NCBI GenBank assembly: GCA_017631885.1
Contig: JAGBSH010000019.1
Location: forward strand, 1-41,671
Direction of reading: 5' to 3'
DNA: 41,671 bases
DNA from: Fibrobacteraceae bacterium
GTDB lineage: Bacteria; Fibrobacterota; Fibrobacteria; Fibrobacterales; Fibrobacteraceae
The notes beneath the pieces are model-generated. The model saw only the letters and a list, made by a program, of their open reading frames with translations, was not told where the DNA came from and did no database searches. Positions 1 through 41,671 of the stretch are shown here, in pieces. A program made the translations under genes and the position numbers. Numbering within the stretch: position 1 is the first letter of the stretch; every line of letters begins with the position of its first letter.

Positions 1-146
1 AGAGTTTTAAAGAAACTCCTGTCGCTCGGTCATGTCAGATTGAGCAAGCTCATCTGCCGCGACTCTCGCTTATAGAGTTTTAAAGAAACTCCTGTCGCTC
101 GGTCATGTCAGATTGAGCAAGCTCATCTGCCGCGACTCTCGCTTAT
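1..146. repeat. Tandem 73-bp structured repeat, two full copies
   Basis: Bases 1-73 and 74-146 are identical, and the first 8 bases of the unit (agagtttt) recur at 147-154 inside the last codons of adk. Each unit can fold into a nested hairpin. The outer arm is GTCGC-TC-GG against CC-GCGAC. The inner arm is CAGAT-T-GAGC, loop AA, GCTC-ATCTG. Between units, GAGTTT and AAACTC can pair. Related sequence recurs in the opposite orientation at 37951 and 41389. No U-tract follows the hairpin on the adk transcript, so it does not look like an ordinary intrinsic terminator. The window edge may cut off more copies. Confidence 0.9.
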
Positions 147-739
147 AGAGTTTTCATAAACTTGACATAAGCGGCAAGAGTGTCACAGAATACTTCATCT
201 GGAGTATTGTCGCCAACAATGTGAGTTACGATAGCTGGGTCATACTTTTCAAGAACAGCTGCTGTTTTTGAACGGTATTCTTCAAGACGGCGTTTAATGA
301 TTGATTCATCAGCATCATCTTTTCTGCCTTCAATCTTTGCACGATTCAAAAGGCGAGCAACAATTGTTTCGTCATTTGTAATATCAAGTACAAAAACGTG
401 TTTTACATCAACGATTGGCTTAATCAAATCTACTTGATCTGGAGTGCGTGGAATACCATCTAAAAGAAGCATATCTTTATCTGGATTTAATTTATTGGTA
501 TCCACTAATCCATTGATAAATCTTTGGAAAATTTGAACTGTTGCTTCATCAGGAACAAGCATACCCTTGCTAGAATAAGAAGCAAGGAGCTGACCATTTT
601 CACTAGACGGAGCAATTCCACGGAAAATATCACCAGTAGAAAGATGCTTTAAACTAGTAGTTGCTGCAAGCTTTGCACCAACGGTGCCTTTACCGGAACC
701 TGGAGCACCAAAAATAAGAACTGCTGGAATTTGTGCCAT
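143..739 (-). CDS. adk: Adenylate kinase, short form
   Basis: Catalyses ATP + AMP = 2 ADP in the cytosol. The P-loop GAPGSGKGT lies at residues 11-19, followed by HLSTGDIFR (AMP-binding region) and the LLDGIPRTPDQ motif. At 198 aa it is shorter than the roughly 215-aa long form: the LID region is reduced to a short stretch around NRAKIEGRKDD with no zinc-finger-type insert, as in short adenylate kinases. The start ATG at 739 has AAGGA seven bases upstream. It is the last gene of the lysS-lolC-lolD-clpC-adk run, 31 bases after clpC. Its last codons overlap the start of the 73-bp repeat unit, so the 3' end may have been reshaped by the repeat. Confidence 0.95.
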   Translation of the reverse strand: MAQIPAVLIFGAPGSGKGTVGAKLAATTSLKHLSTGDIFRGIAPSSENGQLLASYSSKGMLVPDEATVQIFQRFINGLVDTNKLNPDKDMLLLDGIPRTPDQVDLIKPIVDVKHVFVLDITNDETIVARLLNRAKIEGRKDDADESIIKRRLEEYRSKTAAVLEKYDPAIVTHIVGDNTPDEVFCDTLAAYVKFMKTL

Positions 740-770
740 ATTTTTATCCTTTTTTGTTTATTGTGAAATT

Positions 771-3257
771 CTATGCAGAAGGCAGAGCTTCTGATTTAAA
801 ATCAAGTTTTCCTTCAAGAACATCTACCGTTATTGTTGAAAAATCTGAAAATTCGCCAACAAGTAAACCTTCTGCTATCGGGTCTTCTATATATTGTTGC
901 AAAGCCCGACGAATAGGGCGAGCACCGAGAGCCGGGTCATAGCATTGTTCAACGATATAAAGCTTAGCTTCTTGAGAAACTTCTAACATTATACCGCGTT
1001 CAGAAAGGTAATTTTGTAATAAAGACAACTGGATATCCACAACAGAAACCAATTCTTCTTTAGAAAGGCAACGGAACACAATCTGATCGTCAATACGGTT
1101 CAAAAGTTCTGGAACAAAAGCTCTTTTCACTTCATCACGAATAGACGCTTCCATTCTTTCATATTCTTCACCTTCACCCGTTTTGGTAAAGCCCATTCCA
1201 CCACGATGGCGGATTTCTCTTGCACCCACATTTGATGTCATAATGATTATCGTATTTTTAAAATTAATACGACGACCATAAGAATCCGTTAAAATTCCAT
1301 CATCTAAAATCTGAAGGAGCAAATTATAAACATCCGGGTGAGCTTTTTCAATTTCATCTAAAAGAATCAAGGAATAAGGACGCTTGCGAACTTTTTCTGT
1401 TAATTGTCCACCATTAGATTCAAAACCTACATAACCTGGAGGAGCGCCTATCAAGCGAGATATACTGTGTTTTTCCATATACTCACTCATGTCTATTCGA
1501 ATCATAGATTCTTCTGAACCAAAAAGATTTTCACAGAGCACTTTAGCCAGTTCAGTTTTACCGACACCTGTCGGGCCTAAAAAGAGAAAACTCCCCAACG
1601 GCCTTTTTGTATTGCGAATGCCAGCACGCGAACGCCTGATAGCTTTAACAACTGCTTTTACAGCATAATCCTGACCAATAATACGCTTTTTAATATCAGA
1701 ATCTAATTGTAAAAGTTTTTGTGTTTCTTCTGCCGCTAAACGAGTTACCGGAACTCCAGAAATCTGACTGATTACATCGCGAATGGTATCTTTATCCACG
1801 ACAAGAGTTTCATTCTTTTTATGCTCTTCCCATTCTTTACGCGTATTCGCTAACTCTATTTTTAATTTTTCAATTTTATCTCGATAATCTGCAGCCAGTT
1901 CAAAATTTTGCGCGGCTACGGCATCATCTTTTTTGACAGAGCATTCATCACATTCCCGTTCTAATTCACGGATTGCTGGTGGCGTTGCAAGGCTATTTAA
2001 ACGGATACGAGCACCTGCTTCATCGAGAATATCAATCGCTTTATCTGGTAAAAAACGCTCGTTAATATAACGTTCAGAATACACCACTGCATCGCGAATA
2101 GCATCATCTGTATAAATAACTTTATGATGCGCTTCGTATTGTGGACGAAGTCCATTTAAAATTTCAATAGATTCTTCTGTTGTCGGAGGACTTACAATAA
2201 TTCGTTGGAATCGTCTTTCTAATGCAGCATCTTTTTCTATATAGCGGCGGTATTCGTCTAATGTTGTGGCTCCAATACACTGGAGTTCACCACGAGCAAG
2301 AGCTGGTTTAAAAATATTAGAAGCATCTAAAGCACCATCGGCTCCTCCGCCAGCCCCAACAATTGTATGGAGCTCGTCGATAAACAAGATAATCGAATTA
2401 TCAGAGCGTTGGAGTTCTGCAATAAGACCTTTCACGCGTTCTTCAAATTGCCCACGGTATTTGGTCCCAGCAACCATAGCCGCCACATCTAAAGAAATAA
2501 CGCGTTTGTTTTCCAAAATTTCTGGAATTTTTTTCTGTACAATTTTTTGAGCTAAACCTTCAACAACAGCCGTTTTACCAACACCTGGTTCGCCAATCAA
2601 AGCAGGATTGTTTTTCTTTCTTCTAGAAAGCACTTGTATCAAGCGTTCTATTTCTTCTGTTCTACCAATAATCGGGTCTAATTTTCCTTGGCGAGCAAGT
2701 TCTGTAAGGTCTCTACCAAAATGGCTTAGAACAGGTGTTTTCGTTTTTGTAGAACGCTGTGATTTCCCCATTTGATTCTGGAAATTCTGCGTTTGAAACT
2801 TACCTTCTTCGGTTTCTTTTTTTATTTCTTCTAAAGCGGCTTCTACCGCTTCATAAGTCACATTGTACTTTGAAAGCGTAGCTACTGCAGGAGAATCCTC
2901 TACTTTCAAAAGTGCTAACAAAAGGTGAGAAGTTTCAAGAATAGAACAACCTCTTCTTTTAGCTTCCTCTGCAGAAGTCTGAACAACAGCTTTACTTCTT
3001 GGTGAAAATTCAATCATCAGAGATGATTTCGTGATAGTGTCACCATTTTCAGCAAGCGACCTTTCAATATCTTCTTCCATTGCGTCAAGGTCAACTCCCA
3101 ACCTAAGAAGAATATTTGCCGCAATATTTGCTCGTTCTTTAATGAGTGCTAAAAGTAAAAATTCACTACCGAGCATTTCACAGCCAGATTTTGCGGCTAA
3201 GTTTCTAGCTAGAGTCATTACTTTTTTATAACCTTCAGAAAAATTCCCGCGTTTCAT
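771..3257 (-). CDS. clpC: ClpC-type AAA+ protease ATPase
   Basis: Hexameric unfoldase that feeds substrates to ClpP in the cytosol. Visible parts in order: two Clp N-terminal repeats (residues 1-145), first AAA+ domain with Walker A GEPGVGKT (222-229) and Walker B ILFIDE (290-295), a UVR-like coiled-coil middle segment (about 430-480), and a second AAA+ domain with GPTGVGKT (561-568). The UVR-type middle and the 828-aa length favour ClpC over ClpA or ClpB. A GYVGF pore-loop motif is present in the second ring. The ATG follows the lolD stop by one base and has AGGT upstream, so translation is probably coupled. No clpP or mcsAB gene is in the window. Confidence 0.93.
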
Positions 3258-3258
3258 A

Positions 3259-3948
3259 CTAACCTACCTTTTCTGAAATTTTCCCATGAGTCATAATATA
3301 ACGCTTTGAAGCACAATTTGCCAAGCGTTCATCGTGAGTTACAACCAAAAAAGTCTGATTAAATTCTTTATTCAACTTTGAAAAAAGTTCATTTAACATT
3401 TCTGCATTTTTTTCATCTAGATTACCACTAGGTTCATCAGCTAAAACAATAGCAGGTTCATTCATTAAAGCTCTAGCAACAGCCACTCTTTGGCGTTCTC
3501 CACCAGAAAGTTCTCTAGGTAAATGTTTCAAACGATCTTTTAAGCCAACAGTTTCTAGTAAATACATTGCTCTATCTTTGATTTCTGCAAAAGATTTTTC
3601 GTTTAAGATTCTTGCAGGGACACAAACATTTTCAAAAGCAGTAAATTCAGAAAGCAAATGATGGAACTGGAAAACAAAGCCTATATGCTTACGATGGTAA
3701 GCATCTTTTTCTTCAGAAGTCGCCCGTGAAAAATTTTTCCCATAAAAGAGAATTTCTCCAGCCGTAGGCGTATCCAAAAGGCCAATCAAATTCAAAAACG
3801 TTGACTTTCCAGAACCAGAAGCACCTGTTAAAACAGCGAATTCACCTTGCTTCAAAGCAAAATCTACGCCATTTAAAATAGAAAGGGCTTCGCCAGTTTC
3901 TTCAAAAACTCTTGTAAGATTTTTGGTTTCTAAAATAAAATCACTCAT
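3259..3948 (-). CDS. lolD: LolD-like lipoprotein-release ABC ATPase
   Basis: ATPase subunit of the inner-membrane transporter that extracts outer-membrane lipoproteins and hands them to LolA. The 229-aa protein has Walker A GASGSGKST, a Q-loop in GFVFQFHHLL (FQFHHLL is typical of LolD), ABC signature LSGGERQR, Walker B IVLADEPSG and an H-loop in VVTHD. It overlaps lolC by 8 bases and ends one base before clpC, so all three are probably one transcript. The related MacB and FtsE families share the fold; the LolC-like permease next to it supports LolD. The abundance of lipoproteins here fits a need for Lol export. Confidence 0.9.
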   Translation of the reverse strand: MSDFILETKNLTRVFEETGEALSILNGVDFALKQGEFAVLTGASGSGKSTFLNLIGLLDTPTAGEILFYGKNFSRATSEEKDAYHRKHIGFVFQFHHLLSEFTAFENVCVPARILNEKSFAEIKDRAMYLLETVGLKDRLKHLPRELSGGERQRVAVARALMNEPAIVLADEPSGNLDEKNAEMLNELFSKLNKEFNQTFLVVTHDERLANCASKRYIMTHGKISEKVG

Positions 3949-5188
3949 GACGAATTGCCCCCACAGGATCTAAACGACTAGCTTTCCAAGCAGGAAGTAA
4001 TGTAGCTAAAACGCAAAGTGCTATTCCTATAACAAAAATCACAACCACATCTAAAAAGTGAACTTGTACTGGAAAATAAGGCAAAACATAAACATCTCCA
4101 GGGAGAGTAATAAACCTGTATTTTTCTTGTAACAGACAAAGTAATAAACCAAAAGAGCCACCAAGCAATGTTCCGCCCACGCCAATAAAAGAGCCCATCA
4201 GCATAAACACACGCATAACAGCAGCTTTTGAAAATCCCATACTCCGTAAAATTCCAATTTCTTTTGTTTTATCAATAACAACCATTATCAAAGAACTGAT
4301 AATATTAAACGCCGCCACAAGAATTATCAAACAAATAACCGCTGCGACAATGAATTTTTCATAATTCATCCATTTAAGCAAAGTAATGTTTTTTGTTTTC
4401 CAATCAAGCGCATAATAAGAAACAGAAAGTGATTCAGAAAGTTTAGTTACCGTTTCTGATGCTTTCCAAAAATCTTTTACGCGAATTTGTAGCCCAGTCA
4501 CTTTATCGCCAATTCCAAGAAGCTTTTGCATTTCAGGAATTCCAACATAAACTAGGTTTGCATCATATTCATACATTCCAGTTTCAAAAATGCCGCTAAC
4601 AACAGCTTGCATCATTTTAGGCCCACCAGAAGCAAGCATCGCATCTGGACTTTGGAATGTCTGTAATACAATTTTATCGCCAACAACAACGCGTAAACGA
4701 TTAGCAAGACCAATACCTAAAATAACTCCAGGCCTTAAAGTGCCACCCATATCAGGCAAACTATCTACAGAATAATGCCCCCAACGAATTTTTTGGTGGA
4801 TATCCACCACTTGTTTAGAACGTTCTGGGTCTATCCCATAAATAACCACCCCATCGTTTACTTTACGGGAACTTATTCCCATTTTATAAACGAGATAGGG
4901 AGCAACAGCCACTACAGTAGAATCGGCTTTCTTAACTTCTGAAATCAATTCTTCGTAAGCACCAAATGGTTCACCATCATAACTCAAAACATCAACATGA
5001 GCATCTTTACCAATCATCTGAGCAGTAACTTCTTCTTCAAAACCATTTACGGCTGCTAAAGCTACAACAAGCGCAAAAACCCCAATGCTCACCCCAAGCA
5101 AACTAAATATGCCTATGAGTGAAACAAAAAGGCTTTTACGCTGAGCGCCAAGATAACGAAATGCAATCAACCATTCAAGTTTATTCAT
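3941..5188 (-). CDS. lolC: LolC/LolE-family lipoprotein-release permease
   Basis: Membrane subunit of the lipoprotein-release transporter. The 415-aa protein starts with EWLIAFRYLGAQRK, the family's N-terminal signature, followed by a first membrane segment (about 20-50). A long periplasmic domain follows (about 50-265), then three C-terminal membrane segments in an FtsX-type domain containing DKTKEIGILRSMG. It ends with PAWKASRLDPVGAIRHE, typical of the family. Only one permease gene is present, so the transporter may use a homodimer (LolF-like arrangement) rather than LolC plus LolE; this is inferred from the locus alone. It lies 21 bases after lysS. Confidence 0.9.
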   Translation of the reverse strand: MNKLEWLIAFRYLGAQRKSLFVSLIGIFSLLGVSIGVFALVVALAAVNGFEEEVTAQMIGKDAHVDVLSYDGEPFGAYEELISEVKKADSTVVAVAPYLVYKMGISSRKVNDGVVIYGIDPERSKQVVDIHQKIRWGHYSVDSLPDMGGTLRPGVILGIGLANRLRVVVGDKIVLQTFQSPDAMLASGGPKMMQAVVSGIFETGMYEYDANLVYVGIPEMQKLLGIGDKVTGLQIRVKDFWKASETVTKLSESLSVSYYALDWKTKNITLLKWMNYEKFIVAAVICLIILVAAFNIISSLIMVVIDKTKEIGILRSMGFSKAAVMRVFMLMGSFIGVGGTLLGGSFGLLLCLLQEKYRFITLPGDVYVLPYFPVQVHFLDVVVIFVIGIALCVLATLLPAWKASRLDPVGAIRHE

Positions 5189-5209
5189 GGTTACACCAAT
5201 TCAAAAAAA

Positions 5210-6709
5210 TTACTGTTCAGGTTTCATCAATGGGAACAACTGAACATCACGGATGGTTTGCTGGTTTGTTAAAAGCATGACCATACGATCAATACCAAAA
5301 CCAACACCTCCCGTTGGAGGTAAACCGCTTTCGATAGCATGCAAGAAGTTTTCATCCATAGGGTGAGTTTCCCCTTCACCACCACGACCGCGTTTTACTT
5401 GTTCTTCTAAAAGTTCACGTTGGCGAAGTGGGTCATTCAATTCAGTATAGGCGTTACCTAATTCCCAACCATTCGCATAAGGTTCAAATTGTTCAATAAG
5501 CCCTTCTTTTTCACGGTGCTTTTTACAAAGTGGCGTGCTTTCTGTAGGCATATCTTTGATAATTGTGGGCTGAATGAGTTTATCTTCAACAGTCAATTCA
5601 AAGAGTTCTAAAATTCCACGACCACGACTAAATTCGCCATCTAATTTAGCACCGCGTTTTTCGATTTCATTTTTAATATCATCATCACTCATTTCTTCAA
5701 CTTTTAAGCCACCAAATTTTTCAATAGCTTCAATCATTGTATAACGAGGCCATGGTGCTTTAAAATCAATTTCTTTACCTTGATAAACAACCTTGGTTGT
5801 ACCATTTGCTGCAATACATGCGCGTTCATAAATATTTTCAAAATGAACCATCATATCATTGTAATCAGCATAAGCTTGGTAAAATTCAAGGCCAGTAAAT
5901 TCTGGGCTATGAGTTCTATCCATACCTTCGTTGCGGAAGTTTTTACTAAACTCAAACACACGTTCTAAACCACCAACAATGCAACGTTTCAAATAAAGTT
6001 CCGGAGCCACTCTCAAATAAAGCTCCATATCACAAGCGTTATGGTGTGTTGTAAACGGCCTAGCATTAGCGCCACCATAAATTGGTTGTAATGTAGGGGT
6101 TTCCACTTCAATAAAGCCTTGTTCAATCAAATATTCGCGAATAGACTGCATGATTTTAGAACGTTTAATGAAAACATCTTTCACATCATCATTCAAAGCC
6201 ATATCCGTATAACGCTGGCGGTAGCGCGTATCCACATCGGCAAATTCATTGAAAATTATTTTATTGCCATTTTCATCAATTTTTTCTTTTGGAGTTGGCA
6301 ATGGGCGAACGGCTTTAGAAAGCATTTTAACAGAAGAAACTTTTACAGAATATTCTCCTGTCTGGGTTTCAAACATAACACCTTCAACGCCAATAAAATC
6401 GCCAAGGTCAATAAGTTTTACAACTTCATAATTTTCTTCGCCCACAATATCACGAGCACAAACCACTTGCAAACGACCATAACGGTCTTTCAAGTGCATA
6501 AAGCAAACTTTTCCCTTTCTATTGAATCGAACAACTCGACCAGCAAAAGAAATCGTCGTTTCATTAGCCAAAAATTCTTCTTTTTTCTCTTTTAAAAGAC
6601 AAGAATCATGAGAACGATTAAAACTATGTGGGTAAGCTTCTATACCCATTTCTTTAAATTTTTCAAGCTTTTGTAAGCGAGCAACAACCTGATCGTTTTT
6701 ATCTTGCAT
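5210..6709 (-). CDS. lysS: Lysyl-tRNA synthetase, class II
   Basis: Charges tRNA-Lys with lysine in the cytosol. The N-terminal OB-fold anticodon-binding domain covers about residues 45-150. The class II catalytic core contains FRNEGMDRTHSPEFT (motif 2) and the C-terminal GVGFGIDRMVML (motif 3). The length of about 499 aa is typical. I chose the ATG at 6709 because AGGA lies eight bases upstream; the reading frame extends to a TTG at 6742, but those 11 extra residues look like untranslated leader. It is the first gene of the lolC-lolD-clpC-adk run, so it may share a promoter in the AT-rich gap at 6710-6886. Confidence 0.95.
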   Translation of the reverse strand: MQDKNDQVVARLQKLEKFKEMGIEAYPHSFNRSHDSCLLKEKKEEFLANETTISFAGRVVRFNRKGKVCFMHLKDRYGRLQVVCARDIVGEENYEVVKLIDLGDFIGVEGVMFETQTGEYSVKVSSVKMLSKAVRPLPTPKEKIDENGNKIIFNEFADVDTRYRQRYTDMALNDDVKDVFIKRSKIMQSIREYLIEQGFIEVETPTLQPIYGGANARPFTTHHNACDMELYLRVAPELYLKRCIVGGLERVFEFSKNFRNEGMDRTHSPEFTGLEFYQAYADYNDMMVHFENIYERACIAANGTTKVVYQGKEIDFKAPWPRYTMIEAIEKFGGLKVEEMSDDDIKNEIEKRGAKLDGEFSRGRGILELFELTVEDKLIQPTIIKDMPTESTPLCKKHREKEGLIEQFEPYANGWELGNAYTELNDPLRQRELLEEQVKRGRGGEGETHPMDENFLHAIESGLPPTGGVGFGIDRMVMLLTNQQTIRDVQLFPLMKPEQ

Positions 6710-6886
6710 GGTAAAATTCCTAAAAAAATGTTCGCCCGCCAATATAGAAATTTTAAGAATAAGACAATTCTTGAAACTACATAAAAAAACGTTTAAACCC
6801 GCTTAAATTGTGCGTTTAAGAAACTCTTAGCTCTAAAGATACAAGAGAGAAATAAGTTTACGTCAATCTTTACGCACACCAATAAA
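6710..6886. other. AT-rich intergenic region upstream of lysS
   Basis: Together with the terminator at 6887-6911 this fills the gap between lysS and the end of glgB. No ORF with a plausible start was seen. It should hold the lysS promoter: on the minus strand TTGTCT and TATATT occur with a spacing of 15 bases, shorter than optimal, so no promoter is asserted. Confidence 0.4.
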
Positions 6887-6911
6887 ATTTCACCCCCAAA
6901 TTTGGTGAAAT
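6887..6911 (-). terminator. Predicted intrinsic terminator of glgB
   Basis: An 8-bp inverted repeat, ATTTCACC at 6887-6894 and GGTGAAAT at 6904-6911, encloses a 9-base loop. Read on the minus strand, TTTATT follows the stem. It lies 26 bases past the glgB stop. The U-tract is imperfect, so efficiency may be moderate. Confidence 0.6.
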
Positions 6912-6937
6912 AAGAAATGTCAAAATAAAGCTAAAAA

Positions 6938-9157
6938 CTACCCTAAACGCTTAAAGAATAAAGCCCCAAGCGGAGGGAGATTCATTGAAATACTCCATTG
7001 GCGATTCTGCCAATGGATATCATCGGCACGCACTTCTCCAGAGTTTCCGACATTAGAACCGCCAAAAGATTCAGCATCCGTATTGAAAATTTCTTTCCAC
7101 ACGCCAGGAGATGGAGCCCCGATACGATAACCATGACGCGGAACAGGTGTAAAGTTAAACACGCATAAAATCTGTTCACCTTTAGCACTTTTACGCACAA
7201 AACTTACAATAGAATTGTCTGCATCATCGCACCAAATCCATTCAAAACCATCGCTATGGTGGTCCACTTCCCAGAAAGCAGCTTCTTGCTTGTAAATGTT
7301 CCCAAGAACCTTAACCATATCATGCAATTTACGGTGAGATTCCCAAGTAAGCAAATGCCAATCTAAAGAGCGCTTTTCATTCCATTCGCGGAACTGCCCA
7401 AAATCGTTCCCCATAAAATTGAGCTTTTTACCAGGATGTGCGTATTGGAACGCATAAGTCAAACGCAAATTCGCAAATTTCTGCCAGAAATCTCCTGGCA
7501 TTTTACCAAGCATGCTACCCTTTCCATGCACCACTTCATCATGGCTAAAAACTTGAATAAAGTTTTCAGAATAAGCATACATCATGCTAAAAGTCAATTG
7601 ATTATGGTGGTATTTACGATGAATCGGTTCATGAGAAATATAACTCAAGAAATCGTTCATCCACCCCATATTCCACTTATAATGGAACCCAAGACCACCC
7701 TGTTCTGGCGGGCGCGTAATACATGGGAAACTCGTTGACTCTTCAGCAATCAAAATAGCATGTGGAGTAACTCGCCCCATAATACTATTCAAATGTTTCA
7801 AAAATTCTAAGGTATCGTAATTAATATTACCGCCATCTCTATTTGGGACCCACCCACCAGGGCCTTTACCATAATCTAAATAAAGCATACTAGCGACAGC
7901 ATCAACACGAAGCCCATCACAATGGAATTCTTTCAACCAATAAACGGCATTTGAAATCAAGAAGTTTGAAACTTCATTACGGGCAAAATTGAAAATATAA
8001 GTACCCCAATGCGGGTGTTCACCTTGTCTTGGGTCAGCATGTTCATAACAAGCAGTACCATCAAAACGGCCTAAAGCATGAGAATCTTTTGGGAAATGGG
8101 CTGGCACCCAATCAAGAATCACGCCAATTCCATTTTGGTGGCACAAATCCACAAAACGCCTAAACTGGTCTGGAGTTCCGTAACGACTTGTCGGAGAATA
8201 ATACCCTGTTACCTGATACCCCCAAGATTCATCTAACGGGTGTTCTGCAAGTGGCAAAAATTCAACATGGGTATAGCCCATTTCTTTCAAATACGGGATA
8301 AGAGTATCAGCCAATTCGTCCCAAGTCAAAAAGCGATCTGGATTCATTGGATCGCGTTTCCAAGAACCCGCATGCACTTCATAAATATTCATCGGAGCAC
8401 CAAAAACGCCTGTCGCGTGGTGCGTATCCATATACAATTTATCGTTCCATTCATAACCATCTAAATGCGTTACCACAGAAGCAGTAGCAGGGCGCATTTC
8501 ACTCAATTTAGCAAGCGGGTCTATTTTAACATGAAGCCCACCATCCATTCCATGAATTTCAAAACGATAAAGTTCATTTTCTCCGATTTCAGGAATAAAA
8601 ATTTCCCAGACGCCAGAATCTCCTAAAAGTCGCATTGGGTGACGACGGCCATCCCAGGAATTAAAAGAGCCAACAACAGCAACAGCTCTAGCATTAGGAG
8701 CCCAAACAGCAAAATGCACACCAGGAATCCCTTGATGTGTTACAAGATTAGCCCCTAATTTACGATAAAGTTCATAATGCCTACCAGCATTAATAAGATA
8801 ACGATCAAAATCCGTTAAAACCGGCATAAAGGCGTATGGGTCTATTACATGGTAAACATTACCACCCTCTAAAGTAATATGCAACCGATACTGAAACGGT
8901 TCATAATCCATATCCAGAACCGCTTCATAAAAACCAGAATCGCCCAATTTAACAAAATCAAATTCTATGGAACCATCCATAGATTCAGCACGGACAAAAA
9001 TGGCATGAGGCTGATAAGTTCTAACGACAGTCTTTACACCCTTATCGGTCTGAAGTGGGTGAATTCCCAAAAAAGCGAAGGGGTCTTTACAATCAAAATT
9101 CCAAATTGATTGCATTTGCTCGTCATTCAAACTAGTAAAAGCCTTCCATTCAGCCAT
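6938..9157 (-). CDS. glgB: 1,4-alpha-glucan (glycogen) branching enzyme
   Basis: Makes alpha-1,6 branches in glycogen. The domain order is N-terminal N1 region, a CBM48 beta-sandwich (about residues 140-230), a GH13 catalytic barrel and an all-beta C-terminal domain. Counting from ATG 9157, the catalytic residues are Asp419 (in DGLRVDAV), Glu472 (in LIAEES) and Asp540 (in VFSHDE); their spacing of 53 and 68 matches the E. coli enzyme. I chose ATG 9157 because AAAGGA lies seven bases upstream; nine more codons, with an ATG at 9175, are open upstream. No other glycogen gene is nearby. It looks monocistronic, with its own promoter candidate and terminator. Confidence 0.95.
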   Translation of the reverse strand: MAEWKAFTSLNDEQMQSIWNFDCKDPFAFLGIHPLQTDKGVKTVVRTYQPHAIFVRAESMDGSIEFDFVKLGDSGFYEAVLDMDYEPFQYRLHITLEGGNVYHVIDPYAFMPVLTDFDRYLINAGRHYELYRKLGANLVTHQGIPGVHFAVWAPNARAVAVVGSFNSWDGRRHPMRLLGDSGVWEIFIPEIGENELYRFEIHGMDGGLHVKIDPLAKLSEMRPATASVVTHLDGYEWNDKLYMDTHHATGVFGAPMNIYEVHAGSWKRDPMNPDRFLTWDELADTLIPYLKEMGYTHVEFLPLAEHPLDESWGYQVTGYYSPTSRYGTPDQFRRFVDLCHQNGIGVILDWVPAHFPKDSHALGRFDGTACYEHADPRQGEHPHWGTYIFNFARNEVSNFLISNAVYWLKEFHCDGLRVDAVASMLYLDYGKGPGGWVPNRDGGNINYDTLEFLKHLNSIMGRVTPHAILIAEESTSFPCITRPPEQGGLGFHYKWNMGWMNDFLSYISHEPIHRKYHHNQLTFSMMYAYSENFIQVFSHDEVVHGKGSMLGKMPGDFWQKFANLRLTYAFQYAHPGKKLNFMGNDFGQFREWNEKRSLDWHLLTWESHRKLHDMVKVLGNIYKQEAAFWEVDHHSDGFEWIWCDDADNSIVSFVRKSAKGEQILCVFNFTPVPRHGYRIGAPSPGVWKEIFNTDAESFGGSNVGNSGEVRADDIHWQNRQWSISMNLPPLGALFFKRLG

Positions 9158-9240
9158 AAAAAAATCCTTTCCCATTACGGTCATAAAGCTCTTTTATATA
9201 CAAAAAGAGTTTCTCCTAATGTATATATTTTTTCATAATC

Positions 9241-9269
9241 TGTATAAAAAAATCCTATTATTTTCTCAA
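9241..9269 (-). promoter_or_regulatory. Candidate sigma-70 promoter for glgB
   Basis: On the minus strand, TTGAGA (9264-9269) and TATACA (9241-9246) are separated by 17 bases, giving a leader of about 80 bases before the glgB ATG. The -35 overlaps the 3' end of the amidase gene. The leader also holds an AT-rich inverted repeat, CTCTTTT at 9189-9195 and AAAAGAG at 9203-9209. In DNA this AT-rich, chance matches are likely. Confidence 0.35.
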
Positions 9270-10045
9270 AAAAACGGAAAAGCCTCGGCTAAAACAGGAA
9301 ATTCCTTACGCCATTCACGGACTTCTTCTGGATTCACTTCAGCAGAAATAACCATTTCTTTATCAAAAGCAGAGGCAAGGACTTCACCTTTAGGAGAAAT
9401 AATACAAGACCCACCCGCATAAGAAGCATAAGGGTCTTTACCGATTCTATTTACCCCAAAAACATAAGCCTGATTTTCTATTGCACGGGCTTTAAGAAGA
9501 ATTTCCCAATGAGAATCCCGGACAGAAGGCCACGAAGCCCCAACATAAAAAGCCTCACTCCCAAGAGAAACCGCTTTACGAAAATGTTCAGGAAACCGCA
9601 AATCAAAACAAATAAACGGTGAAATTTTCAAACCATTCCAATCAAACGAAACCACTTCAGAGCCGGCCGAAAAATATTTCTTTTCAGAAAAAAATGGTTG
9701 CATCTTATCGTAAACCAAAATCGGATTTTCTTGCTTTGGAAAAAAAACGCCTACACGATTTTTCAAACAAGAACCATCCACAGCAATACCGCCACCAAGA
9801 ACAACCGATTCCGTTTCTTTAGCCAGGTCAGACAAAAACGCAACCGTCGAAGAATCACTCAAAGAAAAATCTTCAGCAGCCCCCTCTTTAGGCGCATGCA
9901 TAAACCCCGTTGCAAACATTTCTGGCAAAGCAATCAACGACCCTTTCTTCACAGAAACCGTCGAAAGCAAATCCCTAACTTTTCTAAAATTCGCCTGTTT
10001 ATCGTTCCAGACAACATCCCATTGCAAAAGATACACAACCATCAT
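9266..10045 (-). CDS. Nitrilase-family amidase (omega-amidase-like)
   Basis: A carbon-nitrogen hydrolase with the family's catalytic triad: Glu42 in LPEMF, Lys114 in VYDKMQPF and Cys146 in FICFDLRFPE. The 259-aa length and the ICFDLRFPE motif resemble the omega-amidase/YafV branch, which hydrolyses alpha-ketoglutaramate or alpha-ketosuccinamate in 2-oxoacid repair after glutamine transamination. The branch assignment is inference. It is cytosolic, with no signal peptide. Two adjacent ATG codons (10045 and 10042) could serve as start; AGGTG is better spaced for the second. It lies upstream of glgB on the same strand but is functionally unrelated to it. Confidence 0.85.
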   Translation of the reverse strand: MMVVYLLQWDVVWNDKQANFRKVRDLLSTVSVKKGSLIALPEMFATGFMHAPKEGAAEDFSLSDSSTVAFLSDLAKETESVVLGGGIAVDGSCLKNRVGVFFPKQENPILVYDKMQPFFSEKKYFSAGSEVVSFDWNGLKISPFICFDLRFPEHFRKAVSLGSEAFYVGASWPSVRDSHWEILLKARAIENQAYVFGVNRIGKDPYASYAGGSCIISPKGEVLASAFDKEMVISAEVNPEEVREWRKEFPVLAEAFPFF

Positions 10046-10688
10046 TTACACCTAAAAAACTTTTTCCAACTTTCAAAATATACATCAAAATTATATAAAG
10101 GGAGAAGTCTCTCCCTCGCTTCAACTAGCTTTGTTCATACTTCACAAAGCCATTTTCCGCTACCCACTCGGGTACTCACGCTCACACCGCTCTTTTTTGC
10201 ATCTTTACACTAGCCCACGGTTCTTGCTCATGGTTTTTGTCATTGCGAACCCCCAACAAGATTTTTTTGCGAAGCCTAAATGTGAGCCTGCCACGAGCCA
10301 CTCTTGTGGCGTGGTGGAAGCAATCTCCTTGCAAGTCTCTTGTCATTGCGAACCCCAACGGGGTGAAGCAATCTCCTTACAAGTTGCCAACAGATCGCCA
10401 CACTGCGTTCACGATGACAACTTATTTCTACACTTGCCAGCAACTTGTCATTGCGAACCCCAACGGGGTGAAGCAATCTCCTTGCAAGCAACACTTGTTT
10501 TTGGATTACTTCGCTACGCTCGTAATGACAAAAACCAAGATGGCCGCGAGGCTAAAACCCTCTCGCGATGACAATTCGTACTGCGTTCGCCATGACAACC
10601 CTACACTTACCACTCCTAAACTTTTACCAAATAGCTACAATTATTGCAAAACAATGACATTTTCCTCCTTATTTTCTAAATTAAACGC
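10046..10688. repeat. Cluster of GTCATTGCG-type palindromic repeats
   Basis: This 643-bp gap holds no convincing gene. From about 10238 to 10595 it is packed with short palindromic elements. Near-identical units at 10341-10379 and 10446-10484 run from tgtcattgcgaacccc through aacggggtgaagcaatctcc. Shorter relatives end in gatgacaa or aatgacaa: 10394-10421, 10502-10531, 10538-10572 and 10577-10598. The core folds as ATTGC/GCAAT outside and ACCCC/GGGGT inside. Units occur in both orientations. Open frames here translate to low-complexity strings such as CHCEPQRGEAIS, known artefacts of this repeat class. The final 90 bases, just before the TerC gene, are AT-rich and repeat-free. Confidence 0.85.
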
Positions 10689-11636
10689 ATGCTTATATTT
10701 TGGATTGCATTTTTAATTTTAGTCGCCGCCATGCTCGCACTAGACCTTGGCGTATTCAACAAAAAAGACCACGAAATCGGTGTCGGAGAAGCCCTCCGCT
10801 GGACTGGAGTCTGGATAGGCGTTTCTCTTTTATTCAACGCAGCACTCTATTTTCTCTACGGCAAAGGCTACATTCCTGGCACAGAACTTTCTGGCAGCGA
10901 AGCCGCACTAGAATTTTTAACCGGCTACATTATTGAAAAATCACTTTCCATGGATAACATTTTCGTGATGGCAGCTATCTTTGGCTATTTCAAAATCCCA
11001 AAAATCTACCAACACCGCGTTTTATTCTGGGGAATTCTAGGAGCAATCATTTTCCGCGGCGTTTTTGTAATTGGCGGAGCCGCCCTTTTACATCATTTTG
11101 AATGGATTATGTACGTGTTTGGTGCTTTGCTTATTTTCTCTGCCTTGAAAATGCTCTTTTCAAAAGAAGACGAAGAACAAGATTTAAGCCAAAACACTGT
11201 GGTTAAACTCGCCAAAAAATTTTTCCCAATCACCACCAAAATTGAAGGCCATGCATTCTTTTTAAAAGAAAACGGCAAGCGCTTTATCACACCGCTATTC
11301 CTTTCTTTACTCGTAATCGAAACCACAGACATTTTCTTTGCAGTAGATTCTATCCCTGCGATTTTTGCTGTTACACGGGACCCGTTTATTGTATTCACCT
11401 CTAATATTATGGCAATTCTCGGGCTTCGCTCTCTCTATTTTGCACTTGCAGCTATGCTTGGCAAATTCCACCTTCTTAAATACGCCTTGGTATTCATTCT
11501 CGGGTTTGTTGGCGTAAAAATGCTCATTATGGAACTCTATAAAATTCCAACCTGGATAAGCCTTTCCGTAATCGTTTTAGCCTTAGGCCTTGGAATAGCC
11601 GCAAGCTTCATGTTCCCTGCAAAAGAAGAAAAGTAA
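10689..11636 (+). CDS. TerC/Alx-family integral membrane protein
   Basis: Polytopic inner-membrane protein of the TerC family (PF03741), whose characterised members export manganese or other metal ions. The 315-aa sequence has about nine hydrophobic segments. It has the acidic intramembrane motifs of the family: ALDLGVFNKK near the N-terminus, GYIIEKSLSMDNIFV around residues 80-95, and LLVIETTDIFFAVDSIPAIF around 205-225. The ATG at 10689 has no clear ribosome-binding site upstream. Many bacterial homologues sit behind a manganese yybP-ykoY riboswitch; I see no such element here, and the upstream DNA is repeats. It is the only gene of its unit, with hairpins downstream at 11645 and 11769. Confidence 0.88.
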   Translation: MLIFWIAFLILVAAMLALDLGVFNKKDHEIGVGEALRWTGVWIGVSLLFNAALYFLYGKGYIPGTELSGSEAALEFLTGYIIEKSLSMDNIFVMAAIFGYFKIPKIYQHRVLFWGILGAIIFRGVFVIGGAALLHHFEWIMYVFGALLIFSALKMLFSKEDEEQDLSQNTVVKLAKKFFPITTKIEGHAFFLKENGKRFITPLFLSLLVIETTDIFFAVDSIPAIFAVTRDPFIVFTSNIMAILGLRSLYFALAAMLGKFHLLKYALVFILGFVGVKMLIMELYKIPTWISLSVIVLALGLGIAASFMFPAKEEK

Positions 11637-11644
11637 GGGTAAAA

Positions 11645-11671
11645 GCAACATCCACAAACAATGGAGGTTGC
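11645..11671 (+). terminator. Hairpin downstream of the TerC gene
   Basis: GCAACATCC (11645-11653) pairs with GGAGGTTGC (11663-11671) with one A-G mismatch, and a pyrimidine run TCTTCTTTCC follows. It is a weak terminator candidate because the T-run is interrupted. The rest of the gap to 11768 shows no gene. Confidence 0.4.
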
Positions 11672-11764
11672 TCTTCTTTCCATTCCATAATTTTCTCCTT
11701 ATTTTTGAATAAATTTAAGTTCTTGCAACCTTTTTCGGTCTTTCCCCTCGCTTAAGGTCTAATC

Positions 11765-11797
11765 AAAAAGGCAAGAGTTTTTTTGAAAAAATCGCCT
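11765..11797 (-). terminator. Probable bidirectional terminator after the restriction operon
   Basis: On the minus strand AGGC, then a T6 run, a short loop, an A7 run and GCCT form a hairpin (11769-11797) followed by five T residues. It starts only a few bases past the stop of the nuclease gene. The plus-strand reading also ends in ATTTT, so it may stop TerC transcripts too. Confidence 0.45.
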
Positions 11798-11800
11798 ATT

Positions 11801-13198
11801 TTACCCAGAATGATTTGAGTTTTCCCTCAAAATACACGTCGCCAACATCTTTTGAGCTTCGCTAAACGCACAATAGTTCTGCATGACAGACTTCACATCT
11901 AGCAAGATTCCCGCGATTCGGTGGTAAGGGCGATAATCGACTTCGCCTGGCTTTGCATCAAGATTCTTCCAGTTCCCATGACAATAGCCTATAAAGCGCA
12001 TCTTGTAAGGACGCGTTTCAAAGCCGTCATCTGGCGGTAATTTAAAGTTGTCGGCATCAAAACAATACGGCAATACGAATGCGTTGTAAATTGCATTCGC
12101 TGTCATTCCCTCGCAGGCAGGAAGTTTCTTTTGCAAAACAAGCCGCTCAACATACTCTGCATAAGCGATTTGCTTGCAGATTGAATCAGAGGAAGGCAAA
12201 TCTGATGCAGAACCAGTCATGCCAAACTTATAATACTTAGCATCCAGAACATAAAGACGACTTTCTCCCCCATCCCACATAATCGTATCGGGTCGCATGG
12301 CATAATTCGGATTTTCATATCCAGGCGTTCTAGAACTTATTAAATCCCATTCACAATGCGGATTAAATTTATCCTTGGCAACTCCCTGCGGCAACTTCCC
12401 AAAAATTCTATCCACCATCGCTTCCCAAACGGGAGCAAACTTGTTTACGCCGAAATAGAATTCCGAATTTATTCCGTCTTCTGTTTGGCGTTCAGCAAGA
12501 TACTCAATAATCTTAGCCAAGTCTGCAAGTAAATGCAAATCCCTATCATTGAATGTCTTTGAAAGTTTCGCATTAACCGCGCTACAAAACAATTCATAAT
12601 CAAAATCAAGAATGGGTTCTTCTGTTGGTTCTATCCCAAACAAAAAACCAAGTCGTTTCAACGCATCATGCACACAAAACTTATGAACAAGCGTAATCAG
12701 GTTATCTTCGCGATAAGACACCTTCCGTGCAATCAAATCAAGATACACAAAATTTTCTTTATCATCCGTAACAACTGGCCGCATCATCTTAATTGTGCGA
12801 TTCCAATTGACCTTACCATGAGCTTTTTTCTTAAATTCCACATCCCTTTCGGTAATATAACCATTATCGAAATAATTGCGAATCACATTCAAATAAGCAA
12901 GCATCGGCAACGCAGTTTCATTCACATTCTCAGATGCAATCACAATCGAAGAATCTTCGTGAACATTTAATAAAAGGTCTGCATCAGACAAAACCGAGAA
13001 CAAATTTATCAGATGCTCTCGAAGACTTTCTTCTGGCAATTCTTGAATTATTGAATTACTTTCAAAGTAACCTAATGGAAAAACGATCTCTGTTTTGTAG
13101 GTTTCAGAATCACTCTGTTTTCTACAACGAATTCCAACGAATTCGTCTCCAGAATTCGCCTTAGCTTCACAACAGCAGATATCGTTAAGTTTTTGCAT
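11801..13198 (-). CDS. LlaJI-type restriction endonuclease subunit
   Basis: The 465-aa protein matches the LlaJI/McrC-like restriction subunit pattern (PF09563-type). A PD-(D/E)xK nuclease core is visible at about residues 300-325: RPDTIMWDGG followed by YVLDAKYYKFG, giving the Asp and Asp-x-Lys of the active site. A downstream QIAYAEYV stretch is the helix with the conserved Gln. It would cut DNA when activated by the McrB-like NTPase encoded immediately upstream, whose TAA stop overlaps this ATG (TAATG), so the two are translationally coupled. The closest described arrangements are LlaJI and B. subtilis BsuMI, where an McrB-like subunit works with such a nuclease. The cut site cannot be read from the sequence. 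Confidence 0.82.
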   Translation of the reverse strand: MQKLNDICCCEAKANSGDEFVGIRCRKQSDSETYKTEIVFPLGYFESNSIIQELPEESLREHLINLFSVLSDADLLLNVHEDSSIVIASENVNETALPMLAYLNVIRNYFDNGYITERDVEFKKKAHGKVNWNRTIKMMRPVVTDDKENFVYLDLIARKVSYREDNLITLVHKFCVHDALKRLGFLFGIEPTEEPILDFDYELFCSAVNAKLSKTFNDRDLHLLADLAKIIEYLAERQTEDGINSEFYFGVNKFAPVWEAMVDRIFGKLPQGVAKDKFNPHCEWDLISSRTPGYENPNYAMRPDTIMWDGGESRLYVLDAKYYKFGMTGSASDLPSSDSICKQIAYAEYVERLVLQKKLPACEGMTANAIYNAFVLPYCFDADNFKLPPDDGFETRPYKMRFIGYCHGNWKNLDAKPGEVDYRPYHRIAGILLDVKSVMQNYCAFSEAQKMLATCILRENSNHSG

Positions 13199-14991
13199 TA
13201 CGAATTCGCAGCACCCTCATTCTGAGACCGTTCAGCACCTGATGAAGAGAATTCAGGAAAATTCTTGAACACAGCAAATCGACTTTTTCCTTGTTCAGGT
13301 TTTTCAAATGCAGCAATCAGTTTTTCAAGAGTATCAATTTCCTCAACAAACACTTTCGAGCGTTTAAACTTGAAAACATCGTCCCAAAGATACTTAAGCA
13401 CTTTTTCTGCAAAAACTTTTTCGTTGATAACGCCGCCCACGTTACTCACGAACCACACGCCAAGCCGTTTATCTTCGGTGCTGGAAAGTCCTTTGAGGGT
13501 GGCCGTAATCTTGGCATTGATCCATTCCCAGAATTGTCCCCATTTTATATTGGTATCGGCAATTTTAGCATTATACTGGACGTTGACGGAGGGCTTATCA
13601 AGGTCAAATTCGTTGCGGACTAGTTCCATGTCAAAACGACGCTGGAAGGCGTTATCCAGCGTGAACACATTCTGGTCGCTAGTGTTCATCGTCGCCAAGA
13701 TGGAAAGGTTAGGCGGCAAGCGGATAGCTGTGTTCGCGTTGAAGTGAATTTCTTTTATTTTGATTTCTTCAATAGATTCACCGTCGTTCCGTTCTTGGTA
13801 AGAACCATCATCCTGTTTTGTTGCTTTGCGGACATAAGCGTTAATATCATCGTTCTGGACAAAATACTGACTCCAGCCTTCTGTAAACGTGTTTACCGCC
13901 GCATTTACCGGGGCGTTGCCAAGAGAGTCTGTTTCGCCAGCCTTGAGCCTATCCAACAACTGGAAGGTATCGCCGAAAATGGCAGCCGCATTACCGCGGT
14001 TGATTTCTTCAATAACTAGGTAAAAATGTTCGTTAGGATTAAGGTATGCTCGCTTGATAATTTGGGTAAAAGGTCCTGGAGTAAATTCGTAGCGAATCCC
14101 GTCATTTGTGACGGGCAAAATTTGCCCGATGAACTCGGCGTTGGTGTATTCCGGATGGAACACGACACGAACCTTGTTCTTTTCTGGAACATTCTTCAGT
14201 TGCTCCCTGATTTTATTGCTCTTTCCGCACCCCGGAACACCATAGTAGATGATTTGGGAGGGAGGGGAAATAGATGAAAGCGGAGAAACTAAAGACAAGT
14301 GATCCTTATCATCCATCCTACAAAGATGTCTTTGCGAAGATTCCTTGAAAACATTCGATATTCTTTCATAAAAAGAAGGCTCTTGTGCCAAGGCAAAAAC
14401 AAGACTACCTAAAAAGCCACTTGCAGCAGTTGTCACTGGCTCTGTAGAAAGAATGTACGCACCAAATAAATCCAGAGTTCCCCTCAAAACTCCCTTTTCA
14501 TTTCCGAATTTTTTAGAATCAATTCCAGCTAGAAAATAACATAAGGAATCTTTATCTTCCTCGTTTTCTTTGCAATGTGAAATGTAGGCCATACTATTAT
14601 TTGTTGTTAGCCAATCATTAATTTTAGGAATATCCTGTATAGCAGAGTTTTTAAACTCATTTTGTAATTTAATGACTAATTTACTTTCTCTTTCATTTGA
14701 GCGTATTTTCAAGTCAAAAAAATCAAAATATTTCTTTAAACAAAGAGCCAAATCATAAGCAACAGCAGCTAAAGCTAAATACTGATTCGAGCAAACCGCC
14801 CAATGATCAGGTGATGTTTCAACCTGAAAGGAATAAGAGCCACAAATACTTTTTACATTAAGCGTTCTTCGAATAAATGCCTCGAAATTTCGGCAATCAT
14901 CATCTGACAACTCAATAACAGGCAAATTCCTTATTATTTGGAGGGATTGGCTTTTTGTTTGGTTGATTTTCTCTATTAAATTGCCTAGCAT
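13198..14991 (-). CDS. McrB-like AAA+ restriction NTPase subunit
   Basis: The 597-aa protein has an N-terminal region of about 230 residues with no recognised domain, probably the DNA-recognition part. A McrB-type AAA+ core follows: Walker A YYGVPGCGKSNK (near residue 245), Walker B LVIEEINRGNAAAIFGD (near 327) and the McrB signature TMNTSDQNV (near 430), which in McrB specifies GTP. It is predicted to translocate DNA or remodel the nuclease using NTP. The ATG at 14991 has GGAGGT upstream and lies three bases past the methyltransferase stop. The 3' part of the gene (13260-14280) is visibly richer in G+C than the 5' part, suggesting a mosaic origin for the N-terminal region. Confidence 0.87.
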   Translation of the reverse strand: MLGNLIEKINQTKSQSLQIIRNLPVIELSDDDCRNFEAFIRRTLNVKSICGSYSFQVETSPDHWAVCSNQYLALAAVAYDLALCLKKYFDFFDLKIRSNERESKLVIKLQNEFKNSAIQDIPKINDWLTTNNSMAYISHCKENEEDKDSLCYFLAGIDSKKFGNEKGVLRGTLDLFGAYILSTEPVTTAASGFLGSLVFALAQEPSFYERISNVFKESSQRHLCRMDDKDHLSLVSPLSSISPPSQIIYYGVPGCGKSNKIREQLKNVPEKNKVRVVFHPEYTNAEFIGQILPVTNDGIRYEFTPGPFTQIIKRAYLNPNEHFYLVIEEINRGNAAAIFGDTFQLLDRLKAGETDSLGNAPVNAAVNTFTEGWSQYFVQNDDINAYVRKATKQDDGSYQERNDGESIEEIKIKEIHFNANTAIRLPPNLSILATMNTSDQNVFTLDNAFQRRFDMELVRNEFDLDKPSVNVQYNAKIADTNIKWGQFWEWINAKITATLKGLSSTEDKRLGVWFVSNVGGVINEKVFAEKVLKYLWDDVFKFKRSKVFVEEIDTLEKLIAAFEKPEQGKSRFAVFKNFPEFSSSGAERSQNEGAANS

Positions 14992-14994
14992 ATT

Positions 14995-16143
14995 TTACAC
15001 CTCCAGTAATTGCCTTTTAATTTCTTTTGCTAGTGTTCTAATCACAGGAACAGCGACACTATTGCCAAATTGATGATAAGCCTCTTTGTCCGATACAACA
15101 ATTCTCATTATCGGCAGCCTATTCTTATTATTCTGATTCTCTGCTGCTTCTGCATACTTCCAGCCATTACCGACGATTTTATACCCCTGTAAACGCCCAG
15201 CTTCAACAGGTGTTAATTTTCTAGGATTTTTTCCCTTTTGAGATTGGTCTATAAGAATTTCACTTCCGTCTTTCCAATAACGAGCCGAAATGGTACTGCA
15301 ATAGATTGCATCTTCCTTGAATAGCGAATAACCGAAGCCTTTCCCGTTTGCACGATTTCGTTCTTTCCTGAGCTGATGTCCAATCCACATTTTATCGCTA
15401 ATGGTCATCTTCTCTGGAAGAGAAGCATCAGGTTCTAAAATATCACCAACTTTTGTTGATATGGATTTATCTAAAGAATCTTTATCAAAGATAGATTTCA
15501 AGTTCGAATCTAAACCAATCGGAAATTTAAAGTCATCAACAGGGCATTGCTTTTTGTCCCAACAAACAAAAAAGAGCCTTTCCCTATTTTGTGGCACACC
15601 AAAATACTTGGCATTTAAAACCATCGTTTTAACTTCATATTCCAAATTCTCTTTTAAAACTCGTTGCATTGTTTCAAAAGTCTTCCCATGATTATGATTT
15701 TTCAGACCTTTGACATTTTCAAGGAAGAGTACTTTCGGTTTCTTTCCAATTTTTATTTTATGGTCAACTATAGCAGCGATGTTAAAAAAGAGTGTTCCTC
15801 GAGTGTCTTCAAAACCTTTACGTTTACCGGCAATCGAAAATGCTTGGCACGGAAAGCCTCCGCACAGAACATCAAAGTCTGGAACCTTTTCCAATTGAAC
15901 ATCGTTTATGTCAGCATTGAAAAACTTGTAATTACCTTCGCAGTCTTTTACAAAAAGAGATGGTTCGATGGCCTTGTAATTTTCTTCATAAGTTATGCGT
16001 GCGTTCTTGTCCCATTCACTTGCAAAAACGCATTTTCCACCAACAGAATGCATTGCCGTGTGGAATCCTCCGATACCAGCAAATAAATCGATGAACTTAA
16101 ACTTCGGCTTACTATCCTTCTTCCTCGCCACCGCATACTCCAT
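14995..16143 (-). CDS. DNA (cytosine-5) methyltransferase
   Basis: Modification enzyme of the restriction operon; transfers methyl from S-adenosylmethionine to C5 of cytosine. Motif I is FIDLFAGIGGFHTA, motif IV is CGGFPCQAFSIAGKR with the catalytic Cys in PCQ, motif VI is LFLENVKGL, motif VIII is QNRERLFFV, and motifs IX-X are LTPVEAGRLQGY and QFGNSVAVPV. The target-recognition region between VIII and IX is about 120 residues. I prefer the ATG at 16143, about 15 residues before motif I; the frame stays open to a TTG at 16206 and neither start has a good ribosome-binding site. LlaJI has two methyltransferases; here there is one, so a palindromic site is more likely. Confidence 0.93.
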   Translation of the reverse strand: MEYAVARKKDSKPKFKFIDLFAGIGGFHTAMHSVGGKCVFASEWDKNARITYEENYKAIEPSLFVKDCEGNYKFFNADINDVQLEKVPDFDVLCGGFPCQAFSIAGKRKGFEDTRGTLFFNIAAIVDHKIKIGKKPKVLFLENVKGLKNHNHGKTFETMQRVLKENLEYEVKTMVLNAKYFGVPQNRERLFFVCWDKKQCPVDDFKFPIGLDSNLKSIFDKDSLDKSISTKVGDILEPDASLPEKMTISDKMWIGHQLRKERNRANGKGFGYSLFKEDAIYCSTISARYWKDGSEILIDQSQKGKNPRKLTPVEAGRLQGYKIVGNGWKYAEAAENQNNKNRLPIMRIVVSDKEAYHQFGNSVAVPVIRTLAKEIKRQLLEV

Positions 16144-16408
16144 TTCAAAAGTGAACTCGTTCACTCTTGTGGGAGTAGCATCTGCCGTTTCAATTAAGCA
16201 AGGCAAAAAGAAAGGGCGAAGAGCCGACTCACTCCTCGCCTAAAAGCGTGACATTTTCAAAAGAATACAATAGCTCGCACTATTCTTGCAATGGATTGCT
16301 TCACCCTTTCAGGGTTCGCAATGACGTTGCAAAACAATCCTGAGCGAATACAGAACGCTCAGGGTACACTACGCCCATGAATCCATAGGCAATGGCGAGT
16401 TATTGCCT
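16144..16408. other. Leader of the restriction operon with REP-like hairpins
   Basis: This stretch upstream of the methyltransferase holds a GTCATTGCG-type palindrome (16293-16324, inverted, stem ACCCT/AGGGT) and an 8-bp hairpin, CCTGAGCG at 16339-16346 with CGCTCAGG at 16356-16363. GGCGAGGAGT on the minus strand near 16235 resembles a ribosome-binding site but precedes no good start. No convincing promoter or control-protein gene was seen, so regulation of the operon is not evident. Confidence 0.5.
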
Positions 16409-16463
16409 TATTCCTTGTGTATGAAATTGTCGAAGTTTCAGTTAGAGGACAAGAGCAAAACTC
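16409..16463. repeat. 55-bp duplicated element, copy A
   Basis: Shares about 49 of 55 bases with copy B at 16690-16743, including an unbroken core gaaattgtcgaagtttcag. GAAA and TTTC in the core can pair around a 9-base loop, and flanking TCCTT can pair with AGAGGA. It matches no RNA family I recognise. Confidence 0.7.
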
Positions 16464-16689
16464 AATGAAAATTCCCCTATTCAGCACTCATCCTGTCTTT
16501 TTCGGAAATAAAAAAGGCGTGAAGTTGGATGCATCTATCTACCTGAGGCCTTCGACTGCCCTACACAAATAAACGCAAACAACTCACGCCCCAAAAGGCC
16601 GTTTGCATTTAGGCAAATCGATATAGAAAATACCATCTAGCAAAACGATGCAACAGGGAATTACCTGCTGCAGACGTGAGTGTTCGTCC
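16464..16689. other. Structured spacer between the duplicated elements
   Basis: No ORF is credible here, but inverted repeats are dense. GGCGTGAAGTTG (16516-16527) pairs with CAACTCACGCC (16580-16590) with one bulge. GGCCTT (16547-16552) can pair with AAGGCC (16595-16600) across it, which would make a pseudoknot. GCAAAC (16575-16580) can instead pair with GTTTGC (16601-16606), and TTTGC/GCAAA forms a local hairpin after that. GCAACAGG (16650-16657) pairs with CCTGCTGC (16664-16671) with one mismatch. This could be an RNA element or remnants of a mobile element. Confidence 0.35.
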
Positions 16690-16743
16690 TATTCTCTGTG
16701 TAAGAAATTGTCGAAGTTTCAGATAGAGAACAAGAGAAAACTC
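16690..16743. repeat. 54-bp duplicated element, copy B
   Basis: Second copy of the element at 16409-16463, in the same orientation, about 281 bases away. Here the outer pairing is TTCTCT with AGAGAA, six clean pairs, so pairing potential is kept although the bases differ from copy A. Confidence 0.7.
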
Positions 16744-16826
16744 TATTTACTTTGAAATATAGATTTTTGAAATGGCAAAAGATGACACTTGCTGTTTTGA
16801 TTATAAAAAAGCGTACTAAATCAGCA

Positions 16827-16852
16827 AAAACCGGTCCCTACAGACCGGTTTT
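16827..16852 (-). terminator. Strong terminator of the Rpn-family gene
   Basis: AAAACCGGTC (16827-16836) and GACCGGTTTT (16843-16852) form a perfect 10-bp stem with a 6-base loop. Read on the minus strand it ends in TTTTT, the expected U-tract, about 30 bases past the stop of the nuclease gene. The A/T-flanked stem could work in both directions. Confidence 0.85.
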
Positions 16853-16880
16853 AGATTTAAAAAAGTTCCAAGCCCCCCAA

Positions 16881-17675
16881 TTAAAGGAGCCCGTGTTCCT
16901 TGAGAATCTTCTCGTACTTCTCGGCACGGGATTCCGCCGCATCCGCACGGGTTTCAGCCTCGCTGGCGCGCTTTTCGGCTGCTTTAGTGCGCTGGCGCTC
17001 ATCGTACACCAAGTCATCCAATTCCTGTTGCCAAGTCATATAGCGCTTCCTCGTTTCGTTGTCCGACAAATACCATTGCCGCTGAAGTTCGATGTTTTTC
17101 GTCTCCTGGGAGGTCGCTTTGTTGGTCGCGAAGTATTCAAGATACTCCTTGACCGACTGTTCGGCAACATCCCTGTACTTATTGAATATATAAAAATTTT
17201 TATAACAAAGGTCACCTAGTTCGTGCTCAGGGTGCTCGATTTCCAGATTCTTGAACTTGTAAACGGCACGGCCTTGCTTGAAAATATCGTCGGGACAGAT
17301 GAAGATAATGTACTGTTCCTTGAGATTGCGATAGGATTCGCCCTTGTTCAGGGCTTCGGAATCGCACAGTGCTTGGTAGTATCGGGTTCGTTTCGGAAGA
17401 TCGTGAGTGTCCTCCATTTGCATTTCGATATCAAAAACGCGGGTTATTTCGCCATCGGGACCCAGCTCCTTTACGAACACGTCGTAACGGACGCCCTTGT
17501 TGAAGGGGCTTGTTTCGGTGGATTTCTCCGGCTCCGGTTCCTGCAGGTCAAAAATCTTGATGCCGAGAAGTGCCTCTAGGAAGGGCTTTGCAATATGCTT
17601 GTGGCTGAATACCAGCGCGAACATGAAGCGGTTCGTGATGGGCAGTTCCTCGAACGGAACGTGGTTTGGATCCAT
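16881..17675 (-). CDS. Rpn/PDDEXK_2-family transposase-like nuclease
   Basis: A 264-aa member of the Rpn recombination-promoting nuclease family (PF12784/TIGR01784). The N-terminal PITNRFMFALVFSHK is typical, followed by the PD-(D/E)xK core: RYDVFVKE, then VFDIEMQ with the Asp and Glu-x-Gln, then RTRYYQALCDSE. The C-terminus (about 215-264) is a charged coiled coil made of repeated AE(K/S/T)RA units. ATG 17675 has GGAG upstream. The gene is clearly richer in G+C than its surroundings and has its own strong terminator, both signs of horizontal arrival. Such genes move or promote recombination but usually lack classical inverted terminal repeats; none is obvious here. Confidence 0.87.
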   Translation of the reverse strand: MDPNHVPFEELPITNRFMFALVFSHKHIAKPFLEALLGIKIFDLQEPEPEKSTETSPFNKGVRYDVFVKELGPDGEITRVFDIEMQMEDTHDLPKRTRYYQALCDSEALNKGESYRNLKEQYIIFICPDDIFKQGRAVYKFKNLEIEHPEHELGDLCYKNFYIFNKYRDVAEQSVKEYLEYFATNKATSQETKNIELQRQWYLSDNETRKRYMTWQQELDDLVYDERQRTKAAEKRASEAETRADAAESRAEKYEKILKEHGLL

Positions 17676-17718
17676 AATGCTCCTTTACGCGGCTTGCGCC
17701 GTGCGGTTTAAAAACAAA

Positions 17719-17773
17719 AAAAGAGCCGTTCCTACGTCATATAAAATAATACGATATAGAAAACGGCTCTTTT
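17719..17773. terminator. Terminator-like inverted repeat in the leader of the Rpn-family gene
   Basis: AAAAGAGCCGTT (17719-17730) and AACGGCTCTTTT (17762-17773) are perfect 12-bp arms around a 31-base AT-rich loop. A second hairpin, ACCAGC/GCTGGT, lies at 17783-17799. No gene ends here: it sits 44 bases upstream of the nuclease gene start. It may attenuate transcription into that gene, or mark the old edge of an inserted segment. The remainder of 17676-17967 shows no gene. Confidence 0.55.
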
Positions 17774-17967
17774 GTGAGCTTGACCAGCTATTTGCTGGTT
17801 ATGTAGAATATAGCAATTCGCCTCGTGGGAAAGTATTGTTTCATAATTTTTTTCATTTTGCAAACAAGCAGAATTCAATCGCCTGCAGGGGTCGATTTCC
17901 TTCAAAATTGCCAAAATTTCTGCGAAAATCGCCGATTGTCATAATATGACATGCGAGGAATGTATGT

Positions 17968-18432
17968 TTGCATAGAGAACACTTTACCCCGCCTTTTTTG
18001 CTTGACCGCGATCTGGCGGCGCTTTACGGGGTGGAAACGAAGCGTGTAAATGAGCAGGTAAAGCGCAATATTGAGCGTTTTCCTAAAGATTTCTGCTTTC
18101 AACTGGATGCCACGGAGCATAAATTTTTGAGATCGCAAATTGCGACCACAAAAACCGAAACCAGAGGAGGCCGACAATATTTTCCATATGCTTTTACCGA
18201 ACAGGGCGTAGCGATGCTATCTTCGGTTCTAAAAAGTGAGTCTGCAATCAAGGTCAACATAGCCATCATGCGGGCATTCGTACAACTGCGTCACCTTATG
18301 ATGGGTAACGGAGGCCTCGTCAACCGGCTTTCAAATGTAGAAGCGAAGGATTTGGAGCAAGAACACCTTCTTCTTTACGCAAGAAGATTTAACACTAGAA
18401 GAAGTATTAAAAAAAAATCAAAAAAAATATGA
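17968..18432 (+). pseudogene. ORF6N-domain DNA-binding protein, probably damaged
   Basis: Clear ORF6N domain (phage/mobile-element regulatory family): LLDRDLAALYGVETKRVNEQ, NIERFPKDFCFQL, LRSQIAT, GGRQYFPYAFTEQGVAMLSSVL and NIAIMRAFVQLR. The N-terminus is about 20 residues shorter than usual, and the frame opens only at TTG 17968, which does have GAGGAA seven bases upstream. Near 18373 the frame turns into a basic tail (RRFNTRRSIKKKSKK), while the +1 frame reads FTQEDLTLEEVLKKNQ and continues to a stop at 18442, a much more natural C-terminus. A frameshift is therefore likely. The nonamer AATATGACA occurs just before (17943) and twice just after (18426, 18436) the gene. Confidence 0.7.
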
Positions 18433-18494
18433 CAAAATATGACACTATAACCGATTTATTTTTTATACAAGAACAAAATCTATAGGAGTTATTT

Positions 18495-18539
18495 ATGAAC
18501 GTTGTCATTTTGAGATGGAATTCAGAAATTTCTATCTAG
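18495..18539 (+). other. Possible 14-codon mini-ORF before htpG
   Basis: ATG at 18495 is preceded by aggagttattt, nearly the same ribosome-binding context as htpG (aggagttatt at 18753), and reads 14 codons to TAG. The sequence includes a GTCATTTTGAG stretch like the local repeats, so it may be chance. Between 18614 and 18752 I see only T-rich DNA and no heat-shock operator such as CIRCE. Confidence 0.2.
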
Positions 18540-18553
18540 TCAAAATAAAACAT

Positions 18554-18613
18554 AAATAAGCCAAAAATACAACCATCTCTACCAAAGACAAGTCTTGTTT
18601 GGGGCTTATTTTT
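18554..18613 (+). terminator. Terminator after the ORF6N gene
   Basis: AAATAAGCC (18554-18562) pairs with GGCTTATTT (18603-18611), with CCAAA/TTTGG extending the stem and an inner AAGAC-AA-GTCTT hairpin. A run of five T residues ends the structure. It separates the accessory island from htpG. Confidence 0.6.
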
Positions 18614-18763
18614 CTAAATCGTTCGCAAGTCCAAGAGTTTTGGATTTTTCATAGTATTTAGCTTTTTTACCTAAGGTTTGTTCTTGCTAGGTTTAAATCT
18701 TGTCTAGTGTCCGTTATTTTTTCTATCTTTCACTCGTATTTTTAGTTTTTTGAAGGAGTTATT

Positions 18764-20653
18764 ATGGCTACTGAAAAAATGGAATTTCAAACTGAGGTTC
18801 GCGATTTATTGAACCTTATGATTCATTCCTTGTATAGTAATAAAGAAATTTTTTTGAGAGAACTTGTTTCTAATGCTGCTGACGCTTTAGATAAAAGACG
18901 TTTTCTTTCTGTTTCTGATTCTAGCCTTTTGCCTGTCGGAACACAACTTCGCATTGATATAAATGTTTTTAGCGAAGCCAAACGCCTTGTGATTGAAGAT
19001 AATGGTATTGGCATGAACCGCGAAGATTTGATTCAGAATCTCGGTACCATTGCTCGTTCTGGCACAAAGCAATTCATGAAAAATTTGAAAGATTCTGACA
19101 AGTCGAATGTAGAATTGATTGGCCAATTCGGTGTTGGTTTTTATTCTGCTTTTATGGTGGCTCGCAAAATTGAAGTTTTAACAAAGAAAGCGGGCGAAGA
19201 ACAAGGTTACCTTTGGAGTTCAGAAGGTACAGGCGAATTTGAAATTACTGAAGCGCCAAAAGAAAACGCTGGTACAAAAATTACTCTTTATTTGAAAGAC
19301 GACGAAGACGTTGCTGAATTCGCTGAAGAATGGACTGTTAAAAGTGTAATCCGCAAATACAGTGAATTTGTTTCTTATGGCATTTACTTCCACCCAGAAG
19401 CAAAGAAAAATGACAAGGGTGAAATGGAAATTCCTGAAGAAGAACGCTTAAATAAAGACCAAGCCCTTTGGCGTCAGAGCGAAAAAGAAATTACTGAAGA
19501 ACAGTACAAAGAATTTTATCATGTAGTTTCTCACGACGGTTCTGACCCTTCTGCCTGGAATCATTCTCACGCTGAAGGTTCTTTGGAATTCTGGAGTTTG
19601 CTCTATTTGCCTTCAAAAGCTCCTTATAATATTTGGAACCAAGAAGCTCAAAACGGTTTGAAGCTTTATGTGAAAAAAGTTTTCATCATGGATGATTGCA
19701 AAGAATTACTCCCACCATGGCTTCGTTTTGTTCGCGGTATTGTTGATTCTGAAGATTTGCCATTAAATGTCAGCCGTGAAATTCTTCAATCCAACAAGAT
19801 TATCACCAATATTCGTAAACATGTGATTAAAAAAGTTCTTGAAACTCTTAAGAACATGGCTGAAAAAGAAGTGGATAAGTATAACGCTTGGTGGAAAGAA
19901 CTTGGCATTGTGCTTAAAGAAGGCTTCTACATGAACTGGGAACACTTAGACGAACTTAAAGAACTTCTTCGTTTCCGCAGTACAAAAACAGAAGGCGATG
20001 CACTTGTAAGTCTTACTGAATACATTGATCGCATGCCAGAAAATCAAAAAGAAATTTACTACTTGATTGGTGACAATAAAGACACGATTCAAGGTAACCC
20101 ATTGCTTGAAACATTCAGAGCTAAAGGTTTTGAAGTTCTTTTGCTTTCTGACCCAATCGATGAATTTATGATGGGTTCACTCACGGAATATAAGGAAAAG
20201 AAATTCCATGATATTAGCCGCGGCGATGTTGAATTTGAAAAGACTGAAGAAGAAAAGAAAGCTGAAGAAGAATCAAAGAGTGCATTTAAAGGTCTCTGCG
20301 AATCGCTTCAAAAGACTTTGGATTCTGATTTGAAAGAAGTTCGTATTTCTTCTAGACTTCAAGATAGCCCATGTTGCCTTGTGACAGATGAACACGCTAT
20401 GAGTGCTCGTATGGAACGCATGATGGAAGCTATGGGACGCTCTAATATGGAAAAGACAAAGCGTATTCTTGAAATTAACCCAACGCACCCGATTTGTGAA
20501 ATGCTTAAAGCCAAAGCTGATGCCGGGGAATCTCTTGGAGAATGGCCTAAAGCTCTTTATGGGCAAGCACTCCTTGCAGAAGGTTCTCAGTTGCCAGACC
20601 CAGCTGCTTATGTGAAAGCTATTACTCAGTTGCTTTCTGCTGTAGCTAAGTAA
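18764..20653 (+). CDS. htpG: Hsp90-family chaperone HtpG
   Basis: ATP-dependent cytosolic chaperone of 629 aa. The N-terminal GHKL ATPase carries NKEIFLRELVSNAADALDK, the DNGIGMNREDL motif, GTIARSGTKQF and GQFGVGFYSAFMV. The middle domain contains LPLNVSREILQ with the catalytic-loop Arg (about residue 345), and the C-terminal dimerisation domain follows from about 510. The spacing and length are normal. ATG 18764 has AAGGAG eight bases upstream. It is monocistronic with a strong terminator. No CIRCE element or other heat-shock operator was recognised upstream. Confidence 0.96.
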   Translation: MATEKMEFQTEVRDLLNLMIHSLYSNKEIFLRELVSNAADALDKRRFLSVSDSSLLPVGTQLRIDINVFSEAKRLVIEDNGIGMNREDLIQNLGTIARSGTKQFMKNLKDSDKSNVELIGQFGVGFYSAFMVARKIEVLTKKAGEEQGYLWSSEGTGEFEITEAPKENAGTKITLYLKDDEDVAEFAEEWTVKSVIRKYSEFVSYGIYFHPEAKKNDKGEMEIPEEERLNKDQALWRQSEKEITEEQYKEFYHVVSHDGSDPSAWNHSHAEGSLEFWSLLYLPSKAPYNIWNQEAQNGLKLYVKKVFIMDDCKELLPPWLRFVRGIVDSEDLPLNVSREILQSNKIITNIRKHVIKKVLETLKNMAEKEVDKYNAWWKELGIVLKEGFYMNWEHLDELKELLRFRSTKTEGDALVSLTEYIDRMPENQKEIYYLIGDNKDTIQGNPLLETFRAKGFEVLLLSDPIDEFMMGSLTEYKEKKFHDISRGDVEFEKTEEEKKAEEESKSAFKGLCESLQKTLDSDLKEVRISSRLQDSPCCLVTDEHAMSARMERMMEAMGRSNMEKTKRILEINPTHPICEMLKAKADAGESLGEWPKALYGQALLAEGSQLPDPAAYVKAITQLLSAVAK

Positions 20654-20666
20654 AATTCAACAATTT

Positions 20667-20707
20667 AATCTTCCGCAGGCAAAGCCTGCGGAAGATTTCT
20701 TTTTTTA
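20667..20707 (+). terminator. Strong intrinsic terminator of htpG
   Basis: AATCTTCCGCAGGC (20667-20680) and GCCTGCGGAAGATT (20684-20697) form a perfect 14-bp stem with an AAA loop, followed by TCTTTTTTT. It begins 13 bases after the htpG stop. Confidence 0.95.
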
Positions 20708-20765
20708 GTTCGAAATTTTAAAACAAAAAATTCTAAACCATTATTTTTTTACATTATTGCTTGAA

Positions 20766-21551
20766 ATGAAAAATTTTTTACGCTCTACTATTTCAAGAAT
20801 CTTTCGATTTATTTTAGCCATAGTAATCATCTATGTTTGTATGGTTTTTTATTTAATGCTTTCTGAAAGGCGAATTGCGTTTCCTAAAGCAATTAAACAT
20901 AAAGAAGCAAGAGAAGCAATAGCCGACTCGACAATGGTCAAAAAAGTAAACTGTAAAATTTCTGATGATATTACACTTGAAGGTTTTTTTGCAAAAAAAG
21001 AAAACCTCCCGACTATACTTTATTTTCCAGATTCTGACGAAGATGCCGCACAATTTATTGCCGAAACACAAAGCACTAAAAACATTGGTCGTTTAGCATT
21101 TAATTATCGCGGTTCTGGTGAAAATAAAGGAACTCCTTCAGAAGAAAATTTCATACCAGATGTTATTCAAATTGCAAATTGTGCAAAAACGCTCTCCCCT
21201 ACTCTTATTTATGCCGGGCGCGGTATAGGGGCTATTGCCGCAACAAAAGTCAGAGAAAATAATCCTCTCGTTTTAATCGACCCTAAAGAAAGTTTTGCTG
21301 AAAAAATTTCTGCTAAATACAGGTATTTATTCCCCAAATTTTTAATCCATACAAAAATTGCTTTAACAGAAGAAGATTTTAAAGAAAAAGCCCCTACATT
21401 GTTACTTGAAGACAGAAGTGTTGAACAAATTTCTAATGAAAATTTCAAAAAGACATTCCCCAAAATCCCTTCAAGAAAAAGAACTGGAGAAACTCTTTCT
21501 GAAATTATCGATAAAATAATTATTCCAGAAAACGCAAATTCAAACTTTTAA
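20766..21551 (+). CDS. Membrane-anchored alpha/beta-hydrolase-like protein, nucleophile missing
   Basis: The protein starts with a basic stretch and one membrane segment (about residues 11-33), then an alpha/beta-hydrolase-like domain of the Bem46/ABHD13 type. LAFNYRGSGENKGTPSEE corresponds to the family's YRGYG motif. The nucleophile elbow, normally G-x-S-x-G, reads YAGRGIGAIA, so Gly replaces Ser. The usual acid motif before the last helix reads LLLEDRSVEQI, and no C-terminal catalytic His is apparent. It is therefore probably not a serine hydrolase, and may bind or scaffold instead. ATG 20766 is preferred; a TTG lies three codons upstream and neither has a good ribosome-binding site. Its 3' end overlaps the convergent HD gene by 12 bases. 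Confidence 0.6.
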   Translation: MKNFLRSTISRIFRFILAIVIIYVCMVFYLMLSERRIAFPKAIKHKEAREAIADSTMVKKVNCKISDDITLEGFFAKKENLPTILYFPDSDEDAAQFIAETQSTKNIGRLAFNYRGSGENKGTPSEENFIPDVIQIANCAKTLSPTLIYAGRGIGAIAATKVRENNPLVLIDPKESFAEKISAKYRYLFPKFLIHTKIALTEEDFKEKAPTLLLEDRSVEQISNENFKKTFPKIPSRKRTGETLSEIIDKIIIPENANSNF

Positions 21552-22052
21552 TTTAGAAAGCCATTCTCGCACATGATAAGGCGAAACCTTTTCTTCTTGA
21601 AGTTTTTGCGCTAATTTTGCTCCATAAACCGTAGCCATTTTAGCTGGGTGAGGTAAAATCCCAACTCGCCCAAGGTCTAGTCTGTCAGCATCAAAACAAG
21701 TATCTATTGTTGGGTTCCCTGTTAAATGAGTATGCGTGTGTTTTTCACAAGCGATACAAAGCCATTCAAACTGTTCGTCTGACAATTCAAACATTTTATT
21801 TCTTAATTCTCTAGCTAAAATAGCCCCGCGTTCACCATGTTTTGGGTCTCCGTGGTCATTAAGACGGCGAGAATCATGAAAAAGAGAAAATAACCGCACT
21901 ACAAGAATATCAGCTCCTGTGTGTGGCGCTAAAAGCAAACCATTATATTCCACTTGGTTCCAATGTTCTAGACCATGAACTGAAAAATATTCAGTACTGC
22001 GTTGGTTTTCCAAAAATTCTTGCAAGGCGCTAAAATCTATTGTCTCTTTCAT
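21540..22052 (-). CDS. HD-domain phosphohydrolase-like protein
   Basis: About 170 aa with an HD metal-binding domain: HGLEHWNQV near the N-terminus gives the first His, LFSLFHDSRRLND gives the His-Asp pair, and HGERGA follows with further ligands; CEKHTHTHL and FDADRLDLGR complete the pattern. Relatives hydrolyse nucleotides or phosphate esters, but the substrate is not predictable here. The ATG at 22052 overlaps the mutS stop (ATGA), so it is translationally coupled to mutS; the in-frame ATG 27 bases upstream lies inside mutS. It is the last gene of the cimA-hisD-scpB-mutS unit. Confidence 0.8.
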   Translation of the reverse strand: MKETIDFSALQEFLENQRSTEYFSVHGLEHWNQVEYNGLLLAPHTGADILVVRLFSLFHDSRRLNDHGDPKHGERGAILARELRNKMFELSDEQFEWLCIACEKHTHTHLTGNPTIDTCFDADRLDLGRVGILPHPAKMATVYGAKLAQKLQEEKVSPYHVREWLSKLKV

Positions 22053-24652
22053 TTGCAATACGCCTCTTTTAATTCGCATAACTTTTGTAATGCTTGCAAG
22101 GGCGTCATTTCTTCTGGAGAAATTCTTGAAAGTTCTTCTTTTAATAGTTTAGAACTTTCATCTGGTGGTGCAAACATTTCTATTTGAGGATTGTCTTTCA
22201 ATTCTTGAAGTTTGCGAGAATCACTCGGGTCAATTTTTTGTTTTTCTAAACGGTGTAAAATCCGCCTAGCGCGGCGCACTACTGTTGATGGGAGCCCAGC
22301 CATTTCTGCCACGTGAATACCATAGCTCGAATCACAAGCCCCTTTTGCAATCTTATGCAAGAATACCAGATTTTCACCTTCTTCTTTTACACAAACTTGG
22401 AAATTACCAGCGTGTTCTAAAGAATCTGCAAGATTGGTAAGTTCATGGTAATGCGTTGCAAATAAAGTCAAAGCAGATTTTGTCACTTCATTATGCAAAG
22501 TTTCAACAATAGACCAAGCAATAGAAAGCCCATCAAATGTGCTGGTGCCTCGCCCAATTTCATCTAACAAAACAAGGCTTTTGGAGGTTGCATGGCGTAA
22601 AATGTTTGCGGTTTCTATCATTTCTACCATGAATGTAGAAAGGCCTCGAGAAAGTCTATCGCTTGCCCCCACACGTGTAAAAATGCGATCTACTACGCCA
22701 ATTTTTGCTTCTTTTGCTGGGACAAAAGAACCAATTTGAGCAAGCAAAACAATTAAACCTGTTTGCCGTAAATAGGTTGATTTACCGGCCATGTTTGGCC
22801 CAGTTATAAGCATTAAACGCGTTTCTTCTGCATGTAATGAAACATCATTAGGGACAAATGAAACATCTGGATTCACTGCCACAATAACTGGGTGAAAACC
22901 TTCTACAATTTCAATACCTGATTCTTCAGAAATTTGCGGGCACACATAATTATATTTTCTTGCCGCACTGGCTAAAGAATAAAAGACATCAACAGCTGCT
23001 ATTGCTGAAGCAATTTTTTGATACACATCCCGAGACGCTTCTACTTTATCGCGCAATTCACAGAACAAGCGGTATTCTTCTGCATGAATACGAACTTCGG
23101 CATTGGCTATAACAGATTCGCATTCTTTCATTTCTGGCGTAATGTAACGTTCTGAATTTACTGTTGTTTGTTTTCTTAAATAATTTTCTGGCACTTTATC
23201 TGTGTGCGTACGCGTCACTTCAATATAATAGCCAAAAACTTTATTGTAACCAACTTTCAATGTCGGAATGCCTAAACGTTCACATTCTCTTGATTCTAAA
23301 GAAGCTATCCATTCTCGTTTTTCTCGGATTTCTTCGTTCATTGCATCTAAACTTGGACAAGCTCCTTCGCGAATCATTTTGCCTTCACGAACTGTAAGCG
23401 GTAAATCATCTCGTAAACAAGCTAGAATACTTTCGCCATGCCCGGCCGCTAAAGAAAGCGTTTGAGCTAATTCTTGCAAAGCTAAAGAATTTGCATTTGC
23501 TAATACAGCAGAAACCTGAGACGCCTGCACTAAAGAACGCCCCATACCAGCTAAATCGCGAGCATTTGCACGCCCACTGCCAATACGCCCCATTAAACGT
23601 TCCATATCTAAAATAGAGAACAAAGCGCTTTTTAATTCAGAAAGAAGAATTGGTGATTCAGCTAATTCAGAAACGGCTTTCTGTCGTTTTGCAATTCTTG
23701 AAACTGAAATCAATGGGTGTGAAATCCATTCACGCAAAAGTCTTCCACCCATTGCCGTAATAGAAAAATCTAAAACCGAACAAAGTGTGCTTGAAATATC
23801 GTCAGCATTCAATGGGCGCACAAGTTCTAAATTACGAAGCGTTGACGGATCAAGCGTCATGTAATCGCAAAGGTTCAACAAATCAAGTTGTGTAATATGC
23901 GAAAGTTCAGAACGTTTTAAATCTTGTAAGTAATAAAGACAAGCCCCTGCAGCACGCAATTCCTGAATGCGGCCTTCTAAACCAAGCCCAGATTCAGAGT
24001 CAACTTTAAAATGAGAAAGCAATACAGAACGAGCTGAATTTTCTGCAAAAACAGAATCAGGCAAAGGCGTTACTAAAATAGTTTCAGAGCGAACAATGGC
24101 ATTTACGCCTTCAGGCAATTCCATAGATTCCGGAATCAGAATTTCTTTTGGAAGCCTTCGTGAAAATTCACATTCAAAAGCCATTAAAGATGACTTTGAA
24201 ACGGCTAAATACCCTGTTGTCACATCGGCAAAAGCAAAGGCTACTTCTTTTTTCCCAATGGGTAAACACGCGCACAAGTAATTAGATTCTTTTGCATTTA
24301 AATTAGATTCGCTCATTGCTGTGCCGGCGCTGATTACTTCAACCACAGCACGCTTTACAATTCCTTTGGCAAGTTTTGGGTCTTCAACCTGTTCACAAAT
24401 GGCAATGCGATAACCGGCTGCCACCATTTTAGGAATATAACGTTCTGCGGCATGATGCGGAAAGCCACACAAAGGCGTTGCGCCTGCGGCACCATTGTTC
24501 CTTGAAGTAAGCGTAAGCCCAAGAATCCGAGAAGCTATTTCTGCATCGGTTTCAAAAAGTTCAAAAAAATCGCCCATGCGAAAAAACAAAATACAACCAG
24601 GATTTTCGGCCTTGATTTCGTAATATTGTCGCATTAAAGGTGTGACGCTCAC
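22049..24652 (-). CDS. mutS: DNA mismatch repair protein MutS
   Basis: Recognises mismatches and small loops. The N-terminal mismatch-binding domain includes TPLMRQYYEIKAENPG and the mismatch-contact motif FFRMGDFFELF (the Phe-x-Glu is present in DFFELF). A connector, core and clamp follow, then the ATPase with Walker A GPNMAGKSTYLRQTG (about residue 620), VDRIFTRVGASDRL and Walker B LVLLDEIGRGTST. At 867 aa it is a full-length MutS1. The start is a GTG at 24652 that overlaps the scpB stop TAG; GGAGGA lies just upstream. No mutL is in the window. Confidence 0.95.
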   Translation of the reverse strand: MSVTPLMRQYYEIKAENPGCILFFRMGDFFELFETDAEIASRILGLTLTSRNNGAAGATPLCGFPHHAAERYIPKMVAAGYRIAICEQVEDPKLAKGIVKRAVVEVISAGTAMSESNLNAKESNYLCACLPIGKKEVAFAFADVTTGYLAVSKSSLMAFECEFSRRLPKEILIPESMELPEGVNAIVRSETILVTPLPDSVFAENSARSVLLSHFKVDSESGLGLEGRIQELRAAGACLYYLQDLKRSELSHITQLDLLNLCDYMTLDPSTLRNLELVRPLNADDISSTLCSVLDFSITAMGGRLLREWISHPLISVSRIAKRQKAVSELAESPILLSELKSALFSILDMERLMGRIGSGRANARDLAGMGRSLVQASQVSAVLANANSLALQELAQTLSLAAGHGESILACLRDDLPLTVREGKMIREGACPSLDAMNEEIREKREWIASLESRECERLGIPTLKVGYNKVFGYYIEVTRTHTDKVPENYLRKQTTVNSERYITPEMKECESVIANAEVRIHAEEYRLFCELRDKVEASRDVYQKIASAIAAVDVFYSLASAARKYNYVCPQISEESGIEIVEGFHPVIVAVNPDVSFVPNDVSLHAEETRLMLITGPNMAGKSTYLRQTGLIVLLAQIGSFVPAKEAKIGVVDRIFTRVGASDRLSRGLSTFMVEMIETANILRHATSKSLVLLDEIGRGTSTFDGLSIAWSIVETLHNEVTKSALTLFATHYHELTNLADSLEHAGNFQVCVKEEGENLVFLHKIAKGACDSSYGIHVAEMAGLPSTVVRRARRILHRLEKQKIDPSDSRKLQELKDNPQIEMFAPPDESSKLLKEELSRISPEEMTPLQALQKLCELKEAYCK

Positions 24653-25341
24653 TATTCCTCCGCTAAGAAATCAATCTGTTCGCCAGGTTCTTCTGTTTTT
24701 GTTTCTTCTACTACTTCAGAGCGCACATATTGTGGCACAAGTAAACCAGAAGAAATCAATTCTTCAAATTCGCGCAATCTAGGCAAATCTTCTGGAATCC
24801 TATTAATGCCAAAATATTTCATAAATTCAGGAGTTGTCACATAAGTGTAAGGGTTACCAACTGTTTCTGCTCGTGGGCCAAGAGCAATAAACTTTTTTTC
24901 AAGCAAACTTCTTAAAGGCGCATCACAAGATACTCCGCGCACGTTTTCAATAGCCGCTCTTGTGATGGGTTGCTGGTATGCCACAACAGCTAATGTTTCA
25001 AGCGCTGCCTGAGAAAGACGGCGCGCATTCATTTCTGGGAAAAGTTGTCTAACCCAAGGGTAATAAAGGGATTTTGTTCTAAAACGATAACCGCCTGCTT
25101 GTTCTACAATTTCAAATGGAGAGCCTATTTTTTCTAAAGCTTCGTTTGCTTTAGAAAGAGCTTCTGAAACCATTTGTGGCGTGACAAACATTCCAATAAT
25201 TTCACGGATGCGTTTTAAATTCACTACATCTGGAGAAGCAAAAACCAACGCTTGAATTACCTTTGAAAGGTCTTCCACATTTTCAATTTTAGGAAGTTCA
25301 AGTTGGGCTTCGGTATTTTCCGTTTTGATTTCTTCTGACAT
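24652..25341 (-). CDS. scpB: Segregation and condensation protein B
   Basis: Winged-helix partner of the SMC-ScpA complex, needed for chromosome condensation. The 229-aa protein contains IQALVFASPDVVNLKRI, ALETLAVVAYQQPITRAAIENVRGV and the second winged-helix motif GNPYTYVTTPEFMKYFGI, all diagnostic. The acidic C-terminal tail is normal. ATG 25341 follows hisD by 23 bases, with GGAG upstream. scpA, often adjacent in other phyla, is not here. The stop overlaps the mutS start. Confidence 0.92.
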   Translation of the reverse strand: MSEEIKTENTEAQLELPKIENVEDLSKVIQALVFASPDVVNLKRIREIIGMFVTPQMVSEALSKANEALEKIGSPFEIVEQAGGYRFRTKSLYYPWVRQLFPEMNARRLSQAALETLAVVAYQQPITRAAIENVRGVSCDAPLRSLLEKKFIALGPRAETVGNPYTYVTTPEFMKYFGINRIPEDLPRLREFEELISSGLLVPQYVRSEVVEETKTEEPGEQIDFLAEE

Positions 25342-25364
25342 AGATTACTCCGCGCTTTTTAAAA

Positions 25365-26636
25365 CTAAAGGCGTTTCAACACAGCCTGTGCATGGTGATA
25401 AAAACCTTCCGCAGAAGCAAATTCACCTATTGCTTTTGCATTTTTCAACATCGCTTTTTGTGAATAGCGAATAATACTTGTGCGCTTTAAGAAATCGTAA
25501 ACACCAAGTGGGCTTGAAAAACGAGCCGTTCCATTTGTAGGCAAAACATGGTTAGGACCAGCAAAATAATCGCCAACAGGTTCACTAGACCAAGGGCCAA
25601 TAAAAATAGCTCCTGCATTATCTAAACGCTCAGCTAATTTTTCGGCGTTTCTTGTCATCACTTCTAAATGTTCAGGAGCAATTCTATTTGCAATCGCTAC
25701 ACCTGTTTCCCAATCTTTCACAACCAAAATGCGACCAAAACGGGCAAGTGATTTTTCAAGTAATTCTTTACGTGGAGAAACTTCGACTTGAGCTTCTACG
25801 CAAGCCAAAACATCTTTTGCTACTTCCATAGAATCTGTGATGCAAATAGCAGCTTCAAAACCAGAGCCATGTTCTGCCTGCGCTAAAAGGTCCGCTGCAA
25901 CAAAATCAGGATCAGAAGAAGCATCGGCCATAACAAGAACTTCAGAAGGCCCTGCAATCATATCAATATCAACAGTTCCAAAAACTTCTTTTTTAGCAAC
26001 TGCAGCAAAAACATTACCTGGGCCCACAATTTTATCCACAGGAGTAACGCCCTTTCCACCATAAGCTAAAAGAGCTACAGCTTGTGCTCCACCAATATGA
26101 TAAATTTCTGTGATTCCAAGTTCTTGAAGCACAAATGCTACTGCCGGATTAAGGCCTCCCTTTGCTGGAGTTACAACAACAATTTCAGAAACGCCTGCCA
26201 CAAGCGCAGGGACCGCATTCATAATAACTGTACTCGGGTAAACGCCTGCACCACCTGGAACATAAAGACCAACTCGACGCATTGGTCTTATCCGCTGGCC
26301 AAGGAGAGAGCCTTCTTTTGTTACAAAGTTCCAACTTTTCTCCATTTGCTTTTTGTGAAAATCTCTGACATTTCTAATAGCAGAACGAATCGCAGAGCGC
26401 AAGGATTCAGGAGTTTTAGCAGCAGCACTTGCCACAGTTTTTGCAGATATTTTTAAAGAAGAAGCATTTAAGCCATCAAATTCCTTTGCATATCGCAAAG
26501 CGGCTGAAACACCATTCTTTTTCACATCTTCTAAAATAGAAAGGACTTTTTTATGAATTTCTGGACTAGGAGCAACAGAACGCGAACAAAGACGTTCAAT
26601 TTCTTCTGATTTAGGAGTAACTTTCAGAATTTTCAC
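25365..26636 (-). CDS. hisD: Histidinol dehydrogenase
   Basis: Catalyses the last two steps of histidine synthesis, histidinol to histidine, with NAD+ and zinc. The 423-aa sequence shows [64 protein letters not shown] and AEHGSGFEA, followed by IAPEHLEV and GPNHVLPT; the Gln and His zinc ligands fall in these motifs. The start is a GTG at 26636 with AGAGG six bases upstream. It follows cimA by 10 bases, which pairs histidine synthesis with isoleucine precursor synthesis. Other his genes are absent. Confidence 0.95.
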
Positions 26637-26646
26637 GAATACCTCT

Positions 26647-28365
26647 CTACTTCTTTGATTTTTTACGACGACGGAGTGGCCTTGATAAATCTTTCGCTTC
26701 GCGCATCATAGCACGGCGAGAAACTTTTTTTTCTGCTTGTTTTGAAACTGATTTATCTTCAGCAACCATACTTGCTTTCTTTAAAAGAAGAGCAAATTTT
26801 TTCTGGTCTTTTAAAATTTTATAGCAAAGACCATCAATCAATGCAAGCCAAGACGCTTCAATAATATTTGAACTTACGCCAGCAACATTCCATTGTTCTT
26901 TGTCATCGCCAAATGTTGTCCAAACGCGAACCATCGCATCAGAACCTACACTAGAACCTAAAACGCGAACTTTAAAATCATCTAAGCGAACTTTAGCCAT
27001 CACCGGGAAATAAGGCAACAAGGCTTTACGAAGTGCGGCATCAAGAGCGTTAACCGGGCCATCGCCTTCAGAAACTTGGTGACTAATTTCTCTACCAATC
27101 TGAAGTTTTACAGAGGCTTGAGAAACGCTTACTCCTTGAGTATTCTTGTCTTCAATCAATCGGTAATTCAAAACCTGGAATGGTTCTTCAAACATACCGA
27201 GTTTTCTAAACACAAGCATTTTAAAGCTAGCTTCTGCTGAATCAAAATGCCAACCAGCATTTTCTTTTTCTTTAATTGTTGACAAAAGACCTGTAACAAT
27301 TGGGTCACGTTTATCAATACCAGGTTTAATGGCTTGAAGTTTTTCAACAACCAAAGAACCGCCGGCTTGGTCACTTGTGACAAAAACACGATTATTACCA
27401 ACACTATGCGGGTCAATATGTTCAAAACTTCTTGACACTTTCATAACGCCATCAATATGTGCGCCACCCTTATGAGCAAAAGCGGCTTCACCTACGTATG
27501 GAGCTCGAACGTCGCTACCTAAATTTACTACCTGATCTATACCAAGGCTTAATGCACGTAACTTTGCCATTTTCTTTGACACTGTCATTTTTGCATTCAT
27601 CTTAAAATGAAGGTCTGCGGCAATTGTTGTTAAATTAGCGTTTCCACAGCGTTCACCAAAGCCATTGATAACACCTTGAACCATAGTAGCTCCGCCACGA
27701 ACAGCCATCAAGGAGTTTGCAACAGCCAAACCACTATCGTTATGGGTATGGATTCCAATTGGTGTTGAAACTTTTTTAGAAACTTCTTCCATTATTGATG
27801 CTATTTCCCAAGGCATTGTGCCGCCATTGGTATCACAAAGAACCAAGAAAGAAGCCCCACCTAATTCAGCAGCTTTTAAAGTTTCAAGAGCGTATTCAGG
27901 ATTCGCTTTAAAACCATCGAAGAAATGTTCTGCATCATAAATAACTTCTTCAGAATGCTCATTTAAATAAGCGACAGAAGATTCTATCATGTCTAAATTT
28001 TCTTCAAGCGTTGTACGGATAACATCTGTTACATGTAAATCCCAACTTTTACCAAAAATGGTTTTTACTGGTGCTTTACTTGCTACCAATGTTTTTAGCA
28101 AAGTATCATTTTCTGGTAAAATATTTGGCCGACGTGTACTACCAAAAGCCGCAATTTTTGCATGCTTTAAATTCAATTTTTTCACTTCACGAAAAAATTC
28201 TTCATCTAAAGGATTACCAGGATTTGGCCACCCGCCTTCAATATAATCAATTCCAAAAGCATCTAATTGCTTGGCTATTTGCAACTTGTCGGCAAGAGAT
28301 AAACTAACTTGACGGTCCTGATTTCCATCTCGAAGTGTGGTATCATACAAAAAAACTTTTTTCAT
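26647..28365 (-). CDS. cimA: Citramalate synthase
   Basis: Condenses pyruvate and acetyl-CoA to (R)-citramalate, the threonine-independent route to 2-oxobutanoate and isoleucine. The HMGL-like barrel starts with FLYDTTLRDGNQ (metal-binding Asp) and includes LVLCDTNGGTMPWEI and IGIHTHNDSGLAVANSL. A LeuA-type allosteric dimer domain is at the C-terminus, probably for feedback by isoleucine. The EGGWPNPGNPLDEEFF motif favours CimA over LeuA or homocitrate synthase. The last 35 residues or so are an unusual lysine/arginine-rich tail (KKVSRRAMM to RRRKKSKK) of unknown role. ATG 28365 has no strong ribosome-binding site. Confidence 0.9.
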   Translation of the reverse strand: MKKVFLYDTTLRDGNQDRQVSLSLADKLQIAKQLDAFGIDYIEGGWPNPGNPLDEEFFREVKKLNLKHAKIAAFGSTRRPNILPENDTLLKTLVASKAPVKTIFGKSWDLHVTDVIRTTLEENLDMIESSVAYLNEHSEEVIYDAEHFFDGFKANPEYALETLKAAELGGASFLVLCDTNGGTMPWEIASIMEEVSKKVSTPIGIHTHNDSGLAVANSLMAVRGGATMVQGVINGFGERCGNANLTTIAADLHFKMNAKMTVSKKMAKLRALSLGIDQVVNLGSDVRAPYVGEAAFAHKGGAHIDGVMKVSRSFEHIDPHSVGNNRVFVTSDQAGGSLVVEKLQAIKPGIDKRDPIVTGLLSTIKEKENAGWHFDSAEASFKMLVFRKLGMFEEPFQVLNYRLIEDKNTQGVSVSQASVKLQIGREISHQVSEGDGPVNALDAALRKALLPYFPVMAKVRLDDFKVRVLGSSVGSDAMVRVWTTFGDDKEQWNVAGVSSNIIEASWLALIDGLCYKILKDQKKFALLLKKASMVAEDKSVSKQAEKKVSRRAMMREAKDLSRPLRRRKKSKK

Positions 28366-28448
28366 GCTAGAAAATTTAGAAAAACTACAGAAAATCTGTG
28401 TTCCAAAATCCCAAACATCATTTCAAAATTCAAGTAAAAACCATTAAA

Positions 28449-28474
28449 AAAGGAACGCCATTACACGTTCCTTT
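28449..28474 (-). terminator. Terminator of the antitoxin-OmpA-lipoprotein unit
   Basis: AAAGGAACG (28449-28457) and CGTTCCTTT (28466-28474) form a 9-bp stem with an 8-base loop. On the minus strand it runs straight into further T residues. It lies 20 bases past the antitoxin stop and separates this unit from cimA, whose promoter must be within 28366-28448. Confidence 0.85.
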
Positions 28475-28494
28475 ATAAAAATTATTGTTTTCAT

Positions 28495-28683
28495 TTATAC
28501 GCCAGGCAATTTCAAAATATCACGAAAATCTAATTTACCAGACGTTTCTTGCGATACAGGAACTAAACGAGCCAAAGATTTGCCAGCCCGTTCGATAACA
28601 AATTCTTCTCCTGTTAAGCGAACCTGATCTAAAATTTCTCCGAAATTTCTACGCACTTCCATTGCAGATATTTTTTTTGCCAT
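28495..28683 (-). CDS. Orphan Phd/YefM-family antitoxin
   Basis: A 62-aa protein with the Phd/YefM N-terminal pattern: KISAMEVRRNFGEILDQVR (the DNA-binding dimer unit) followed by GEEFVIERAGKSLARLVPV. The C-terminal part, which would hold the toxin, is short. No toxin ORF (Doc, YoeB or PIN type) lies on either side: a terminator follows at 28474 and an OmpA-like gene precedes. The ATG overlaps the stop of that gene (TAATG), so expression is tied to an envelope protein operon, an unusual setting. It may have lost its toxin or may act as an autonomous repressor. Confidence 0.82.
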   Translation of the reverse strand: MAKKISAMEVRRNFGEILDQVRLTGEEFVIERAGKSLARLVPVSQETSGKLDFRDILKLPGV

Positions 28684-29828
28684 TATTTCCCCAACAAAAC
28701 TTTATCTTGAATAACCAAATCTACACGACGATTTTTTTGACGACCGTCTTTTGTTTTGTTATCGCCAACAGGGCGTGTCATACCATAACCTTTTGAAGTA
28801 AGTCTAGAAACATCAATCCCTTGACTAACCAAAAAATCCATCACATTTTTAGCTCGCTGTTCTGAAAGTTTCATATTGTGTTTTTCAGAACCTGTGTTAT
28901 CAGTATGCCCTTCAACAAGAACGTTCAATTCTTGGTATACAGACAAAATGCCTGCGACTTTTGCAAGACTTGTTTTTAAATCTTGTTTTAAAGAAGCTTT
29001 ATTTACATCAAACAAAATATCTGACATAGAAAGAATAATCCCTCGAGCGTCTTGAGTAACTTGAATCAATTTAGATTGAAGTTCATTCAATTTTGACTTT
29101 GCTTCTTTCTGCCTTGCTTCTGCTTTAGCGCGTTCTTCAGCAAGTGCTTTTTCAAGTTCAGATTCACGTTCTTTAGATGCTCTCAATAAAGAATCTTCGC
29201 GGGCACTAGCTTGTGCTAAAAGAGTCGCTTCTCTTTCTTTTGATGCTTTCAATAAAGAATCTTGTTTTGCATTTGCATGAGCTTCACGTTCTTTCATTTC
29301 TTCTTGAGTTTCAAGAGTCTGATTTTTAGCCGCTAACAAATCATTTTGCAAAGCAGATAAACTGTCTTTTCTTAGAACAGCAATCGCGTTTTGCGTTTTT
29401 TCGATTTCTTCCATAACCGTTTGGCGTTCTTGCCAGGCCGCTTCTGTATTTTTTTCAATTCTATCTGTTTCTGTATAAAGTTTTAAAAGTTCTACATAAA
29501 GCGAACAAGCTTCAGCAAAATAAGGCAACATATCAGACTTAGGCATTTCTTGTTCAAAGCGTTCTAATTGCTTTGCTCGTGCTTCGGCTTCTGCCCAAGT
29601 TACATTTGCCAAATAAGACGTTACAGGAATAGTTGATTTTACTTGATTCAAATCTTCGTTACAACGAGTTGCAAATTTACCAGCAGCTTTTTTTGATTTT
29701 TCTTGTACTGGTCGAACAGATTGTTTTTTGGCTATTTTTTTAGGAGGTGTTTGCTTTGCTGGTGTTGACTCTGCTGCAAAAGAAAAAGCAAGTCCTAAAG
29801 ACAAAAATAATAAAACTAGTTTTTTCAT
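28683..29828 (-). CDS. OmpA-family peptidoglycan-binding protein with coiled coil
   Basis: The 381-aa protein has a signal peptide (residues 1-19, LFLSLGLAFSFAAES) and a basic K-rich stretch. A helical domain precedes a long coiled coil (about 120-255) with two imperfect repeats of the form DSLLxASKEREx. A C-terminal OmpA domain (about 265-375) contains ILFDVNKASL, VLVEGHTDNTG, LSEQRAKNVMDFL and GYGMTRPVGDN; the Asp in HTDN and Arg in EQRAK bind diaminopimelate. It should tie the outer envelope to peptidoglycan. It overlaps the lipoprotein gene (ATGA) upstream and the antitoxin gene (TAATG) downstream. Confidence 0.88.
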   Translation of the reverse strand: MKKLVLLFLSLGLAFSFAAESTPAKQTPPKKIAKKQSVRPVQEKSKKAAGKFATRCNEDLNQVKSTIPVTSYLANVTWAEAEARAKQLERFEQEMPKSDMLPYFAEACSLYVELLKLYTETDRIEKNTEAAWQERQTVMEEIEKTQNAIAVLRKDSLSALQNDLLAAKNQTLETQEEMKEREAHANAKQDSLLKASKEREATLLAQASAREDSLLRASKERESELEKALAEERAKAEARQKEAKSKLNELQSKLIQVTQDARGIILSMSDILFDVNKASLKQDLKTSLAKVAGILSVYQELNVLVEGHTDNTGSEKHNMKLSEQRAKNVMDFLVSQGIDVSRLTSKGYGMTRPVGDNKTKDGRQKNRRVDLVIQDKVLLGK

Positions 29829-30217
29829 TTTTGAGCCTCCTTCGCCACTTTTTCTTGTTTGAGAATAGCCTTATATTCTTCTAAACGTTGTTTGTCTTTT
29901 GCCAAACCTTCTTGAACTAAAATACTGTCTTTCTTTTCTTTTTCTCTTTTTGCTTTAGCAAAAACAACCCGATAACGCAAATTGCTCAATTCTGCTTGCA
30001 CAAGAGCTAATTGGTCATCGCCAATTTCTTCAGAAGAACGCGAAGAATCTAACGGGATATTTGCGTATTCAATAAACTCTTTTTTGATTTTAGCTTTTGA
30101 TGCTTCATTTCCTGCTAATTCTGATTGCATTTGTAATGTATGCAACGCTGGATTCCCCGAAGAACAACCTATATACAACAAGGCAGTCATCGAGAGTAAC
30201 AATGTGATTTTACGCAT
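29825..30217 (-). CDS. Small coiled-coil lipoprotein (DUF4398-like)
   Basis: About 130 aa, starting at ATG 30217 with AAGGAG upstream; the frame is open 21 codons further but that part lacks a ribosome-binding site. A lipoprotein signal peptide ends in the lipobox LLYIGC. The rest is charged and helical, including ALVQAELSNLRYRVVFAKAK and a C-terminal KDKQRLEEYKAILKQ stretch. It resembles DUF4398-type lipoproteins that accompany OmpA-like proteins, and the next gene is indeed one, overlapping by 4 bases. The two probably form an envelope-spanning complex; that is inferred from context. Confidence 0.72.
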   Translation of the reverse strand: MRKITLLLSMTALLYIGCSSGNPALHTLQMQSELAGNEASKAKIKKEFIEYANIPLDSSRSSEEIGDDQLALVQAELSNLRYRVVFAKAKREKEKKDSILVQEGLAKDKQRLEEYKAILKQEKVAKEAQK

Positions 30218-30407
30218 TTTTACTCCTTGAAAAAATTCTCCTTTGAAAATAGTATTTAATTTCACAACAAAGTAAGGCAAAAATAAACTTCGTGTGGTAA
30301 TTTTTATTTTTTTACAAAAAATGTGATTTTAATGAAAAGAAAAAAACTTTTTTAAACTCTATTTCTTTTTTTTCACTAAATTTTCTTTGTCAACTTAAAG
30401 TGTTTTT
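30218..30407. promoter_or_regulatory. Divergent promoter region, lipoprotein/xseA
   Basis: A 190-bp, very AT-rich gap between divergently transcribed units. It must hold promoters for both the lipoprotein-OmpA-antitoxin unit and xseA. TTGTCA at 30389 is too close to the xseA ATG to be its -35. No clear operator or dyad was found. Confidence 0.45.
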
Positions 30408-31724
30408 ATGTCTGAAACTATCCGTTCTTATTCTGTCACAAAATATTTGACAGCTGTTAAAAATCTTGTAGATACACGCGTTAAAGACACGTGGGTTCAT
30501 GGAGTTATTACACAAATTCAAGAACGCGATAAAATGATTTACTTGAGTATTGCCGATTTTATTGAAGGTGATGTAAAACCACAAGCCATTCTCCCCCTTT
30601 ATATATTCCGCTTTGATTTTATTAGGTTAAAAGCCAAGTTAGCAACACTATCAAAGCCATTTGAACTAAAACCGGAACTAAAAGTTAAGTTATTTGTAAA
30701 AGGTGATTTTTACGTTCCTTATGGCAAATTTCAAGGCCGTGTAATAGATATTGACCCAGCTTATACAATCGGAGAACTAGCACTTACAAGAGAAGCCATT
30801 CTCCAACGCTTACGCGAAGAAAATCTTTTATTTAAAAATAAATCGCTTCCGTTAAGTGACGCACCTTTACACATTGGTTTAATTACTGGTGAAAATTCTG
30901 CGGCTTATCACGATTTCACTTCTAAATTAAAAGAATCTGGATTTGCCTTTAAAGTCACAACAATACACGCTAAAATGCAAGGGAACGAAACCGAAACAAC
31001 TATTCTTTCGGCTTTAGGAACTTTACGCCAAAACCAAGATTTAGATGTCGTTTGTATTGTCCGTGGTGGCGGTTCAAAAACAGATTTAAATTATTTTGAT
31101 AGCGAAGCCTTGTGCAGAGCAGTAGCTAATTACCCAGTACCTGTTTTAACGGGGATAGGGCATGAAATTGACAAATGCCTTTTAGACCAAGTCGCTTGGC
31201 AAAATTTTATAACTCCTACCGATTGTGCTAAGTTTTTAATAGACAAACTAACAGAAGCATGGCAAAATATCAGAGATTTAGCTTTTGAAATTGCTGGGCG
31301 AATTCATGCAAGAATCCCTTCAGAACAAGAGCGACTACGCTTTTTAAGAACAAGTTTAGAACAAAGAATCTCAAAACTTTTTATTCATAAACATGAACAA
31401 CTAGATTCTTTTATCAAGGATTTGCAGAAAGAACCTAGCAAAATATTTTCCGAAATGCATTCTTGGTTAAAAAGAAGCCAAGAAGGGTTAAAAAATGGTT
31501 GCAGAAAAATTCTGGAATTTGAAAATAAACATTTTGAAGTACAAGAACTTCGCCTAAAAACCAGAGACCCTGAAACCATTCTAAAAAAAGGCTACACTCT
31601 CACACTTAATGCAGAAGGAAAGCCTATTTACAACCTTGAACAAATCAAAGAAGGCGATACGATTATCACAAAATTCGCCAATGGAAAAATCAAATCCGTA
31701 GTTCAAGAAAAATCACTTTCTTGA
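30408..31724 (+). CDS. xseA: Exodeoxyribonuclease VII large subunit
   Basis: Catalytic subunit of the single-strand exonuclease ExoVII. The 438-aa protein has an N-terminal OB-fold (YSVTKYLTAVKNLV to about residue 110), then the conserved IGLITGENSAAYHDF, VCIVRGGGSKTDLNYFDSEALCRAV and PVLTGIGHEIDKCLLDQVA motifs, then a long coiled coil and a C-terminal KGYTLTLNAEGKPI segment. The xseB partner is not adjacent. Its 3' end overlaps convergent folA by 12 bases, so no terminator separates them. Confidence 0.92.
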   Translation: MSETIRSYSVTKYLTAVKNLVDTRVKDTWVHGVITQIQERDKMIYLSIADFIEGDVKPQAILPLYIFRFDFIRLKAKLATLSKPFELKPELKVKLFVKGDFYVPYGKFQGRVIDIDPAYTIGELALTREAILQRLREENLLFKNKSLPLSDAPLHIGLITGENSAAYHDFTSKLKESGFAFKVTTIHAKMQGNETETTILSALGTLRQNQDLDVVCIVRGGGSKTDLNYFDSEALCRAVANYPVPVLTGIGHEIDKCLLDQVAWQNFITPTDCAKFLIDKLTEAWQNIRDLAFEIAGRIHARIPSEQERLRFLRTSLEQRISKLFIHKHEQLDSFIKDLQKEPSKIFSEMHSWLKRSQEGLKNGCRKILEFENKHFEVQELRLKTRDPETILKKGYTLTLNAEGKPIYNLEQIKEGDTIITKFANGKIKSVVQEKSLS

Positions 31725-32201
31725 AAAGACTTTAAACGTTGTTGCATACTGATTTTTTTCGTCTGCGCTGAATTTTTCTTCGCTATCTAAAACCCAACCA
31801 TCTCCAAGTGATGGCATAAAAATATCACCGTCAATACTGGTTTCTACAGAAGTTAAATAAAGGCGTTTACAAAATGGCATTGCTTGCTTATAAACTTCTG
31901 CTCCGCCAATAATAAAGCATTCCGTTTCACCAGATTCTTTTGCAAATTCTATAGCTTTTTCAAGTGAAGAAAAAACTTCACAGCCTTCAATTTTCAAATT
32001 TTCTTTTCGCGAAAGGACCAAATTGACACGATTCGGGAGTGGGCGACCAATATCTTCGTAGTTTTTTCTACCAAGAATAATGTGGTGCCCGGTTGTGATT
32101 TCTTTGAACCGTTTTAAATCAGAAGAAAGTCGCCAAGGTAATGTACCATTTTTACCAATCACGCCATTTTGAGAAACAGCTACAATGCAAGAAACAAGCA
32201 T
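31713..32201 (-). CDS. folA: Dihydrofolate reductase
   Basis: Reduces dihydrofolate with NADPH. Motifs: AVSQNGVIGKNGTLPW (active-site loop), LKRFKEITTGHHIILGRKNYEDIG, LVLSRKE and ECFIIGGAEVYKQAM. About 162 aa, typical length. ATG 32201 begins one base after the thyA stop, so the two are coupled; this makes metabolic sense because ThyA oxidises the folate that FolA regenerates. Frame-open codons upstream (TTG at 32213) are inside thyA. Confidence 0.95.
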   Translation of the reverse strand: MLVSCIVAVSQNGVIGKNGTLPWRLSSDLKRFKEITTGHHIILGRKNYEDIGRPLPNRVNLVLSRKENLKIEGCEVFSSLEKAIEFAKESGETECFIIGGAEVYKQAMPFCKRLYLTSVETSIDGDIFMPSLGDGWVLDSEEKFSADEKNQYATTFKVFSRK

Positions 32202-32202
32202 A

Positions 32203-32997
32203 TTAAACCGCAATAGGTGCTTTTATTGTTGGATACGGGTCATAATTTTCAAGTTCAAAATCTTCAAACTTGAAATCAAAAATATCCTTTACATCTGGAT
32301 TGATTTTCATTGTAGGCAAGGCTCTTGGCGTTCTAGAAAGCTGTTCTTTTGCTTGTTCAACATGATTTAAATACAAGTGCAAATCACCGAATGTATGGAC
32401 AAATTCTCCAACTTGTAAATTGGTGACTTGAGCAAGCATCATAGTTAAAAGTGCATAAGAAGCAATATTAAAAGGAACACCTAAAAAAGAATCCGCGCTG
32501 CGTTGGTAAAGTTGGCAAGAAAGTTTTCCTTCTGCAACATAAAATTGGAACAAACAATGACAAGGAGGCAAAGCCATTTTATCCACTTCGGCGACGTTCC
32601 AAGCACAAACCAAATGACGGCGAGATTCTGGATTGTTTTTTAAAGATTCTACAAGATTTGCTATCTGATCTATATGACCACCATCTGGAGTTGGCCAGCT
32701 ACGCCATTGGTGTCCATAGACAGGACCTAACTCACCATTTTCATCGGCCCATTCATCCCAAATAGTCACTTTATTTTCATGCAAATAACGAATATTGGTA
32801 TCGCCTTTTAAAAACCACAAAAGTTCATGAATAATAGAACGCAAATGCAGTTTTTTTGTGGTTAAGCATGGGAACCCAGCTGAAAGGTCATAGCGATTCT
32901 GGCGACCAAAAACAGAAAGAGTACCTGTGCCTGTGCGGTCTCCGCGTTTTACGCCATTTTCCAAAAGGTCTGAGAGCAAATCAAGATAAGGTTTCAT
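32203..32997 (-). CDS. thyA: Thymidylate synthase
   Basis: Makes dTMP from dUMP and methylene-tetrahydrofolate. The 264-aa protein has [20 protein letters not shown], the catalytic Cys in [32 protein letters not shown] and the C-terminal PTIKAPIAV. It is the classical ThyA, not ThyX. It lies 15 bases after the SGNH gene and one base before folA. Confidence 0.97.
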
Positions 32998-33012
32998 ACT
33001 CTAAAAAATAGT

Positions 33013-34044
33013 TTATTCTAAACCGAATTTTTTTTGAAGGACTTTTTCTAAAGCTTCTACAGAAATTTCTACCGCTTTTTCGTTCCAATGAGAATCAGTT
33101 TTCCAATAAAGGGATTCTCCTGCATCTCTTGCTTTGAAAAGTGGCGTGTGAAGATCTATATAATTCAGGTTTGCCTTTTGCATTTCTTGAAACAAAGAAC
33201 GGGCAAAAAAGTCTTCTTTATTTTTATACTGGAAAAAATAATTGCGATTAGGCGGAATTACCCACAAAACATTCACGCCCAACTCTTTTGCCGCTTTTGA
33301 AAAAGAAGAAAAAACTTGAACCATATTACCAATTGAAGCTGATTCATAATTTTTAAAATCATCATCTGCAAATTCTAAATAAGACAAACCATTTTCTTTA
33401 TGCGGAATGGCTAATGGGTGATGGTCGCCATACCATTTATAACGATAAGTATCTAAAAAAGTTCTTGCATACGAGACAGGCAAAAATCTTCGCCAAGTAA
33501 AATCGACTGATGATGTTGCTGAAATAAATAAACGATAACGGAGTAAATTTAAAATTGGCGGAACAAAAGAACGATTAGCAACGCCTTCAATATTTAAAAA
33601 TAAAGCGAGCTCTGGCAAATTTCTTTCCACACATTCAATTAGCAAAATTTTGGGGCGTTTTTCTTGCGGAAGTTCTTTAAGTTGTTCTAAAACTTGCCCA
33701 CCTTGTGCTTTAAAATTATTAAAATGCGAAAAGAAAACAGGAACTTTATATTTTTCAGAAAATTGTTCTGGAAATGGTTTATGTCCAAATTGCACCAACG
33801 AAAAAGAGTCTCCAATCCACCATACCAAAGAGGCGTCTGGACTAGCAGAAACTACGGATTCATTGATTCGATATGGTTTTAAAAATGGTTCGTCAAATTC
33901 TTTTACCGAAGTCAAACGAAACAAATCACCTTTCGGAGAAAGCATTACTGGGTAAAGACCTAAAAGGAAAACCACCAGTAATAAAGCGGCAAAAATTCCT
34001 GCAAGGCGAACGCACCATAAAAATATTTTTTCTTGCTTATTCAT
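33013..34044 (-). CDS. AlgJ/AlgX-like SGNH protein, partner of the MBOAT acyltransferase
   Basis: The 343-aa protein has one N-terminal membrane segment (about 8-32) and then a periplasmic SGNH-hydrolase-like domain. The GDS motif reads WWIGDSFSLVQFG, and the C-terminal Asp-x-x-His motif appears as YWKTDSHWNEKA, both as in AlgJ/AlgX/DHHW proteins that transfer acetyl groups to exported polysaccharides. VLWVIPPNRNYFF is a further conserved core strand. Its gene follows an AlgI-type membrane acyltransferase by 9 bases, the standard pairing. Together they are predicted to O-acetylate a periplasmic or surface glycan. The target is unknown, since no polysaccharide synthesis genes are present. Confidence 0.78.
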   Translation of the reverse strand: MNKQEKIFLWCVRLAGIFAALLLVVFLLGLYPVMLSPKGDLFRLTSVKEFDEPFLKPYRINESVVSASPDASLVWWIGDSFSLVQFGHKPFPEQFSEKYKVPVFFSHFNNFKAQGGQVLEQLKELPQEKRPKILLIECVERNLPELALFLNIEGVANRSFVPPILNLLRYRLFISATSSVDFTWRRFLPVSYARTFLDTYRYKWYGDHHPLAIPHKENGLSYLEFADDDFKNYESASIGNMVQVFSSFSKAAKELGVNVLWVIPPNRNYFFQYKNKEDFFARSLFQEMQKANLNYIDLHTPLFKARDAGESLYWKTDSHWNEKAVEISVEALEKVLQKKFGLE

Positions 34045-34053
34045 CTTGCCTCG

Positions 34054-35433
34054 TTAAAACTGAAAATAAATGAACCCCTGGCCAGAGAATCGACCAAAGA
34101 AAATTAAAGGCAATAAATACAACAAATACTTCAATAGAATCGGGACATTTTTATTCGAATATAAAAATTGAAAAAGAAGAATCGCCCCACCAAACAAAAC
34201 AGGAACCCAAACCATAGAAGGTAGCAATTCGCTCCATTTTATAAACACGCTTTCTGCAGAAAAAATGTGAGCGAAAAAAGATTTCCAATATTGAAGCCAT
34301 AATGAAAAATTTGGCGCTCGAAACAAAGTGAAAAGAAATGTCACTAAAGTAAATGTGCGAACACATCTCCAAATTTTAAAATTCTCTTTTTGATTAAAGT
34401 GTTGATCATACAAATAAATCAATCCATGTAAAATTCCCCACAGAACAAATGTCCAAGCGGCTCCATGCCACAATCCACTTACAAAAAATACAGCCATTAC
34501 ATTGAATATATGGCGTAAAGAACTACAACGAGAACCACCTAGTGAAAAATAAACATATTCACGCAACCAAGACGTTAATGAAATATGCCAGCGTTTCCAA
34601 AAATCATAAAAATTGAGGGCTAAATAAGGCGTTTTAAAGTTTTCCATTAAACGAACGCCGAACAACCGAGCGGTTCCTATAGCAATATCTGAATAGCCTG
34701 AAAAATCAAAATAAATCTGGAAAGCAAAAGCTATAGCAGACACAAGAATCATTAATGAAGAAGCATCCTGTGGATTTAAAAAAACGGGGTCAGCAATGGT
34801 TGCTAAAGTATCGGCAAGAATCGCTTTCTTGAAAAAACCTTGTAAAATCCGAAAAGTTCCTTCTTTGAAATTTTCTATCGCAAATGATTTTTCTTCAAAA
34901 CGAACTTGTGGTAAAAGGTGCTTTGCATTTTCAATTGGCCCAGCCACTAATTGAGGGAAAAATGTCACATATAATGAATATTGCAGCAAGCTTTTTTCTG
35001 CTGGTATTTTTTTCCGATAAACATCTATCACATAACTTAAACTTTGAAATGTATAAAAGGAAATTCCCATCGGAAGTAATAATGAAGGCAAATGAATTTC
35101 TCCAGAAAACGAAGAGAATATTGCGTTCCAAGTTTCTTCAAAAAAGCCTAAGTATTTAAAAAGAAATAAAATACCTAAATCAAAAATCAAACTACAACAT
35201 AAAAAGAAACGCCGCTTTTTTATTGCTATTGTTTTTTCCATAAAACGAGCCACGGTATAATCCATGAAAACAACAGCAAGCATTAAAATCAAGTATTCAG
35301 GGCGAAAACAAGCGTAAAAATAAAGCCCGGCTAATAAAAGTAAAAGTCTCCTTGGCAAACCTTTTGGCAAACAATAAAACAGCCCAACAACGGCAATTGC
35401 AAAAAGAATAAATAGCCAGGAATGAAAAAACAT
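34054..35433 (-). CDS. AlgI/PatA-type MBOAT O-acyltransferase
   Basis: Polytopic inner-membrane acyltransferase of 459 aa that moves acyl groups from the cytosol for O-acetylation of extracellular glycans. The family motifs are clear: GISFYTFQSLSYVIDVYR, FPQLVAGPIENAKHLLPQ, FDFSGYSDIAIGTARLFG, NFYDFWKRWHISLTSWLREY and the catalytic His in FVSGLWHGAAWTFVLWGILHG. It lies 3 bases after the outer-membrane protein gene and 9 before its AlgJ-like partner. Confidence 0.92.
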   Translation of the reverse strand: MFFHSWLFILFAIAVVGLFYCLPKGLPRRLLLLLAGLYFYACFRPEYLILMLAVVFMDYTVARFMEKTIAIKKRRFFLCCSLIFDLGILFLFKYLGFFEETWNAIFSSFSGEIHLPSLLLPMGISFYTFQSLSYVIDVYRKKIPAEKSLLQYSLYVTFFPQLVAGPIENAKHLLPQVRFEEKSFAIENFKEGTFRILQGFFKKAILADTLATIADPVFLNPQDASSLMILVSAIAFAFQIYFDFSGYSDIAIGTARLFGVRLMENFKTPYLALNFYDFWKRWHISLTSWLREYVYFSLGGSRCSSLRHIFNVMAVFFVSGLWHGAAWTFVLWGILHGLIYLYDQHFNQKENFKIWRCVRTFTLVTFLFTLFRAPNFSLWLQYWKSFFAHIFSAESVFIKWSELLPSMVWVPVLFGGAILLFQFLYSNKNVPILLKYLLYLLPLIFFGRFSGQGFIYFQF

Positions 35434-35436
35434 ATT

Positions 35437-36282
35437 TTAATAATTCAATCCAACAAAAATACCTAACTTAGAAGAAGCGCCACTAATACCAAATCCGTCT
35501 AACAAGCAATCATAAGAAATACCTAATTCTAATTGCGTTTCTGAAGTTCTAAAGAGAACAACACCTGTTGATACACCACCAGCAAAACCCCAGATATCAG
35601 AATCTTCAAAACTACCCGAAGCAAAACCAATACCTAAGCCTAAACCCAAATAAGGAGATATTCGACTAGCATTAAAATAATAACGCCCACCAATAAGTAT
35701 TGTTGTATGCCAAATCCAATCATCACCAAAAGAAATTGAATTGTAATCCATAAATGTTATAGCTCCTTGTGGAGAAGCTTCCCAAATACGACCATAATTC
35801 AATTCAAGCCCTAAAAGATGTTCGCCATCCATATTATGCCAAAAAGAAGGACCGAGTCCAACATGTCTATAAACAAAAGTCCCTTTTCTAGCTTCAAGTT
35901 CGGTTTGTTCCTTTTCAGAAATTTTCCCAACTTCTTCTGTTTCTGTAGAAGCCGTGTTTGCTAACGCCGCTTTTACAACGCGTTCAATGACAACATCTAA
36001 TTCATCAGGATTTTCTGCTTTCATTTTAGATGAATTTTCAATAGTGCCATCATTTTCAATTTCGGCATAAACAATAATAGAACTACCAAGCGGCATTAAA
36101 CTCACACGTAATTTCCGGTCGGCTTGTGCCGTTAATGTTTCACCTTGTTGAACAATAGCATCTCGCACAAGCATTTCTATTGTTTTCGTATCAACACCTG
36201 AATTAGCGGCATCTATTGAAGCAATTTCAACTTTACCTGCAAAAGCTAAACCAGTCAAAAAGAAAAGCAAGAACTTTTTCAT
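35437..36282 (-). CDS. Secreted two-domain protein with C-terminal beta-barrel, function unknown
   Basis: The 281-aa protein has a clear signal peptide (MKKFLLFFLTGLAFAG). Residues 18-105 form a small alpha/beta region (VEIASIDAANSG to ERVVKAALA) with no family I recognise. Residues 135-281 are alternating hydrophobic, Gly- and aromatic-rich strands (GLGPSFWHNM, GRYYFNASRISPYLGLGLGIGF) ending in GIFVGLNY, a pattern expected of an outer-membrane beta-barrel with a C-terminal aromatic residue. ATG 36282 follows the prfC stop by two bases, with AGAGGA as ribosome-binding site. Location next to the glycan O-acetylation pair suggests an envelope role. Confidence 0.65.
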   Translation of the reverse strand: MKKFLLFFLTGLAFAGKVEIASIDAANSGVDTKTIEMLVRDAIVQQGETLTAQADRKLRVSLMPLGSSIIVYAEIENDGTIENSSKMKAENPDELDVVIERVVKAALANTASTETEEVGKISEKEQTELEARKGTFVYRHVGLGPSFWHNMDGEHLLGLELNYGRIWEASPQGAITFMDYNSISFGDDWIWHTTILIGGRYYFNASRISPYLGLGLGIGFASGSFEDSDIWGFAGGVSTGVVLFRTSETQLELGISYDCLLDGFGISGASSKLGIFVGLNY

Positions 36283-36284
36283 TT

Positions 36285-37850
36285 TTATCCTCTAGAAGTT
36301 TGTTCAAATTTTAATTTTTCGTAATTTTTTAAAGCCAAATTCAAACGGTATTCATTTGGGAACAGACACACTAAGCGTCTTTCTTTATCAAGCATACAAT
36401 CCATTGCATATTCAGCAGAAAAATTGCCTAATTCTTTTTCATCGCCACTCACCCAACGAATTCCATAAGCAGGAATTTTATCAAGAGAAACTTCGGCACC
36501 ATATTCTGCTAAAAGTCGATATTTTAAAACATCAAACTGAAGTTCGCCCACAACACCTATTACAGGAATCGGAGATTTCAAAGGTTCATAAAGCTGTGTA
36601 GCCCCTTCTTCAGAAAGTTCTGCTAGACCTTTTGCCATTTGCTTTGATTTCAAAGGATTCAAAAGTGTAACACGCGCAAAAAATTCTGGAGCAAAATCAG
36701 GAATACCAGTAAAGTTCATTTTTTCGCCATCAGTCAGAGTATCGCCAATGCGGAAAAGACCCGGGTCATTTATACCGACAATATCACCGGCATAAGCATG
36801 ATCAATCACTTCTTTATCTTTAGCCAAAAACGCAGTTGGCGCGGCTAAACGGATTTCTCTTCCTGTGCGACAATGATAAACTTTTTCTCCGCGAGTAAAA
36901 CTTCCAGAACAGATTCTTAAAAAAGCAGTTCTATCGCGGTGTTTCGGGTCCATATTGGCTTGGATTTTAAAAACAAATGCACTAAATGAATTTTCTTCTG
37001 GATTGACGTTGCGTTTATCGGTAACACGCACCATTGGCGGTGGGGCTAATTCTGCAAAAGCATTCAATAATTGGCGTACACCAAAATTATTCACCGCACT
37101 CCCAAAGAAAACAGGACACATTTCGCCTTTTAAGAATTTTTCTTTATCAAATGGATCCATTGCTCCTGTAACCATATCGTATTCTTCACGGAACTGAGCT
37201 ACCCAATTTTCGCCACACATTTCAACAAGACGCGGGTCATCAGGGCCAGACATCTGAATAATTTCCTGACTACCTTCTTCTTTGTTAAAAGTATGGAATG
37301 TATTTTCTGCAATGCTATAAACGCCTTTAAATAATTTTCCAACACCTATTGGCAAAGTAAAAGGAGCTACTTTGATTTTTAGAATGCTTTCTATTTCATC
37401 TAACAAGTCTAAAACAGGACGACCATCTAAATCCATTTTATTGATAAACGTAATAATCGGAGTATGACGCATGCGGCAAACATCCATCAATTTAATCGTT
37501 TGGCGTTCCACACCATTTACGCTATCAATCAAAACAAGTGCAGCATCTACTGCAGTTAAAGCTCTATAAGTATCTTCACAGAAATCCTGGTGACCCGGGG
37601 TATCTACCAGGTTAAACATGCAACCTTCAAAAGGGAAATTCAAAACAGAACTTGAAACAGAAATTCCACGTTGCTGTTCGATTTTCATCCAGTCACTAAC
37701 GGTATAGCTTCTGTTTGATTTGGCTCTAACATGCCCCGCTTCGCGGATAACATTTCCATACCACAAGAATTTTTCTGTAATTGTTGTTTTACCAGCATCT
37801 GGGTGACTGACAATAGCAAATGTTCTGCGCTTTTGAATTTCTGATTTCAC
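36285..37850 (-). CDS. prfC: Peptide chain release factor 3
   Basis: GTPase that recycles RF1 and RF2 from the ribosome. G-domain motifs: AIVSHPDAGKTTITEKFL (G1), ARSNRSYTVSDW with EQQRGISV (switch region), LVDTPGHQDF (G3) and FINKMDLDGR (G4). Domains II and III follow, with VGELQFDVLKYRL near the C-terminus, as in RF3. The length of about 521 aa fits. I chose GTG 37850 because GGAG lies seven bases upstream; the open frame extends 12 codons further. First gene of the unit that runs through to folA. Confidence 0.93.
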   Translation of the reverse strand: MKSEIQKRRTFAIVSHPDAGKTTITEKFLWYGNVIREAGHVRAKSNRSYTVSDWMKIEQQRGISVSSSVLNFPFEGCMFNLVDTPGHQDFCEDTYRALTAVDAALVLIDSVNGVERQTIKLMDVCRMRHTPIITFINKMDLDGRPVLDLLDEIESILKIKVAPFTLPIGVGKLFKGVYSIAENTFHTFNKEEGSQEIIQMSGPDDPRLVEMCGENWVAQFREEYDMVTGAMDPFDKEKFLKGEMCPVFFGSAVNNFGVRQLLNAFAELAPPPMVRVTDKRNVNPEENSFSAFVFKIQANMDPKHRDRTAFLRICSGSFTRGEKVYHCRTGREIRLAAPTAFLAKDKEVIDHAYAGDIVGINDPGLFRIGDTLTDGEKMNFTGIPDFAPEFFARVTLLNPLKSKQMAKGLAELSEEGATQLYEPLKSPIPVIGVVGELQFDVLKYRLLAEYGAEVSLDKIPAYGIRWVSGDEKELGNFSAEYAMDCMLDKERRLVCLFPNEYRLNLALKNYEKLKFEQTSRG

Positions 37851-37950
37851 AATAAAACTCCAGTTTTCAAGGCTCAAATATAGCAAACATAAAACACCTT
37901 GTTTTTAGATTTTTTTATGAACTTGTCTTACATTTAAGTAAAACCCAACA

Positions 37951-38189
37951 AGCGAGAGTCGCGGCAGATGCAAACTTGTTTGCAATCTGACATGACCGAG
38001 CGAAATGGGTTTCTGTAAAACTTAAGCAAGCGAGAGTCGCGGAAAAACAACTTGTCATGGCGAGAGGCTTTTAGTCTCGTGGCCATCTGTTAGCAAGTTG
38101 TCATGGCAAGGAGATTACCACGCCGTGCTTTCTGCACGGCTCGTAATGACAAGTTCAGGATAGTCATCGCGAACGCAGTGTGGCGATCT
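37951..38189. repeat. 239-bp direct repeat, left copy, flanking the FISUMP module
   Basis: Matches 41389-41627 without gaps, with 6 differences in 239 bases (offset 3438). It contains the structured element also seen at 1-146, here with inner stem GCAAAC-TT-GTTTGC. A second partial unit follows (gcgagagtcgcgg at about 38029), then GTCAT-type palindromes. It provides the last 33 or so codons of the small ORF at 38090-38512. The 100 bases before it (37851-37950) hold the prfC upstream region and no gene. Confidence 0.93.
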
Positions 38190-38512
38190 ACTGGCAAGGA
38201 GATTGCTTCTGTCGTTTCACTCCAGAATTTATTGGTATTCAAATCAATAATTTTCATCCGAGAACCGTTTACAATACTTCTTTGATTCAAAAAAGAGGTA
38301 TTTATTTCAGAATAAATTTTATTTTTCCCTTTTTGAACAAAGAAAACGGAGACCGATTGCTTTGAACCAACTGTAGAAACAGATGTGCGGACACTCAACT
38401 CTATAGAATCGCCTGATATTGGATTTCTTTTTAAATCCGCACGAACTTGATTAAGTGATAACGCGAAAGAAGGAATCGACAAAAAAAGAAAAAGAATAAG
38501 TATTTTTCGCAT
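38090..38512 (-). pseudogene. Small secreted protein (cassette 1), 3' end replaced by repeat
   Basis: Starts at ATG 38512, 6 bases after the cassette-1 FISUMP stop; a TTG six bases upstream is an alternative. A signal peptide (KILILFLFLSIPSFALS) is followed by a region identical to the cassette-2 ORF apart from one residue, ending SIELSVR. The next 60 residues or so (KQSVSVFFVQKGKNKIYSE, NGSRMKIIDLNTNKFW) loosely resemble LolA/DUF4412-like periplasmic proteins. From about residue 107 the frame runs into the repeat: VDRHTAFAMT and KARRGNLLAMTTC are typical repeat translations. The original gene was therefore probably longer and has been truncated. Confidence 0.6.
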
Positions 38513-38533
38513 ACGCAATTAATCCTTTATGCA
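38388..38533. repeat. Cassette 3' block, copy 1
   Basis: About 146 bases covering the first 43 codons of the small ORF and the last codons of the FISUMP gene. It is nearly identical to 39341-39486; I count one change in the body plus a few around the FISUMP stop codon. The blocks mark where constant and variable DNA meet in the two cassettes. Confidence 0.85.
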
Positions 38534-39172
38534 ACGAATAGACATTTGCGAAAATGAAAAAGATGTATCAACAACCATTCCTATATGTAGAGATTGAGCT
38601 AAAGTAGTATTAATCATACTTGATGTCCAAATATGGAATGTTCGATATAAAGATTCATACACAGTTCCGCTTCTCATTCCGGCTGGTTTTGCAGAAAACC
38701 CACATTCGTCAGAGCCAGCCCCCCCCGTAGACGGGTCCCATAATGACGTGCTTTTCATCATTTGTGCCGTTTTACTATCGTTTCCCCCCATTTCTGATAT
38801 TAACAATTTAACATCATTTCCACTTGGAATATGCCACCCTTGAGGACAAATCGAATCAATCATAACATTATCTAAAAGACCGTAATTACCTCCATCCATT
38901 TCCAAAGAGTACAACCTTCCAAAAATTTCACAATTAGTTTCATCGTTGTCATAGCAGGTGCTATAATCAGCATTGTAATTCAAGTTCTCAGCCATCCAAA
39001 CCTGGTTGCCAATGGTCGTGTATTTATACACTTGCCCATCCCGTTCATCAACAAAAGTTCCTCGACCGCTTTCTGGACAGACTTCGCTAGCGTTCCAACT
39101 ATTGCTATCGTCAGAACACGATGCTAAGAACGCGGCAAGAGCGATTGACAAAAAAGCTTGTTTCTTATTCAT
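38519..39172 (-). CDS. FISUMP-domain lipoprotein, cassette 1
   Basis: About 217 aa. A lipoprotein signal peptide ends in LAAFLASC with Cys19. Then comes the Fib_succ_major domain (PF09603/TIGR02145): VCPESGRGTFVDERDGQVYK, TTIGNQVWMAENLNY, FGRLYSLE, SICPQGWHIPSGNDVKLLI, SDECGFSAKPAGMR and the terminal MSIRCIKD. It is predicted to be exported and surface- or periplasm-exposed; the molecular role of FISUMP proteins is unknown. ATG 39172 is chosen because GAGGT lies upstream; the frame is open further. The first 65 or so residues are almost identical to cassette 2, while the remainder is only distantly similar. Confidence 0.88.
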   Translation of the reverse strand: MNKKQAFLSIALAAFLASCSDDSNSWNASEVCPESGRGTFVDERDGQVYKYTTIGNQVWMAENLNYNADYSTCYDNDETNCEIFGRLYSLEMDGGNYGLLDNVMIDSICPQGWHIPSGNDVKLLISEMGGNDSKTAQMMKSTSLWDPSTGGAGSDECGFSAKPAGMRSGTVYESLYRTFHIWTSSMINTTLAQSLHIGMVVDTSFSFSQMSIRCIKD

Positions 39173-39215
39173 TTTGATTACCTCTATTTTAAAAGTTGCC
39201 ATGTTAAAATACGGG
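38977..39215. repeat. Cassette 5' block, copy 1
   Basis: 239 bases covering the FISUMP leader, ribosome-binding site and first 65 or so codons. It matches 39933-40171 with 3 differences and no gaps (offset 956). Beyond 38977 the similarity stops abruptly. The upstream end also encodes the final residues (ILTWQLLK) of the small ORF at 39184-39465. Confidence 0.93.
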
Positions 39216-39465
39216 CCCCTCGACGGAGAACGAGATAGCATCCTGCCGAAAGACTAAAATCGAATACATTTACAGAATGCTCCCCTTCATTCCAAGTTCC
39301 GTTGAACAAGGTCACCATAGGTAATCCTGCGGCGTTTACACGGACACTCAACTCTATAGAATCGCCTGATATTGGATTTTTTTTTAAATCCGCACGAACT
39401 TGATTAAGTGATAACGCGAAAGAAGGAATCGACAAAAAAAGAAAAAGAATAAGTATTTTTCGCAT
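39184..39465 (-). CDS. Small secreted protein with type IX-like C-terminal sorting sequence, cassette 2
   Basis: About 93 aa from ATG 39465, 6 bases after the cassette-2 FISUMP stop. The signal peptide and the segment ending SIELSVR are shared with the cassette-1 small ORF. The C-terminal 50 residues are unrelated to that ORF: VTLFNGTWNEGEHSVNVF and LSAGCYLVLRRGARILTW resemble the end of type IX secretion (Por) sorting domains and Fibrobacter C-terminal modules, with the usual (L/F)-x-x-G-x-Y-x-(V/L)-R pattern and basic end. A signal peptide joined almost directly to a sorting domain suggests a gene that lost its central cargo domain, or a small cargo itself. Confidence 0.55.
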   Translation of the reverse strand: MRKILILFLFLSIPSFALSLNQVRADLKKNPISGDSIELSVRVNAAGLPMVTLFNGTWNEGEHSVNVFDFSLSAGCYLVLRRGARILTWQLLK

Positions 39466-39486
39466 ACGCAATCAGTCCTTTATACA
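39341..39486. repeat. Cassette 3' block, copy 2
   Basis: Counterpart of 38388-38533 at an offset of 953. The boundary with unrelated DNA on the low-coordinate side is sharp, just past the codons for SIELSVR. Confidence 0.85.
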
Positions 39487-40128
39487 CCGCAACGTCATCC
39501 AGGCGTCAGCAAAATGATTCAATACACTTGAATGAATAATAACGTCAAATACGCTACTTGATGTTTTCATTGTCGAGGACCAATATGATGCCGACAAGAA
39601 CATATCTGTAATACCCCCATTCCAGTAGAGATATCCTGCGGGAAGTGAAGAAAAAGCACAATCATCAGAACCGCTTTCTCTTTTCTCATTCCAAAAGTTT
39701 GTACTTTTTAACCTCATCGCGGTTTCTCTATCATCTAATTTTCCAACAACATTTATTAACTCAAGCCATTCATCGTTAGAAGGTACATGCCATCCCATGG
39801 GACAAACAGAATCGACTCTAGCATAGTCTAGCTTACCATTTTCATCATTGTTCTCTTGCAAAGAATAGTATCGCCCCCAAAAATTGCAATCTGAATCACC
39901 ATTGTCATAACAGATACTATAGTCTGTTTCATAATTCAAGTTCTCAGCCATCCAAACCTGGTTGCCAATGGTCGTGTATTTATACACTTGCCCATCCCGT
40001 TCATCAACAAAAGTTCCTCGACCGCTTTCTGGACAGACTTCGCTAGCGTTCCAGCTATTGCTATCGTCAGAACACGATGCTAAGAACGCGGCAAGAGTGA
40101 TTGAGAAAAAAGCTTGTTTCTTATTCAT
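39472..40128 (-). CDS. FISUMP-domain lipoprotein, cassette 2
   Basis: About 218 aa with the same lipoprotein signal and N-terminal FISUMP blocks as cassette 1. The core is different: WGRYYSLQENN, SVCPMGWHVPSNDEWLELI, SDDCAFSSLPAGYLYW, SASYWSSTMK, and terminal WMTLRCIKD. The core keeps the FISUMP landmarks (GWH(I/V)PS, a Cys-containing SD(D/E)C and a late Trp/Ser motif) but most positions differ from cassette 1. ATG 40128 has GAGGT upstream. It lies 31 bases after the small ORF that ends at 40160 and is probably cotranscribed with the whole module. Confidence 0.88.
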   Translation of the reverse strand: MNKKQAFFSITLAAFLASCSDDSNSWNASEVCPESGRGTFVDERDGQVYKYTTIGNQVWMAENLNYETDYSICYDNGDSDCNFWGRYYSLQENNDENGKLDYARVDSVCPMGWHVPSNDEWLELINVVGKLDDRETAMRLKSTNFWNEKRESGSDDCAFSSLPAGYLYWNGGITDMFLSASYWSSTMKTSSSVFDVIIHSSVLNHFADAWMTLRCIKD

Positions 40129-40171
40129 TTTGATTACCTCTATTTTAAAAGTTGCCATGTTAAAATACGGG
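39933..40171. repeat. Cassette 5' block, copy 2
   Basis: Counterpart of 38977-39215. At its upstream end it meets the small ORF at 40160-40483, whose last few codons are read from this block in a different frame than in copy 1. That places a duplication junction near 40172. Confidence 0.93.
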
Positions 40172-40483
40172 ACCCTTCGTTAAAATATTTTCGTTTGAGA
40201 TGGCCAATTCATTTGCATATGCAACTGGAGACATCTGGGACATTTCATAAGTAGCGCAATACACATGGCCTTTAAGTCCAATAACCTTGCTTTGAATATA
40301 GTCCTTAAGGTCATCATTCCAGCATTTATTTTCTTCCAAAGTTGCTTTTGAGTCATAAACAGTATTAAGAAGAATAAATAAGGAATTGTTACTCGGCTCA
40401 ACTGCGGTTGCCGAAAAAGAACTACTAAACGCAAAAATAATCGCTATGAAAGAAATGAAGAATAACCGTTGATTTTTAAGCAT
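40160..40483 (-). CDS. Small secreted protein of unknown function, cassette 3
   Basis: About 107 aa from ATG 40483, 5 bases after the cassette-3 FISUMP stop. A signal peptide (LFFISFIAIIFAFSSSFS) precedes a short mature part with two Cys (ENKCWNDDLKDY and GHVYCATYEMS) that could form a disulphide. No family is recognised. It occupies the same position as the small ORFs in cassettes 1 and 2 but shares no sequence with them beyond the signal-peptide type. The last residues (KGPVF) come from the cassette 5' block, so the original C-terminus may have been lost at the duplication junction. Confidence 0.55.
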   Translation of the reverse strand: MLKNQRLFFISFIAIIFAFSSSFSATAVEPSNNSLFILLNTVYDSKATLEENKCWNDDLKDYIQSKVIGLKGHVYCATYEMSQMSPVAYANELAISNENILTKGPVF

Positions 40484-40488
40484 AAGCG

Positions 40489-41283
40489 CTAATCTTTTAA
40501 GCACCGAATCGACTTCAAATCGCTTTTATATCCGTCTGTATAAAGTAGTTTCAAATCCGTTCGATAAGAAACAACCCTAAAAAAAAGAATTAATTCGTTA
40601 TCTTCAGAAGAACCTTCTGAACTAGACCATGCATCAGCTACATAACCTATATGCGGTTTGTATGTTGCTTCCGATGGCAACAACATAAAACCACAATCGT
40701 CTGATCCATTGAGGTCCTCTCCGCGATTCAGCTCCTTCCAGCCAGTCGTGGAACGCAAACGCACATTGGCTTCAGAATCGCCACCCATTCGGCTAATGAG
40801 TTCAGCAAACTCCTCTTCGCTGGGCAAATGCCAACCAGCAGGACAAGCATAACTGGCGGCATACCAGTTGTACGCGAGCCCAATTTCCTGACAGTTGTCC
40901 TCTGGGAAAAAGCACAGAACACGAGTATTTGACATATTCCCTGTCGTGGGGTCGGGCAAGGAATCAACCACGAACTCAAATGAACGATTTTCCGGGTTCC
41001 AATCTTGATTGTAAATGTTGCTTTTTTCTACCGAGTTCCAAGTGATGGGTTCAAAGACATAAGTCGCCCCCATGTCATAATTCAAATTCTCTGCCATCCA
41101 CACTTGGTTACCAATGGTTGTATACTTATATTCTTGTCCGTCGCGCTCATCAACAAATGTGCCTCGCCCACTTTCTGGGCAAACTTCTGCTGCGTTAAAT
41201 TCTTCACTTGCACTAGAACTATTTTCAGAGCAAGCAATAAAAAAAATGGAGATTATACCCACAAGCAAACACTTATTTTTCAT
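40489..41283 (-). CDS. FISUMP-domain lipoprotein, cassette 3
   Basis: 264 aa, the first gene of the module. The lipoprotein signal ends in IFFIAC with Cys18. FISUMP blocks: VCPESGRGTFVDERDGQEYK, TTIGNQVWMAENLNYD, then an insert of about 55 residues absent from the other two (FEPITWNSVEKS to LCFFPEDNCQEI), then YACPAGWHLPSEEEFAELI, SDDCGFMLLPSEA, DAWSSSEGSS and SIRCLKD. ATG 41283 has GGAGG upstream, the best ribosome-binding site of the three. It is more distant in DNA sequence, so it is probably the older relative from which or beside which the other two arose. Confidence 0.9.
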   Translation of the reverse strand: MKNKCLLVGIISIFFIACSENSSSASEEFNAAEVCPESGRGTFVDERDGQEYKYTTIGNQVWMAENLNYDMGATYVFEPITWNSVEKSNIYNQDWNPENRSFEFVVDSLPDPTTGNMSNTRVLCFFPEDNCQEIGLAYNWYAASYACPAGWHLPSEEEFAELISRMGGDSEANVRLRSTTGWKELNRGEDLNGSDDCGFMLLPSEATYKPHIGYVADAWSSSEGSSEDNELILFFRVVSYRTDLKLLYTDGYKSDLKSIRCLKD

Positions 41284-41350
41284 TTGAAACCTCCAATAGA
41301 GGGAAAAGTAGAAAAATATTTATCGAAATCAAGCATACAACAAAAAGTTT

Positions 41351-41388
41351 CCATGACCGAGCGCAACGGGTTTCTCTAAAACCTAAGA
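41351..41388. repeat. Partial extra unit of the structured repeat
   Basis: Bases ccatgaccgagcgcaacggg onward match the last third of the structured element and immediately precede the right 239-bp copy. Here the inter-unit pairing is GGGTTT/AAACCT, compared with GAGTTT/AAACTC at 1-146, so pairing potential is kept. The gap from 41284 to 41350 shows no gene; it should hold the promoter of the FISUMP module. Confidence 0.7.
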
Positions 41389-41627
41389 AGCGAGAGTCGC
41401 GGCAGATGCAAACTTGTTTGCAATCTGACATGACCGAGCGAAACGGGTTTCTGTAAAACTTAAGCAAGCGAGTGTCGCGGAAAAACAACTTGTCATGGCG
41501 AGAGGCCTTGTGCCTCGTGGCCATCTGTTAGCAAGTTGTCATGGCAAGGAGATTACCACGCCGTGCTTTCTGCACGGCTCGTAATGACAAGTTCAGGATA
41601 GTCATCGCGAACGCAGTGTGGCGATCT
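41389..41627. repeat. 239-bp direct repeat, right copy, flanking the FISUMP module
   Basis: Ungapped match to 37951-38189 with 6 differences, four of them clustered in a hairpin (gaggcttttagtctcg against gaggccttgtgcctcg). The two copies enclose the three FISUMP cassettes in direct orientation. Confidence 0.93.
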
Positions 41628-41671
41628 TGGCTTTTGTCATTACGAGCATAGCGAAGTAATCCAAAAACAAG
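41628..41671. repeat. Inverted copy of a repeat segment from 10496-10540
   Basis: The complement of the window's last bases reads cttgtttttggattacttcg and then gctcgtaatgacaaaa, matching 10496-10535 with about two differences. It is another member of the GTCAT palindrome family and runs off the window edge. Confidence 0.8.

Follow-up and report, generated by a model that had tools for sequence, protein, structure and literature searches.

FISUMP lipoprotein genes are very probably mosaics produced by recombination, in which cores are replaced as a block and recur, near-identical, under different N-termini in different genera. The locus from which this finding arose lies in a 41,671-nucleotide stretch of Fibrobacteraceae DNA (hereafter the window). 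Our alignments show that the part replaced, both in this array and at further loci, is the core, which extends from the RGTFVDERDGQ...NLNY motif to the RCIKD/stop region. Major rumen cellulose degraders carry FISUMP paralogues in great abundance. The family has been called putatively cellulose-binding, and Fibrobacteres genomes, with one exception, carry 17-119 copies each (PMC4704652). A literature search on FISUMP returned no description of core exchange in this family.

Constant ends and variable cores in the FISUMP array

The array comprises three FISUMP lipoprotein genes and three small ORFs, all six on the minus strand (Table 1). The initial annotation had described three cassettes, each pairing a FISUMP lipoprotein gene with a small ORF that starts 5-6 bases after it, and this layout holds: all three lipoproteins are members of the FISUMP/Fib_succ_major family (TIGR02145, PF09603), with TIGR02145 scores of 151.5, 156 and 126.5 bits for cassettes 1, 2 and 3 (curated cut-off, 41.65 bits), and the gaps between FISUMP stop and small-ORF ATG are 6, 6 and 5 bases, respectively. 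Two 251-bp dispersed repeats bracket the array; this repeat has 92 partial matches in the genome, several of them near contig ends, and the contig itself ends at 41671, just past the second copy. Two contigs of this genome (G000), C9 at its start and C19 at its end (L179, L182), break within the same conserved FISUMP 5' block, and the broken blocks are 93.5% identical over 324 bp. Elsewhere in the window, the region 11801-17675 holds genes for a LlaJI-type restriction endonuclease, an AAA protein and a C-5 cytosine methylase and, after them, one for a transposase of the PDDEXK_2 nuclease family (16881-17675).

Table 1. Coordinates of the FISUMP array, its repeats and the partner genes of relatives
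Feature	Position	Strand	Remarks
FISUMP lipoprotein gene, cassette 1	38519..39172	-	217 aa, lipobox LASC; TIGR02145 E 3.6e-44; PF09603 E 7.6e-24
FISUMP lipoprotein gene, cassette 2	39472..40128	-	218 aa, lipobox LASC; TIGR02145 E 1.6e-45; model pLDDT 89
FISUMP lipoprotein gene, cassette 3	40489..41283	-	264 aa; TIGR02145 E 1.7e-36
Constant 5' block, copy 1	38976..39215	-	upstream region, signal peptide and N-terminus to NLNY
Constant 5' block, copy 2	39932..40171	-	240 bp, 3 differences from copy 1 (39098, 39142, 39149)
Variable core 1	38534..38975	-	54% DNA identity to core 2
Variable core 2	39487..39931	-	near-identical tract common with UBA4223 spans ~39463 to ~40005
Constant junction block, copy 1	38388..38533	-	FISUMP1 end and small ORF 1 start
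Constant junction block, copy 2	39341..39486	-	146 bp, 4 differences from copy 1
Small ORF 1	38090..38512	-	~96 codons (38225-38512) are a 5' fragment of the LolA-fold partner gene
Small ORF 2	39184..39465	-	~42 codons of the partner gene and the 3' end of another gene
Small ORF 3	40160..40483	-	unrelated to small ORFs 1 and 2; no Pfam above cut-off, no NCBIfam match
Dispersed repeat, one side of array	37939..38189	+	97% identical to 41377-41627
Dispersed repeat, other side of array	41377..41627	+	97% identical to 37939-38189
211-aa partner family, full-length examples	L109:188-820, L109:3829-4461, L113:3800-4432, L185:1300-1935, others		follow FISUMP lipoprotein genes

The near-identical ends reported earlier for cassettes 1 and 2 were recovered in both blocks, and so was the strong divergence of the cores between them, which share 54% of their DNA in a global alignment (shuffled sequence, 46-48%) and 39% of their protein sequence. 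Core 1 is at most 48% identical in protein to any relative outside the window, and its donor was not found among the relatives compared. Cassette 3 has only the conserved FISUMP motif in common with cassettes 1 and 2 (80-82% in DNA) and lacks the junction block. Between cassettes 1 and 2, dS is 0.05 in the N-terminal block, and the synonymous sites of the cores are saturated. Because the same motif in cassette 3 keeps its protein sequence (97% identical) while its synonymous sites change freely (pS 0.83), protein constraint is ruled out as the cause of block identity, an explanation that the initial annotation had named as one that would speak against core exchange.

Probable exchange of cores between genera

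A gene in Fibrobacter sp. UBA4223 (DFTB01000017.1, G025:C14) has a core that matches core 2 at ~99.5% DNA identity; UBA4223 belongs to another GTDB genus and carries that gene at a different locus with other neighbours. On both sides of the common tract the two genes part: their N-terminal portions differ with a dS of 1.44, and identity drops to ~79% past the stop. The housekeeping gene prfC had no match in the UBA4223 genome, which is 65% complete; the window prfC is 71-75% identical to that of other genomes of the UBA4223 genus and of genus g7.

The reciprocal arrangement, different cores between the same blocks, was what the initial annotation had expected to see in related genomes if cores were exchanged, and it was found at an orthologous locus. 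UBA4223 and RUG831 (OMSO01000050.1, G067:C22) share this locus at 87% identity over 5 kb; near the FISUMP gene the upstream flank is 93-100% identical and the sequence just downstream 98-100%, and between them the core falls to ~40-75% for ~500 bp. F. intestinalis ATCC 43854 (NZ_FUWU01000077.1), in turn, has a core that matches the RUG831 core at 98-100% identity, but its upstream and N-terminal part is only 53% alike, and its gene with this core carries the 5' block of the window. In the single-contig genome G105, the block of the window is followed by the first part of core 2, and the sequence then switches at a CPMGWHVP motif (the GWHLP site). Compared with each other, ATCC 43854 and G105 are 96-99% identical in their 5' parts, 61-67% in their cores and 81% in prfC.

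These comparisons bear on a rival explanation, in which an old tandem duplication was followed by gene conversion that kept the ends alike while the cores diverged by drift or diversifying selection. Such a history would yield alike ends and unlike cores within one array, and the tandem copies of other arrays likewise have common 5' blocks. However, it accounts neither for a near-identical core 2 under different ends in UBA4223 nor for two unrelated cores between near-identical flanks at one orthologous locus. The UBA4223/RUG831 locus largely refutes it, and we consider it unlikely, bearing in mind that conversion of the ends could act alongside core exchange. Of the two routes proposed earlier, exchange of cores by recombination is supported by this locus, and conversion limited to the ends does not explain how a core 99.5% identical to core 2 can sit between other ends in a second genus.

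The tree of the N-terminal block and that of the core reject each other (delta lnL 206 and 584; AU p 2e-5 and 0.003), and among the 111 FISUMP gene copies tabulated most close pairs agree in one segment but differ in a second. A scan for switch points gave 63 in 140 pairs, of which 55 were left after pairs with copies cut by locus ends (L026, L028) had been dropped. Switch points cluster at family-conserved motifs: 32 of the 55, which are not independent events, fall at the motif start (-90 to -64 nt), NLNY (-9 to +3), GWHLP (-3 to +23) or the stop (-21 to +22). By the same criterion, prfC gave none in 36 pairs, with identities of 70-88% among the compared genomes.

The constant ends that enclose variable segments, together with the dispersed repeats that flank the array, could also suggest that the cores are moved by a site-specific system of cassettes, whether of integron type or dependent on an invertase. 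We regard this as very unlikely, as the switch points lie in coding motifs and at varying positions. Among the window proteins searched, no recombinase (integrase or invertase) was found beside the array, the nearest mobile-type gene being the PDDEXK_2 gene 21 kb away. Still less probable is that short-read assemblers joined wrong cores at conserved motifs. Most of the compared genomes are metagenome assemblies, in which repeats can give rise to chimeric joins, and contigs of this genome do break inside FISUMP 5' blocks. Nevertheless, false joins would repeatedly have to occur as two coordinated events per gene, and the same pattern is given by ATCC 43854, which is not titled a MAG, and by the single-contig G105, although by these two only.

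The results are best explained by homologous recombination that acts at conserved motifs and draws its DNA from paralogues or from other species. Under this model, one ancestral cassette, consisting of the 5' block, a core and the start of a LolA-fold gene (see below), would have been duplicated to give cassettes 1 and 2, after which at least one core would have been overwritten by homologous recombination. Crossovers would have occurred at the conserved motifs flanking the core and sometimes at GWHLP in mid-core, and the incoming core DNA may have come from a paralogue or from another Fibrobacteraceae species. ComEC is present in the genome, which alone is no evidence of competence. As middle parts are swapped for pieces that occur near-identically in other genera while the ends are kept, recombination would make new surface proteins in these Fibrobacter gut bacteria.

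Two further loci of relatives may be recorded. L186 (G001:C40) and L184 (G051:C11), from two genera, are 96% identical over 668 bp that cover the upstream region and the FISUMP N-terminus, and have different cores thereafter. In L098, from the Horse_feces18 MAG, the FISUMP gene at 3001-3657 has a core of the ATCC 43854 type with an in-frame stop across the matched region, and its open frame begins only at VWMAENLNY.

A possibly lectin-like head and proposed surface diversification

The FISUMP2 model (mean pLDDT 89) weakly resembles C-type lectins. Its best PDB structural matches are mostly C-type-lectin-like, none of them significant (best E 0.14), and the first include Bacteroides 4eps, Legionella Lcl and Bdellovibrio Bd2740; sequence searches of the PDB with FISUMP gave nothing significant. 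Close relatives on phages were sought and rejected: the matches lay on five viral contigs, and the best of them reached 31% identity across the greater part of the protein. If the lipid anchor stays constant while a lectin-like head changes, binding at the cell envelope would be diversified. Since cores move between genera independently of anchors, selection may act on the core as the part that faces the ligand, and the family can now be tested as a diversified surface lectin.

Several known systems invite comparison. pilE/pilS, the target domains of hsdS and the tips of Rhs proteins exchange a variable segment between conserved flanks by recombination. The FISUMP genes are alike in having a variable segment replaced at conserved flanks; they differ in protein family, and the likeness seen here is in the exchange, neither a silent library nor a single expression site having been seen. 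The mosaic adhesive trimers (MAT) of Bdellovibrio are likewise mosaic surface proteins with variable binding tips, and the non-significant structural matches of FISUMP2 include the C-type lectin tip of Bd2740. In contrast to these long trimeric fibres with C-terminal tips, FISUMP proteins are small lipoproteins with both ends constant. In variable proteins of diversity-generating retroelements (DGRs) that have a C-type lectin fold (Mtd, TvpA, DUF1566), a related domain is the diversified part, whereas FISUMP genes have their cores replaced as a whole, in a genome that gave no reverse transcriptase. That a DGR acts on the FISUMP domain itself is, barring a gene in an assembly gap, extremely improbable: Fib_succ_major is a reported DGR target domain, similar to DUF1566, likewise a target (PMC4159848), but this genome, 98.8% complete, gave no match to a reverse transcriptase (PF00078), and the variation is whole-core replacement rather than adenine substitution in a short region. 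A more tentative reading, which we hold possible but doubtful, is that Fibrobacteraceae genera have in common a circulating pool of FISUMP cores, which serve as lectin-like heads and are exchanged often enough to alter surface binding within populations; such a pool would be a recombination-based counterpart of DGR diversification of the related domain.

Truncated LolA-fold partner genes

The initial annotation had counted the small ORFs as parts of the cassettes and had described the tails of the first two as unrelated. In their tails all three small ORFs are indeed unrelated to one another, but the idea that the first two form another exchanged module is rejected: by tblastn against the partner genes, both are decayed 5' remnants of a gene whose full length in relatives is 211 aa and which follows FISUMP genes at many Fibrobacteraceae loci. 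The 211-aa partner has no Pfam or NCBIfam family, and its model (pLDDT 81) has a LolA/LolB fold, with a best E of 5.6e-8 to an outer-membrane lipoprotein carrier. The partner family is possibly a dedicated lipoprotein carrier, and its predicted fold suggests dedicated lipoprotein sorting.

The unlike tails of small ORFs 1 and 2 mark rearrangement junctions. Small ORF 1 runs into the dispersed repeat, and G105 continues beyond that point; the fused part of small ORF 2 has its counterpart in F. intestinalis, in an ORF (L185:2-520) that lies upstream of FISUMP. In several relatives the partner gene is truncated too, with other tails.
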